IMG/VR virus record: IMGVR_UViG_3300020733_000020
Location: 1 to 55,414 of that record
From: a virus
Reading direction: 5' to 3' (one strand)
Length of the DNA stretch: 55,414 nucleotides
Under the pieces are notes generated by a model. The model did no database searches, was not told the DNA's origin, and saw nothing but the letters and a program-made list of their open reading frames with translations. This document shows, piece by piece, positions 1 to 55,414 of this stretch. Both the position numbers and the translations under genes were made by a program. Position 1 is the stretch's first letter, and every line of letters begins with the position of its first letter.

Positions 1-231
1 TAGAGCTAGTCCTACACTAAACAGCTTGATAATCCAGTTGAGTTTGCCCGCACGTTCATAGACTTTCTGAAGTCCGCTCTTTTTGCCAGCTTCGTCTGTC
101 TTTAGTTTTTCATAAAGATCTATAACATCTTGTTGCATCTTCTGATTACTCTGGACAGCAGTTTTAATCTCAGCCGGAGTTAATTTAGGAGGCGCAGTGG
201 CAGCTTCTCTGATGATTTCGTATACTTTCAT
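1..231 (-). CDS. Hypothetical protein, 3' end outside the window
   Basis: This reading frame starts with ATG at 231 and stays open to the left edge, giving 77 codons without a stop. The visible protein begins MKVYEIIREA, has a charged helical middle, and reaches a hydrophobic stretch (LNWIIKLFSVGLAL) at the edge that could be the start of a membrane segment. I do not recognise the family. It is divergent from the gp26-like gene, with 85 bases between them. An AGG at about 12 bases upstream of the ATG is only a weak ribosome site. Real coding is likely because the frame is clean and the translation has a normal composition, but the length and function are unknown. Confidence 0.6.
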   Translation of the reverse strand, partial: MKVYEIIREAATAPPKLTPAEIKTAVQSNQKMQQDVIDLYEKLKTDEAGKKSGLQKVYERAGKLNWIIKLFSVGLAL

Positions 232-285
232 AGTTATATTTACCTAGATACAAGATTCAATAAAAAATAGGCCAAAAAGTGCGTA

Positions 286-293
286 TATAAATA
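286..293 (+). promoter_or_regulatory. T4-type late promoter box TATAAATA
   Basis: TATAAATA is an exact match to the T4 late-promoter consensus recognised by gp55-containing polymerase. It lies 31 bases before the ATG of the gp26-like gene, with CCGGAG as a ribosome site between. A gp55-type gene is in this window. Confidence 0.8.
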
Positions 294-316
294 CATGACT
301 ATCCGGAGTTATTATC

Positions 317-1144
317 ATGGCCACAAACCCATTACAGCAGTACTTTAGACAACCAAAAGTTTATATCAAGTTACCATCAGGGGGTGCATATTCCAAGCCC
401 GGCAACATACAGGGCGATGTTACACACATGCCTGTTTACGGCATGACTGGCATGGACGAAATTATAATGAAGACTCCTGATTCGCTGTTAACAGGGCAAA
501 GCACAGCACAGGTCATTACCAGTTGCTGTCCTAACATCAAAGATCCTTGGGATATTCCCATAATCGACATCAATGCCATATTGGCCGCAATAAAAATTGC
601 TACATTCGGCAACACACTCAGCGTGACCAGCAAGTGCCCCGGCTGTCAAACCGACAATGATTACGATCTAGATCTTAACAAAATCATTGAGCACTATATG
701 AGTTGTCAGTACAACAACTCTGTGTCTGTGGGCAGTTTAAAAATTAAACTACATCCACTTGATTATAAAACCACTACAGAGTTTGGTATTCGCAACTTCC
801 AACTGCAACAGCAGATGGTGCAAGCAGATCAAATGGAACAAGGTGATGCTCGCACTGAACAAATGAAAAGACTGTTCGAAGAACTGGGCAAACTGCAAAC
901 AGACATTATCAAAAGCATTATAGAAAGCATTGACACTGGTGCTCAAGTGGTTACAGAATCTGAATTTATCAACGAATGGGTTGACAACTGTGACAAGACT
1001 GTGTTCGACAACATCAGAGAACAAAACATCAAGAACAATGAAATCTGGTCTGTTCCTCCTTTTGATGTTGTCTGTGAGAACTGCGGCAAACAGGACAGCA
1101 TCAAAGTAGAGCTGGATGAATCAAATTTTTTCGTCAAAGCCTAA
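317..1144 (+). CDS. 26: Baseplate hub subunit, T4 gp26 type
   Basis: The 275-residue product resembles the gp26-type baseplate hub proteins of T4-like phages (T4_baseplate family). gp26 acts in assembly of the central hub. Four cysteines form two pairs, C107/C110 (KCPGCQ) and C253/C256 (CENCG), which suggests one zinc site joining the middle and C-terminal parts. The ATG at 317 follows CCGGAG and a late-promoter box. The gene is longer than T4 gp26 (about 208 residues). Near its end the codons TCA AAT TTT TTC form canonical -1 slippery heptamers. Frameshifting there would replace the last four residues with a 78-residue gp51-like extension, giving a product of about 349 residues. Family assignment is from recognised sequence pattern, without a search. 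Confidence 0.82.
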   Translation: MATNPLQQYFRQPKVYIKLPSGGAYSKPGNIQGDVTHMPVYGMTGMDEIIMKTPDSLLTGQSTAQVITSCCPNIKDPWDIPIIDINAILAAIKIATFGNTLSVTSKCPGCQTDNDYDLDLNKIIEHYMSCQYNNSVSVGSLKIKLHPLDYKTTTEFGIRNFQLQQQMVQADQMEQGDARTEQMKRLFEELGKLQTDIIKSIIESIDTGAQVVTESEFINEWVDNCDKTVFDNIREQNIKNNEIWSVPPFDVVCENCGKQDSIKVELDESNFFVKA

Positions 1145-1365
1145 TTGGACTAGCACCTGAAGAAGTAGAACGGCGTCTAATTAGGCTAGACAACGAAATC
1201 AAAGAATTCAAGCAAGAACTATTTCGCATATCCTGGTACATGCGTGGCGGTGTTTCAGTCACGGAACTGCTTAACTACTACAGTTACGAAGATCGTGACA
1301 TGATATATAGTGTGATTAAATCTAATCTTGAAGCTACTAAAGAAACTCGTATGCCTCTGATATAA
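1120..1365 (+). CDS. gp51-like extension in the -1 frame, probably made only as a frameshift fusion
   Basis: An open frame directly after a TGA at 1117-1119 runs to TAA at 1363-1365. It contains no ATG, GTG or TTG before an internal ATG at about 1240. It encodes a helical segment with SWYMRGGVSVTELL and SYEDRDMIYSVI and ends ETRMPLI, a pattern I recognise from small proteins beside gp26 in marine T4-like phages; it occupies the position of T4 gene 51 (hub assembly). It is in the -1 frame relative to gp26, overlaps it by only about 25 bases, and the overlap carries slippery heptamers followed by a strong stem. The simplest reading is synthesis as a gp26-gp51 fusion. A rare ATT start at 1144 is the alternative. 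Confidence 0.75.
   Translation: MKFFRQSLIGLAPEEVERRLIRLDNEIKEFKQELFRISWYMRGGVSVTELLNYYSYEDRDMIYSVIKSNLEATKETRMPLI
1123..1187 (+). promoter_or_regulatory. Candidate programmed -1 ribosomal frameshift signal
   Basis: Overlapping heptamers A AAT TTT (1123-1129) and T TTT TTC (1126-1132) are in the correct X XXY YYZ phase of the gp26 frame. They are followed after 5-8 bases by a stem: 1138-1150 (AGCCTAATTGGAC) pairs with 1175-1187 (GTCTAATTAGGCT), 13 base pairs with one G-U, and a 24-base loop. The 0-frame stop at 1142-1144 lies inside the 5' arm, so a ribosome would meet the structure while decoding the slippery site. Confidence 0.8.
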
Positions 1366-1390
1366 AGAAGAACTACGTTCTTCTGTTTTT
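1366..1390 (+). terminator. Rho-independent terminator after the gp26/gp51 unit
   Basis: AGAAGAAC and GTTCTTCT form a perfect 8-bp stem with a TAC loop, followed by GTTTTT. The stem starts at the base after the gp51-like stop codon. Confidence 0.72.
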
Positions 1391-1814
1391 CGCTTGCGCT
1401 CAAACTTTTCTTATTTCTTTAATCGATTTATAGTGCGAAGCACTTAAGATATTATCTAGATTGTTCAGTCACACTTTGCCCTAGCCGGGCAAAACGTGGA
1501 CATTATCTGAGTTGAACATGATCACAGTAGCAATATGGCGTTACAGAGGCGGTCATCCGGTACCTCGAGCCAAGTCTTTATATGACGGCAATTAGTATAC
1601 ATTCGCTACCATATATACTAATCCAGGGTTTTTCTCCCTTCTTTTAGCCTTTTAAATTTGTTTCTTGCAAGTCAAACCAGTTTGAGGCATATCTGATCGT
1701 CGTCCTGTAAAGGATAGTGACTTTGCTGATCTGCGCCAAGCAGACACTCCTTACCGCCACACATCAGAGCGGATTACGGGCACCTTAACTGCGCCGGTGC
1801 GGGCTTATTTGGCG
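1391..1814. other. Gene-free region with several hairpins between convergent units
   Basis: No convincing coding frame is present. By eye it is richer in G and C than the flanking genes. Hairpins seen are AGTGC/GCACT at 1432-1444, TTTGCCC/GGGCAAA at 1475-1493, GAGGCGG/CCG..CCTC at 1546-1566 (three-base bulge), ATTAGTATA/TATACTAAT at 1591-1622, and CCGC/GCGG and GCACC/GGTGC pairs near 1755-1800. No tRNA fold, promoter or known RNA family was recognised. It could be a structured non-coding RNA, terminators for both converging units, or remains of a mobile endonuclease insertion. Confidence 0.5.
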
Positions 1815-2258
1815 TTATTTTGCCTTGTTTTCTTGGAGTTTCTTAATGTGTGAGCCGTGTACACGCACTTGAATATGGCCGTTATAGTAGTCGTTTGACT
1901 CTAAAACTCTGCGTGAAAACTGCTCTCTAGCCTCTACATACGACATTTCTGCTTTGGAAATACAGTAAAAAAGTATTTCTCTGCGAAAGTTTTCTGTTCC
2001 TAACTGCGTAACATCCTTGGTTAATTCTGGACTTGAGCCATAATATGTGGGCCAGTCCGAGTCAATTTTGCTACGGATTTTCTTTTTTTTCTTGGTGCCG
2101 TTCTTTAATTTTACTGTCTTTGTGACTGTTTTAGAAAATTTTGCTAGTTTTTTGCCTATGTACATGCGACCTGTAATAGTATTCGTGATTATATATACGA
2201 ATCCTACACAATCTTCAGGAAGTTCTGAAACTAATTGATCTTGATAGTACCATGACAT
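1815..2258 (-). CDS. GIY-YIG family endonuclease
   Basis: The product has an N-terminal GIY-YIG-like core: GFVYIITN at about residue 20, then GRMYIGKK, followed by a lysine-rich loop and WPTYYGSS, the usual order in small phage GIY-YIG nucleases. Later NFRREIL and SYVEAREQ fit the conserved helix with its acidic residue. At 147 residues it is essentially a bare catalytic domain with little room for a separate DNA-binding domain. I chose ATG at 2258; a TTG codon directly before it is in frame and abuts the upstream stop. It is last in the gp55-gp47-gp46 operon. It may be a homing-type enzyme or a resident recombination nuclease; the sequence does not decide which. Confidence 0.75.
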   Translation of the reverse strand: MSWYYQDQLVSELPEDCVGFVYIITNTITGRMYIGKKLAKFSKTVTKTVKLKNGTKKKKKIRSKIDSDWPTYYGSSPELTKDVTQLGTENFRREILFYCISKAEMSYVEAREQFSRRVLESNDYYNGHIQVRVHGSHIKKLQENKAK

Positions 2259-2261
2259 CAA

Positions 2262-2525
2262 TTAGTTAGTGTCGTTACTGTCCCCTTGTGCCTTCTTTTG
2301 AGCGCGACGAACCTTGCGTTCATCTAGTTGCGCTCGCTTTTCTACTTGCCAAAGCCTAATTGCCTTACGTCTTGCCGAACAAATGTGCCTAATATCTGAT
2401 AATAAATGACGAAGTCGTATGGTACTGGCGTAAGTATCATCGTTGAACCACTGCTGATTCTCCTCAAAATACTTGCGAAATGTAGCCATCAGCTCACGAT
2501 GTAGCTCTTCGTCCTTGTCAATCAA
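2262..2525 (-). CDS. Conserved small protein downstream of gp46
   Basis: This 87-residue protein is strongly charged and predicted helical, with an acidic N-terminus (MIDKDEELHRELM), a central segment IRLRHLLSDIRHIC and a basic tail (ERKVRRAQKKAQ). Its ATG overlaps the gp46 stop codon in an ATGA arrangement, implying translational coupling. Small proteins of this type sit next to gp46 in other marine T4-like phages, as far as I recall, but no function is established. The basic tail would suit nucleic-acid binding or contact with the recombination nuclease; that is inference only. Confidence 0.7.
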   Translation of the reverse strand: MIDKDEELHRELMATFRKYFEENQQWFNDDTYASTIRLRHLLSDIRHICSARRKAIRLWQVEKRAQLDERKVRRAQKKAQGDSNDTN

Positions 2526-4300
2526 TCGGTAATCTCCAAATCATTAGCATAACTAGTGAATCCGTTTTCCTTAACGACCTTTAATACGTTGTTGACACGC
2601 CCGATCAGTTCATCTTTGTGCGATATCAAGAAAATATTCTTCTTGCGCTCACGTGCCATCTTCTTAAGTACTGCCAGTGCGCCCTCTACACCTGACGCAT
2701 CTAGGCCGTTGTCTATCAATTCATCAACAAACAACAGGTTAATCTGCTGATACAGTGATTCCCAAACATCACGGAAAGCCCATGACAAACCTAATATTAG
2801 TCGATTACGCTCACCACGCGATAGGTTATCAAAGTCTAAATCTTGCCCTAGCTGTGTGATCAGCACAGATAAATCGTTCTGGAACATGACAGTATGCGGT
2901 AAACCCATGCGATCTAAGTAGTAGGTCAAGCGATTATTAAGATAAGCCAGATTCTGATCAATGATTTTCTTGCGGATAAACGAGTCTTTTGACGTCAATA
3001 GCTTGAGCAAGAACTCCTGATGGTCCTTTAAACTGCTGAGTGTATTGACATGATCCCAAGAAATCTCCTGAATAGCAGTATGACGTAGCTCATCTATCTG
3101 TTCTTGATAAGGATCTTGCTCACCTGCTTTAACTGTTAGGTTAGTTTCTAGACTCTTTAAGTTATTCTGATGCTTGAGAGCCTGCTCAACTGTGTCGTAA
3201 TATGTGTTGGGTCTAGTGGTTACTTCGCCCAGTTCTGCTATGTCCGCGACAATTTTAGCCAAATCTTTTTCGACCTTGGCATAATATTGCCGGGCCTCGT
3301 CAAGGTGTGCTTGTGCGACAGCAGTCATTTCTTCATGCTTATGGTCATGTAGCTCTTGTTCACAAGCGTGACAAGTCTTGTTAGCCAACAAGCCAAGCTC
3401 GCGATCATACTTCGTGACGCTTCGCTCCGCTTGCGCTATCGCGCTATCTAACGTAGCCCGCTCCTTATTCAGGCTTTTCAGCTTCGCTGCCTTATCTTCA
3501 TAGGCTTTTAGCTCGCTGTGCTTCGCAAGCTCAGTATCTATATCTACGTTTTCTAGCTCTACAATAGCACGGGCTATCTTTTCAATTTCTGCTTGATGCT
3601 GGGTATTCCATGCACTTTGTTTAGTTGTTAAACTATCAATGCTCTTTTGTATACCTTCGTTGCTACGTTTTGTAGCTTCAATAGCGGCATTTTCTTGTGT
3701 AATTTCATCTTTAGTTGATTTGATTAGTTCTTTAAGTGCTTCTGCTTTCTCACTTAGTACAGTAATACCTAATAATTGTTCAATGATTGCTCGTTGATCA
3801 TTGGCTCGCATACTAAGGAAAGGCTCTGTATAGGTATTGAGTGCTACAATATGTTTGAACATATCATGACTCATACCTAACAAATCATCTAAATCCTTTT
3901 GTGTTTCGCGCATGTCTCCTTGTGCGTCATCTGTTTCTTCTGAACTTTGTTCTATATCATTGACATAAAACTGAAGTACGTTAGGTTTACGCCCTCGTTC
4001 AATGCGATAATCGATGCCGTCCTTTTCAAATGCTAGTGTAACTAACATGCCTTTATTGTTAATCTTATTAACAAGATTATCTTTTTTAATATTAGTTAAC
4101 GCCTGTCCATATAATGCAAAGGTTAGTGCATTGACAATAGTAGTTTTGCCTGTACCGTTGCGTGATCCACTGTCATCTCCACCTTGATCTAAGTTTTCTC
4201 CTAGCACAAGTGTAAGATTCTGTTGTGCAAAGTTTACAGCCTGGGTTTGATTGCCCACGCTCATGAAGTTTTTTACTGTTAATTCTTTTAATTTTATCAT
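2522..4300 (-). CDS. 46: Recombination endonuclease subunit gp46 (SbcC/Rad50-like)
   Basis: This 592-residue SMC-like ATPase pairs with gp47 to resect DNA ends for recombination-dependent replication and host DNA degradation. Visible motifs are Walker A (GSRNGTGKTT, about residues 45-54), a long coiled coil with a zinc-hook CHAC at C310/C313 near the centre, the ABC signature LSRGERNRL near residue 490, and Walker B LLFVDELIDNGLD. The length is close to T4 gp46 (560). The start overlaps the gp47 stop by four bases, typical of coupled expression of the two subunits. Confidence 0.95.
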   Translation of the reverse strand: MIKLKELTVKNFMSVGNQTQAVNFAQQNLTLVLGENLDQGGDDSGSRNGTGKTTIVNALTFALYGQALTNIKKDNLVNKINNKGMLVTLAFEKDGIDYRIERGRKPNVLQFYVNDIEQSSEETDDAQGDMRETQKDLDDLLGMSHDMFKHIVALNTYTEPFLSMRANDQRAIIEQLLGITVLSEKAEALKELIKSTKDEITQENAAIEATKRSNEGIQKSIDSLTTKQSAWNTQHQAEIEKIARAIVELENVDIDTELAKHSELKAYEDKAAKLKSLNKERATLDSAIAQAERSVTKYDRELGLLANKTCHACEQELHDHKHEEMTAVAQAHLDEARQYYAKVEKDLAKIVADIAELGEVTTRPNTYYDTVEQALKHQNNLKSLETNLTVKAGEQDPYQEQIDELRHTAIQEISWDHVNTLSSLKDHQEFLLKLLTSKDSFIRKKIIDQNLAYLNNRLTYYLDRMGLPHTVMFQNDLSVLITQLGQDLDFDNLSRGERNRLILGLSWAFRDVWESLYQQINLLFVDELIDNGLDASGVEGALAVLKKMARERKKNIFLISHKDELIGRVNNVLKVVKENGFTSYANDLEITD

Positions 4301-5310
4301 AGGCTACTGTAAATCGCCAATAGTGTATTTTTGTCGTAGGTATCTGAATCAATACTTACAATTTGATTGCTTACAATTTGATCAATACTTTCAAATGATT
4401 GTATATCTATATTGGTATTGATTTCAATTTCTTTCTTTTCTGCAATTAGAGTAAGTTCACGGATATCATAATCAGCGATAAACTTCTCTTTAATAAAACT
4501 TGCTTCTTCAAAACTAATATCGATATCTAATGCAACACGTAAATGTTGCTTAGGTTTAATAATAGTATCGGCTTCGTCGATTAATTGACTTAATTTAACT
4601 GTACGGAATGTAGGTTGTTCAGGCCAACTGTGAAATTCAGGTTGTCCTCCCCATTCTAATATCATCATACCTCTGTCATCATCCCAAGCATCTGAATAGT
4701 TGTGTGGAAATGCGTTACCAATGTAACACATATTTTCATTCATTTGACGTTTGTGGAAATGCCCACTAAAGCCCATTTCAAATCCTTTAAAAGCATCTAC
4801 TTGCAACTCACCGTGATCCGGCATTTGCACCATTGCGTTCATGAAGAACTTGGGGAGTTCGAAGTGTCCGAAGCAATACTTACCGCCCTTTTTGCTTATT
4901 GATTTCCATTCTTCACCAACAAGCCAGGGACACATTGTGACATCTCCAATAGTAGTAGGCTCATGTACCACAGTGATACCAGGTATATACTTTCCAAATT
5001 CCACAGAGTGTATGTCCCTTTTATCTTTATAGTACAAATCATGATTACCAGGAAAGAAGTAGAACTGATCAAACGCCTGCCCCAACTTTTCCAAGGCCCT
5101 AAGGCTATAATCCATTGTAGTAATGTTAAGGCTATTACGATTATGATGCCAATCGCCCATAAAGATACCTGTATCACAACCTTCCTCCTTTGCTTTAGCA
5201 ATATACCAATCTACAAAGTCTTCACAGTCTTGGTTGTGTACTGAACTGTTAGACTTCAAACCAAAGTGGATGTCTGTAAATGCGGCGATTTTTTTAAACA
5301 AATTACTCAC
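4297..5310 (-). CDS. 47: Recombination endonuclease subunit gp47 (SbcD/Mre11-like)
   Basis: This is the metallophosphoesterase partner of gp46. Motifs occur in the usual order: TDIHFG, GDWHHN, PGNHDLYY, and GHFHKRQ, supplying the two-metal site. I favour a GTG start at 5310 (product begins MSNLFKKIAAFTDIHFG, 337 residues, close to T4 gp47 at 339) because AGAGGA lies eight bases before it; an ATG at 5328 is in frame but lacks a visible ribosome site. With the GTG start the gene still overlaps the gp55 stop by eight bases. The downstream end is coupled to gp46. Confidence 0.93.
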   Translation of the reverse strand: MSNLFKKIAAFTDIHFGLKSNSSVHNQDCEDFVDWYIAKAKEEGCDTGIFMGDWHHNRNSLNITTMDYSLRALEKLGQAFDQFYFFPGNHDLYYKDKRDIHSVEFGKYIPGITVVHEPTTIGDVTMCPWLVGEEWKSISKKGGKYCFGHFELPKFFMNAMVQMPDHGELQVDAFKGFEMGFSGHFHKRQMNENMCYIGNAFPHNYSDAWDDDRGMMILEWGGQPEFHSWPEQPTFRTVKLSQLIDEADTIIKPKQHLRVALDIDISFEEASFIKEKFIADYDIRELTLIAEKKEIEINTNIDIQSFESIDQIVSNQIVSIDSDTYDKNTLLAIYSSL

Positions 5311-6148
5311 TAGATGTGTCCTCTGCATGTCGTTTTAGTGCCGCGGCATGTTCGCCTGCACCGGTACGACTGTAACTTGGGTTCATACCGTTGATTTCTA
5401 AAATGTCATCCCGGATATTTTGATTACGTTTTTCGATATTAATAACTCTAACAAAGCTGTTAGTAACAGCGGCAGTAAAATAAGCAAAAGGATTATCGGA
5501 TTTCGATTCATCAAATTGTAGTCCTATCTGTGTTAATTGTAAAATGGCTTGACCCTTCATTTCATCATTATATGTGTAGCCGCGAACGTTACCGCGAGTA
5601 GCATATCTCTCACATAACTTTAACATCATTCTAGCTAAGTTGTTAGTAATTTGGCCAGCATCTTTATCAAATTTACCTTTAGCTAGTGTACCTTTCCAAT
5701 GACTTTTACCAACACATTCAAGTTCGTTATTTTCATTAAACTTCCAATGTTGAAATGGAGGAAAGTTTACTTTGTCTCTGTGATCTGCTAGACTCTTTGG
5801 ATTTTTCTTACGAGTATTGTTTAATGGAATATGATCAAATGTCATTACTCGAAAAATAACATCAGTTTTGGCAATCTTTTTGTAGTCAACTTCACAGTCG
5901 GCTATCTTAACTTTTTCTCCCGCTTTTTTACGAGTCTGGTAATCTAAATCTCCGATACGTTTTGCACGATTGCGTTTGGCTTCTGCTATGGTTCTAATAT
6001 TAATTTTATCAACACTGGCAACTATAATGTCGTATTGATGATATTCTGGCTTGGCAAAAACACAGTAGCTACTTTTTGATTTATGTATTTCGGCTAGCAT
6101 GTCCTTATTGTTTAAGTAATTTACTTTTGGGGTTGATGGTATTGTCAT
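5303..6148 (-). CDS. 55: Late transcription sigma factor, gp55-like
   Basis: The C-terminal third carries the gp55-type sigma region: NPFAYFTAAVTNSFVRVI followed by EKRNQNIRDDILE, the sigma-2-like segment that directs polymerase to TAAATA late boxes. At 281 residues it is about 100 longer than T4 gp55 (185). The extra N-terminus (SYCVFAKPEYHQYDIIVASV and a basic AEAKRNRAKR) is not part of the T4 protein. The ATG at 6148 follows CCGGAG by nine bases and a consensus promoter, so it is the first gene of the operon. NNTAAATA boxes before six structural genes in this window are its likely targets. Confidence 0.85.
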   Translation of the reverse strand: MTIPSTPKVNYLNNKDMLAEIHKSKSSYCVFAKPEYHQYDIIVASVDKINIRTIAEAKRNRAKRIGDLDYQTRKKAGEKVKIADCEVDYKKIAKTDVIFRVMTFDHIPLNNTRKKNPKSLADHRDKVNFPPFQHWKFNENNELECVGKSHWKGTLAKGKFDKDAGQITNNLARMMLKLCERYATRGNVRGYTYNDEMKGQAILQLTQIGLQFDESKSDNPFAYFTAAVTNSFVRVINIEKRNQNIRDDILEINGMNPSYSRTGAGEHAAALKRHAEDTSSE

Positions 6149-6170
6149 TAATTCATTCTCCGGATGTGTT

Positions 6171-6199
6171 ATTATAAACTACGCACTTTATAAAGTCAA
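6171..6199 (-). promoter_or_regulatory. Sigma-70-type promoter for the gp55-gp47-gp46 operon
   Basis: On the minus strand TTGACT (6199-6194) is separated by 17 bases from a perfect TATAAT (6176-6171), about 23 bases before the gp55 start. A perfect 12-base palindrome, ACTTTATAAAGT (6185-6196), spans the -35 end and spacer and may be an operator. Confidence 0.8.
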
Positions 6200-6206
6200 C
6201 TAAATA
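6199..6206 (+). promoter_or_regulatory. Weak late-promoter-like box ACTAAATA
   Basis: ACTAAATA lies 31 bases before the gp48-like start, the same distance as other late boxes here. It differs from TATAAATA at two positions. It abuts the -35 element of the divergent promoter. Confidence 0.45.
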
Positions 6207-6229
6207 TTGTACCAAAAGAGGATTTTATT

Positions 6230-7228
6230 ATGGCAGTTCTTGGATCAACAATTACAACATTAAGTGCCGGCGCAGGCGTCATTGCAAGTGGTGTGCAAGC
6301 AGTTAGTGTAGCTAGAAATTTAGGAAGTGCGTTATCAGCTAATTTGGCAACAGGTGATGTAGCAGGTGCAATTCGTTCAGTTGATTTGCCAGCCGCGGGA
6401 GAAGCAATTGGCGATTTGACTAGTGCATTTGCCGCATTTGGCGGCGGCGATGCACCTGATAATGATTGGCGTGTCAGATTAAGTCTCCCAACTTGGTCCA
6501 GCTTTAGAAATAGTCCAGTACTTACACCATTAAAAGATGCCGGCGGACTAATATTCCCTTACACTCCTTCAATTACTGTTGCTAGTAGTGCCAGCTATAG
6601 TAATATTGATACAGTACATACTAATTATCAATTCCGTGCTTTTAGGAACAGCGATCCGGGCACTATAACAATTACAGCGCCGATGAACGTTGAAGATCAA
6701 ACTCAAGGGCTTTATTGGATTGCCGCAGTTCATTATTTGCGTAGTCTAACAAAAATGTTTACAGGGCAAGATCCTAAAGCAGGAACTCCTCCTGTGATTG
6801 TAAAACTTAACGGATATGGCAATTATGTTTTTAAAAATGTTCCAGTAATAGTTACTGCATTTAACACAACATTGAATAACGATTGTGATTATATCGGAGT
6901 ACCCGTAGTAGGTAGCGAAGCAGGAGCTATCCAGGGAATAACAGATTCAATTAGTGGACTATCAGACAGTCTCGGCGGATCCATACCTGGTGTCTCTGAT
7001 CTGCTTGGCGGTGTAAGTACACTTGCAGGTGGCATTGGAGCCATTGCTGGACTTGCCGGAAGTTTAGGGTTAGGCGGTACAACCTCCGGAGGTATAACTC
7101 ATGTACCAACAAAGAGTAGTTTTACAGTAACACTTCAGCCAATCTACAGCAGAAATGCAGTACGTACATTTAGTCTAGATAGATTTGTTGGTGGCGGTTA
7201 CTTAAACAATAGTTTTGGATATATCTAA
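6230..7228 (+). CDS. 48: Baseplate tail-tube cap protein, gp48/gp54 type
   Basis: The 332-residue protein has an Ala/Gly-rich N-terminus, a tube-like beta domain beginning near residue 78 (DWRVRLSLP) and continuing through FRAFRNSDPGTITITAPM and QGLYWIAAVHYLRSLTKMF, then a Gly/Ser-rich insert (about residues 230-290) and a final beta segment ending near GYI. This fits the tail-tube initiators of T4-like baseplates, which resemble the tube protein and seat the first tube ring. Length is near T4 gp48 (364). Position directly before gp53 and gp5 supports gp48, though gp54 cannot be excluded. The ribosome site is AGAGGA. Confidence 0.65.
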   Translation: MAVLGSTITTLSAGAGVIASGVQAVSVARNLGSALSANLATGDVAGAIRSVDLPAAGEAIGDLTSAFAAFGGGDAPDNDWRVRLSLPTWSSFRNSPVLTPLKDAGGLIFPYTPSITVASSASYSNIDTVHTNYQFRAFRNSDPGTITITAPMNVEDQTQGLYWIAAVHYLRSLTKMFTGQDPKAGTPPVIVKLNGYGNYVFKNVPVIVTAFNTTLNNDCDYIGVPVVGSEAGAIQGITDSISGLSDSLGGSIPGVSDLLGGVSTLAGGIGAIAGLAGSLGLGGTTSGGITHVPTKSSFTVTLQPIYSRNAVRTFSLDRFVGGGYLNNSFGYI

Positions 7229-7229
7229 T

Positions 7230-7529
7230 ATGGCAATTTATACAAATACTAGTCCTTGGTATAACACTGATGTTGTTAATAATCATCTTGATGTTTTAAA
7301 TATTAGACCTGTTAGTGCAGAAGCAGATGATTATCTCTATACCATACAACCTCAATATACATATCGTCCAGATTTGTTAGCCTCTGACTTGTATGGCGAT
7401 CCTAACCTATGGTGGGTTTTTATACAACGCAATCTTGATATATTACAAGATCCTATTTTAGATTTTATTCCCGGAACTCAAATTTACATTTGTAAAAATA
7501 GTAGCTTAAAGACAGCTTTAGGATTATAA
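7230..7529 (+). CDS. 53: Baseplate wedge subunit gp53
   Basis: The small wedge protein (99 residues) shows the family signature: YTYRPDLLASDLYGDPNLWWVFIQRNLD, here noted by its key parts RPDLLA, YGDPNLWW and the C-terminal PGTQIYI. In T4, gp53 joins wedges to the central hub and has a LysM-like fold. The ATG at 7230 is one base after the upstream stop; an earlier in-frame ATG at 7215 would overlap gp48 and is less likely. T4 gp53 is about twice as long (196), so only the conserved core is present, as in other aquatic T4-like phages. Confidence 0.85.
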   Translation: MAIYTNTSPWYNTDVVNNHLDVLNIRPVSAEADDYLYTIQPQYTYRPDLLASDLYGDPNLWWVFIQRNLDILQDPILDFIPGTQIYICKNSSLKTALGL

Positions 7530-7530
7530 C

Positions 7531-9756
7531 ATGGGTGTAGATTTAGCAAAAGTAGCAGGAGCAACAGCCGCAGTTGGTGTAGCGGCAGCGGCAGTATCAT
7601 CATTGTCATCTTCTGGACCGGCTACTGGATTGTCGGCAACAGCTGGTTCTAACGGAGGATCGGGATTCTTCAGTAAATTATTATCTGGGGTTAAACCTCC
7701 TAAAGTACCTATTCCAAATCCGTTGTTTAAGTATGCTAGCTATACATATGAAATTGGTTTAGGTGTATTGCCCGACGGACATTTATTAAACCCTGACAAA
7801 TATATGAAAGGTTCAGTACCTTTAATTTTTAAATCTGCTGGAACAAGTCCTCTCAATAGAGTTAAAACTCCTTACGGCGCCTTTGATTTTTATATCAATG
7901 ATTTAGTTATGGATTGCTTACCTGTACTCCAGTCTAATAGTATATCTAATGTTACAAACTTTACATTTAATGTTATTGAACCATACAGCATGGGGATGTT
8001 TTTAATTGCTTTACAAACTGCGGCTCAAAAATATGCGCAACAAGACAACTGGCTTCAAGCTCCTTTCCTACTAACAATAGATTTTAGAGGCGTAACTGAA
8101 AGCGGGCAAATGGTTAACATACCTAATACTAGTCGCAAAATACCTATTAAACTTACTAATGCCGCCATGACTGTAGATGAAAAAGGTTGCGTCTATGCCA
8201 TGCAGGCTATCCCATGGGGTGCGACAGCTCAATCAAAAGCAGATGCAGGTATAAAATCAGATATTTCTATATCAGGAACTACAGTACAAGAAATGTTGCA
8301 GACTGGAGAAAAAAGTCTTCAGGCTGTTATAAATGCAAAATTAAAACAACAAAAAGAAAAAGGTATAGTACCAGTACCAGATGAAATAGTAATTATATTT
8401 CCTACAGATATTTCTAGCGGCGGCAACAGTAAAAAGAATGACAAAACAGAAAGTTCATCATCTGCAACTACTCCTGTTAGTATAGATGCTATTGCTAAAC
8501 AGTTAAAATTAACAAGAACCGGAGCGATTGGTTCAGATAAAAATGTTAATCTTGTGCAGGCCGATGCTGATTGTAATATCATAGGACAATCAAAATTAGG
8601 ATTTAGTGATTTAAGAAAAGGTTATCAACCAGTAGGCAAAGACAAAGAAATATACAATACTGTTAAAGATGTTAATGTTCGATCTAATAATGTCACCGAT
8701 GTAACATTATCTGATTTTAAATTTAGCCAAGGTACTGATATCATGAACGCTATTAATCAAGTAATATTGAATAGTGATTATGTAACTAAAGCATTAGAAA
8801 AAGGTCAAATTGATAATAAAGGTCAACGCCAGTGGTGGAACATAGATACACAAGTTTATAATCGATCCACTGATGAAAATTATGCTGTTACTGGAATGAA
8901 ACCTAGGGTAATTGTTTATAGAGTTATACCATATCTAGTTCATACTGCTAACAAAAGCGCACCTAATCAATTGCCCATTGGAATGAGTGAATTAGGCGCA
9001 GAAATAGTTAAACAATACAATTATATCTATACAGGAAAAAATGTAGATATTATTAAATTTAATATTCAATTTGAGTTTAGTCAAATTGGAATCATGGGAC
9101 AAGCTACCCTTGCACAAACACAAGATGAACGTAAAGCCGCTGAATCAGCCGGTGCTAAAGATAAAAAAGAAGATAATAAATCACAACCACAACCGCCAGG
9201 TAATAAACCTTCTCTACTAACTGGAGTATTATCTACAGCGCAACGATGGATAGAATATGTTACTGGAACAGACTATAATGGTGGCGGCGGTAATGAAAAT
9301 TTTGCCACTAGGGCGGCAAGATCATTTCATGATGCTGTAACAAGTCCAGGAGACATGGTAGATTTAGAAATGGAAATTATTGGAGATCCTTATTATATAA
9401 TACAAAGTGGATCGGGGCCTTACACTAGTGCTATACAATCACAAAATTTAAATCAAGATGGTTCTATGGCACACTTAAATGGCGAAGTACACATTTCTGT
9501 AACTTTTACAACGCCAGTAGATATAAATTTATCTACAGGATTATACGACTTTGGCAAAACAAAAACAGCACCGGTAAAGCCATGGACAGGTTATTATAGA
9601 TTAACTGGCATTACTAGTAAATTCAAAGACGGAACATTTACACAAACACTAGTTGGATCTCGTATCCCGGGGCAAGAACAACCTAAATCTAATGCGGCCA
9701 CTCCTGATACTACATACAACATACAAAATAAAACAGAACAAAAATCTAGCAAATAA
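7531..9756 (+). CDS. Large baseplate hub-type structural protein
   Basis: This 741-residue protein lies between gp53 and gp5, the place where marine T4-like phages encode a large virion protein. It starts with an Ala/Ser/Gly-rich stretch, then a conserved block with NPLFKYASYTYEIGLGVL, EPYSMGMFLIALQTAAQ, WLQAPFLLTIDFRG and SRKIPIKLTNAAMTV, and later TTVQEMLQTGEKSLQ. A second half (WWNIDTQVY, GMKPRVIVYRVIPYLVH, NVDIIKFNIQFEF) repeats beta-rich hub-like character. A charged Lys/Gln linker lies near residues 530-560. Because gp5 is immediately downstream it may take the role of the gp27-type hub ring, but I do not see a clear gp27 signature. Confidence 0.6.
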   Translation: MGVDLAKVAGATAAVGVAAAAVSSLSSSGPATGLSATAGSNGGSGFFSKLLSGVKPPKVPIPNPLFKYASYTYEIGLGVLPDGHLLNPDKYMKGSVPLIFKSAGTSPLNRVKTPYGAFDFYINDLVMDCLPVLQSNSISNVTNFTFNVIEPYSMGMFLIALQTAAQKYAQQDNWLQAPFLLTIDFRGVTESGQMVNIPNTSRKIPIKLTNAAMTVDEKGCVYAMQAIPWGATAQSKADAGIKSDISISGTTVQEMLQTGEKSLQAVINAKLKQQKEKGIVPVPDEIVIIFPTDISSGGNSKKNDKTESSSSATTPVSIDAIAKQLKLTRTGAIGSDKNVNLVQADADCNIIGQSKLGFSDLRKGYQPVGKDKEIYNTVKDVNVRSNNVTDVTLSDFKFSQGTDIMNAINQVILNSDYVTKALEKGQIDNKGQRQWWNIDTQVYNRSTDENYAVTGMKPRVIVYRVIPYLVHTANKSAPNQLPIGMSELGAEIVKQYNYIYTGKNVDIIKFNIQFEFSQIGIMGQATLAQTQDERKAAESAGAKDKKEDNKSQPQPPGNKPSLLTGVLSTAQRWIEYVTGTDYNGGGGNENFATRAARSFHDAVTSPGDMVDLEMEIIGDPYYIIQSGSGPYTSAIQSQNLNQDGSMAHLNGEVHISVTFTTPVDINLSTGLYDFGKTKTAPVKPWTGYYRLTGITSKFKDGTFTQTLVGSRIPGQEQPKSNAATPDTTYNIQNKTEQKSSK

Positions 9757-9758
9757 CT

Positions 9759-11396
9759 ATGGCAAAAATAACCGATTACTACTCTCCAAAAGAAATAGAA
9801 CCGTCGTCACCTGGCCCATTTCTTGCGTCTGTAGTTAGTCATCAAGATCCTACTTACATGGGAATACTTGAGGTTGAAATTCTAAGACCATCTGGATCAA
9901 CACAATCTGGATCTCAAGGACAATTACATCAAGTAAGATATCTAAGTCCGTTTTATGGTGTTACTAAATTAGCTGATACTAATACTGACCCTAATGCAAA
10001 TAATTTTACTAATAGTCAACAAAGCTATGGTATGTGGTTTGTTCCGCCAGATGTAGGAACTACTGTTGTTGTAATTTTTATTGACGGTGATCCAAAGCGT
10101 GGATTCTGGATGGGATGTGTAGCAGACGACAATATGAATTTTATGTTGCCAGGCATACCTGCCACACAAAACACAGTTGAAACTACACCTGGAGATAATA
10201 ATCCAGATCCGCATTTAGGCCGTGCACCTACCGGAGAGTATAACAAATTAATTGACGGGAACAATGCGCCTGGCGACCCAGAAGCACTTAAAAAACCTCA
10301 ACATCCTCTTTATGCAATTTTACAAAATCAAGGATTAAGCCTAGACGACATTCGAGGACTTACTACAAGTAGTGCTCGTAGAGAAACTCCTAGTATGGTA
10401 TTTGGAGTTAGCACTCCAGGCCCATTAGACAAGCGAGCCGGAGCTCGTAGAGGAACACAAGGTAAAAAAGAATACGAAATAAAAAGTGCTCCACTTAGTC
10501 GCTTGGGTGGTAGTAGTTTTGTTATGGATGACGGTGATGACAAGTTCATTAGGATGACAAAAGCTAATGCCGGTCCTCCTGCATATGAATCAGTTGAAGC
10601 ATTACCAGACGGACAAAAACCAGCTGGTGATCAAACACTCCCTCACAATGAATTGGTTCGTATTCGTACACGAACTGGACATCAAATACTTTTACACAAT
10701 TCGGAAGATTTAATTTATATTGCCAATGCTGCCGGTACTGCTTGGATAGAATTATCTAGTATGGGAAAAATTGATATATTTGCCGCAGACAGTATTAGTG
10801 TGCATACTCAATCAGATATGAATTTTTATGCCGACCGTGATGTTAATATAGAAGCTGGTAGAAATATTAATATGAAATCTAAAACAAGAACACAATTAGA
10901 AACAATGGGTGATCTTAATGTTCTTGTAGGTGGTAATTACAAAGTAAATGTAGTAGGTGATTACATTAATGTATTAAAAGATTTCAATGTAACTACTACT
11001 AAATCAATAAACTTAACCAGTTTAAATACAAATTTAAAAAGCAGTAATAATATTTTAATGACAGCATCTACAATAGGTGAAAACGGTCCGCCAGCCGCAT
11101 CTGCACTAGCAACTGCACCATCGGTATTAACAACATTTGACAACATATATGATTTAAAAGGATCTAAAATTACCAGTATCATGAAACGTATTCCAAATCA
11201 TGAGCCTTGGCCACAACATGAAAATTTAGATCCGTTGTTTATGACTACAAGTGCTACAGATAGAGAAAATACTGAACCTGTTACATTTACTGCAAATAAA
11301 AATAATCAACTAATTCCGCAATATTATGGTGTCTATACAACTGCAACAGATACCTTTACAAAATACAAAGGAACCGCAAGCAGTAAAGGAGCATAA
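9759..11396 (+). CDS. 5: Central spike protein, gp5-like without a lysozyme domain
   Basis: The 545-residue protein has an N-terminal OB-fold-like domain (GPFLASVVSHQDPTYMGILEV to PDVGTTVVVIFIDGDPKRGFW, here shortened to key parts) and a C-terminal half of short beta repeats such as SVHTQSDMNFYADRDVNI and GGNYKVNVVGDYINVLKDFN, typical of gp5/VgrG needle helices that pierce the outer membrane. The segment between them (about residues 130-250) lacks the catalytic T4-lysozyme motif found in T4 gp5. It follows the large hub protein by two bases and precedes gp25 by two, so all are co-transcribed. Spike role is well supported; loss of muramidase activity is inferred from absence of the domain. Confidence 0.85.
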   Translation: MAKITDYYSPKEIEPSSPGPFLASVVSHQDPTYMGILEVEILRPSGSTQSGSQGQLHQVRYLSPFYGVTKLADTNTDPNANNFTNSQQSYGMWFVPPDVGTTVVVIFIDGDPKRGFWMGCVADDNMNFMLPGIPATQNTVETTPGDNNPDPHLGRAPTGEYNKLIDGNNAPGDPEALKKPQHPLYAILQNQGLSLDDIRGLTTSSARRETPSMVFGVSTPGPLDKRAGARRGTQGKKEYEIKSAPLSRLGGSSFVMDDGDDKFIRMTKANAGPPAYESVEALPDGQKPAGDQTLPHNELVRIRTRTGHQILLHNSEDLIYIANAAGTAWIELSSMGKIDIFAADSISVHTQSDMNFYADRDVNIEAGRNINMKSKTRTQLETMGDLNVLVGGNYKVNVVGDYINVLKDFNVTTTKSINLTSLNTNLKSSNNILMTASTIGENGPPAASALATAPSVLTTFDNIYDLKGSKITSIMKRIPNHEPWPQHENLDPLFMTTSATDRENTEPVTFTANKNNQLIPQYYGVYTTATDTFTKYKGTASSKGA

Positions 11397-11398
11397 TT

Positions 11399-11845
11399 AT
11401 GGCCAACAGTCTATATACTAAAAAAGTTATCACAACAAAAGCTACAGCAAACGCACCTTCTACTCCAAGAATGTATAGAGGATTCAGCACAGTTAGCACA
11501 AATACGCAAAATTTTGCCTTGTATGATTTTGAACTTATTAAACAAGATTTAATAAATCATTTTCATGTTCGACAGGGTGAAAGATTAATGAATCCCACAT
11601 ACGGATGTGTAATATGGGACCTGTTGTTTGAGCCGTTGACTGCTGAACTCAAAGAAGTAATTTTACAAAATGTTAATCAAATAGTTAATTTTGATCCTCG
11701 TATACAAGCTGAAAATGTACTAGTAACAACATACGATACTGGTATACAAATAGAAGCTATGTTAAAATATGTTCCTTATAATTTGCAAGAAAAATTACAG
11801 ATTCAATTTGATCAAGTTAACGGCCTAACAGCACAAACCGCATAA
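11399..11845 (+). CDS. 25: Baseplate wedge subunit gp25
   Basis: A 148-residue member of the GPW/gp25 family. The conserved core is visible: LIKQDLINHFHVRQGERLMN, then PTYGCVIWDLLFEPL, INQIV-like helix and FDPRIQ. gp25 sits at the inner wedge and contacts the sheath initiator region. The length is near T4 gp25 (132) with about 40 extra N-terminal residues rich in Thr/Ser/Ala. It is co-transcribed with gp5, and a late-promoter box follows before gp6. Confidence 0.93.
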   Translation: MANSLYTKKVITTKATANAPSTPRMYRGFSTVSTNTQNFALYDFELIKQDLINHFHVRQGERLMNPTYGCVIWDLLFEPLTAELKEVILQNVNQIVNFDPRIQAENVLVTTYDTGIQIEAMLKYVPYNLQEKLQIQFDQVNGLTAQTA

Positions 11846-11866
11846 AATACGCATATAATTTTATCA

Positions 11867-11874
11867 AATAAATA
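11867..11874 (+). promoter_or_regulatory. Late-promoter box AATAAATA before gp6
   Basis: AATAAATA lies 26 bases before the gp6 ATG in the only sizable gap of the baseplate block (47 bases). AGGA follows as a ribosome site. Confidence 0.65.
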
Positions 11875-11892
11875 CAGTTATTAGGATCAATC

Positions 11893-14800
11893 ATGAGTTC
11901 AACTACTAGACAAAACAATCTACTACTAGCAGAAGATTGGCAAAAGATATATCAAAGTTTTAGAAATGCAGATTTCCAAAGCTATGATTTTGACAATCTA
12001 CGCCGTACTATGATTGACTATATTCGTACAAATTTTCCTGAAGATTTTAACGATTACATCGAGTCTAGCGAATATCTTGCTTTAATTGATATCATTGCGT
12101 ATGTAGGACAAAGTATTGCTTTCCGTGCAGATTTAAATGCTCGTGAAAACTTTTTAGAATTAGCAGAACGTAGGGAAAGCATATTAAGACTAGCACGTTT
12201 AGTTAGCTATAATGCCAGTAGAAATGTAGCCGCACAAGGTTTATTAAAATTCTCAACAGTACAAACTACAGAAAATGTATTAGATAGTAATGGTAGAGAT
12301 CTAGCTGGACAATATATTAATTGGAATGATAGTAGTAATCCTAATTGGTATGATCAATTTATTAAAGTACTAAATGCGGCATTCCCACAAACACAACAGT
12401 TTGGAAATCCATCAGACAGTGCCACAATTTATGGTGTGCCTACAGCACAGTACAGATTTAATGCCAACAACACCGATGTTCCTGTTTATGCTTTTACAAA
12501 AACAGTAGCAGGTAGAAACATGGATTTTGAAATTACCAGCACTAGTTTTACAAATGAAACCTTTATATATGAAGAGCCTCCAAAAATTGCCAATCAAATT
12601 GCCTGTGTCTATAAAGATGATGGCTATGGTGCTGGAAGTCCCGGTACTGGTTTCTTTTTTAATTTTACTCAAGGTACATTAAACACCGGAACATTTTCAG
12701 TTACTAATCCTAGTACTAATGAATCAATTGATATTAACACACCTAACATCAATGACAGTGATGTATGGCTATATCAGTTAAATCAAAGTACAGGACTTGA
12801 AAGCACCTTATGGACTAAGATTCCTGCACTAACTGGTAATAATGTTATATACAATTCTGTAAATCAAAAAACTAGTACTATATATGCAGTAACTACGAAA
12901 GTAAGTGATGCAGTTAGTTTAAATTTTGCCGACGGTATCTTTGGTAGTTTACCTAATGGTGATTTTAGAGTATATTATAGAATTAGTAACGGGTTGACAT
13001 ATACTATTAATCCGGCAGATATTGTTAATGTATCTATAGCAATACCTTATATTTCTGCTCTAGGCGCACCGCAAACATTAACAGTTAGTTTAAGTTTAGC
13101 AAGTTCAGTAATTAATGCTACAGCATCTGAAACTAACGATAGTGTTAAACAAAATGCACCGCAAACATACTATACACAGAATCGTATGATAACAGGCGAG
13201 GACTATAATATTAGTCCGCTTGCCGCTAATTTGCAAGTTGCTAAAGTAAAATCTATTAACAGAACATCGAGCGGTATTAGTCGTTATTTTGACTTAACAG
13301 ATCCAACAGGAAAATATTCTAGCACAAATTTATTTGCCGATGACGGCGTAATTTATCAACAACAGTATACTACGGGTACTACATTTTCAGTATCTGGCAG
13401 TCAAGTAGACGGCGCATATATTCAAGGTGTTATAGACAATACTGTAATGCCAATTCTTGAAGATCCTAATCTTAGAAATTTCTTTTATTCAAATTTTGTA
13501 ACTTATACTGCCTCTAGTTTAAATGTTTCATGGTTCTCAGTTACTAACGACAGTAATAGTTCAAGTGGTTATATTGGCGGAACATCAACAACTACTCCAT
13601 TTACTGTTGGAAGTTATACACTTACAGATTTGAAATATATCACAGCAGGAGCATTAATTAAATTTACAGCACCAACTGGGTATTATTTTGATACTAAACA
13701 AAAAAATAAACTAGTAGCTGGTACTACTTTGCCTAGCGGTGGAACAAATTATTTGTGGGCAACTGTAGTTTCTGTCAACGGAGACGGTACTGCTAGCGGA
13801 ACAGGAGTCCTATCAACAGGCTTTGGTGCGATTGTGTTGAGCAAAGTTTTACCGACACTAACTGATAGTACAGGTAAAATTATAGCGGCTCCTGTAGTTT
13901 CTCAAATTATACCACAATTTAGTACAACATTAACTTCTAGTGTACAAGCATCAATGATTGATTTAATCCTTAGTAATTCATCATTTGGATTAAGATACGA
14001 TGCTAGTACTACAAGCTGGCAAATTATTTTTGAACAAAATTTAAATATTAATTCAACATTTAATTTGCAATATCAAGGCAACAATACTAACACTCAGCAG
14101 GACGCCAGCTGGTTGTTGTTGTTTACTACTGACACATTGACATACACTATTACAGAACGTGCTGTTCGTTATGTGTTTGAAAGTGATGCAGAAGTTACAT
14201 TTTATTTTGACGACAGTGTAAAAATTTATGATATAGTAGGATCAAATACTATAACAGATCTTGTTAAAATTTTAAACATTAACACTCAACCAGACTCGCC
14301 TAGCCCTTTCACAATTGATTACCCATGGCAAGTTGTAAGTGAATATATTGGACAAGATGGATATATTGATCCTAAAAAAATTATTATAACATTTGCAGAT
14401 CCAACAAACAGTGGAGTTGTTGATAATCCACAACAGTTTTTAGATATTGTTTCTCCTTCTACTAATTTGTTACACAAGTTTGTTGTACAAAAAAGATATG
14501 AAATTACTCAAGGACAAGAAGATTACAAATATGTTGTTAACGATCCTTTAACTGGACCGGTGCTAGTTTTTAGTACACAAACAGCCGCGTACCCTTTAAG
14601 TCAATGGACTGCCGGACAGTATTTTTATTTTATTGATACACAAACTGTTTTCCAATACTTTCCAACAAATACAACACAGCAATTACAACCAACCTTAGAT
14701 TATAAAGTTTTTGTTGGTAGAGATAATTTAAGATTTCAATATACTCATAGTGCAGATTATGCTAGCCGCATTGATCCGGGATCAAGTAATATCATGGATG

Positions 14801-15411
14801 TCTATGTATTAACACACAGCTATGATATTGCATTTAGACAATGGGCCGCAACTGGCGGAGTAACAACTGAGCCATTACCTCCAAGCCAAGATGAATTAAA
14901 CACATTGCTGTCACCTAATCTTAATCTAATTAAATCTATTAGTGATGAAATCATCTACCATCCAGTAAACTATACATTGTTATTTGGAACTCTAGCTGAT
15001 CCTAGCTTGCAAGCAACTTTTGAAGTTATGATTAATCCTACATCAGCAGTTAGTTCAGCTAATGTAACAGCTCGAGTATTGACAGCAATTAATCAATTCT
15101 TTGCTCTTGAAAATTGGGACTTTGGTGATACGTTTTATTTCTCAGAATTATCAACTTATGTAATGAATCAATTATCACCGGATATTATTACTTTTGTCAT
15201 CGTACCAGTTCAGACTGGGCAATACTTTGGTAGTTTATTTGAAATTAAATGTCCTAACAACAGTATATTTTTAAGTTGTGCTACAGCAACAAACATACAA
15301 GTAGTAGCAGGTTTAACTTCTACTAATCTTAAAACAGTAACAGGGACAGCATTGTCGGCAACAGTATCTAGTCAACAAATTACTAGTGCAAATTATGGGG
15401 CAAATAATTAA
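11893..15411 (+). CDS. 6: Baseplate wedge subunit gp6, enlarged
   Basis: The N-terminal region is the clear gp6-type wedge sequence: DNLRRTMIDYIRTNFPEDFN, SSEYLALIDIIAYVGQSIAF, RADLNARENFLELAERRES and RLARLVSYNASRN. The C-terminal part (TARVLTAINQFFALENWDFG, YVMNQLSPDIITFVIVPV) matches the dimerisation end of gp6. At 1,172 residues it is about 500 longer than T4 gp6 (660); the extra length is a beta-rich middle section (about residues 300-900) with GAPQTLTVS and GALIKFTAPTGYYF. gp6 forms the iris that holds the baseplate together. Its stop codon shares one base with the next start (TAATG). Confidence 0.9.
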   Translation: MSSTTRQNNLLLAEDWQKIYQSFRNADFQSYDFDNLRRTMIDYIRTNFPEDFNDYIESSEYLALIDIIAYVGQSIAFRADLNARENFLELAERRESILRLARLVSYNASRNVAAQGLLKFSTVQTTENVLDSNGRDLAGQYINWNDSSNPNWYDQFIKVLNAAFPQTQQFGNPSDSATIYGVPTAQYRFNANNTDVPVYAFTKTVAGRNMDFEITSTSFTNETFIYEEPPKIANQIACVYKDDGYGAGSPGTGFFFNFTQGTLNTGTFSVTNPSTNESIDINTPNINDSDVWLYQLNQSTGLESTLWTKIPALTGNNVIYNSVNQKTSTIYAVTTKVSDAVSLNFADGIFGSLPNGDFRVYYRISNGLTYTINPADIVNVSIAIPYISALGAPQTLTVSLSLASSVINATASETNDSVKQNAPQTYYTQNRMITGEDYNISPLAANLQVAKVKSINRTSSGISRYFDLTDPTGKYSSTNLFADDGVIYQQQYTTGTTFSVSGSQVDGAYIQGVIDNTVMPILEDPNLRNFFYSNFVTYTASSLNVSWFSVTNDSNSSSGYIGGTSTTTPFTVGSYTLTDLKYITAGALIKFTAPTGYYFDTKQKNKLVAGTTLPSGGTNYLWATVVSVNGDGTASGTGVLSTGFGAIVLSKVLPTLTDSTGKIIAAPVVSQIIPQFSTTLTSSVQASMIDLILSNSSFGLRYDASTTSWQIIFEQNLNINSTFNLQYQGNNTNTQQDASWLLLFTTDTLTYTITERAVRYVFESDAEVTFYFDDSVKIYDIVGSNTITDLVKILNINTQPDSPSPFTIDYPWQVVSEYIGQDGYIDPKKIIITFADPTNSGVVDNPQQFLDIVSPSTNLLHKFVVQKRYEITQGQEDYKYVVNDPLTGPVLVFSTQTAAYPLSQWTAGQYFYFIDTQTVFQYFPTNTTQQLQPTLDYKVFVGRDNLRFQYTHSADYASRIDPGSSNIMDVYVLTHSYDIAFRQWAATGGVTTEPLPPSQDELNTLLSPNLNLIKSISDEIIYHPVNYTLLFGTLADPSLQATFEVMINPTSAVSSANVTARVLTAINQFFALENWDFGDTFYFSELSTYVMNQLSPDIITFVIVPVQTGQYFGSLFEIKCPNNSIFLSCATATNIQVVAGLTSTNLKTVTGTALSATVSSQQITSANYGANN

Positions 15412-18400
15412 TGGCAACAAATGGTAACATTCCAACAGGTAACACTGGCCTAGGTGTAAATTTTCTTCCAGATTTTTATCAAACACCTGCAAACAAAAAA
15501 TTCTTACAAGCAACCCTTGATCAATTATATCAACCAGGCACAGTAACAAAGACTAGCGGATTTATTGGTCGAGAAAATGCCAAAGCGGCAACAGGTACAG
15601 ATGTATATGTGCAAGCAGCCTCTACTGTTAGACAAAATTATCAACTTGAGCCGGGAATGGTAATCAAAGATAATTTAGGAAATGTCACATTTTTTAAAGA
15701 TTATCAAGATTACATTAATCAATTGAATGTATTTGGAGCCAATACTAAAGACCATGCACGATTAAATGCACAAGAGTTTTATAGCTGGGATCCACATATT
15801 GATTGGGATAAGTTTGTTAACTTCCAAGATTATTACTGGATGCCTTATGGCCCTGACGTAATTAGAATTTATGGACAGCAACAAAATGCAGTTAGCACGT
15901 ATACTGTAGAAATACAATCTGAAAGCAATGTTAATGAATATTTGTTCACACCTAATGGATTAGATTTAAATCCAACTATTAAATTATATAGAGGACAAAC
16001 TTATAATTTTGTTATTAACAGCCCAAGCAATGTTTTTAGTATTAAAACAACTAGATCAATTGGTTCAAGTGATCGGTATGCTACAGGCATTACAAATAAC
16101 GGCATAACTGACGGGGTAATAACTTTTGCAGTTCCAGTTGATGCACCGGATCTTTTATATTATCAAAGCGAAACAGATAGTTATCTTGGTGGTGCAATTG
16201 AGATTTTTGACTATCTAGAAAATTCTAGCATTGATGTTGAGAACGAATTTCTTGGTAAAAAAACTTATACACTAAGCAACGGAACAGCAGTAAGCAACGG
16301 TATGAAAGTACAGTTTGGCGGTAATGTTACACCTGCAGAGTATGCTACCGGAAGTTATTATGTAGAAGGAGTAGGTACAGCTATTAAACTAGTGCCAAGC
16401 TCTCAACTAGAAATTGTTACTTCTTATACTACAAATAATCCTATTAATTTTGATGCAACATCGTTTGATGTAAGCCCATTTGATGATGCTACCGGATTTG
16501 CTAGTATTCAAGATTATATTGTTGTTAATCGTGCTAGTAGAGATCATAATCCGTGGACTCGATACAATCGTTGGTTCCATAAAGATGTAGTTATAGCATC
16601 GGCATCATATAATAAAGATGTGCCTGTTTTAGATCAAACTGCTCGTGCTGTTAGACCAATTATAGAATTCCAAGCTGACCTTAAATTATTCAATATGGGC
16701 ACAACAGCTATAGTCGATGTTGATCTAGTAGATACATTTACTACTAATGTCTTTTCAACTATTGAAGGATCTCGAGGTTATAATGTTGATGGAGTACAAT
16801 TAATACACGGACAAAAAATATTATTTTTAGCAGATACAGATCCATTAGTACAAAATAACATTTATGAAGTTGGTATAGTTAACGTTCGAGGTTATAATCA
16901 AATTACATTAACACAAATTGTAACACCAGAGTTGAATCAATCAACTTTAGTATTGCAAGGCGACAAGAATAAAGGGTTAATGTACTGGTATAACGGTACA
17001 ACATGGACCACTGGTCAGCAAAAATTATCAACTAATCAGCCTCCGTTATTTGATATAGTTGACAGTAATGGTATAAGTTACGGCGATACTAATACATACA
17101 TTGGTAGCTCCTTTGTTGGAACTAAGTTATTTTCATATACTGTTGGTACCGGATCTAATGATATAATTTTAGGATTCCCATTAAGTTATCAAAATGTAAG
17201 TAACATTGGTGATATAGCATTTCAATTTGATTTAGCAACCGATACATTTAACTACAAGCTCAATTCACAATTAATGACAGTGAAAGTCGCATCGGGATAT
17301 CTACTAAGTTTTGATTATTCTGGCAACGAAGTTTTTGTTAACGGTTGGCAAACTTGTACAACTCCTACAGTACAAGCGGCTGTAAGAATATACAAAAATT
17401 CTGGAAAAACTAATGACTTTGCTATTGATGTTTACGATGATATTTCTAATCTTTCAGATTTAATAGTAAAAGTTTATGTTAACGGTATACGTTTAGATCC
17501 TAGCCGTTGGACATTAGTAGCCGGAGCTGCCTATTATGAGATAGTTCTTAATAATGATATTGCAACAACTGATGTGTTGACCATTAGAACATTTGCGGCA
17601 CAACCAATTAACACTAACGGTTATTATGAAATTCCTGTTAACTTACAAAATAATTCTTTAAATTCTAATATTGTTTCTTTTACACTAGGCGAAGTAACTG
17701 ATCACGTAAACAGCATCATTGATAATTTACCATCAAATTTATTTACGGGAGCTTTTCCTGGCGATAGCAATATAAGAGATTTAGGTAATATTACCCAGTA
17801 TGGTACTAAATTTATACAGCATAGCGGACCATTAAGTCTTGCCATGTATCACATTGGTTCAGAAACAAATAATGTTATCAAAGCACTTGAAACTGCACGA
17901 GATGACTATAACAGTTTTAAACGTAATTTTATTTTAACAGCTAGCAATTTAGGTGTTGACGGAACTACAGTACAGTTAGTAGAATTAATTTTACAAAAAA
18001 TTAATAAAGATAAACCTAGTACTGCTCCTTATTATTTTAGTGATATGGTGCCTTATGGTGCTAACACAACGACTGATCTAACAGTTGTAGATTATAGAAT
18101 TAAAACATATCCACTAACTAATGTATTTTCTTTAGATACCTTATCTAGCAAAGCAGTTGGAGTATATCATACTTCAAATAAAGTTAAAGTTCAATTAGTT
18201 TATGGACGTGATTATACTTTTAATAGTCAAGGATTCATTGAAATTACATCAGCGGTAAATTTAATCAACGGCGATATAATTACTACGATTGAATACGATA
18301 GTACTGACGGCTGTTATGTTCCTGCTACTCCTAGCAAGTTAGGAATGTATCCAGCTTATATTCCTCAAATTTATTTAGACACTACATTTTTAAATCCTAT

Positions 18401-21400
18401 AAATGTTATTCAAGGACACGATGGAAGTATTATTGCGGCCTACAACGATTACAGAGATCAATTAATATTAGAATTAGAAACAAGAATTTATAATAATATC
18501 AAAGTAAAATATGATCCTACAATTTTTGATATAACTGATACAATTCCTGGATATAGCAGAAATAATCCTTATTCTCTTACAGAGTTTAATAACATAATTT
18601 CTCCGTCATTCTTTCAATGGGCAGGTTTAGTTGGTATCGATTTTACACAGCAATTAACTTACGATCGATCAAATTCATTTACTTACAATTATTCGGGTGA
18701 TTCTGCACCTGACGGAACTTCAACACCTGGTTTCTGGAGAGGAGTATATCGTTGGATGTTAGATACAGATCGTCCACATCTATGCCCTTGGGAAATGTTG
18801 GGATTTAGTGTCCAGCCATCGTGGTGGACAAGTGTTTATGGTCCTGCACCATATACTAGCGACAATCTAGTCTTATGGTCTGATTTATCTACAGGCACTA
18901 TTAGACAGCCGGGCATGCCATTAACGATTGTAAAAAAATATGCTAGACCATTTTTATTGAATAATATTCCAGTGGACGAAGATGGTAATTTATTAAGTCC
19001 TATTCGATGCGGGTTAGCTAAAGGAATAGTTACTCCTAGCACAGGAAATAATTTTGTGTTTGGCGATGTAAGTCCAATAGAATCTACATGGCGTCGTAGC
19101 AGTTACTATCCATTCAGTTTGATAATAACAGCAATGCTAACAACTCCTGCAAAAACATTTGGTTTATTATTAGATAGATCAAGAATTTCTCGCAACAAAG
19201 CAGGACAAATAGTTTATACTGATAATTTACATATTCAACCATCTGAAATTTTAATTCCAAGTATCTATTCTAGCACAACTAGAGTACAAACAGCTGGGAT
19301 TGTAAACTATATTGTTGATTTAATTTTAAATATTATTTTTAGTAACAATCAAGATTCATATAATGCTTATCAATCAGATTTAAAATTAATAACACCTCAA
19401 CTAAGTTATCGAGTTGGTTCTTTTACTAATCAAGATCAATTTAATTTATTATTAGAAAGTAAAACACCATCTGCTACCGGTAGTGTATTTGTACCGAAAG
19501 AAAGCTATCAAATATTTTTAAACAGTTCAAGTCCTACACAAAAAATTACATATAGTGGTGTAATTATTACTAAGTTATCAACCGGATACGAAGTAAAAGG
19601 TTACAGCAAAACACAACCATATTTTAGTTATTACAATTATTTAGAATCTGGAGTAGATATTAATGTTGGCGGCATATCAGAAAGTTTTGTAGAATGGACA
19701 CCTGGTCAACAATATATTGTTGGACAAATTGTACATTACGGAAATTCTTATTATAGAACTGTAACTAAGAATACAGCAGGCATTACATTTACCGCAAGTT
19801 ATTATGCTTATCTTAAAGCACTACCTATAGTAGGTGGAGTAACTGCTACATTTAGAAATGCATGGGATACTACAACTATAAAAGTTGCACCATACGGAAC
19901 ACAATTTACTACAATACAAGAAGTAGTAGATTTTCTATTAGGCTATGAACAATACTTAAACAAACAAGGTTTTATATTTGACGATTTTAATGAAAAGTTA
20001 AATTCAATAGCTAATTGGTCAACTAGTGCTAAAGAGTTTATGTTTTGGACCACACAAAACTGGTATGGTAGTGATCAGACTTGGAGTGACTGGTTACCTG
20101 GACAAGTTTATCCTTATGGATCGATAGTTCGTTATAACGGAAATTACTATAGTTCTCAATTTAATATCCCTAGCCAGGATTATTTTGATATTGATCAATG
20201 GATATTATTAGCAGGTCTAAGTAATGTAGGAAGTAGCGTAATTAGTCTTAGTCCTGCGGCTAATGGTGTTACATTCATTACAGATCAAACTGTAGTTGAT
20301 AATATTTCAAATCCTTTTAATAGATATGAAATATTCAAAGTCGACGGCACACCGTTCCAACCAAGTCAATTAGATAGCTATAGAGAAAATAATACCGTTA
20401 CTTATAGTCCTAGATCAGCTGACGGAATTTATTGTGCTAGTTTTTATCTAATACAAAATGAACACGTTGTAGTTATTGACAACACAGACATATTTAATGA
20501 TGTCATTTATAACCCTCCAAGCGGTTATCGTAGAGAACGAATTAAAATTTCTGGATACATTACTGAAGGTTGGTATGGCGGTCTAGATATTCCAGGATTT
20601 ATATTTGATGGAGCTAAAGTACAAAGTTGGCAACCGTGGCAAGATTATAACATGGCTGATATTATTGCCTATCAAGGAAATTATTACAGTGCAAATAAAT
20701 TTATTGCCGGTACTGCAAATTTTGATTCTACCCAATGGACTAGATTAAAAAATCAACCATCTGCAAAGTTATTATCAAACTGGACTAATACAGCTACACA
20801 ATTTATAGATTTTTACAGTTTAGACATTGATAATTTTAACACTCAACAACAAGTATTTGCCCAGCATTTAATTGGTTATCAGAAACGACAATACTTAGAT
20901 AATATCATACAAGATCCTGTTTCAGAATTTAAATTCTATCAAGGAATGATACGTGAAAAAGGTACGCAGAATGTATTAAATCATTTGTTTAATGTATTAA
21001 GCAACGATGGCGCCGAAAGTTTAACTTTTTACGAAGAGTGGGCGATTCGTGTAGGACAATACGGTGCAGCCAATGCCTTTGAAAATTTTGAAGTAGTTAT
21101 TGATCAGAATCAATATAAAAACAATCCTCAAGGATATTATTTGACATTGTCAAATAATAAAAATGTTAGTAGCGTTATTAATCAAGTAACTCCTAATGAT
21201 GTTTATTTAAAACCTCTAGGTTATAATAGTAAACCTTTTCCTGAATTGTTAAATTCTAATTCAATATTACGTAGTGCAGGATATGTTAATCCTATAGACG
21301 TTACTTACAATATAGGATCGTTTGATCATATATATGATACTGATGCCAGTGGAAATTTATTGTATCCAGTAACTGGGATTGGTAACGGACAATGCATCTG

Positions 21401-24400
21401 GACAGCATTTGGAACTAACACTTGGAATGTTTATAGATTTACTGATCTATTAATAAGAATTCTTAATGTAACATATTCAACAGATACAAAAATAATTACC
21501 GTAACTGCACAAAATCTAGTACCCCTTAAAGTAGGTGACTGGATCGGTATAACACAAGTATCTAGTATACAAGGATTTTATAAAATTACTAGCGTGACAT
21601 TAAATGTGTTTACAATAGTAAGTCCAAAAACATTAATAGTTCCAGATCCGTTTACTCAGGCAAACGAAGTTGTTGTGTATGCATTAACTCCTCAACGTAC
21701 TAGTTCTATGGATACTCTAGATACATTGTTGTTAAGTCATTTAACACCTAATGCGCTAGTATGGACTGACGATGCTGGTAACAATAATTGGGCAGTATGG
21801 AAATACAATCCCATTTATACCACACAAGCAATTCCTAACTATACTCCTGGAACTGATTTTAATTTTGGTATAAGTCTCTCAGTTAATAGACAATCGTCAA
21901 TCCTAGCAGTAAGTAATAGTCAAGGTACTGTTGACATTTATGATAAAGTGGGTACTTCGATCAAATGGGAAGCAAGAGGACATTTATTAGAACCTTTTAT
22001 TTCAAAGAACGGTCCATTAACTGCAAGTCAAGTAGCCACAGTCTCAGCCATCAGTGCCGACGGCACTTGGTTAGTTACTGGTAGCCCATTGGCAGGACAT
22101 GCAAGAACTAATTACAAAGGAAATTATCAAACTAGTTCAACTTATGCAGTTAATGATATAGTTAGTGTACAAACAGTCACTAACGGAGTAGTTACAAATT
22201 GTTCTTATTACCAAGCATCTCAACCAGTACCGACTAATACTAGTACGACAAATACAAACTATTGGTATAAGATTAATTACATTCCTATTGTTAATCAAGA
22301 ATATGGAGCAGACTCTGCGCTAACTGCTCAGGGTGTAATTAGTATCTATAAAATTGATTCGGCAAATAATTATAATTTAATTGATACAATAGTGAGTCCT
22401 ATACCTTCAGCTAATGAGCAATTTGGCTCTAGTTTTGTTTTTGGTAATAATACATTATATGTTAGTGCCACTGGATACAACAATAATGCTGGAAGAGTCT
22501 ATAAATTATCTTATAAAACAACTGTAGAAATTACAACGCAGTACAATCCAGTTGGCAGTTTAAACAGCACTATAATAGTTACTTCAAACAGCGGTATACG
22601 TGCCGGGATGATTGTTCAAGGTACTGGATTTACTAAAGGACAAACTGTTATTAGTGTAGGAGCAGATGGCGTTACAGTAAATCTAAGCGGCACTCCGGAC
22701 ACAGGTGTAATCCCAGCAGGTACCCTTAGTTTTGTAACCATTGGATGGGCGTATGATTGGTCAGAAAATTATGTCATTAGTGGTACTACTGCCTTAGGCA
22801 CTAGTCTAGTAATAAATGATGACTACAACACACTTGCAATTACAGCAGTTGGTAAAATTTATCTATACAAAAACACAGGTAATGGATTGACATTATTGTC
22901 AACGTTATCTGGTAGTGATACATATTTTGGCAAAGCTGTTGCAGTATCTCCAACTGGAACTTACATAGCGGCGTCCGATGACACATCTGGAAATACAAGT
23001 CAGCAAGGCGGAGTAACTGTATATTCATATAGTAATGGATCTTATTCTAAATATCAAACATTGGTAAACCATCGTCCAGAAACTGATGGATTATTTGGTA
23101 ATAAATTATCATTCATGGATGAAAGTACTATAGTTGTCTATAGCAAAAATGGCGATAATACAATTACTACTTCTTTTGACTCTTTTGAAACAAATCTTTC
23201 TGATAGCCAGGAGTTATACGGTAATCAATATGTTAACGATCAAACATCTGCCGCAACTACACCGACAACATTTGATAAAAAGTCTACTAATTTTACAACT
23301 GTAGAAGTAAACAGTGGCCGTGTAGATATCTATGATAGATACAATACCAACTGGGTGTTTAGTGAAAGCATTACATCTTCTAATTTACCTAGTGACGGAT
23401 ATGGAACAGGATTTGCAGTGGGTAATAGTCAAATCATTGTTAGCGCACCTACTGCAAGTGATCAAAATTTAGCAAGTGGTTTAGTATACAGCTATGGTAA
23501 GATGCAAAATACTTATTCTTGGTCTATTTACGAACAGCAAGATAGTGTTGCAGATATCAGCAAAATTAAAAAAGCGTTTTTATATGATCGTTCACTTGGA
23601 AAATTAATAACATATCTTGATGTAGTAGATCCGTTACAAGGTAAGATACCTGGACCAGCACAAGAAGAAATAACATATCAAACATTTTATGATCCAGCAA
23701 GTTATTCTTACAGTGACGGTACAGTAAATGTGACAGTAAACACCAACGAATACTGGGACACAGCCCCAGTTGGAAAATTATGGTGGGATTTAAGAACAAG
23801 TAAATTTTTAGAAAATAATTTTGGCGACCCTGCCTATCGAAATTTTGCATGGAACACTCTGGCACAAGGTGCAAGTGTCGATGTCTACGAATGGGTGTCG
23901 ACAAATTTATTGCCATCTAATTGGGATACACAAGCAGATACTCCGGCAGGGTTAGCACAGGGTATTAGTGGAACTAGTTTATACGGTAATTCTGCCTACA
24001 GCATAACACAGACTTATGATAATATCAGTAAAACCTTTAGAAATACATATTATTTCTGGGTTAAAAATAGAAAAGTAGTTCCTGCGAATCTTAGCGGAAG
24101 AAATATGGCAGCCAATGATGTTGCCCTACTAATTGCTAATCCTAGGGCTCAAGGCTATACATGTTTGGCAATTACAGGTGTTGATTCGTTTAGCCTAGTT
24201 AATGCCGCACAATATTTAAAAGTAACAGATGTAGTTTTATCTATAGAATATTGGACTATTGATAAAAATGATCAAAATGTACATAGTCAGTGGAAACTAA
24301 TCAGTAATGATACACTAGTCGATTTACCTAAGCCTATTGAACAAAAATGGTTTGATAGTCTTTGCGGTATTGATTTAGGTGGCCGCGCAGTTCCTGATCC

Positions 24401-27400
24401 TGCGTTACCAGTAAAACTTCGTTACGGAGTTGAAAATCGTCCACGCCAAAGCATGTTTGTAAATCGCATTGAAGCGTTAAAAGAATTTATTGAAAAAGTT
24501 AATGCAACACTAATTACATATCAAACAACAGAACTGAAAGATATTAGTCCTTTAGAAAAATTTGATCCTATTCCTGATCCAATTTATGGACTTTATGATA
24601 AATCTGTTGACACATATGAAGAACTAGTATATGCCAGTGTTGGATATTTTTCAACACCTGTCCTAACTCCGATTATAACTAACGGTGTTATAACAGGCAT
24701 TACTGTAGTTAGTTCTGGTACTGGTTATGTATATGCACCTTATATCACGATAACTGGTTCAGGTACTGGTGCTGTAGTACGTTCAACAATTAATACACTA
24801 GGACAAATTACAGGAGCTACAATAATTAGTGGCGGAACTGGATACACCAATAGTACCGCATGTGTAATTCGTAATTATTCTGTATTAGTTAAGAGTGATT
24901 CAACCTCATCTGATGCATGGAGTATCTATAATTATGATGTTACATCTAAACAATATGTAAAAGTACTGACTCAATCTTATAATGTTAATAACTATTGGAG
25001 TTATAAAGATTGGTACGGTTCAGCAACAAACCCAACTACTGGTAAAATATTATTCACTGCTACACAATTTACCGCACCTGATATCACTGTTAATAATTTT
25101 GTAGATTTAAATACTGCGCAAGATATTTTCTTCCAAACTGCACGTAATGGTACAGCAGGGACCGGACAAATAGTTAAAGTATTAAACGGTAACAAAGGCA
25201 AATGGGTGTTACTATATAGATACTCAACTGTAGTATCAGTTGATTGGACACAGAGTTATCAAGTTGTTGGAATACAAGATGGCACTATTCAATTTAATAC
25301 TAACCTGTATGCCTTTGCCGGCACTAGTATCGGATATGATTCAAGCATTTTCAATACTTCAAACTTTGATGTACAAGCAAATGCTGAATTACGAATTATT
25401 CTCAACACGTTGAAAAATAATATATTGATTGGTGATCTAAAACAACAATATTTAGATTTGTTTATTAGTAGTATTCATTATGCTCACAGCGAACAAATAT
25501 ATGTTGACTGGGCCTTTAAAACTAGTTTTGTTCGTGCAACGCACAATGTTGGACAATTAAGCCAGCCAGTTAATTATCCTGTTGATAATTTAAGAAACTT
25601 CCAAGATTATGTTGCAGAAGTTAAACCTTACAGAACAAAAATTAGAGAATATATTAGTCAGTATAAAGGTGTGCCGCAAACAGACGGAGCAGATTGGGCA
25701 TACTCTGGAATAAGCGATTTTGATCTTCAACCTAATTATACTAATAATCAAATTAAACCAATTGAGACTCAATATACTAACAACAGTATATCAGTTGTAG
25801 ACCCAGCAATACAAACATATCCATGGAAATTCTGGGCCGACAATGTTGGATTTAGTATAATTGAAATTAAAATAGTCAACGGTGGTAGCGGATATATTAG
25901 TGCGCCTTTAGTAGTAATTGATCAGCCAACTGGACCAAACGCAGTAGCGGCAACAGCAACAGCTTATGTTACCAATGGATCAGTTAACAGAATTATATTA
26001 ACTAATGTCAACAGCTATGGAGCCGCTGGATCCGGTTATTTAAGCGCACCATCTATTGTGCTTAATGGTGGATTGTCGAACGGCGGAGTTGCTGGAACTG
26101 CAATAGCGGTTATTGGAAAAGGAGCAGTACGTTCTAATTTAACAGAAATGCGTTTTGACCGTGTTAACCAAACTTATTATCTAGCTAACCTTCAACAGAT
26201 TGATACATTTACTGGCACAGGTTCTTTATTACAATTTTCATTAACTTGGGCTCCTGATATTCGTGCAGGACAATCAAGTGCTACAGTTAATGATATTCCT
26301 GTATTAAGAGAATTATACACGTTAACAGTAGTAAGTAAAATTGTAGATGGATATACACAATATACTGGAAAAATTACTTTTGTAACAGCACCTGCGGTTG
26401 GCTCAACAATAGTTGTCACTTACAATAAATCACCTACTGTATTAACAGCGGTTGATCGTATACAATATTACTATAATCCTATAACCGGGCAACTAGGAAA
26501 AAATTTAAGTCAGTTAATGACAGGTGTTGACTACGGTGGAGTTACTGTTAGTGGTTTAGGATTTGATGTTGCTGGTGGATGGGGAACTGCTCCTTATCTT
26601 GCAGATGCATGGGATAGCAGACCTGCTACATTTAACGATTATGCTGTTCAAGTTTCGTCAAATACTCATGTATTTACGCTACCATTTACACCACCAAAAA
26701 ATACACAAATTAATATCTATTTTTCAAGACAAATAACTAAATCTTATACTTCAGACGGAGTGTCAACACAGTATGAATATGATTTAACTTTAAGAAACAT
26801 ATCAGTAAATGTAGTAACAACTACAACTGCTACAGCAGTTACCACTACTTACGTGTCGTCTGAAATATTCAATGGATCGACAGTCAATAGTGGCGGATAT
26901 ACATTGATTGTATCAAGTACTGCTGGTATTGTTCCAGGAATGGTTGTCGGTGGAACTGGATTCACAAAGAGACAAAAAGTTGTTAACATTGTTAATTCAA
27001 CTATTTTAACCATCAATAATGTAGCAGACGGAGTACCGTCTGGCTCAATAACATTTAGTAATCTAGCTGGAGGAGCAGTTCTAACAGTTGCTAGTACTGC
27101 GGGACTAGTAGTTGGTGATGTTGTAACTGCTTCAAGTGCGAATGGTACAATTTTTGCATATGGTACAACTATAACAGCAATTAATTCAGCTACTAGTGTT
27201 ACACTAAATCAAATTATATACACAACTATACCTGTTGGAACTACAATTACGTTCACAAAGAATTTAGTTGAACCAACAGATGTGATTATTAATGCATCTG
27301 GAACTATAGAATTAGCGCAAACATACGTTAGCGGTAGTATTATTAACATTATTGGACAACAACCTCCAGTGAGACTGGACGATCCTTATTATGGTTTAGT

Positions 27401-30400
27401 TGCTACTAGCAACTGGGCAAATAATACTGTATATGCTATCAATAGTCTTGTACTCGTAGATAGTATTTCATATGTATGTCAAACTGCGCATACTTCTGCC
27501 AGCACATGGCCTACAGATTTTGCTAAAGGATATTGGAAAGCAGTAAACACTAATGCAATTATTCCAACACCTATTATTGGTGTTAGTGTAATAGCAAATG
27601 TTGTTGACGGAGGATCTACCGGCGGCGCTGGCGCAACTATCGCAATAACATTTAACGGTGTTGACGATGGCGGATCTGTAGGTGGAGCAAGCGTGACATT
27701 TACTAGTGTTATTGATGGCGGCATTATTGATGATAATCCAACAAACGTAATTGAAATTCCGGCGTCGTTTACCGTGCTAGACGGAGATGAATTTATTCTA
27801 AGAGAAAGTACTAGTGATGGTTCTGTTCCAACTACAGATGCAAATTACGATACAATAATGGATGGTGGAAATTTAGCCTATTCAACTGCTACGGGTATTG
27901 CCGCAGATGACATTCTTGTGGATGGTGACGGATTTGTAACTCCAACCTCTAGTCCTGCACCTGAAGAAGTAGTTCCCGGACAAGTAGTAGATGCGTTAGC
28001 AATTAAAGTTTATGACAAATCACAATCTGGTGCCGCCGCTATCAAAGCTATTTCTCAAGTAACCGACGGTACAACTTCAACTTATTCTATAGGACAAACT
28101 CCTAATAGTCCTAGAGCTATTATAGTAAAATTAGGTAACACTATAAAAACATACGGAGTTGATTATACTGTTAACTATTCGCAAGGCACGATAACATTTA
28201 TTTCAACTACTGTTGTTAATGGAATTACTCAAACAGTTGCTACTGCTCCTACAGCTGGACAGTTAGTAGTAATTTTCAGTATTGGATTTAACGGTAATAA
28301 CATTTTAGATTTAGATTATTTTGTTGGTGATGGAGTAACAACTGAATTTATAACAAGAGCATCTTGGTCTGATTCTGTAACAAGTTTAGTATATGTTGAT
28401 GGACAAGTTGTACCAGTAGAGTTATTTAAAACTGACAACAAATATACATTTCCTAATGCTATTGGTATTCAGTTACAGAACGCACCTAAAGCTGGACAAC
28501 TAATCAATTTTATTATTGTTAGTGGTAATCAGCAGACATTTGCTATTACTAAAACTGAAACAATTATTCCTACAGGTGCTAAAACATATACTCTGCAATA
28601 TCCAATAGGAAAAACATTGCCTAATGAAAGTAATATGATTGTTAGAGTTAATCAATCTATACTGAATACTCCAATTAATAATTATTTTACTATTGCTAAT
28701 AATCAATTAACATATACAGTTGATCCTGCAAAAGCACTTCCATATTCTACAAACAGTAGTAGTGTACAAGTGTATGCAGGTGGCAATCTTTTATTACCAA
28801 GTTCTGATTATTTTGTAGATCCTACAGGAATATCAGTTACTATCAATAAAAATGTTTATGCATTTTATCAAAATGAACAACTAATTGTTAGTATCATAAC
28901 TAACGAAGGATATTCCTATGATCCAGTTACTGGACAAATTACATTTGCATCTGCACCAGCAATTAATTCTACTGTTGAAGTTATTAGCAACTATGTTCAA
29001 GATACCCTTAACATTCAAAGAACAGAAATTCAATATTCGTCAACATATTCGTTGACACCCGGAACAATAGCATTTTTCCAATATAATGCATTAGGCGGTG
29101 GATTAGTAAAACTAGATAGACCTGTAATTGACACTAACTATGTTTGGGTTACTAAAAACCAAACACTTCTATCACCAGGAGTTGAATATAAATTAAATGA
29201 TGACTTACAAAGTTTAAGATTAACAAAACCTTTAGCCAGCTCTGATGTATTAGAAATAATAACATTTGACAGTAATGTTTTACCATCATCTGGTATATCG
29301 TATATGCAGTTTAAAGACATGTTAAATCGTGTAACTTATAAACGATTAAATGCTAACAAGAGAACAACTCTTGTACAAGATTTAAACTGGAATGATACCC
29401 AAATCGCAGTAAGTGATGCTAGTCAATTTGATCAACCTAATGCCGCTGGAAATCGCCCCGGCGTAATTGAAATTCGAGGAGAACGCATAGAATATTTTGC
29501 AATAGATTATAATACAAATACTTTAAGCCAACTACGCAGAGGAACGTTAGGAACTGGTATCTATAACACTAACAAGATTGGATCATTTGTTCAAAATATT
29601 AGCGCCAGCGAAAATATTCCGTATGTTGACACAATAACAACTGATACAATAAAATCACCAGGAGGCGGTGTTCCTAGAGTAACTGGTTCAGTGTTAGCTA
29701 CAACCTCAAGTGTTTCGCAAGCTATTGGATCTTTCTCTATAACATCGACTACTGGACAACTAGCAGTTAAAACAGGAAGTTATTATATAGGGCAAGTAGT
29801 ATCAATAACCGGACAACCAGCTCACGCTACTCTTAATGGTGTAGTATCACTAGGAACAGGAGGACAATTTTATTGCCTACCATCTTTAGTAACACTAGCA
29901 GTAGGACAGTCAGTAAACATTACAAACAAAACAGCTACTTTGTATTTGAGCGGGATAGCTATTACTGGAACGAGTGGACAATTTAGTTGCACAGCAAGCC
30001 CTGCACCATTGATTCCAGGGCAACAAGTAACTCTATTAGGGTTAACAAATGTTGTTCATACATTATCTGGAGTGTCAATAACAGGAACATCAGGCAACTT
30101 TAATTGTAATCCGTCGTCAATTGTTCTTGCAGTCGGGCAAACAGTTACAATTTCTGGACAAGCAGGTGGCAATGGAAGTATTGTTGGATACACTAGTCCC
30201 ACAACTTATACTATTAATTCAACAGATGGAAGATCAATTTTTTCATTAATTACTGCTCCAGCAACATTTACAAATATTTCTGCTACTACTGTTACTGGAT
30301 TTGGATCCGGAGCAAGATTTACAATACTTGCGGCAAATACTGTTTATACTGTTACTGTTGTATCTGGAGGATCAAATTACGCAGTCAATGATACTCTTAC

Positions 30401-31895
30401 AATTTTAGGGACATCATTAGGTGGCACAACACCAGCTAACGATTTATCTATAGTAGTAACTAATATCAATAATGGTATAATAACCGGAGTTAAAGCTTCT
30501 GGAACAACACTATACGGAAAACAGATAACAACTATTAAAGGCACACCAACTGGTTTAACATACACAGTTACAGCTGGTACAGGAAGTATATTAAACTATG
30601 TTGCTCCGCAAGTATATCAAATATCACAAACTGATGGATCAACAACATTTACATTGACTACTACAAGTGGGCAAGCTCTTGTAACTACTCCTGGAATACC
30701 TGCAGATGGTAATACTATTAGCACTGGATTGCAAATGTCATTAAATTCAGGAAGTGTTACAGGATACGGAAATACAGCAACAAGTCAACAAAGTTATTAT
30801 ATTGTTAACACTAATGGATCTACAAGATTTACATTGTCAACGACTCTAAACGGTGGACCAATTTCTACCACATTTGGAACAATGAATGGTCAACAATATT
30901 CAGTGAGTGCCGCAACAATTAATAATTATGTAAATCCAACTAACTATTTCGTTGTTGCTACCGACGGCTCGTCGACAATAACATTATCTACAAAATTAGG
31001 CGGAACTCCGGTTAATTCTGTAATAGGAACTGCTAGCGGATTGTCAGCAAATATTATTGATAGTGCAATAACTTTAAGCAGTACAAGCGGATTATCAGCA
31101 TTGCAAAAAATTACAATTCAAGGCAATGGTGGTGGTGGACTAACAGCCGGCACATATTATGTTGTTAACCCAAATGCTGGAAATAATCAAATTACACTAG
31201 CATCAACATTGGCATTAGCACAAGCTGGTAAATCTATTAACACACTAACTAGTGCAACATTATCAAATACAACCTATACTTCGGGAGGTCAAGAAATTAG
31301 TATTGGATTTATACCAGCTAATGCTGATCAGATTGAAGTATTTGTTGGCGGATATAATACATTAGAGTGGACAGCTAATACAGGATATACAGTCGGAACC
31401 ATTGTATCAGTTGGGGCATACACTTATAGATGTACAACAGATCACACTAGTTCAGCAGAATTTGGTAAAGATTTAGCCAACTGGTATTTCTTTGTTGAAA
31501 ATATTCGTCTAAGAAAATCAGCTTACAGTACATTTAATGTAAACCAAGCACCATATAGCCCTGCAGGCGACGTTAGTTTTATTCCTGATTTTATAGTTGA
31601 CGGAACAAGATCAGTGGTAACATTAACAACTCCTTTAGCACTTGGAACACAAGTTACTGTGGTTAGAAAAACAGGAACACAGTGGGACGGTAACAAATAT
31701 CTTACAACAGTAGATTCGACTAAAGCTCCATCGGTAAATATTTTAAATGATAATTCTGCGATTGCTAATTTTATTAAGTCAGTACCTGGTGTTTGGTATA
31801 CTGAGTATAAACAAATAAGTAATAGTATGGCAGGAACATTTGATGCCAGCTCCACTACTTTTGACATCAACAACATAACATTTGATCAAGGATAA
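15411..31895 (+). CDS. Giant multidomain virion structural protein (5,494 residues)
   Basis: One uninterrupted frame of 16.5 kb. The N-terminus (GVNFLPDFYQTPANKKFLQA, ARLNAQEFYSWDPHIDWDKF, YYWMPYGPDV) is a conserved block of giant baseplate/tail proteins in aquatic T4-like phages, and the gene lies where T4 has gene 7 after gene 6. Further segments: W-x5-Y-x-(V/I)-G modules near residues 1428, 1561, 1740, 4002 and 5320, reminiscent of chitin/carbohydrate-binding modules; FG-GAP-like propeller repeats at about 2150-2700; a conserved block with YYFWVKNRKVVP near 2880; GGSGY repeats near 3100-3140 and 3490-3540; GERIEYF and LSQLRRGTLGTG near 4690-4710; and tandem repeats at about 4800-5250. The product is probably a large baseplate-attached arm or fibre. 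The exact role is unknown, and the gp7 link is positional. Confidence 0.8.
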   Translation: MATNGNIPTGNTGLGVNFLPDFYQTPANKKFLQATLDQLYQPGTVTKTSGFIGRENAKAATGTDVYVQAASTVRQNYQLEPGMVIKDNLGNVTFFKDYQDYINQLNVFGANTKDHARLNAQEFYSWDPHIDWDKFVNFQDYYWMPYGPDVIRIYGQQQNAVSTYTVEIQSESNVNEYLFTPNGLDLNPTIKLYRGQTYNFVINSPSNVFSIKTTRSIGSSDRYATGITNNGITDGVITFAVPVDAPDLLYYQSETDSYLGGAIEIFDYLENSSIDVENEFLGKKTYTLSNGTAVSNGMKVQFGGNVTPAEYATGSYYVEGVGTAIKLVPSSQLEIVTSYTTNNPINFDATSFDVSPFDDATGFASIQDYIVVNRASRDHNPWTRYNRWFHKDVVIASASYNKDVPVLDQTARAVRPIIEFQADLKLFNMGTTAIVDVDLVDTFTTNVFSTIEGSRGYNVDGVQLIHGQKILFLADTDPLVQNNIYEVGIVNVRGYNQITLTQIVTPELNQSTLVLQGDKNKGLMYWYNGTTWTTGQQKLSTNQPPLFDIVDSNGISYGDTNTYIGSSFVGTKLFSYTVGTGSNDIILGFPLSYQNVSNIGDIAFQFDLATDTFNYKLNSQLMTVKVASGYLLSFDYSGNEVFVNGWQTCTTPTVQAAVRIYKNSGKTNDFAIDVYDDISNLSDLIVKVYVNGIRLDPSRWTLVAGAAYYEIVLNNDIATTDVLTIRTFAAQPINTNGYYEIPVNLQNNSLNSNIVSFTLGEVTDHVNSIIDNLPSNLFTGAFPGDSNIRDLGNITQYGTKFIQHSGPLSLAMYHIGSETNNVIKALETARDDYNSFKRNFILTASNLGVDGTTVQLVELILQKINKDKPSTAPYYFSDMVPYGANTTTDLTVVDYRIKTYPLTNVFSLDTLSSKAVGVYHTSNKVKVQLVYGRDYTFNSQGFIEITSAVNLINGDIITTIEYDSTDGCYVPATPSKLGMYPAYIPQIYLDTTFLNPINVIQGHDGSIIAAYNDYRDQLILELETRIYNNIKVKYDPTIFDITDTIPGYSRNNPYSLTEFNNIISPSFFQWAGLVGIDFTQQLTYDRSNSFTYNYSGDSAPDGTSTPGFWRGVYRWMLDTDRPHLCPWEMLGFSVQPSWWTSVYGPAPYTSDNLVLWSDLSTGTIRQPGMPLTIVKKYARPFLLNNIPVDEDGNLLSPIRCGLAKGIVTPSTGNNFVFGDVSPIESTWRRSSYYPFSLIITAMLTTPAKTFGLLLDRSRISRNKAGQIVYTDNLHIQPSEILIPSIYSSTTRVQTAGIVNYIVDLILNIIFSNNQDSYNAYQSDLKLITPQLSYRVGSFTNQDQFNLLLESKTPSATGSVFVPKESYQIFLNSSSPTQKITYSGVIITKLSTGYEVKGYSKTQPYFSYYNYLESGVDINVGGISESFVEWTPGQQYIVGQIVHYGNSYYRTVTKNTAGITFTASYYAYLKALPIVGGVTATFRNAWDTTTIKVAPYGTQFTTIQEVVDFLLGYEQYLNKQGFIFDDFNEKLNSIANWSTSAKEFMFWTTQNWYGSDQTWSDWLPGQVYPYGSIVRYNGNYYSSQFNIPSQDYFDIDQWILLAGLSNVGSSVISLSPAANGVTFITDQTVVDNISNPFNRYEIFKVDGTPFQPSQLDSYRENNTVTYSPRSADGIYCASFYLIQNEHVVVIDNTDIFNDVIYNPPSGYRRERIKISGYITEGWYGGLDIPGFIFDGAKVQSWQPWQDYNMADIIAYQGNYYSANKFIAGTANFDSTQWTRLKNQPSAKLLSNWTNTATQFIDFYSLDIDNFNTQQQVFAQHLIGYQKRQYLDNIIQDPVSEFKFYQGMIREKGTQNVLNHLFNVLSNDGAESLTFYEEWAIRVGQYGAANAFENFEVVIDQNQYKNNPQGYYLTLSNNKNVSSVINQVTPNDVYLKPLGYNSKPFPELLNSNSILRSAGYVNPIDVTYNIGSFDHIYDTDASGNLLYPVTGIGNGQCIWTAFGTNTWNVYRFTDLLIRILNVTYSTDTKIITVTAQNLVPLKVGDWIGITQVSSIQGFYKITSVTLNVFTIVSPKTLIVPDPFTQANEVVVYALTPQRTSSMDTLDTLLLSHLTPNALVWTDDAGNNNWAVWKYNPIYTTQAIPNYTPGTDFNFGISLSVNRQSSILAVSNSQGTVDIYDKVGTSIKWEARGHLLEPFISKNGPLTASQVATVSAISADGTWLVTGSPLAGHARTNYKGNYQTSSTYAVNDIVSVQTVTNGVVTNCSYYQASQPVPTNTSTTNTNYWYKINYIPIVNQEYGADSALTAQGVISIYKIDSANNYNLIDTIVSPIPSANEQFGSSFVFGNNTLYVSATGYNNNAGRVYKLSYKTTVEITTQYNPVGSLNSTIIVTSNSGIRAGMIVQGTGFTKGQTVISVGADGVTVNLSGTPDTGVIPAGTLSFVTIGWAYDWSENYVISGTTALGTSLVINDDYNTLAITAVGKIYLYKNTGNGLTLLSTLSGSDTYFGKAVAVSPTGTYIAASDDTSGNTSQQGGVTVYSYSNGSYSKYQTLVNHRPETDGLFGNKLSFMDESTIVVYSKNGDNTITTSFDSFETNLSDSQELYGNQYVNDQTSAATTPTTFDKKSTNFTTVEVNSGRVDIYDRYNTNWVFSESITSSNLPSDGYGTGFAVGNSQIIVSAPTASDQNLASGLVYSYGKMQNTYSWSIYEQQDSVADISKIKKAFLYDRSLGKLITYLDVVDPLQGKIPGPAQEEITYQTFYDPASYSYSDGTVNVTVNTNEYWDTAPVGKLWWDLRTSKFLENNFGDPAYRNFAWNTLAQGASVDVYEWVSTNLLPSNWDTQADTPAGLAQGISGTSLYGNSAYSITQTYDNISKTFRNTYYFWVKNRKVVPANLSGRNMAANDVALLIANPRAQGYTCLAITGVDSFSLVNAAQYLKVTDVVLSIEYWTIDKNDQNVHSQWKLISNDTLVDLPKPIEQKWFDSLCGIDLGGRAVPDPALPVKLRYGVENRPRQSMFVNRIEALKEFIEKVNATLITYQTTELKDISPLEKFDPIPDPIYGLYDKSVDTYEELVYASVGYFSTPVLTPIITNGVITGITVVSSGTGYVYAPYITITGSGTGAVVRSTINTLGQITGATIISGGTGYTNSTACVIRNYSVLVKSDSTSSDAWSIYNYDVTSKQYVKVLTQSYNVNNYWSYKDWYGSATNPTTGKILFTATQFTAPDITVNNFVDLNTAQDIFFQTARNGTAGTGQIVKVLNGNKGKWVLLYRYSTVVSVDWTQSYQVVGIQDGTIQFNTNLYAFAGTSIGYDSSIFNTSNFDVQANAELRIILNTLKNNILIGDLKQQYLDLFISSIHYAHSEQIYVDWAFKTSFVRATHNVGQLSQPVNYPVDNLRNFQDYVAEVKPYRTKIREYISQYKGVPQTDGADWAYSGISDFDLQPNYTNNQIKPIETQYTNNSISVVDPAIQTYPWKFWADNVGFSIIEIKIVNGGSGYISAPLVVIDQPTGPNAVAATATAYVTNGSVNRIILTNVNSYGAAGSGYLSAPSIVLNGGLSNGGVAGTAIAVIGKGAVRSNLTEMRFDRVNQTYYLANLQQIDTFTGTGSLLQFSLTWAPDIRAGQSSATVNDIPVLRELYTLTVVSKIVDGYTQYTGKITFVTAPAVGSTIVVTYNKSPTVLTAVDRIQYYYNPITGQLGKNLSQLMTGVDYGGVTVSGLGFDVAGGWGTAPYLADAWDSRPATFNDYAVQVSSNTHVFTLPFTPPKNTQINIYFSRQITKSYTSDGVSTQYEYDLTLRNISVNVVTTTTATAVTTTYVSSEIFNGSTVNSGGYTLIVSSTAGIVPGMVVGGTGFTKRQKVVNIVNSTILTINNVADGVPSGSITFSNLAGGAVLTVASTAGLVVGDVVTASSANGTIFAYGTTITAINSATSVTLNQIIYTTIPVGTTITFTKNLVEPTDVIINASGTIELAQTYVSGSIINIIGQQPPVRLDDPYYGLVATSNWANNTVYAINSLVLVDSISYVCQTAHTSASTWPTDFAKGYWKAVNTNAIIPTPIIGVSVIANVVDGGSTGGAGATIAITFNGVDDGGSVGGASVTFTSVIDGGIIDDNPTNVIEIPASFTVLDGDEFILRESTSDGSVPTTDANYDTIMDGGNLAYSTATGIAADDILVDGDGFVTPTSSPAPEEVVPGQVVDALAIKVYDKSQSGAAAIKAISQVTDGTTSTYSIGQTPNSPRAIIVKLGNTIKTYGVDYTVNYSQGTITFISTTVVNGITQTVATAPTAGQLVVIFSIGFNGNNILDLDYFVGDGVTTEFITRASWSDSVTSLVYVDGQVVPVELFKTDNKYTFPNAIGIQLQNAPKAGQLINFIIVSGNQQTFAITKTETIIPTGAKTYTLQYPIGKTLPNESNMIVRVNQSILNTPINNYFTIANNQLTYTVDPAKALPYSTNSSSVQVYAGGNLLLPSSDYFVDPTGISVTINKNVYAFYQNEQLIVSIITNEGYSYDPVTGQITFASAPAINSTVEVISNYVQDTLNIQRTEIQYSSTYSLTPGTIAFFQYNALGGGLVKLDRPVIDTNYVWVTKNQTLLSPGVEYKLNDDLQSLRLTKPLASSDVLEIITFDSNVLPSSGISYMQFKDMLNRVTYKRLNANKRTTLVQDLNWNDTQIAVSDASQFDQPNAAGNRPGVIEIRGERIEYFAIDYNTNTLSQLRRGTLGTGIYNTNKIGSFVQNISASENIPYVDTITTDTIKSPGGGVPRVTGSVLATTSSVSQAIGSFSITSTTGQLAVKTGSYYIGQVVSITGQPAHATLNGVVSLGTGGQFYCLPSLVTLAVGQSVNITNKTATLYLSGIAITGTSGQFSCTASPAPLIPGQQVTLLGLTNVVHTLSGVSITGTSGNFNCNPSSIVLAVGQTVTISGQAGGNGSIVGYTSPTTYTINSTDGRSIFSLITAPATFTNISATTVTGFGSGARFTILAANTVYTVTVVSGGSNYAVNDTLTILGTSLGGTTPANDLSIVVTNINNGIITGVKASGTTLYGKQITTIKGTPTGLTYTVTAGTGSILNYVAPQVYQISQTDGSTTFTLTTTSGQALVTTPGIPADGNTISTGLQMSLNSGSVTGYGNTATSQQSYYIVNTNGSTRFTLSTTLNGGPISTTFGTMNGQQYSVSAATINNYVNPTNYFVVATDGSSTITLSTKLGGTPVNSVIGTASGLSANIIDSAITLSSTSGLSALQKITIQGNGGGGLTAGTYYVVNPNAGNNQITLASTLALAQAGKSINTLTSATLSNTTYTSGGQEISIGFIPANADQIEVFVGGYNTLEWTANTGYTVGTIVSVGAYTYRCTTDHTSSAEFGKDLANWYFFVENIRLRKSAYSTFNVNQAPYSPAGDVSFIPDFIVDGTRSVVTLTTPLALGTQVTVVRKTGTQWDGNKYLTTVDSTKAPSVNILNDNSAIANFIKSVPGVWYTEYKQISNSMAGTFDASSTTFDINNITFDQG
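29836..30160 (+). repeat. Coding tandem repeats of about 38-39 residues in the giant protein
   Basis: Three units share the pattern L-x-G-V-x-(I/L)-x-G-T-(S/G)-G-x-F-x-C, with GTGGQFYC, GTSGQFSC and GTSGNFNC encoded about 114 and 117 bases apart, each followed by a VGQ-type turn (AVGQSVNI, IPGQQVTL, AVGQTVTI). One cysteine recurs per unit. A second repeat family with (T/N)(D/N)GS(T/S) and FTL follows to about 31020. Confidence 0.7.
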
Positions 31896-31900
31896 GAATT

Positions 31901-34270
31901 ATGACACAACAGCTAATCAGCGTAGGTCAGTTAGCAAACGACGGTACAGGCGATACTCTTCGTAATGCCGGTTTAAAAATAAATGATAATTTTACAGAAT
32001 TGTATGCTAACATTTACAAATTACCTACAGCAAGTACAAGTGTACTCGGCGGTGTAAAAGTAGATGGAAGTACTATTAATATTAGTAATGGTGTTATAAG
32101 TGCAATAGCTACGACAGCCGCCGCCAATACATTAACAGGCACAACGTTAGCAAATGGAGTAGTCAATAGCAGTTTAACTAGTGTTGGCGTATTAACTAGT
32201 TTATCGGTTACTGGTGCAACTACACTATCGAATTCTCTTACAGGATTATTAAAAGCCACTAGCGGATCTGTGTCAACAGCAACAGCAGGAACTGATTATT
32301 TAAATACCAATAGTTTGAGTGTTCAGATAGCTTACCCTAGCGGTAACGGCAGTTTAAGTTATGCTAATAATGTGTTTACCTATACTCCATATAGTTTACA
32401 AAAAGCTACAACTAGTACATTAGGTGGTGTTATTGTCGATGGAACTACTATTACTATTAATAACTCAACAGGGGTTATTAGTGGTGCTGTTGCCTATTCA
32501 TTGCCAACTGCGACGACTAGCATATTAGGAGGTGTTATTGTCGATGGTACAAGTATTACTATCAACGGTAGTGGTGTAATTAGTGCAGGTGTCAGCGGAA
32601 CAGTTGTATTTAAAGGCACATGGAATGCCAGTACAAATACTCCAACATTGGCTAGCGGCTCAGGCACACAAGGTTGGCAATATGCTGTCAATGTAGCCGG
32701 CACACAAAATTTAGGCAACGGAACACAAACTTATAACGTTGGCGATTTTGTAATTTATGATGGTGCTAATTGGATTGATATTTCAGGTTCAACCGGAGTA
32801 GCAACATTTAATTCTCGTAGTGGTGCAGTTACACTAACCAGTACCGATGTTACAACTGCATTAGGATTTACCCCAATACAAAAAAGTAGTTTAAGTGTAG
32901 CAACAACTACAGCCAGTGGCGGCGGAACATTAAGTTATACAAATGGTACATTTACGTTTGCTCCAGCAGTTATTCCTACATACACAGTATCAACTAATAC
33001 AGCCAGTGGCGGTGGCAGTTTATCATTAAATGGGACAACATTTACATTTACTCCAGCAGTGCAATATACATTGCCAACAGCAACTACAAGTACACTAGGT
33101 GGTATAAAAATTGATAACAATACTATTGTAATCAACAATGGTGTTATTAGTGTAGGCGGCGCATTAACTAGTGCTACAATATTTAAAGGTTCATGGGATG
33201 CTAGTGCTAATAATCCAAATTTAAGTGCTACTACTCCTGCAGGAGTCCAAGCAGGTTGGGAATATATTGTTAGTGTTGCAGGAACAAGGAATATTGGAAC
33301 CGGCGGAACTAGCACAACTTACAATGTAGGTGATTTGGTAATCTATGATGGCACTAAGTGGGCACAAATTCCAGGAAGCAATGCTGTACAATCATTTAAT
33401 ACACGATCTGGGGCCATTACATTAACCAGCGGTGATGTTACAACTGCATTAGGATTTACACCTATAAGTTCATTAAGTGTAACTTCAAATAGTGCTAGCG
33501 GAACTACAAGTACCTTAACTTACAATGCTGGTGTGTTAACATTTACTCCGGCAAGCGCCTCTAGCATACTAAGTGGGGTATCGATAGTTAGCAGTCATGG
33601 ATTCACTGGATCAAACGATCAAACTGGTGCAATTACACTTTCAACAAGTGTTACTGGATTATTAAAAGGCAATGGTACTAGCATATTGGCAGCAACAGCT
33701 GGCACTGACTATCAATCACCTGTAAGTGCTACTGGTCTACTAAAGAGCAATGGTACAAGTGGTAACGTATCGGCCGCAGTTGCCGGCACCGATTATTTTG
33801 CTCCAGCTAGTACAACAGCAAATTATGTGTTAGCTTCTCCAAATGGATCAGCAGGCACTCCGACATTCCGTGCATTAGTGAATGCTGATTTACCGACTAC
33901 AATAACGGCAACAGCCGCAACCGCTACAACTACAAGTACTGCCGCAAGTTTAGGCTACATTGGTATGCCACAACAAAGCAAGTCAAGTGCTTACACAACT
34001 GTTATTGGCGATCAAGGTAAACACATTTATGTAACTTCTACAGCAACTATTACTATTGACTCTAACGCTAACGTAGCATATCCGATTGGAACAACTATTG
34101 CGTTTATTGCTGGCACTGGTGCAACAGTTACTATTGCTATTACATCAGATACAATGTACTTGGGTGGTACAGGTACAACAGGAAGTCGCACACTAGCACC
34201 ATACGGTATGGCCACTGCGGTTAAGGTTGCAGCCACAACATGGTTTATTAACGGAACAGGATTAACATAA
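31901..34270 (+). CDS. Repeat-rich tail fibre protein
   Basis: The 789-residue protein starts with an attachment-type sequence, NDGTGDTLRNAGLKINDNF, which is common at the head of structural fibres in aquatic T4-like phages. Four copies of a fibre repeat of the form Y-x-L-P-T-A-T-T-S-x-L-G-G-V-x-V-D-G begin near residues 39, 164, 199 and 388. Two copies of a FKGTW/FKGSW module (about 240 and 430), each ending in YNVG-D-x-VIYDG and then GDVTTALGFTPI-type sequence, make a second repeat. The C-terminus (GKHIYVTSTATITIDSNANV to TWFINGTGLT) is a beta-rich tip. Low-complexity Ser/Thr/Gly content fits a trimeric fibre. It probably attaches to the baseplate; its partner is unknown. Confidence 0.75.
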   Translation: MTQQLISVGQLANDGTGDTLRNAGLKINDNFTELYANIYKLPTASTSVLGGVKVDGSTINISNGVISAIATTAAANTLTGTTLANGVVNSSLTSVGVLTSLSVTGATTLSNSLTGLLKATSGSVSTATAGTDYLNTNSLSVQIAYPSGNGSLSYANNVFTYTPYSLQKATTSTLGGVIVDGTTITINNSTGVISGAVAYSLPTATTSILGGVIVDGTSITINGSGVISAGVSGTVVFKGTWNASTNTPTLASGSGTQGWQYAVNVAGTQNLGNGTQTYNVGDFVIYDGANWIDISGSTGVATFNSRSGAVTLTSTDVTTALGFTPIQKSSLSVATTTASGGGTLSYTNGTFTFAPAVIPTYTVSTNTASGGGSLSLNGTTFTFTPAVQYTLPTATTSTLGGIKIDNNTIVINNGVISVGGALTSATIFKGSWDASANNPNLSATTPAGVQAGWEYIVSVAGTRNIGTGGTSTTYNVGDLVIYDGTKWAQIPGSNAVQSFNTRSGAITLTSGDVTTALGFTPISSLSVTSNSASGTTSTLTYNAGVLTFTPASASSILSGVSIVSSHGFTGSNDQTGAITLSTSVTGLLKGNGTSILAATAGTDYQSPVSATGLLKSNGTSGNVSAAVAGTDYFAPASTTANYVLASPNGSAGTPTFRALVNADLPTTITATAATATTTSTAASLGYIGMPQQSKSSAYTTVIGDQGKHIYVTSTATITIDSNANVAYPIGTTIAFIAGTGATVTIAITSDTMYLGGTGTTGSRTLAPYGMATAVKVAATTWFINGTGLT

Positions 34271-34271
34271 C

Positions 34272-34955
34272 ATGACTGGTATAATGATGCATAACATGAG
34301 CCACAAAAGATCTAGTGGCGGCACATTGGCTGGTAGTTTAAGTTTTCCCGGTGGAGTTGCTGGTACACGTATGTTAGATCTATCTACGGGATTTACGTTG
34401 GGCGGCGGATCTTACACTGTTGAAGGTTGGTTCCAATTACCTAACTTTACTGGTCAATATGCTATGTTTGGCGCCAATGCCAGTGCAGGTGATGGCACAG
34501 GCATGATGAACTGGATTGTAAGTAGTTCAACTTTAATGTTCTCAGACAAGAACGGTGGCGGCGGTAGTGTCAGTTATACTGTACCAACAATGTCAGCTAA
34601 CACTTGGTATCACTTTGCCTTGACTCGTAACGGTACGACCGAAGCATTGTTCCTTAACGGTACACGAGCAGGTTCAACACAAACAAATGCCCTTAATTAT
34701 ACTGCCGCTACAACACGTATAGGTATGAGTTATGTGCGTAGCTGGCCAGGACTAATGACTAATTTTAGAGTTGTGGTAGGATCTTTTGTTTATGATCCAA
34801 CACTTACCAGTATTACTGTTCCAAATGCTCCGTTAACAAGTATAGCAAATACCAAATATTTGATGTTAGGTGCAAGTGTAACTACAGATTCCAGTGGTAC
34901 CAATACAGTGACTAATACAGGTTCTGTAACAACTTCAGCAAGTAAACCGTTCTAA
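34272..34955 (+). CDS. LamG/concanavalin A-like lectin-domain protein
   Basis: The 227-residue protein is almost entirely one laminin-G-like jelly-roll: a strand with LDLSTGFTLGGGSYTVEGWF, a central TWYHFALTRNGTTEALFLNG and a final GLMTNFRVVVGSFVYDPT. Such domains bind glycans. It starts one base after the preceding fibre gene stops, with AGGA 11 bases before the ATG, so it is likely co-translated. It has no own attachment module, so it may bind the tip of the preceding fibre as a receptor-binding adhesin. Lectin fold is well supported; ligand and partner are inferred or unknown. Confidence 0.78.
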   Translation: MTGIMMHNMSHKRSSGGTLAGSLSFPGGVAGTRMLDLSTGFTLGGGSYTVEGWFQLPNFTGQYAMFGANASAGDGTGMMNWIVSSSTLMFSDKNGGGGSVSYTVPTMSANTWYHFALTRNGTTEALFLNGTRAGSTQTNALNYTAATTRIGMSYVRSWPGLMTNFRVVVGSFVYDPTLTSITVPNAPLTSIANTKYLMLGASVTTDSSGTNTVTNTGSVTTSASKPF

Positions 34956-34983
34956 TAGATTAAACTAGCAGATAATGAAACCA

Positions 34984-34991
34984 GCTAAATA
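34984..34991 (+). promoter_or_regulatory. Late-promoter-like box GCTAAATA
   Basis: GCTAAATA lies 28 bases before the ATG at 35012, in a 56-base gap. It keeps the TAAATA core of the late box. Confidence 0.5.
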
Positions 34992-35011
34992 CAAGATAAA
35001 GAGAGTTAATT

Positions 35012-35620
35012 ATGCAGACTAAAGACGCAACAGGAATTCACGTAGAAGGGCATATCAAGATTTTTGATCCCGTTTCTAAGGAGGTTTACATCAATAAGCG
35101 TAACGCTATCCATTATGAAAACATGAGTGTAGCACTAGCTAACACTATGATTAATAATGGACAAGGTTTTATCTATCAAATGGCATTTGGTAACGGCGGT
35201 ACAAGTATTGATCCTACAGGAATTATTACATATCTAACTCCAAATACAACAGGAACTAATGCTAGTTTGTACAATCAAACATATCAAAAAGTTATTGATG
35301 GAACTTCTAGCACTAACACAGATCCAACACGTAATTTTACAGAAGTTCGACATGTTACTGGACAAAATTACAGCGATATCTTTTGTACTTGTTTGCTAGA
35401 CTACGGCGAGCCTAGTGGACAAGCCGCATACGACACAACAGTTAACGGTGAAACAACATTTGTATTTGATGAATTAGGATTGCAAAGCTACAGTTCTTCA
35501 GGACAAAATTTACTATTGACACATGTAGTATTTCATCCCGTGCTAAAAAGTTTAAATCGTCTAATTCAAATCGATTATACGGTGCGTATTCAAAGCCTTA
35601 CTGGCTTAGTAAATGTTTAA
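35012..35620 (+). CDS. Conserved virion structural protein
   Basis: The 202-residue protein has a sequence type I recognise from aquatic T4-like phages as a small virion protein of unknown function: GIHVEGHIKIFDPVSKEVYI, KRNAIHYENMSVALANTM, FGNGGTSIDPTGIITYL and a C-terminal IQIDYTVRIQS. It is beta-rich with no membrane segment. It stands between the lectin gene and the three fibre paralogues, with its own late-type box, so a role in fibre attachment or baseplate periphery is likely but not shown. Confidence 0.65.
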   Translation: MQTKDATGIHVEGHIKIFDPVSKEVYINKRNAIHYENMSVALANTMINNGQGFIYQMAFGNGGTSIDPTGIITYLTPNTTGTNASLYNQTYQKVIDGTSSTNTDPTRNFTEVRHVTGQNYSDIFCTCLLDYGEPSGQAAYDTTVNGETTFVFDELGLQSYSSSGQNLLLTHVVFHPVLKSLNRLIQIDYTVRIQSLTGLVNV

Positions 35621-35630
35621 GGAGTAATAG

Positions 35631-37865
35631 ATGACATATTCTATTTCGTTCTCTGACTCAACTAATCCAGCAAAACCTCCTATAGTTGTTTCTGATTCTG
35701 CATTAAACAATCAAACTAGTTTGTCATTTGTTGGAGCAAATTATTCAGGATACGGTCCTGTTATTGCTACAGACTTTTTGCACTTATTAGAAAATTTTGC
35801 TAATTCATCAGCACCTATTAATCCTGTGCAAGGACAATTATGGTATGATACCTCTATTGGTGCTAACATTCTTCGTGTTTATAATGGAACACAATGGGTA
35901 GAAGCTGGTGCATTAAAGAAAGCTTCGGCATCTAATCAACCTAGTGTGTCAGCTAGTGTTGCAGGAGACTTATGGGTTGACACTACTAACAGTCAACTAT
36001 ATCTATTTTCAGGCGCACAATGGTTATTAGTTGGCCCTACATTTAGTTCAGGCCTACAAACTGGACCTATAATTGAATCAATAGTTGATACAAACAATGT
36101 CAGCCACTCGGTTATTTCAATGTATGTTGCTAGTAGTACAAATGCTACGTCGTATCGAATATCTATAATTAGTAAAGATTCTTTTACACCTAAAGTTACC
36201 ATTACTGGTTTTCAAACCATTAACGAAGGAATTAATTTAAGTTCAGTTGATTCCGTATTGTCATCAGACAATACTGTGCCTACTAGATTTTGGGGAACAG
36301 CAACTTCCGCAGATGCACTACTAGTTAACGGGTCAACAGTATCTGCAAATAATTTTTTACGAGGCGATGTGGCCAGTACAAGTACTAGTGCTTTAAATAT
36401 TAGAAATGCCGCTGGTTTAAGTATAGGTACTGATTTAAGTTTTAATATTGCACAAGGTACTACGGCATATACTATATTTTCTAAGAGCTCTACACAAAGT
36501 ATTGAATTTAATGTTAATAACAATACACTTGTTCATTTAGATGCCACAACTGGTAATATAGGATTAGGTAAAAATAATACAAATCCTACAACAGTATTAA
36601 GTGTAGCAGGTGTTATTACATCTGGTATTTCAGGTGCACCTGGTGGATTAATTATAACAGATGGTACAAATCCTAACCCTGTTTCAGTATTAAACATTAC
36701 TCCTACTGGGGGGATTACCACTACATTAGACACAGTATCGACTGGCAGTTTAACAATAGGCGGAACTATAACCGTTGGTTCAGGAACTAGTGGTGGATCA
36801 GTAATACTACCTGCAGGCAATGGAACAACCCCTCCTTTATTTGATATTGGATCAGAACAAAATCCTTTTAGAAATGTCTATGCAAATACATTTAGTGGCG
36901 CCTTCAATGGGTCATTTAATGGTACAATAACCGGTGATGCTACTGGTTCAGCTGCCTCATTAAAAAATCCTACTGTTTTTAGCATAACAGGAGATATGAT
37001 TACAACTGCAAGTGTTAATTTTACAGGTAATTCTGGACCAGCTACACTAAATGTAACAGCAACTTCTTCTTTAATTACTGGACCTTTAGACACTAACGGT
37101 ACACCAACTCGAACAGCGGCCACTGCCGCATCCGCAGCCGATCAATTATTGGTATTGCAAACACAAGGTACAACTTCAAACTTAGTTAGAATGACTAGAC
37201 AAACATTTTTGTCTGGCGTAGGTTTATATTCTATCCCAGTTGGTACTATTATGCCATTTGCAGGAGCGGCTACTGCTGTTCCAACAGGTTGGTTATTGTG
37301 TGATGGTAGTGAAGTTAGCACAGCAACTTACAATCAATTGTTCTTAGTCATTGGAAATATATACACTGTTGGCACTTTAAAAGGTAACAATACATTTGCC
37401 CTACCGGATATGAGAGGCCGCATGCCATTAGGTTTAACTAACATGAACAACTATGGCAATATTGCTAACTTTGTTCAAGCAACCGACTCTGCTGGACACA
37501 CAGTCTTTACCGGCGGACAGTCGGGTACAAGTAACACAATTACACTAGCGGCTAATCAAACACTTGCACAAACACTAGGTGCTACAGGTGGTACTGATGC
37601 ACAGGTATTAAATGTTAATCAGATCCCTCAACATTATCATTCTTTAAATGATGGTACTGCTCAATACTATGCTCCTGGGTTAAATGGCGGAATCACTGAT
37701 TCAAATAATACTGCCCAGGGATACAGTATTAGTAATACTGGTACAGGTTATGGTCTAAGACAAACAGCAGGTATGACTACAGGTGCTACGGGTGATAATG
37801 TTAATGTAATTAATCCGTTTATGGCATTAAATTATATAATCTTTACTGGACAAGGACTAAGTTAA
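35631..37865 (+). CDS. Tail fibre with tail-collar domain (fibre paralogue 1)
   Basis: The 744-residue protein opens with a module shared by the next two genes: SFVGANYSGYG, LHLLENFANSSAP, VQGQLWYDTS, then GDLWVDTTNSQLYLFSGAQW. The middle is fibre-like with GSGTSGGSVILPAGNGT and repeated Asn/Gly/Ser. The C-terminus is a phage tail-collar domain: GTIMPFAGAATAVPTGWLLC, then FALPDMRGRMPLG and NQIPQHYHSLND, as in short tail fibres such as T4 gp12. It is preceded by AAGGAG and its stop shares one base with the next gene start (TAATG). Confidence 0.82.
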   Translation: MTYSISFSDSTNPAKPPIVVSDSALNNQTSLSFVGANYSGYGPVIATDFLHLLENFANSSAPINPVQGQLWYDTSIGANILRVYNGTQWVEAGALKKASASNQPSVSASVAGDLWVDTTNSQLYLFSGAQWLLVGPTFSSGLQTGPIIESIVDTNNVSHSVISMYVASSTNATSYRISIISKDSFTPKVTITGFQTINEGINLSSVDSVLSSDNTVPTRFWGTATSADALLVNGSTVSANNFLRGDVASTSTSALNIRNAAGLSIGTDLSFNIAQGTTAYTIFSKSSTQSIEFNVNNNTLVHLDATTGNIGLGKNNTNPTTVLSVAGVITSGISGAPGGLIITDGTNPNPVSVLNITPTGGITTTLDTVSTGSLTIGGTITVGSGTSGGSVILPAGNGTTPPLFDIGSEQNPFRNVYANTFSGAFNGSFNGTITGDATGSAASLKNPTVFSITGDMITTASVNFTGNSGPATLNVTATSSLITGPLDTNGTPTRTAATAASAADQLLVLQTQGTTSNLVRMTRQTFLSGVGLYSIPVGTIMPFAGAATAVPTGWLLCDGSEVSTATYNQLFLVIGNIYTVGTLKGNNTFALPDMRGRMPLGLTNMNNYGNIANFVQATDSAGHTVFTGGQSGTSNTITLAANQTLAQTLGATGGTDAQVLNVNQIPQHYHSLNDGTAQYYAPGLNGGITDSNNTAQGYSISNTGTGYGLRQTAGMTTGATGDNVNVINPFMALNYIIFTGQGLS

Positions 37866-39208
37866 TGACATATTCAATTCTTTTAACTAACGGCAACACA
37901 TTAACTACTGTAGCTAATGGTGCTATTGATCAAACTACACTGGATTTGACTTTAATAGGACAAAATACTTCAGGTTATGGTGTTTTTATTAATGATAACT
38001 TTGTTCATTTATTAGAAAATTTTGCCAATACTAGTCAACCTAATCATCCGATCAAAGGACAGTTATGGTATGATACTAGTCAGAATTTATTGCAAGTATA
38101 CAATGGATCGTCATTTACTCCGACCGGTAATACCATTGTTTCACCAACAGCACCGAGCGGATTAACAACCGGTGGAATTTGGATCAATAGTAAGACAAGT
38201 CAACTATATTTCAATGACGGAACAGAAACGACTCTAGCAGGACCTATATATACAAAACAGCAAGGACAAAGTGGCCTAGTTGTAAGCACAATATTAGATG
38301 TTAATAATGTTAGTCATACTATTGTATCCTTGTATATTGCAAATACATTAATGGGTATATTTGCAAAAGAGTCATTTACACCTTTAAATGCTATAACAGG
38401 GTTCACAGATACAGTTTCAATTACAGCAAGTCAAACAGGTACAGTATTAAATGTTACCACCGCCTCTGCTACTACATTGGCTGTAGGACAAACTATTACA
38501 AGTAGCTCTGGAGTAGTTCTTCCTAATACAGTTATTACTAGCCTTACAGTAAACGGTGTAACAGCTAACGGAGGAGTTGGCAATTATCTAGTAAGTACCA
38601 GCACAACTATTGCTTCTACATCAATGACAGCAGTATATGGCACATTAAAAATTGGATTCAATGCCAGTACATACGGCGGAATAACATTTAATGTTCCAGT
38701 AAGTCAGGCAAATTATTTGCTAAGTCCTACAGACGGATCGCTTAAAAATGCCAACAGCTTTGTATCAACTCTTGGTATTTCATCAATTAACAGTAGCACA
38801 GGTACTTCAAATGCTCAACTGTCGATTTATGGATCAAATCCTTTAATTCTAGGAGCTGCCGGTTATACTTCTATTAATAATCCTTACGGAACATTTGAAA
38901 TCTTATCTAAAACAACTAATCAAGATTTCCAAATTAGTTCATCAAATACAAATCCGTCAACGCAAGTGCTTTATATAAATGGAACTACACTGTATGTCGG
39001 TATTGGCGGATATAATGCAAATAATTTACCGCAAGCAACTTTAGATGTAAACGGATCATTTAGGATTAGTACTAAAACTCCGGCATCAAGTACAGCCGCC
39101 GGCGTAACAGGACAAATTGCATGGGACTCAAGCTACGTATATGTATGCACCGCAGGCGGTACATCAGGCAACGCTACATGGAAACGTGCCGCAATCAGCA
39201 CTTGGTAA
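37865..39208 (+). CDS. Tail fibre paralogue 2
   Basis: The 447-residue protein repeats the N-terminal module (LTLIGQNTSGYGVFINDNF, LLENFANTSQPNHPIKGQLW, GGIWINSKTSQLYF). After about residue 180 it diverges. It contains a TLAVGQTITSSSGVVLPNT segment related to modules in the giant protein, and ends with the typical fibre terminus GQIAWDSSYVYVCTAG and WKRAAISTW. It is translationally coupled to paralogue 1 by a TAATG overlap. The likely role is receptor binding or fibre tip variation. Confidence 0.78.
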   Translation: MTYSILLTNGNTLTTVANGAIDQTTLDLTLIGQNTSGYGVFINDNFVHLLENFANTSQPNHPIKGQLWYDTSQNLLQVYNGSSFTPTGNTIVSPTAPSGLTTGGIWINSKTSQLYFNDGTETTLAGPIYTKQQGQSGLVVSTILDVNNVSHTIVSLYIANTLMGIFAKESFTPLNAITGFTDTVSITASQTGTVLNVTTASATTLAVGQTITSSSGVVLPNTVITSLTVNGVTANGGVGNYLVSTSTTIASTSMTAVYGTLKIGFNASTYGGITFNVPVSQANYLLSPTDGSLKNANSFVSTLGISSINSSTGTSNAQLSIYGSNPLILGAAGYTSINNPYGTFEILSKTTNQDFQISSSNTNPSTQVLYINGTTLYVGIGGYNANNLPQATLDVNGSFRISTKTPASSTAAGVTGQIAWDSSYVYVCTAGGTSGNATWKRAAISTW

Positions 39209-39221
39209 CAGCCAAAAATAT

Positions 39222-39229
39222 GATAAATA
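39222..39229 (+). promoter_or_regulatory. Late-promoter-like box GATAAATA
   Basis: GATAAATA lies 34 bases before the ATG at 39256 in a 47-base gap, with AAGGA between as ribosome site. It differs from the consensus at one base. Confidence 0.65.
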
Positions 39230-39255
39230 CACTGAAATAAGGACGAGCGACAACC

Positions 39256-40770
39256 ATGTCATATACAATTAATCATTATAACGGGGTATTATTAACAACA
39301 GTTCAGGATGGAACCGTTGATACTAGTACTGATCTTACCCTAATTGGTAAAAATTATGCCGGATATGGCCAAGCACAAAACGATAACTTTGTTTGGCTAT
39401 TAGAAAACTTTGCAAATACAAGTGCTCCTGCTAATCCGTTAGCTGGACAGCTTTGGTATGACAGCGGTAATAAGAAATTAAAATTCTGGGACGGAACACA
39501 ATTCCGAAATACAGGTGGCGCCGCTAATAGTGCTACTGCTCCTACTGGTTTAACACAGGGTGATTTTTGGTTTAATACACAAAGCAATCAATTATATGCT
39601 TGGACAGGCAGTACATTTACATTAATTGGACCACAAGAAGTTACCGGTGCTGGAACTACACAGATGCAATCATCTAGTGTAATTGATACAAACAATACAA
39701 GTCATGCAATCATACAAGGTATTGTTAACGGACAGACAATATTTGTAATTGCTGGAAGTGATGCACCATTTGAACTTAATTCTACAACTAATCCAATTAC
39801 TGGATTTGATGTTATACAAGAAGGTGTTACACTAGCTTATACAAGCAACGGTTCACAATCCGGCCAAACGCAAAGTAGTCATAGATTTTGGGGAACTTCT
39901 ACTAACTCCGATAGACTAAATGGCCACAGCATTAGTGATTTTGTCCTAAATACAGGTACTCCTCAGTTTAGCTCATTAGTTAATTTTGGTGATGCCGGTT
40001 TTACTGTAGGTAGTCCAATTGCAAAACTAGCAGTATACAATAATAATCAAACAACTCCAACAATTCAAAACATTGCTGGATCACAAATTGCATTTGAAAC
40101 TTTAGTTTCAGGATCAACTAAGAATCCTTTAATTATTAACGGCAATGATGTGACTCCCGGTGCAAGTGGTACAAGTAATTTAGGAACAAGTTTATTACAG
40201 TGGGCAAACGTTTATGCTGGATATCATTGGGGTACTGCACAACAAGCAGATGCTCTTAATGTAAACAACGTTTATGTAACAGCAAGTACAAGTGCTGTAG
40301 CTGGAACTATTGCCGCTAGAGACGCCCAAAATACTATTTCGGCAGCTATATTCAATGGTGTTGCAACTCAAGCACAATACGCAGACTTGGCAGAAAAATA
40401 TCTTCCAGATCAAGAATATCCAGCTGGTACTATTGTAACAGTTGCTACTAATGGACAAAAATTACCTGACGGTAGAAATGCAGAAATACAAGCATGTGGC
40501 CCAGACTTCATGCCTATTGGAATAATCAGTACTAACCCTGCATATATGATGAACAAAGATCTTGTAGGTGGTGTATATGTTGCCCTTAAAGGTCGTGTTC
40601 CTACAAGAGTAAAAGGACCAACTAATATCGGAGATCCGATTATAGTATTTGCTGGAGGAGTTGGCATATCAAATCCTGGATCTTGGCAAGACATGACCCG
40701 CCCAGTCGCACTTGCATTAGAATCTATTGCAGATGATTCCATCCAGGTAATTGAGTGTGTATTATTATAA
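39256..40770 (+). CDS. Tail fibre paralogue 3 with YADLAEKY C-terminal domain
   Basis: The 504-residue protein carries the same N-terminal module (LTLIGKNYAGYGQAQNDNF, LLENFANTSAPANPLAGQLW, GDFWFNTQSNQLYAW). The C-terminal 130 residues differ from its paralogues: YADLAEKYLPDQEYPAGTIV, then GIISTNPAYMMNKDL, VALKGRVPTRVKG and a final IQVIECVLL. This is a domain found at the ends of many phage fibres; related ends can act as trimerisation or self-cleaving chaperones, but I see no decisive catalytic residues. It has its own late box. Confidence 0.76.
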   Translation: MSYTINHYNGVLLTTVQDGTVDTSTDLTLIGKNYAGYGQAQNDNFVWLLENFANTSAPANPLAGQLWYDSGNKKLKFWDGTQFRNTGGAANSATAPTGLTQGDFWFNTQSNQLYAWTGSTFTLIGPQEVTGAGTTQMQSSSVIDTNNTSHAIIQGIVNGQTIFVIAGSDAPFELNSTTNPITGFDVIQEGVTLAYTSNGSQSGQTQSSHRFWGTSTNSDRLNGHSISDFVLNTGTPQFSSLVNFGDAGFTVGSPIAKLAVYNNNQTTPTIQNIAGSQIAFETLVSGSTKNPLIINGNDVTPGASGTSNLGTSLLQWANVYAGYHWGTAQQADALNVNNVYVTASTSAVAGTIAARDAQNTISAAIFNGVATQAQYADLAEKYLPDQEYPAGTIVTVATNGQKLPDGRNAEIQACGPDFMPIGIISTNPAYMMNKDLVGGVYVALKGRVPTRVKGPTNIGDPIIVFAGGVGISNPGSWQDMTRPVALALESIADDSIQVIECVLL

Positions 40771-40772
40771 AC

Positions 40773-40780
40773 AATAAATA
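40773..40780 (+). promoter_or_regulatory. Late-promoter-like box AATAAATA
   Basis: AATAAATA lies 34 bases before the ATG at 40807, three bases after the preceding stop. AAAGG precedes the start codon. Confidence 0.62.
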
Positions 40781-40806
40781 TTCAACATTTAACAAAAGGT
40801 AATTAA

Positions 40807-41919
40807 ATGACAGGTGTAGGAACAAATATTGCGGCCAATGACTATAATATTATTCAAAATTTAATAGGAAATTTGCTGGCTAATGTCTACGGACAATCAG
40901 TACAAAGTGTACAAGTTGCAACGACGGGTACAATAACTGCACAGCAATGGCAAGCATTATTGACAGATATTACCGCAGTAAATTATCATCAATTAAATGC
41001 TGGTCCTACATATAACGGTCTGCCTTTAACTATACCATCGAATGGTTCTACTAATAGTATAATGATTGGCGGAATCACTTATACTAATGCTGTACCTGCT
41101 GTAAAAATTAAAGATCAAGATCGTGCTCAATATCTTGCAGTAGCAACTGCACTGACTAGTCAAACATCAACAACAGTTGGCGGAGTTACTTATCCCGGTT
41201 GTTATGCAATTAGTGGTAATGTTAATGAACAAACACAAATAGCTGCCGGTTCATTTCCTAACGGATCAAGCACTAGAGTAGGAAGTACTAATCCTTGGGG
41301 AAGTACTGCTGGCGGATCACAAGTAATAGCACTAGGGCAACAGCCTGCTGAGGAAGGTTATATTAACATGGTAGTTACTATGACTTTTCCTAGCGCCAAT
41401 GCCGCAAACTATTATTTTAATACAGGTGGTTCAATAGTTTTATCAGGAACTGCATCAGCTGGACAGACACTTGTAAATTCAACTAAAGATCAATCTTGGG
41501 CAGTATTGCTATCAAATATGGGCAATGTTGTTTTTAATTATTTTAATACAACAGGTGACTCAGCTGGCGGAACTGGATACGGATGGAGTTATTTTAGCGC
41601 CAATCCAAATATATCGCAGTTAATATATAGTATTAATACAACATCTCAATTGTATGCACCAAATAAACTTACAATTTACTGTGCATTAAATTCTGCTGGA
41701 ACAACCTTAACGTTTACAATGGCACTACAGGATCTTTCTACTGCGGCTACAAAAACAGCTTCAGGTGCCTCACCTGGAGATAGTACGCTCTACTCTATAG
41801 ATACCCCTGTCACTGCTACCATTACTGGAAATATTACTATTTGGTATGCATCAGGATCTTATGTAACAGCATCTCAATATTTGCCAAGTGCTGTCATTAC
41901 TACTCCTCTTACTGCATAA
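40807..41919 (+). CDS. Virion or fibre-associated protein, pair member A
   Basis: The 370-residue protein begins MTGVGTNIAANDYNIIQNLI and continues with ITAQQWQALLTDITAVNYHQ and KIKDQDRAQYLAVATAL. The same order of motifs occurs in the next gene, so the two are paralogues. The C-terminal 220 residues are a beta-rich domain (YINMVVTMTFPSANAANYYF, SWAVLLSNMGNVVFNYF). I do not recognise a named family. Position after three fibre genes and a late-type box argue for a virion protein, perhaps an adhesin. Confidence 0.6.
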   Translation: MTGVGTNIAANDYNIIQNLIGNLLANVYGQSVQSVQVATTGTITAQQWQALLTDITAVNYHQLNAGPTYNGLPLTIPSNGSTNSIMIGGITYTNAVPAVKIKDQDRAQYLAVATALTSQTSTTVGGVTYPGCYAISGNVNEQTQIAAGSFPNGSSTRVGSTNPWGSTAGGSQVIALGQQPAEEGYINMVVTMTFPSANAANYYFNTGGSIVLSGTASAGQTLVNSTKDQSWAVLLSNMGNVVFNYFNTTGDSAGGTGYGWSYFSANPNISQLIYSINTTSQLYAPNKLTIYCALNSAGTTLTFTMALQDLSTAATKTASGASPGDSTLYSIDTPVTATITGNITIWYASGSYVTASQYLPSAVITTPLTA

Positions 41920-41938
41920 GTAACGTAAAGGAAATACA

Positions 41939-43132
41939 ATGACAACAGGTGTTGGTGGTCAAATACAAATTGCTGAATACAATGCTATACAAACACTTTT
42001 ATATAATGTGCTTTATGGTGTATTAGGACAAACTTTACAAACTCAAACAGTCAACGGCGGCAATGGCAGAGTAATTGCTCCAACAGGATCTCCATCTACT
42101 GGTGATCCTATTACTGTAGCTCAATGGAACGCTTTGCAAGCAGATATTAATACTCTTGCGAACCATACAGGCTCAGCTACTCCGGCATTGACTAGTATAA
42201 CAGCTTCTGTAGCTGTTAATGCTGGTAGTTTTATTCCTGGAAAAGTCTACACTATACTAACACTTGGTGCTAGCCCGGCCTTCACATCGGTTGGTGCAAG
42301 TCAAAATAAAGTAGGAATAACTTTTACAGCAACCGGTGCCGGTTCGGGTACTGGTACTGCACAACAAGCAGGTGTAAACATTACAGAATCTGATCGTGCC
42401 GCATATTTGGCAGCCGCTACTACACTTACACAACCCGGTGTTTATTACACAGTTGGTGCAGGCGAAACAATAAGTATTGCAACTGTTTATACTTCAACAT
42501 ATAGCGGTTTAGGTTATGGCAAAACATTAACGTTTACTGCAACAATGACTTTTAAAACTACGGCTAACGCTAGTACACCAAACGCTGCCGCTCAGTTTTT
42601 CTTTAATTCTGGTGGCTATGTAACGCTGAATACTACACTAGCAAGTCCAGTGTTTCCAAGTCCGGGATCTGGATACGCAGGTGACATTGGAACACTGGAT
42701 ACAGATTGGGGTAATCTTGTAACAAGAACAGGTGCGCTTAAACTTACTAGAACAGGCAATAGCTTAAATGGATCTGGAAATTATTCACTAGTAAATAGTG
42801 CTATAGGTTTTGCCAATCTTACATCGACACCTACAACACTGTTCACTAAAAATCTTGGGGACACACTTTATGTCCAAGGTTCTGCAGATACGTATGCAAT
42901 ATCTGCGTCATACAACAGTTCAACTGGTACATTAACATTTACTATGACATATAGTAATGCGTATTCAAGCACTGGTACTAATACTCCTCAACCATCTATA
43001 GGTTATCCACAAGCTCGAGTTTATCCAGTAACTGGCACATGGACCGGTACATGTACGGCATATTATCCTAGCAAATATGTTTCTGTTAGTGCATACTACC
43101 CCACTACTAGCGGTAGCTTCTCTAGTAACTAA
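41939..43132 (+). CDS. Virion or fibre-associated protein, pair member B
   Basis: The 397-residue paralogue of the preceding gene starts MTTGVGGQIQIAEYNAIQTL and has ITVAQWNALQADINTLANH and TESDRAAYLAAATTL. It carries an insert near residues 95-140, FIPGKVYTILTLGASPAFTS followed by FTATGAGSGTGTA, a module seen in many unrelated phage fibres. The C-terminal beta domain (LTFTATMTFKTTANAST, FFFNSGGYVTL) matches that of the upstream copy. AAAGGAAA precedes the ATG, and no separate promoter is visible in the 19-base gap. Confidence 0.6.
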   Translation: MTTGVGGQIQIAEYNAIQTLLYNVLYGVLGQTLQTQTVNGGNGRVIAPTGSPSTGDPITVAQWNALQADINTLANHTGSATPALTSITASVAVNAGSFIPGKVYTILTLGASPAFTSVGASQNKVGITFTATGAGSGTGTAQQAGVNITESDRAAYLAAATTLTQPGVYYTVGAGETISIATVYTSTYSGLGYGKTLTFTATMTFKTTANASTPNAAAQFFFNSGGYVTLNTTLASPVFPSPGSGYAGDIGTLDTDWGNLVTRTGALKLTRTGNSLNGSGNYSLVNSAIGFANLTSTPTTLFTKNLGDTLYVQGSADTYAISASYNSSTGTLTFTMTYSNAYSSTGTNTPQPSIGYPQARVYPVTGTWTGTCTAYYPSKYVSVSAYYPTTSGSFSSN

Positions 43133-43155
43133 TCAATTTAATTTATCCTAAGCTC

Positions 43156-43185
43156 TTGACAAGGCTAACTACTATAGTGTAATAT
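43156..43185 (+). promoter_or_regulatory. Sigma-70-type promoter for the glycosyltransferase operon
   Basis: TTGACA (43156-43161), an 18-base spacer and TAATAT (43180-43185) precede the gene at 43206. TAGTGTA (43175-43181) and TACACTA (43188-43194) form a 7-bp inverted repeat around the -10 and probable start site. CGGAG serves as ribosome site. Confidence 0.7.
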
Positions 43186-43205
43186 AGTACACTACGGAGT
43201 TTTTT

Positions 43206-43556
43206 ATGGATGAAAGAATTGAAAAAGCGTTTGCTGTAGCCAATTATGCCGCTACACTATCAAATCAACGCAGAATAATATCAGAAGAATACAATCAAAA
43301 ATTAGTATATTACACTAATGGTGCAACGTTTAAAGTTAGTCCAGAATTAATTGCCTTTATCAAAACTGTAATAGATCTCGGTCATACAGCCGATATTCCA
43401 TTTTTAGATGCAAATAATTTTCCTGTTGTTATTCCGGATGTACAAGAATTTTTAGATAATATTGTGTCTGTTTACTTTGAAGCATTGAACGAATATACAG
43501 TAAAGTATTCGGAAATTAAAAAGAAAAGAAAAATTGCAGATATAGTTGAACTATGA
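43206..43556 (+). CDS. Conserved small protein at the head of the glycosyltransferase cluster
   Basis: The 116-residue, mostly helical protein starts MDERIEKAFAVANYAATLSN and contains QKLVYYTNGATFKVSPELIA and FIKTVIDLGHTADIP. Similar small proteins occur in cyanophages and related T4-like viruses, but I know of no function. Its stop overlaps the next start (ATGA), so it is coupled to the first glycosyltransferase. The promoter before it is of sigma-70 rather than late type. Confidence 0.68.
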   Translation: MDERIEKAFAVANYAATLSNQRRIISEEYNQKLVYYTNGATFKVSPELIAFIKTVIDLGHTADIPFLDANNFPVVIPDVQEFLDNIVSVYFEALNEYTVKYSEIKKKRKIADIVEL

Positions 43557-44401
43557 CAACAGGCGCACTTATAATTGCACAAAATAATAATTCTATTGAC
43601 TATGTTAAGTTGGCAGTTTTTGCGGCCAGTCGAGTTGATCAGTATTTACATATTCCAATAACACTGGTAACAGATAATAAAAGTTGGTTAGAAGAAAAAT
43701 ATCCCAATCATAAATTTTCATCTGTAATTGAACTAACTCCAAATAATGTAATACAAACTAGAAATTTTAATGACGGATCTGTATCATCGAGATTCCTCGA
43801 ATGGAAAAATTGGTCAAGAAGCCAAGTGTATGATTTAACACCCTATGATCGAACATTGGTTTTAGACAGTGATTATATTTTAAATTCTTCTTTGCTAAAA
43901 GTTGCACTTGACAATGATAACGATTTTCAAATTTATCGAAACAGTTTTGATTTAGCATTAGACAGAGATACTACACAATTTAGTAGAATAAGTTCTTATA
44001 GTGTTCCTTTTTATTGGGCCACAATTTTTATATTCAATAAAAATGCCATAACAGAAAGTTTTTTCTGTTTAGTAGAATACATCAAACAAAATTGGTCTTA
44101 TTTTAAAACTCTCTACAGCATAGTTTCAAATACTTATAGAAATGATTTTGCATTCAGTATTGCTATGCATATTATGAATGGAAAAACAAACGGAGACTTT
44201 GCTACTATGCTTCCTGGCAAAATGATCTATTGTAGTGACAAAGATTTTTTAATTGATGCCAAAGATGGTAAAATGAATTTTTTAGTACAAAAAAATAAAT
44301 TTTATGGAGAGTATACTGCTGTGAAAACACAAGGCATTGACATACATGTTATGAATAAATTTAGCCTAAGTCGATTCATAGATGGAGGTTCGGGTGTCTA
44401 A
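43553..44401 (+). CDS. GT-A-like glycosyltransferase 1
   Basis: The 282-residue protein begins with a Rossmann-like strand (GALIIAQNNNSIDYVKLAVF), then PITLVTDN, and a DxD-type metal/nucleotide-sugar motif in RTLVLDSDYILN near residue 104. This layout fits GT-A-fold transferases using UDP- or GDP-sugars. The following gene has the same framework (HCTPYDETIVLDSDMLL against DLTPYDRTLVLDSDYIL), so the two are paralogues. The acceptor is unknown. It overlaps both neighbours by a few bases in a tightly coupled operon. Confidence 0.65.
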   Translation: MTTGALIIAQNNNSIDYVKLAVFAASRVDQYLHIPITLVTDNKSWLEEKYPNHKFSSVIELTPNNVIQTRNFNDGSVSSRFLEWKNWSRSQVYDLTPYDRTLVLDSDYILNSSLLKVALDNDNDFQIYRNSFDLALDRDTTQFSRISSYSVPFYWATIFIFNKNAITESFFCLVEYIKQNWSYFKTLYSIVSNTYRNDFAFSIAMHIMNGKTNGDFATMLPGKMIYCSDKDFLIDAKDGKMNFLVQKNKFYGEYTAVKTQGIDIHVMNKFSLSRFIDGGSGV

Positions 44402-45233
44402 AGGATTTATATTATTTGCACAAAATACTAACAATGTAGATTATGTTACACAATCTTATGCTCTTGCTCTAAGTATTAAAGCTAGCCAGCATACTGTTAA
44501 CAATGTTTCTTTAGTTACGAATGATCCAGTGCCGGAAGAATATCAAAAAGTATTTGATCAGATAATTCCGATACCATGGTTTACAGAAGCGGGAACTAGT
44601 CCAATGGCTGCCGAGCATCGTTGGAAATTATATCATTGTACGCCTTATGATGAAACGATTGTACTGGACTCTGATATGTTGCTATTAGAAGATATAACTG
44701 AATGGTGGCATTATTGTAGAAATTATGATGTTAAATTCTGTTCTCAAATTAAAAATCATAAGTTAGAAACAGTTGTTGACACATTTCATAGAAAAGCATT
44801 TAAAGCAAATAATTTAACTAACCCATATTATGCATTACATTACTTTAAAAAGAATGACAATGCACTGGCATTTTATCGTGTATTAGAATTTGTATGTAAT
44901 AACTGGGAATGGTGTTATACTAAATTTGCTCCTGATTTTTATCAAAATTGGTTAAGCATGGACTTGGCTACAGCAATAGCGATTGAAATAACAGGCGAAT
45001 ACAATTATGCAGTTGATACATGTAGTCCCTTAGAATTTATACACATGAAAATTCCATTACAAGACTGGCCTGAAAGTTCAGATAGATGGCAAGATACTGT
45101 ACCATGGATATTAAATGACAAGGGCGAATTGATTGTGTCTAATATTAGGCAGTCTAAATTGTTTCACTATGTTGAAAAAGATTTTGTGAACAATCGAATA
45201 CTAACGCAATTGGAGAATTTAAATCATGACTAA
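44394..45233 (+). CDS. GT-A-like glycosyltransferase 2
   Basis: The 279-residue paralogue of the upstream gene has KGFILFAQNTNNVDYVTQSY, NVSLVTND and the DxD-containing ETIVLDSDMLLLED. I chose GTG at 44394 because GGAGG lies five bases before it; an in-frame ATG at 44382 has no such site and overlaps the same GGAGG. The C-terminal half (WLSMDLATAIAIEITGEY, SPLEFIHMKIPLQDWPES) differs from copy 1, suggesting another acceptor or sugar. Confidence 0.65.
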   Translation: MSKGFILFAQNTNNVDYVTQSYALALSIKASQHTVNNVSLVTNDPVPEEYQKVFDQIIPIPWFTEAGTSPMAAEHRWKLYHCTPYDETIVLDSDMLLLEDITEWWHYCRNYDVKFCSQIKNHKLETVVDTFHRKAFKANNLTNPYYALHYFKKNDNALAFYRVLEFVCNNWEWCYTKFAPDFYQNWLSMDLATAIAIEITGEYNYAVDTCSPLEFIHMKIPLQDWPESSDRWQDTVPWILNDKGELIVSNIRQSKLFHYVEKDFVNNRILTQLENLNHD

Positions 45234-45816
45234 TCCCTACATGACTCTCCCAGGACAAACTTATTGGGCTCACTACAATCGAGAGACTGGTATAATAAGA
45301 TGTGTATCAAACGAAGTTACAATGTTCGACGAAGGCAGTGCTGAAATTTCATATGAAGAATTTAGGCAATTTGTAACAGCTGAAAAGAAAATGCACGAGC
45401 ACATAATAGGATTTGCCAAAGGCACTGATGGTAAAACTAAAAAAACTATAATACCAATAGCAGATCAACTTTTTGGTTTTAGAAATCACATCTTTGAATG
45501 GATTAATGATCCTCCTGCTGATGATACAGAATTAGTAGTCACATGGAATGGTACGGAAAAAACTTGGAATTTTAAATTAAGCGATAGTGCTAAAACACGA
45601 ATTAAAAAAGAAGTTATGCACAAAACAATATTCTTTGTTATGCTTAAAAACGATTTTGATTTTTTAATTAGGAACATTATTTTTGATGTAAAAGATTTAG
45701 TAAAATTAGAAAGTATCACGGTGCCATTCGAAAGTAATATAGAATCAAAAATTGAAAAGATTTCAGTGGCAACACAAATACTATTTCACAACTATGGATT
45801 GATTATAAATGATTAA
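45226..45816 (+). CDS. Hypothetical protein within the glycosyltransferase operon
   Basis: The 196-residue protein has no motif I recognise. It begins MTNPYMTLPGQTYWAHYNRE, has an acidic middle (DDTELVVTWNGTEKTWNFKL) and a helical C-terminus (FFVMLKNDFDFLIRNIIFDV). There is no signal peptide or membrane segment. Overlaps of eight bases at both ends show co-translation with glycosyltransferases 2 and 3, so it probably serves the same process. Confidence 0.6.
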   Translation: MTNPYMTLPGQTYWAHYNRETGIIRCVSNEVTMFDEGSAEISYEEFRQFVTAEKKMHEHIIGFAKGTDGKTKKTIIPIADQLFGFRNHIFEWINDPPADDTELVVTWNGTEKTWNFKLSDSAKTRIKKEVMHKTIFFVMLKNDFDFLIRNIIFDVKDLVKLESITVPFESNIESKIEKISVATQILFHNYGLIIND

Positions 45817-46699
45817 AATTATAGAACAAGATATTATCTTTCTCAGCTATGATGAACCAAATGCTGAAAAAAATTATGCAGACTTGTTGACAAAAGTTCC
45901 TTGGGCTAAACGTGTACACGGAGTTAAAGGTAGTGATGCCGCACATAAAGCCTGTGCCGCACTAAGCGAAACAGAATACTTTGTTACTGTAGATGCTGAC
46001 AATATTGTTGATCCTAAGTTTCTAGAAGTTGAAATAGATTTAGATGAACTAGGACTTACAGAAGAAAATGTGTTTAGCTGGTGCGGTAAAATTCACGTTA
46101 ATGGACTTATGTATGGCAATGGTGGACTTAAATTATGGACTCGAAAATTTGTTAATGAAATGCGAACACATGAAAATGCTCTAGTAGATGATGCTAAAGG
46201 TCGTGTAGAATTTTGCTTTGATGATAGATATTATCAGTTTAACAACAGCTATTCGGAAAGTTTTACCAACGCTACTCCTTTCCAAGCATGGCGAGCAGGA
46301 TTTCGCGAAGGCGTAAAGATGTCATTGGACCAAGGAGTAAAAGTTAACGATATTAAAAAAGTGTGGTGGCAAAACTACCATCGTCTACTAGTATGGTGCT
46401 CAATCGGAGCAGATGTAGAACATGGAATTTGGAGTATACTAGGCGCCAGAGAAGGTTGCTATATGACTATGTTTACAGATTGGGATTACGCCAATGTTCG
46501 TGATTTTGAATGGTTAACTAATCATTGGGAAACTACGCATGAGCAAGCAGAACCTGAAAAGACAACAGAATATCTAAATTTTTTAGGCAAGTGGTTAATG
46601 AAACACAGCGAATTAGAAATTGCCAATTTAGATCCTGCAGGCAGTAAATTCTTTAAAACAGTTTATCAAAATACTCCTAGAGTTTTAAGAAGAAGATAA
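45809..46699 (+). CDS. Glycosyltransferase-like protein 3
   Basis: The 296-residue protein begins with IIFLSYDEPNAEKNYADLL, then RVHGVKGSDAAHKACA and the acidic motif YFVTVDADNIVDPKFLE near residue 60, which resembles the DxD region of GT-A enzymes. Conserved Trp/Gly segments follow (FSWCGKIHVNGLMYGNGGLK, FQAWRAGFREGVKM). It is paralogous to the next gene but of a different type from copies 1 and 2. Similar proteins occur in T4-like cyanophages. Reaction and substrate are unknown. Confidence 0.6.
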   Translation: MIKIIEQDIIFLSYDEPNAEKNYADLLTKVPWAKRVHGVKGSDAAHKACAALSETEYFVTVDADNIVDPKFLEVEIDLDELGLTEENVFSWCGKIHVNGLMYGNGGLKLWTRKFVNEMRTHENALVDDAKGRVEFCFDDRYYQFNNSYSESFTNATPFQAWRAGFREGVKMSLDQGVKVNDIKKVWWQNYHRLLVWCSIGADVEHGIWSILGAREGCYMTMFTDWDYANVRDFEWLTNHWETTHEQAEPEKTTEYLNFLGKWLMKHSELEIANLDPAGSKFFKTVYQNTPRVLRRR

Positions 46700-47379
46700 T
46701 GTACGATATAGTTTTTATTTCATATAATGAACCAGATGCAGACGAAAACTTTGCCAGTCTAAAAGAACGTTTTCCTCGAGCAAAACGTGTTGACGGAGTT
46801 AAAGGAATACATCAAGCACATATATCCGCGGCAAAGAAATCATTTACTCGAATGTTTTGGGTAGTGGACGGGGATGCAGTTATATTAAATGATTTTAATT
46901 TTGATTATAAAGTTCCAGATGACGAGTTGGATGTAGTCCATGTTTGGCGTAGTATCAATCCTATCAATAATTTAAGTTATGGGTATGGGGGAGTAAAACT
47001 ATTGCCAAAACAGTTGACTATAAACATGGACACTAGTACTACTGATATGACTATGAGTATCAGTAATAAATTTAAAGCAATGGATACAGTAAGTAATATT
47101 ACAGCATTTAATACTGATGAATTTAGTACATGGCGATCAGCTTTTAGAGAATGTTGTAAACTTGCAGTAATTAATAATGAAGAATCATTGGCTAGATTAT
47201 ATTTCTGGTGTAAGCTAAATCAACATGCGCCATTTGGTGGATATGCTTATATGGGTGCTATCCAAGGTCGAGAATACGGTGAAAAAAATGCCTCTGACAA
47301 AGAGGCACTTTCTAAGATAAATGATTTTATTTGGCTAAAAGATCGTTGGCTAGAGGGAAAACCTGAGCTATTACTTTAG
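46699..47379 (+). CDS. Glycosyltransferase-like protein 4, shorter paralogue
   Basis: The 226-residue paralogue of the upstream gene has DIVFISYNEPDADENFASLK, RVDGVKGIHQAHISAA, the acidic MFWVVDGDAVIL and SYGYGGVKLLP, then FSTWRSAFRECCKLA. It is about 70 residues shorter, mostly at the C-terminus. Its start shares one base with the upstream stop (TAATG). The last 53 bases overlap the 3' end of thyX on the opposite strand, with no room for a separate terminator. Confidence 0.6.
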   Translation: MYDIVFISYNEPDADENFASLKERFPRAKRVDGVKGIHQAHISAAKKSFTRMFWVVDGDAVILNDFNFDYKVPDDELDVVHVWRSINPINNLSYGYGGVKLLPKQLTINMDTSTTDMTMSISNKFKAMDTVSNITAFNTDEFSTWRSAFRECCKLAVINNEESLARLYFWCKLNQHAPFGGYAYMGAIQGREYGEKNASDKEALSKINDFIWLKDRWLEGKPELLL

Positions 47380-48013
47380 CACATGCAATAGCAACTTCTT
47401 GATGCTCTTTCTGTGTGCCATTTGCACTACGTAGTTCTATAAAATGAATCCAACTACGTAGTGTTCCATTCATATAAATTCTACTTTCAATTAGGCCTTC
47501 TGGTAGTACAGCACGAGCTTGTTCTTTGGCAATACCTTTACTAACGGCCCATTCGTATGCTTCTCGACTTTGTTTAATAACTAACTCTTGCATACGTTCC
47601 CATTGATATGCTAAAAAACGATCTTCATCGTTATTATGAATATCGAGTTCTATACTGTTTTGTCTATTTTTTGTATCTTGGCGTCGTGCATCTCGCAATA
47701 CAAACGACAAGTCTTTAGTAGGGTCAGCATATCGCTGACTGAATTCTTGGAAACTAAAACTTCTGTGTCTGAGGATTTGTCGGGCAATATCTCTTGTTGT
47801 GGTAATTTCGATACAGGCTGAGACCATTTCAAGTGGGCTCCAGTGCTGATGTTTGATGAGGTATTGTATGAGCTTTGCTGATGTTTCGGTGTTAAATTGA
47901 TTGCTGGGATTGCTGACACGGGCGCAATACGCAATGAGTTCTTGTGCGTCTGAGATACCCATCGATGCAAATTCTTCTGTTGGTTGAGAGTAACTAAGTA
48001 ATCTAACATTCAT
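47327..48013 (-). CDS. thyX: Flavin-dependent thymidylate synthase ThyX
   Basis: The 228-residue enzyme makes dTMP from dUMP using FAD and methylene-tetrahydrofolate. The ThyX signature is seen as RHRSFSFQEFSQRY near residue 79, with conserved downstream residues in AREQAR-type sequence (KEQARAVLPEGLIESRIYM) and RSWIHFIELRSANGTQKEH. Length is typical for the family. It supplies thymidine for phage DNA synthesis independently of host ThyA. It is last in a long minus-strand operon and overlaps the converging glycosyltransferase gene. Confidence 0.96.
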   Translation of the reverse strand: MNVRLLSYSQPTEEFASMGISDAQELIAYCARVSNPSNQFNTETSAKLIQYLIKHQHWSPLEMVSACIEITTTRDIARQILRHRSFSFQEFSQRYADPTKDLSFVLRDARRQDTKNRQNSIELDIHNNDEDRFLAYQWERMQELVIKQSREAYEWAVSKGIAKEQARAVLPEGLIESRIYMNGTLRSWIHFIELRSANGTQKEHQEVAIACAKVIAQVFPLANDLLAK

Positions 48014-48016
48014 TAT

Positions 48017-48337
48017 TTATAACTTCTTTTTCTTTAAAAATTGTTGTGTTGATTTTTCCATATCTTTACGAATACGATCCGTATCTAATTTAAAATCAAC
48101 GTCACTAATGTTGTCTTCATAACTTCTACAAATTTCTGCTAGATTCTTTTCAAAAGAACGCCAACCTTCACGACGAGTTTTTGCTGTTATTTTAATTTCC
48201 CAAATCTTGCCATCTTTAAAATTGACCAGAACGGTATGGAGATACCTAAGAGGTAACACATTGAGTTTTACCTCACTAAACACTTCTGGCCATTTTGCAA
48301 CAACGTCTTTGGGAAGATGTCTTCCCGATTTTGTCAC
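48017..48337 (-). CDS. Conserved hypothetical protein upstream of thyX
   Basis: The 106-residue protein starts MTKSGRHLPKDVVAKWPEVF and contains HTVLVNFKDGKIWEIKI and VDFKLDTDRIRKDMEKST, with a Lys-rich end. I recognise the type from T4-like cyanophages, where it has no assigned function. Its ATG overlaps the upstream stop by four bases, and thyX starts four bases after its stop. Confidence 0.68.
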   Translation of the reverse strand: MTKSGRHLPKDVVAKWPEVFSEVKLNVLPLRYLHTVLVNFKDGKIWEIKITAKTRREGWRSFEKNLAEICRSYEDNISDVDFKLDTDRIRKDMEKSTQQFLKKKKL

Positions 48338-48957
48338 GCTGTATCTTTTGCCTTCTTCTTAACAGTAGGAACTAATTCCTCTGCCTTACGACGCATTGCG
48401 GCAGCTTCTTTGGCTAGTTTGTCAGCTTGACTACGGAAGAATTTTGCCTGCTCTTCTGGAGTACCAGTTGGCGCAGTAACAGTTACTTCTGCTGTTTTGG
48501 CTGTTTCTTTTGTAGCTACAGGATCGGCAGGTGCTTTAGACAAATCAGCATCCTTGCTTGGTGTGCTAGGATCTTTCATCGCCAAATCATCTACTGCTAC
48601 TCCACGCTGTTCGGCAATAATTTGATTAAGTTCTGACAACAAAATTGAATAACCTGGTGTAGGTGTCATTTCAATATCACTTGTTGGTGCCTTAATCAAA
48701 CGACCTGAAGCATGTAAACTTGGTAGCATTGTAGCGCCATCTGGGAATTGTGTACGTGCTAGTGCATCTGCAAACTCGTATGAGTCTTGTCCACTTCCGC
48801 TTTCTACCAAATTGATTAATGCATCATGATAGATATCTGGCAAATTTTCTGTTGGAATAATTAGGCAACTATATGCATCGCCTGGCAGTGTACGATAAGC
48901 TACTAAACACTTTTTGTTAGTGGCCTTAACACGGGCCACATGTTTAAGTTCGGCCAT
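48334..48957 (-). CDS. Conserved hypothetical protein with an Ala/Lys-rich helical tail
   Basis: The 207-residue protein has a globular N-terminal part of about 115 residues (MAELKHVARVKATNKKCLVA, LPDIYHDALINLVESGSGQD), then a disordered Pro/Ala/Thr linker and a helical, charged C-terminus (AKFFRSQADKLAKEAAAMRR). No family is recognised. A similar pattern of linker plus coiled tail is common in scaffold-like proteins, but nothing else supports that. It lies between two small conserved genes in the thyX operon. Confidence 0.65.
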   Translation of the reverse strand: MAELKHVARVKATNKKCLVAYRTLPGDAYSCLIIPTENLPDIYHDALINLVESGSGQDSYEFADALARTQFPDGATMLPSLHASGRLIKAPTSDIEMTPTPGYSILLSELNQIIAEQRGVAVDDLAMKDPSTPSKDADLSKAPADPVATKETAKTAEVTVTAPTGTPEEQAKFFRSQADKLAKEAAAMRRKAEELVPTVKKKAKDTA

Positions 48958-48958
48958 A

Positions 48959-49213
48959 TTAAGCTCCTGCTACAGTCTGTGCGGCGGCTGTTTGATCTGG
49001 TGTTCCTGCTGGTTGTTGTTTAGCAACAGCATCTAAGAATGTTGTTAGTTTGGTATAAGTTTGTCCAACTGCTACCATTTCGTTTGGTTTAAATGCACCG
49101 CGTGAGCTAGCAATATCAATGATAACTTTTAATGCGTTCAAATCATTAATAGTAAGATCTGTGCTAGAAGCATTTGGATCTTGTTGTGGTGCTTGTTGAG
49201 TTGTATCAGTCAT
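48959..49213 (-). CDS. Small conserved hypothetical protein
   Basis: The 84-residue protein has a disordered Gln/Pro-rich start and end around a helical centre (TINDLNALKVIIDIASSRGA, GQTYTKLTTFLDAVA). The ATG has a strong AAGGAG ribosome site. Small proteins with this central segment are found in T4-like cyanophages, without a function. It starts the 3' half of the minus-strand operon after a 33-base gap. Confidence 0.65.
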   Translation of the reverse strand: MTDTTQQAPQQDPNASSTDLTINDLNALKVIIDIASSRGAFKPNEMVAVGQTYTKLTTFLDAVAKQQPAGTPDQTAAAQTVAGA

Positions 49214-49246
49214 GGTATCTCCTTAATATAATCTGTACGTACTTAA

Positions 49247-49534
49247 TTATCTCTGTAATAAAAGTGGACAGGCAATCGTGAAAAAACTTAATTCCTTTTC
49301 ACTTTCAAAACCAATAATAGTATTATACACAATAGTATTGGTGTTGTCTAATGCAAGGCTCTGTCCGATATAGTACCTATTATTTAAGTTATGGCGTATC
49401 CATTGATCTAAACTCTTGAGCAGTGATGGATTGTATTTGTCTATAGTTGTATATTTAAAATGCGGACAGGCAAACTCAACCCTCCGCAAGTTAAAATAAT
49501 TTAGAGGATTGGGCTTGCCAGTCTTTAGTGCCAT
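49247..49534 (-). CDS. Small hypothetical protein after the VWA gene
   Basis: I place the start at the ATG at 49534, one base after the VWA stop codon; a longer frame upstream lies within the VWA gene and is an overlap artefact. The 95-residue product has FNLRRVEFACPHFKYTT, SLDQWIRHNLNNRYYIG and FESEKELSFFTIACPLL. Two cysteines occur. No family is recognised. The ribosome site is weak, so translation is probably coupled to the VWA gene. Confidence 0.6.
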   Translation of the reverse strand: MALKTGKPNPLNYFNLRRVEFACPHFKYTTIDKYNPSLLKSLDQWIRHNLNNRYYIGQSLALDNTNTIVYNTIIGFESEKELSFFTIACPLLLQR

Positions 49535-49535
49535 A

Positions 49536-50720
49536 TTATGCTGTTGCTTTTGCAAACTCGTAATAAGCGTACTCACCAAATGGAGGAACAATCTTATCAT
49601 TGCCGTGGATGATGAATACTGTATCACAGTAATTTTCGTCACCCCAGCTACCCCAAGGATAACCATCTGTAAACATAATGAACTTTTTAGGTTCAATATC
49701 GTTTTCTTTCATGTAATCCCAGTTTACATCAAACTCAGTACCGCCACCACCCATTGGTTCGTACTCATCGAACTCGTCCATTGTGTAGCCGTCATAATCT
49801 TGCTCGTTATAAACTTTAGTATCAAAACACCATACTTTAATTTTAAAGTCTTGATATTCTTGCATAATGCCCTTGATCTCTGACAAGAAATCTTTGGCTT
49901 GTTCATCACCAATTGAACCAGACATGTCAATTGCTACACAAATATCAATTGTTTCTTTAAATTGTGTACCTGGCAATACTGCATTCATGTGCCAACCTTT
50001 ACGGTTAGGACGCATAAAAGTATAGTCATTTTTAATAACACTTTGGATTTGTTGACGCAAAATATCACGCCAATTCATCTTAGGTTCTGTTAATTCTTTA
50101 ATCATGCGTTGTACGCTTGCAGGAGTGTTACCAGCACCTGCGGCTTGTGCCGCTTGAATTGTTGCTTCGCGAATTTCGTCACGAATTTCTTTTAACTGTT
50201 CCTTAGTATAACTTGGACGACCATCTTTGCCTTCTTTTTCCCAGTCAATATGCTCGTCAAGTAATTGACCAAGTTGTTTCAATTGTTCTTCATCCATTTC
50301 ATCATAAATCTTGTCATAGATTTCTTCAGCACCCATACCATAGTACTTGCTGTCATGAAAGATTTTGATATCTGGAATATTGTGATCGCCGATATGATCG
50401 CGAACTAATTGTCCATTAACTGTATAGTCACAGGCAATGTTAAAGATTTGAGCATCACGTCCTTCGCGACGTGTCATATGATCAAATACATTATGCAAGA
50501 TTTCGTGTGCAATGACAAACTCTACTTGTTTAACTGTAAGTTTCTCAAAAAATTCACGGCAAAAATAAATGTGACGTCCGTCTGTTGCGGCAGTTGGCAA
50601 CCATTTTTCTGCTTCCTGTATTTTCAAACGTGTAGCCATGTTGCCAAAAAACGGATGTTTTAATAGCAATGCAACACGAGCTACGATAATCTTGTCTATG
50701 ACTGGATCTGAATGTGACAT
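49536..50720 (-). CDS. VWA-domain protein with putative metallopeptidase domain
   Basis: The 394-residue protein combines an N-terminal metallopeptidase-like domain, with zinc motif HEILH at residues 72-76 followed by NVFDHMTRR, and a C-terminal von Willebrand A domain with a MIDAS sequence (AIDMSGSIGDEQ) near residue 265. This is the DUF2201-type VWA partner of MoxR ATPases. In bacteria such pairs act as ATP-driven chaperones or complex-remodelling factors. I start it at ATG 50720 after AGGAGC; upstream in-frame codons run through the promoter. The MoxR gene is directly upstream. The target in a phage infection is unknown. Confidence 0.85.
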   Translation of the reverse strand: MSHSDPVIDKIIVARVALLLKHPFFGNMATRLKIQEAEKWLPTAATDGRHIYFCREFFEKLTVKQVEFVIAHEILHNVFDHMTRREGRDAQIFNIACDYTVNGQLVRDHIGDHNIPDIKIFHDSKYYGMGAEEIYDKIYDEMDEEQLKQLGQLLDEHIDWEKEGKDGRPSYTKEQLKEIRDEIREATIQAAQAAGAGNTPASVQRMIKELTEPKMNWRDILRQQIQSVIKNDYTFMRPNRKGWHMNAVLPGTQFKETIDICVAIDMSGSIGDEQAKDFLSEIKGIMQEYQDFKIKVWCFDTKVYNEQDYDGYTMDEFDEYEPMGGGGTEFDVNWDYMKENDIEPKKFIMFTDGYPWGSWGDENYCDTVFIIHGNDKIVPPFGEYAYYEFAKATA

Positions 50721-50751
50721 ACTTGCTCCTGAATGTTTACTGTATGTATAT

Positions 50752-50780
50752 ATTATAACACCTCCCGTAGGAGGTGTCAA
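50752..50780 (-). promoter_or_regulatory. Perfect sigma-70 promoter with a hairpin palindrome in its spacer
   Basis: On the minus strand TTGACA (50780-50775), exactly 17 bases, then TATAAT (50757-50752). An inverted repeat, ACACCTCC/GGAGGTGT with a CGTA loop (50758-50777), fills the spacer and overlaps the -35. It could be an operator for the VWA gene or a hairpin attenuating readthrough from moxR. Confidence 0.8.
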
Positions 50781-50796
50781 TTGGTACTAAGCCAAA

Positions 50797-51888
50797 TTAC
50801 TTCTCAGTTGCGGCGCTAATGTACTTACCAAACTTAGCATGGAAGTCATCAAAGCACTTAATTTCATCTGGATCCAACGGCAACTTGTATTGGCTAAGGG
50901 CAATTTTAGTACCCATAATAACCAATTCTGTTTCAAAATTGTCCATAATGAACTGGAAGAAGTTGTTGACTTGATCGTTCCAGTTTTTGGCTTTCTTATC
51001 GCAGGAGTTTTTAAGCTCGTAGCACAAAGACACAGTCAAAGAGTACATTGCTGAAATCTCTTTTGAATCCATCTTTTTAACCTTACCACTCAAAATATCT
51101 GAAGGATTAGGCATCTTAGATGCATGTTTACGGTGTGCCATAAACTTAATAGCCAAACCTTCACCAACTGAACCACTAACTAGATCAGTCAGTGTTTCGT
51201 TATCAACATCGTCGTCTGTAAGCAATTCGCTTACAAATGACCAAGAGCGTGGTGTAGCAAAAGAACGTGAGCTGGACTTTGGATCAAAATCGTACAAGTC
51301 CTTTTTACTAAAAGTAAGATAACCAATAACATCTGGATGCACGTTATTGTCAACAGCCCACTCAAAGTAGTCATCCCAATCAACAGCCATTTCTAAGTGA
51401 ACGAAACGGTTTGCCAATGGGCTAGGCATACGATAGCTAACACCTTTGTCAGTTTCACGGTTACCAGCGGCAACCATTACTACGTTATCTGGCAATTCGT
51501 ATGTACCAACTTTGCGGTTAAGCACTAGTTGATAAGCCGCCGCCTGTACGCTAGGAGCCGCCGAATTAAGCTCGTCCATGAACAAGATAATTTGTTTGTG
51601 ATTTTTTGCAAATTCTGCGCTTGGCAATTCTGAAGGAGGAGCCCAACGCATTGTGCCTTCGTTGGCATCAAAGTATGGAATACCTTTAATATCTGTAGGT
51701 TCCCAAAGGCTCAAACGAACATCGATTACATGAGCATCGAGCTCTGAACCAAGTTGTTTAATAATATCTGACTTGCCAATACCGGGAGGACCCCAAATAA
51801 AGATCGGACGCTTACTATTAAACGCCTTACGCAAAGACTTTTTAGCGCCTTTTGGGCCTACTGTACGGGTTACTAGCTCTTTTGACAT
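50797..51888 (-). CDS. MoxR-family AAA+ ATPase
   Basis: The 363-residue ATPase shows Walker A GPPGIGKSD near residue 35, Walker B ILFMDELNSA, sensor-1-like VMVAAGN and SPLANRFVHLEM with the arginine-finger region. MoxR ATPases work with VWA proteins to remodel or mature protein complexes. The VWA partner is the next gene. Upstream is a consensus promoter. The C-terminal third (CYELKNSCDKKAKNW) is less conserved and probably contacts the VWA partner. The pairing is known from bacteria and some aquatic phages. Confidence 0.88.
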   Translation of the reverse strand: MSKELVTRTVGPKGAKKSLRKAFNSKRPIFIWGPPGIGKSDIIKQLGSELDAHVIDVRLSLWEPTDIKGIPYFDANEGTMRWAPPSELPSAEFAKNHKQIILFMDELNSAAPSVQAAAYQLVLNRKVGTYELPDNVVMVAAGNRETDKGVSYRMPSPLANRFVHLEMAVDWDDYFEWAVDNNVHPDVIGYLTFSKKDLYDFDPKSSSRSFATPRSWSFVSELLTDDDVDNETLTDLVSGSVGEGLAIKFMAHRKHASKMPNPSDILSGKVKKMDSKEISAMYSLTVSLCYELKNSCDKKAKNWNDQVNNFFQFIMDNFETELVIMGTKIALSQYKLPLDPDEIKCFDDFHAKFGKYISAATEK

Positions 51889-51940
51889 TGTGTTTCCTAT
51901 CTTAAGTTGAAGTGAACTAAATTTGTTACGCTATGTAAGT

Positions 51941-51969
51941 ATTATACAGTCAACTTGTAGGAATGTCAA
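51941..51969 (-). promoter_or_regulatory. Perfect sigma-70 promoter for the MoxR gene
   Basis: On the minus strand TTGACA (51969-51964), 17 bases, TATAAT (51946-51941), about 52 bases before the moxR start. The -35 overlaps the stop codon of the upstream gene. A second TTGACT lies inside the spacer. Confidence 0.8.
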
Positions 51970-52364
51970 TCCTGATTCATCTCTTTTTCACGCTCATTCA
52001 TGGCTTTAATTAAGCCAAATTTTCTGATGTCGTCACTAAACAACATTAGCTCAAAATTCTTGCGTTCATTGAAAACAGTTATAGACATTGGAGTAAGGTA
52101 ATATGGGCAGTCTACATACCTTTCCAAAAATATGATAGTTTGAGGACTGAGTTCAATTGGTTCAGTAAATGGAATTTCGTAGGCGGCCAAATCCAATTCT
52201 TTAACCAAAAATTCATAACCTTCGTCAGTCAAACGAAAAGCAGTATCCTTGCCTGCTCGATTTGATTGCCACCATTTTCTAGAATGTATTTTTACATTAG
52301 CATCGTCTATGCTCTTGCCCCATTGTTGTAAAAATATTTTGGTTAAAACTTCTTGTGTTATCAT
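51966..52364 (-). CDS. Conserved hypothetical protein
   Basis: The 132-residue protein starts MITQEVLTKIFLQQWGKS and has a winged-helix-like look (FRLTDEGYEFLVKELDL), with basic residues before it (SRKWWQSNRAGK). It may bind nucleic acid; that is a guess from pattern. The centre has PYYLTPMSITVFNERKNFEL. Its ATG overlaps the upstream stop (ATGA). The stop codon overlaps the moxR promoter. Confidence 0.62.
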   Translation of the reverse strand: MITQEVLTKIFLQQWGKSIDDANVKIHSRKWWQSNRAGKDTAFRLTDEGYEFLVKELDLAAYEIPFTEPIELSPQTIIFLERYVDCPYYLTPMSITVFNERKNFELMLFSDDIRKFGLIKAMNEREKEMNQD

Positions 52365-52645
52365 TTAACTATAGTGCCTTGGGTCAGCATAACGACTTGA
52401 AAGTCTTCTGTGCCAAATTGCAAATTCAATTTCTTTGCCAAATTACGTGCATGGCCAGGATTTGAGAAAGAAACTTTTTTATACTTTGGACCTGGATAAC
52501 TAGTTAGACTATTAAACGATTTTAAATTAAATGGCTCGTTTTTATAGAATACAGCCCAAATGGCATCAGCCTCCAAAATCTGCTCAGCCTTGTAGGTCTT
52601 CTTATTAGTGTACTCTAATAGTACTTTAGGTTTTGGTCGACTCAT
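52361..52645 (-). CDS. Conserved small protein (MSRPKP type)
   Basis: The 94-residue protein begins MSRPKPKVLLEYTNK and has AEQILEADAIWAVFYKNEPF and GPKYKKVSFSNPGHARNLAK, a pattern I recognise from many T4-like cyanophages; its role is unknown. An earlier ATG at 52654 is in frame but GAGGT lies directly before it, too close; the ATG at 52645 has proper spacing of about ten bases. A GATAAATA late-type box lies at 52682-52675 on the same strand. Confidence 0.68.
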   Translation of the reverse strand: MSRPKPKVLLEYTNKKTYKAEQILEADAIWAVFYKNEPFNLKSFNSLTSYPGPKYKKVSFSNPGHARNLAKKLNLQFGTEDFQVVMLTQGTIVK

Positions 52646-52680
52646 AATATGCATACCTCAGATATATACGCATATATTTA

Positions 52681-53250
52681 TCAATAAATTGAATCAATTT
52701 CGACATCGGTATTCATATTCCAAGAGATAATAGTTTTAGGTTTATTGCTAAAATTTATAGGTGCTCTATGAATTATGAAACTAGGAAATGTTAAAATATC
52801 GCCTTCTTTAACATCAAGTTCAAATACTTCTTCTTGATTCATTGGATTTTTTAATTGTGTTTTTGGACTACCTGGAGGTAAATCTAAATAATACACGTTA
52901 GTCCAGTTGCTTGAATGTACATGCCAGTCGTGTTTAGAATTAGTGTAATATTGTTGAAACCATATTTCGTTTATTACAAATTTTTTATAACCTAACACGT
53001 TAATAAACTTAGTCAAATAATTCATTAGTTCTGGTTGTAAAATCTTCAACCATTCTTTTTCAGAATCGAGTTTTGAAGTATTCCAATCAGATCGTGTTAT
53101 GTCAGTTAACCCAGTTTTATCCACTACTCTATTAAATTCTTTTTGAGAATTTATAGCGTTTAAAATCAAAGGTTTTAAACTTGCATGAGAATCAAAATGC
53201 CCAACTACACACGGGCATTCTATTTTACTTATTTTCAAACCCACCACCAT
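52681..53250 (-). CDS. 2OG-Fe(II) oxygenase-like protein
   Basis: The 189-residue protein resembles phage 2-oxoglutarate/iron oxygenases. WFQQYYTNSKHDWHVHSSNW supplies candidate iron ligands (HVH), then NVYYLDLP and EGDILTFPSFIIHRAPINF with the distal histidine, and KTIISWNMN. This order matches the double-stranded beta-helix of the family. Substrates in phages are mostly unknown; nucleic acid or protein modification is suggested. The start is taken at ATG 53250, overlapping the upstream gene by 26 bases; a TTG at 53259 is also in frame. No strong ribosome site is visible. Confidence 0.75.
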   Translation of the reverse strand: MVVGLKISKIECPCVVGHFDSHASLKPLILNAINSQKEFNRVVDKTGLTDITRSDWNTSKLDSEKEWLKILQPELMNYLTKFINVLGYKKFVINEIWFQQYYTNSKHDWHVHSSNWTNVYYLDLPPGSPKTQLKNPMNQEEVFELDVKEGDILTFPSFIIHRAPINFSNKPKTIISWNMNTDVEIDSIY

Positions 53251-53470
53251 CGATTTCAATTTGTACTTCTTCTTGGCTTACATATCCTTTTAGACTATTA
53301 AACATTGTTTCGTAGTCTTGATGCACTTTATCTTGTATTTCAAGTAGTGCTAGGCCAAGTAAACGAGCCTGTTGAATTGTCATTTTTACTTCTTTAGCCT
53401 GTGACAACTCAGCGGCACGTAAAATTTGTGCAAATTGTGATAGTGGTGTTAGATTAATCTGATTTTGCAT
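53225..53470 (-). CDS. Small conserved helical protein
   Basis: The 81-residue protein is helical with two long segments: LSQFAQILRAAELSQAKEVK and TIQQARLLGLALLEIQDKVH, and an acidic tail ending GGGFENK. It resembles small proteins of T4-like cyanophages without known function. The start lies inside the 3' end of the upstream gene and its 3' end overlaps the oxygenase start, so all three are translationally linked. Confidence 0.65.
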   Translation of the reverse strand: MQNQINLTPLSQFAQILRAAELSQAKEVKMTIQQARLLGLALLEIQDKVHQDYETMFNSLKGYVSQEEVQIEIDGGGFENK

Positions 53471-53933
53471 TAGCTAGTACCTGCTTCATTTCAAGTTCGT
53501 CTTTAAACGGACCTCGATATTCATTACGTTCTAATGTAATTAATTTAGGACAAAATGATTTAACCCAACCTTTGTTAAATTTGATTGTATAGTATCCTGC
53601 ACAATACAAACTTTTACTGGCATTGCTTTTAGTAAACAATGGTAATTTTTCTTGTACATTGTACATTGGATTGTATGGTTTTGAACTTGTTGGAAATCCG
53701 TGACATTCGTGGACTTCTGGTTCTGTAACTTTAACTTTAGTGCTAGTTAGGAAAAATCCTTCTCCAAACTGTTTAGTTAAGTCTTGTTTTCGATTAAACA
53801 TAACTTCGCCTGTAGTACTACTCAGAACGAATTTGTTGTTTTCTTTTTTGTGAAGTGTTGCAACCTTAGAGCCATCTTGCTCTACGATCCAAAACTTACC
53901 ATCCACAATAGGCTTGGCATGTATCTCTGTCAT
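53454..53933 (-). CDS. Conserved hypothetical protein
   Basis: I start this gene at ATG 53933, which has AGGAG six bases upstream; a longer open frame to 54041 runs through a hairpin and has no ribosome site. The 159-residue product starts MTEIHAKPIVDGKFWIVEQD and has KVATLHKKENNKFVLSSTTG, ECHGFPTSSKPYNPMYN and CAGYYTIKFNKGWVKSFCPK. A sequence of this type is common in aquatic T4-like phages; no function is known. The N-terminal part looks like a small beta domain. Confidence 0.68.
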   Translation of the reverse strand: MTEIHAKPIVDGKFWIVEQDGSKVATLHKKENNKFVLSSTTGEVMFNRKQDLTKQFGEGFFLTSTKVKVTEPEVHECHGFPTSSKPYNPMYNVQEKLPLFTKSNASKSLYCAGYYTIKFNKGWVKSFCPKLITLERNEYRGPFKDELEMKQVLANAKSD

Positions 53934-53990
53934 ATTTTTCTCCTTACACCCCGTAGTTTTATTTGGGCATGTTTTTTCGTATACACAATT

Positions 53991-54033
53991 ATTACTAGGC
54001 CCCGAAGGCGCACTAGTAATATACGTATTTATC
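53991..54033 (-). promoter_or_regulatory. Late-type box followed by a stable hairpin
   Basis: On the minus strand GATAAATA (54033-54026) is followed by a hairpin: ATTACTAG/CTAGTAAT arms (54020-54013 and 53998-53991), an inner GCC/GGC pair and a TTCGG loop. It precedes the gene starting at 53933 and follows the stop at 54038. It may be a leader hairpin or a terminator without a T-run. Confidence 0.45.
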
Positions 54034-54037
54034 CCTA

Positions 54038-54541
54038 TCATTCTTCGACAAAGTCCACTACATTGCCGTCAGCATCTGCGCAGATAATACGGACAGTTTC
54101 ACCAGCTTCGTTTTGGATTTCAATTGGCCCCCAAATCCACCATTCGGTGTCATCTTGGCTCCACGGATCTTCTTCACGTTCTTCTAATTCATATGGGCTA
54201 TTTTCGTCGAGAAATTCTTGGATTTCTTCTTCTGCTTCTTCATCTAGTCCTTCGATTTCGATATCATACCAGCAACCTCCATCATCCATGCTAATAAGCT
54301 CAACGCTTTCAATATTGTTAACAGAACAGTCTAACATATTGATGCTGTCTTTCTTGCCGTCGCCTCCGGGCACTTCTGTAAATTCAAACTGCGGTAGGTT
54401 GTCGTCTGTTGTTTCTACAGTCCATGATCCCCAACGGAATCCGTTAGTAACAGTAATTTTACCGTCACCGTTTTGCTGAGTGTATGTTTCAACTTCTTGG
54501 CAAGATTTTTTATAATGTGTACTAACAGTCCATTGGGCCAT
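54038..54541 (-). CDS. Acidic conserved hypothetical protein
   Basis: The ATG at 54541 with AAGGAGAT is chosen over an earlier frame start. The 167-residue protein is strongly acidic: EGLDEEAEEEIQEFLDENSP and EEREEDPWSQDDTEWWIWGP. The first half has TVSTHYKKSCQEVETYTQ and NGFRWGSWTVETTDD. Its charge is like that of DNA-mimic or regulatory proteins, but no such family is recognised. It ends ADADGNVVDFVEE. Confidence 0.65.
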   Translation of the reverse strand: MAQWTVSTHYKKSCQEVETYTQQNGDGKITVTNGFRWGSWTVETTDDNLPQFEFTEVPGGDGKKDSINMLDCSVNNIESVELISMDDGGCWYDIEIEGLDEEAEEEIQEFLDENSPYELEEREEDPWSQDDTEWWIWGPIEIQNEAGETVRIICADADGNVVDFVEE

Positions 54542-54555
54542 GTTTATCTCCTTAA

Positions 54556-54744
54556 TTATTCTACTTCCATTGTGTTCCACTCTTGTACTACAGCAAGCAT
54601 TTCTTCTTCTGTATTACATAGAACTTTGGCAGTTTTCCAATCGTCATCTTCATTGCGACCGCCTACTTCAACCATAAAACCGTTATCGTAACGATTGATA
54701 GTGATTGACTCATTTACTTTTGATAATTTGCTTAATTTAGACAT
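54556..54744 (-). CDS. Small conserved protein
   Basis: The 62-residue protein begins MSKLSKLSKVNESITINRYD and has GFMVEVGGRNEDDDWKTAKV followed by EEEMLAVVQEW. AAGGAG is placed seven bases before the ATG. The start overlaps the 3' end of the RNase H-like gene by eight bases. Small proteins of this type occur in aquatic T4-like phages; no function is known. Confidence 0.66.
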   Translation of the reverse strand: MSKLSKLSKVNESITINRYDNGFMVEVGGRNEDDDWKTAKVLCNTEEEMLAVVQEWNTMEVE

Positions 54745-55414
54745 TTAGTTCTCCTTGATATTTTGCCTGGAATGGCTCTGCGTATTGCTGAATGTTATCA
54801 GCAATTTTTTTCATATCCCAAGCATTACAAAACTTGAGCATACGAATACCTACTTGATCTACTGTTTTTGGTTTTGCATTAGCTTCAATTGTTTCTCGAA
54901 TTTTAACTTTAACATCTTCTGGTTGTGCTGTTAGATCGCATAGTTGTACATTACGCTGATAATCTTCTAGGACTCTGTGTTCTTGCCCATTGTGATCAAC
55001 CCATCTCTGTAGCATGAGATTGTTCCACGCAAATCCTTTGGCTTTACGATCTTCGAACGCTTCAGTAAGACCAACTTTGTTTTTTGTACCTTTAGTACGC
55101 ACACCTGGATACGCCGAGAAGACATTATCACTGGTATCACCACGCATACATTTCTCGAAGAGCATCCATTCTGGATCTTGTGCTGGCTTTGGTTCTTTTG
55201 TTTTCTTGTCAATAACTGGTTTACCTTTAGCATCGAAAATACCTTTGTGTGTAATATGTAAATCACCTACACCGTTATATTGACTTACATTCGGGCCCAC
55301 TAATTGTGCAAAATCTCCATCTGTTGAAATAATAACATGCTTTGCATCTGGATGAGCTTGTATCCATCCTGCAATCAAATCATCAGCTTCTAGGTTTTCA
55401 TGACGCATTACAGT
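54737..55414 (-). CDS. rnh: RNase H / 5'-3' exonuclease (FEN family), 5' end outside the window
   Basis: The frame is open through the right edge, so the N-terminus is missing. The visible 225 codons show the C-terminal part of the PIN/FEN catalytic core: NLEADDLIAGW with the acidic metal ligands, HVIISTDGDFAQL, and CMRGDTSDNVFSAYPGVRTKG, the helix-hairpin region that binds DNA. This fits T4 RNase H (305 residues), which removes RNA primers from lagging strands. A replication role agrees with the phage type. T4-type assignment is by motif; other FEN-like nucleases are possible. Confidence 0.82.
   Translation of the reverse strand, partial: TVMRHENLEADDLIAGWIQAHPDAKHVIISTDGDFAQLVGPNVSQYNGVGDLHITHKGIFDAKGKPVIDKKTKEPKPAQDPEWMLFEKCMRGDTSDNVFSAYPGVRTKGTKNKVGLTEAFEDRKAKGFAWNNLMLQRWVDHNGQEHRVLEDYQRNVQLCDLTAQPEDVKVKIRETIEANAKPKTVDQVGIRMLKFCNAWDMKKIADNIQQYAEPFQAKYQGELNV

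Follow-up and report, generated by a model that had tools for sequence, protein, structure and literature searches.

A gp26-family gene of a T4-like phage that very probably encodes short and long tail assembly chaperones through programmed −1 frameshifting

The 55.4-kb virus record IMGVR_UViG_3300020733_000020 (the window, positions 1–55 414 of the record) contains close to one end a gene whose 3′ end overlaps a second open frame, the first half of which lacks a start codon. The record itself was the sequence studied, and its homologues were the source of the conservation tests. The first, 0-frame open reading frame (317–1144, plus strand) encodes a 275-residue protein that matches PF12322 in a profile search (E = 4.7 × 10−16, 59.6 bits against a cut-off of 24.5) and the baseplate hub family phrog_150 of PHROGs (E = 3.3 × 10−18), and it is assigned to the gp26 family of T4 baseplate hub assembly proteins. 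An AF2 model of this protein (pLDDT 85.5) shows a fold match in BFVD to T4-like baseplate hub proteins (E = 1.9 × 10−20); the model has no significant match among solved structures. Two invariant CxxC pairs in the gp26-like protein (Cys107/Cys110 and Cys253/Cys256) suggest a zinc-binding site.

The 0 frame ends TCA AAT TTT TTC GTC AAA GCC TAA, with its stop at 1142–1144. The −1 frame opens at 1120, directly after a TGA (1117–1119), and closes at a TAA (1363–1365). Every coordinate given in the preliminary description proved right. Because this TGA blocks the −1 frame immediately 5′ of the slip site, the extension (1120–1365, plus strand) can be reached only by a shift near that site. A shift there would join 272 residues of the 0 frame to 77 residues of the −1 frame (1133–1362), in agreement with the fusion of about 349 residues proposed in a preliminary description of this DNA. 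The two overlapping frames thus predict a short form of a tail assembly chaperone (TAC-N, 275 residues) and a long form (TAC-NC, 349 residues) with a common N-terminus. A terminator-like hairpin (1366–1384, plus strand) directly follows the −1-frame stop; two such hairpins were found in the region against 1.7 expected, and its position fits, weakly, a single transcription unit that ends after the extension.

Where the two frames overlap there are two heptamers that share bases and are both in phase with the 0 frame, A AAT TTT (1123–1129) and T TTT TTC (1126–1132). Both had been put forward as slip sites in the preliminary description, and both are present as described, but only the second is conserved. 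Among 80 loci recovered with the gp26-like protein, T TTT TTC is in phase in every locus that reaches the junction, the one exception being a contig that ends before it. An independent search with the extension alone, in which loci were not selected on the heptamer, gave 75 distinct loci, in all 75 of which TTTTTTC stands at the predicted codon and is followed after 3, 9 or 12 nucleotides by the stop of the 0 frame; a homologue with a separate or non-slippery extension, which would count against frameshifting, was sought among these loci and none was found. The codon preceding the two phenylalanines varies (AAT, AGT, ACT or CAT, encoding Asn, Ser, Thr or His), and its last base is always T. 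The second phenylalanine codon is always TTC, though TTC makes up 19% of the phenylalanine codons in these genes; this choice is also required by the −1-frame arginine codon CGN, which is invariant in nearly all homologues. The heptamer is not rare by itself, with 13 occurrences in the whole window against 18.7 expected, and its significance lies instead in its phase, its position, its place in the overlap and its conservation.

AAATTTT is found in just 24 of 55 distinct homologues, which rules it out as the main slip site and leaves it as at most an auxiliary one; a shift at this heptamer would give the same fusion with the same NFFR junction. No strong Shine–Dalgarno-like stimulator was found upstream, the only candidate being a GGA nine nucleotides upstream in 34 of the 55 homologues. 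Since a conserved aspartate codon accounts for this GGA, the signal is no more than codon-driven and an internal Shine–Dalgarno stimulator was ruled out.

The −1 frame contains no ATG, GTG or TTG before position 1240, where its first ATG lies about 38 codons in and falls inside the conserved motif WYMRGG. Past the 0-frame stop it has no stop codon in any of 56 distinct sequences, its median pN/pS in these sequences is 0.26, the two alternative frames giving 1.05 and 2.09, and third codon positions of the extension vary the most. Sequence comparison thus establishes purifying selection on the extension as read in the −1 frame. The block FFRxxL...WYMRGG... is gap-free and colinear over 79 residues in 30 aligned sequences. 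The extension is modelled by AF2 as a small helical domain (pLDDT 88.7) and showed no significant match to Pfam, PHROGs, PDB sequences or BFVD folds. A frame that opens after the TGA, lacks a usable start and encodes a conserved-looking protein had been noticed from the single sequence; the TGA and the lack of an early start are confirmed there, and the homologues bear out the conservation.

A 13-bp stem, formed by 1138–1150 and 1175–1187 (plus strand; 12 Watson–Crick pairs and one G–U pair), carries the 0-frame stop in its 5′ arm, exactly as first described. It begins five nucleotides past TTTTTTC and eight past AAATTTT, both within the 5–9 nucleotides looked for in a −1 frameshift cassette. 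The segment 1133–1200 folds with −22.3 kcal/mol (z = −3.98), and none of 200 shuffled sequences folds as well. Across 39 distinct relatives 90.1% of the alignment cells in the stem are paired and 36 cells are changed on both sides; none of 500 shuffles reaches either value, and structures slid along the alignment give 18–50%. As the region is protein-coding, synonymous codons were resampled as a further control; 11.7 of the 13 pairs are formed in the real sequences compared with 8.7 ± 0.24 in the resampled ones, and the mean minimum folding energy is −17.2 compared with −9.9. Rfam contains no known RNA family at the position of the stem. Distant relatives among the jumbo phages, for example Atu_ph07 and Phosso, have stems of unrelated sequence whose pairing often likewise starts at +5/+6; the arms in Atu_ph07 are GGCTCTTTGT and ACAAAGAGCC (z = −5.3 against resampling). 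A convincing downstream stem was not found in the minority clades L059, L065, L067, L075, L077 and L084, and the stem is thus a common but not a universal stimulator. Of the conservation looked for in aligned junctions, that of the slip site holds and the stem covaries in the 39 relatives, the stem being weak or absent in some clades. The frames, the conserved slip site, the conserved stem and the selection on the extension are in this way established by comparison.

These features very probably represent a single gene of a T4-like phage that encodes its tail assembly chaperone (TAC) by programmed −1 ribosomal frameshifting, the reading originally suggested, for which lambda G/GT is an apt analogy and which has stood up to every test applied here, with support from the conserved slip site, the selection and the stem. 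The same product could in principle arise through transcriptional slippage, in which RNA polymerase would gain or lose a base while copying the run of six T residues, so that ribosomes could enter the extension on the changed mRNA with no slip of their own. The T6 run is present in every homologue and RAS14 and Melnitz have runs of at least seven T residues, as this explanation would have it; however, what never varies is a heptamer suited to tandem slippage and set in an exact codon phase, as a rule with a stem after it that re-forms at +5/+6, and polymerase slippage would not need the codon phase. A run of six bases is also short for slippage by bacterial polymerases, and we regard this explanation as improbable.

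Translation of the extension as a separate small gene, by re-initiation or from an internal start, is how the GenBank records of several relatives present it (a short ORF of its own is called in Atu_ph07, Munch, 121Q, XaC1 and others), and the ATG at 1240, which encodes the methionine of WYMRGG, is nearly invariant. Conservation nevertheless starts at the heptamer (FFRxxL), some 38 codons 5′ of this ATG and in a stretch that has no start codons in the window, purifying selection spans the whole −1 frame, and no Shine–Dalgarno motif is seen before 1240. The absence of early starts, the 79-residue conservation and the selection over the whole frame together rule out a separate start or re-initiation, which we consider very improbable indeed. 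An insertion or deletion can likewise leave two frames of one family side by side, as would be the case for an assembly or sequencing error or for a decayed gp26–gp51 fusion, but the identical arrangement recurs across numerous contigs of separate origin and in named phages that were each sequenced independently, which refutes an error or a pseudogene and reduces its probability to a negligible level.

In the mechanism proposed for programmed frameshifting, most ribosomes would stop at 1142–1144 and release the 275-residue gp26-like TAC-N. A fraction would be delayed by the stem five nucleotides downstream, and the phenylalanyl-tRNAs in the P and A sites on TTT TTC would re-pair one base back on TTT TTT, after which reading would continue CGT CAA AGC in the −1 frame to give the 349-residue TAC-NC. 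If the two forms work as lambda gpG and gpGT do, TAC-N would cover the tape measure or hub, and the helical C-terminal domain of the less abundant TAC-NC would engage partners from the tail tube or baseplate. We infer the occurrence of the shift, its efficiency and the chaperone role. T4 makes the equivalent pair of proteins from its separate genes 26 and 51.

The same junction is present in Agrobacterium phage Atu_ph07, Sinorhizobium phage Phosso, Salmonella phage Munch, Pseudomonas phage Paride, Xanthomonas phage XaC1, 121Q, CBB, RaK2, SCTP-2, cyanophage S-RIM8, Delftia phage PhiW-14, Vibrio phage VH1_2019 (KVP40-like) and Aeromonas phage ZPAH1; in RAS14 and Melnitz the site reads TTTTTTT. 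The joined product is annotated in none of the inspected records of relatives, in which the extension is either unannotated or listed as a separate hypothetical protein. The long chaperone is thus missed by standard annotation, and taking it into account puts right the gene models of numerous T4-like phages, both jumbo and environmental. The predicted frameshift product would supply the long form, a functional counterpart of gp51, that is seemingly missing from these phages. In the Ackermannviridae T765 (L089) and VAP7 (L100) an open −1 frame of comparable length also comes after the gp26-family gene, with no TTTTTTC; VAP7 has GTTTTTC and T765 only GATTTTC, so that these two phages would use some other shift signal or a different mechanism.

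TAC genes usually lie near the tape measure gene, T4 gene 26 being an exception. A tape measure gene was not identified adjoining the TAC gene in the window, in which the neighbours are gp46/gp47-like recombination genes as judged from their position and from how the relative Atu_ph07 is annotated. In RaK2 the divergent upstream neighbour of the TAC gene is noted as tape-measure-like. The intergenic segment 1665–1805 (minus strand), downstream of the TAC gene, is a full-length match to Rfam RF01718, the Polynucleobacter-1 RNA (64.8 bits, gathering cut-off 37, E = 1.6 × 10−11 for the whole window); the occurrence of this bacterial small RNA motif on a phage hints at a Polynucleobacter-like host or at a phage origin of the motif. 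Elsewhere in the window a single open reading frame of 5494 residues (15411–31895, plus strand), very long for a phage, lies between an open reading frame of 1172 residues and the tail and baseplate genes.

T4 gp26 and gp51 both match PF12322, the family of the 0-frame protein studied here. The last residues of T4 gp26, ...LKEFFELL, coincide with the shift position, whereas T4 gp51, its paralogue, continues with an additional C-terminal part; in T4 the two are encoded by separate, divergently transcribed genes, in contrast to the single frameshifting gene of the present virus. Two PF12322 genes were found in each of five phages with T4-type gp26 and gp51, compared with exactly one in 10 of the 11 frameshift phages searched (in SCTP-2 none reached the threshold). 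The extension was initially termed gp51-like, a label that is backed by position and architecture and weakly by sequence: by hhalign the studied extension matches the gp51 C-terminus with a probability of 1.8% (E = 0.011) alone and 23% (E = 9 × 10−4) with the jumbo-phage extensions pooled. Profile comparison relates the studied extension to those of the jumbo phages (99.8%) and the cyanophage-type extensions to the gp51 C-terminus (96.6%, E = 7 × 10−10).

Of the possible histories, we lean towards one in which a single TAC gene with a T TTT TTC frameshift was ancestral to the whole T4-like superfamily (cyanophages, KVP40-like phages and jumbo phages) and was long held, with stems made anew and independently at +5/+6 in different clades; T4 genes 26 and 51 would then be the outcome of a duplication after which the extension was retained in one copy and lost from the other. 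No relic slip site was found in T4 gene 26, where the −1 frame is closed by a stop. If the frameshift was indeed ancestral, a ratio of short to long chaperone set by frameshifting gave way in T4 to two genes. The contrast of one gene with two in one superfamily makes the role of this ratio in tail or baseplate assembly testable.

In lambda gpG/gpGT and other tail assembly chaperones the short protein is made by normal termination (Xu, Hendrix and Duda 2004, as cited in PMC5009743). Lambda G and GT belong to a different protein family from the gene studied here, which encodes a PF12322 protein of about 275 residues with T TTT TTC and a strong downstream stem. Whether frameshifting had been described for gp26/gp51 of T4-type phages was left in doubt by the preliminary description; a secondary citation answers this, since poly-T sequences are referred to as known −1 slippery sites in the TAC-N genes of T4-like phages in a passage of PMC12846349 citing Vladimirov, Gautam and Davidson 2022. 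Some T4-like phages are stated to have short and long TAC genes instead (PMC12846349 and PMC10885494, in passages citing Vladimirov 2022). In the Vandenendeviridae and Andersonviridae a conserved −1 frameshift occurs on GTTTTT at the 3′ end of TAC-N, and the extension is often mis-annotated (PMC12846349); the present gene likewise has a poly-T −1 shift site at the 3′ end of TAC-N, but the motif and the phage families differ. TAC frameshifting in T4-like phages is thus already cited as known in that passage of PMC12846349, and the gene studied here is a clear further example, to which the present comparison adds the invariance of T TTT TTC in a large uncultivated clade, a covarying stem and the contrast between one-gene and two-gene arrangements.
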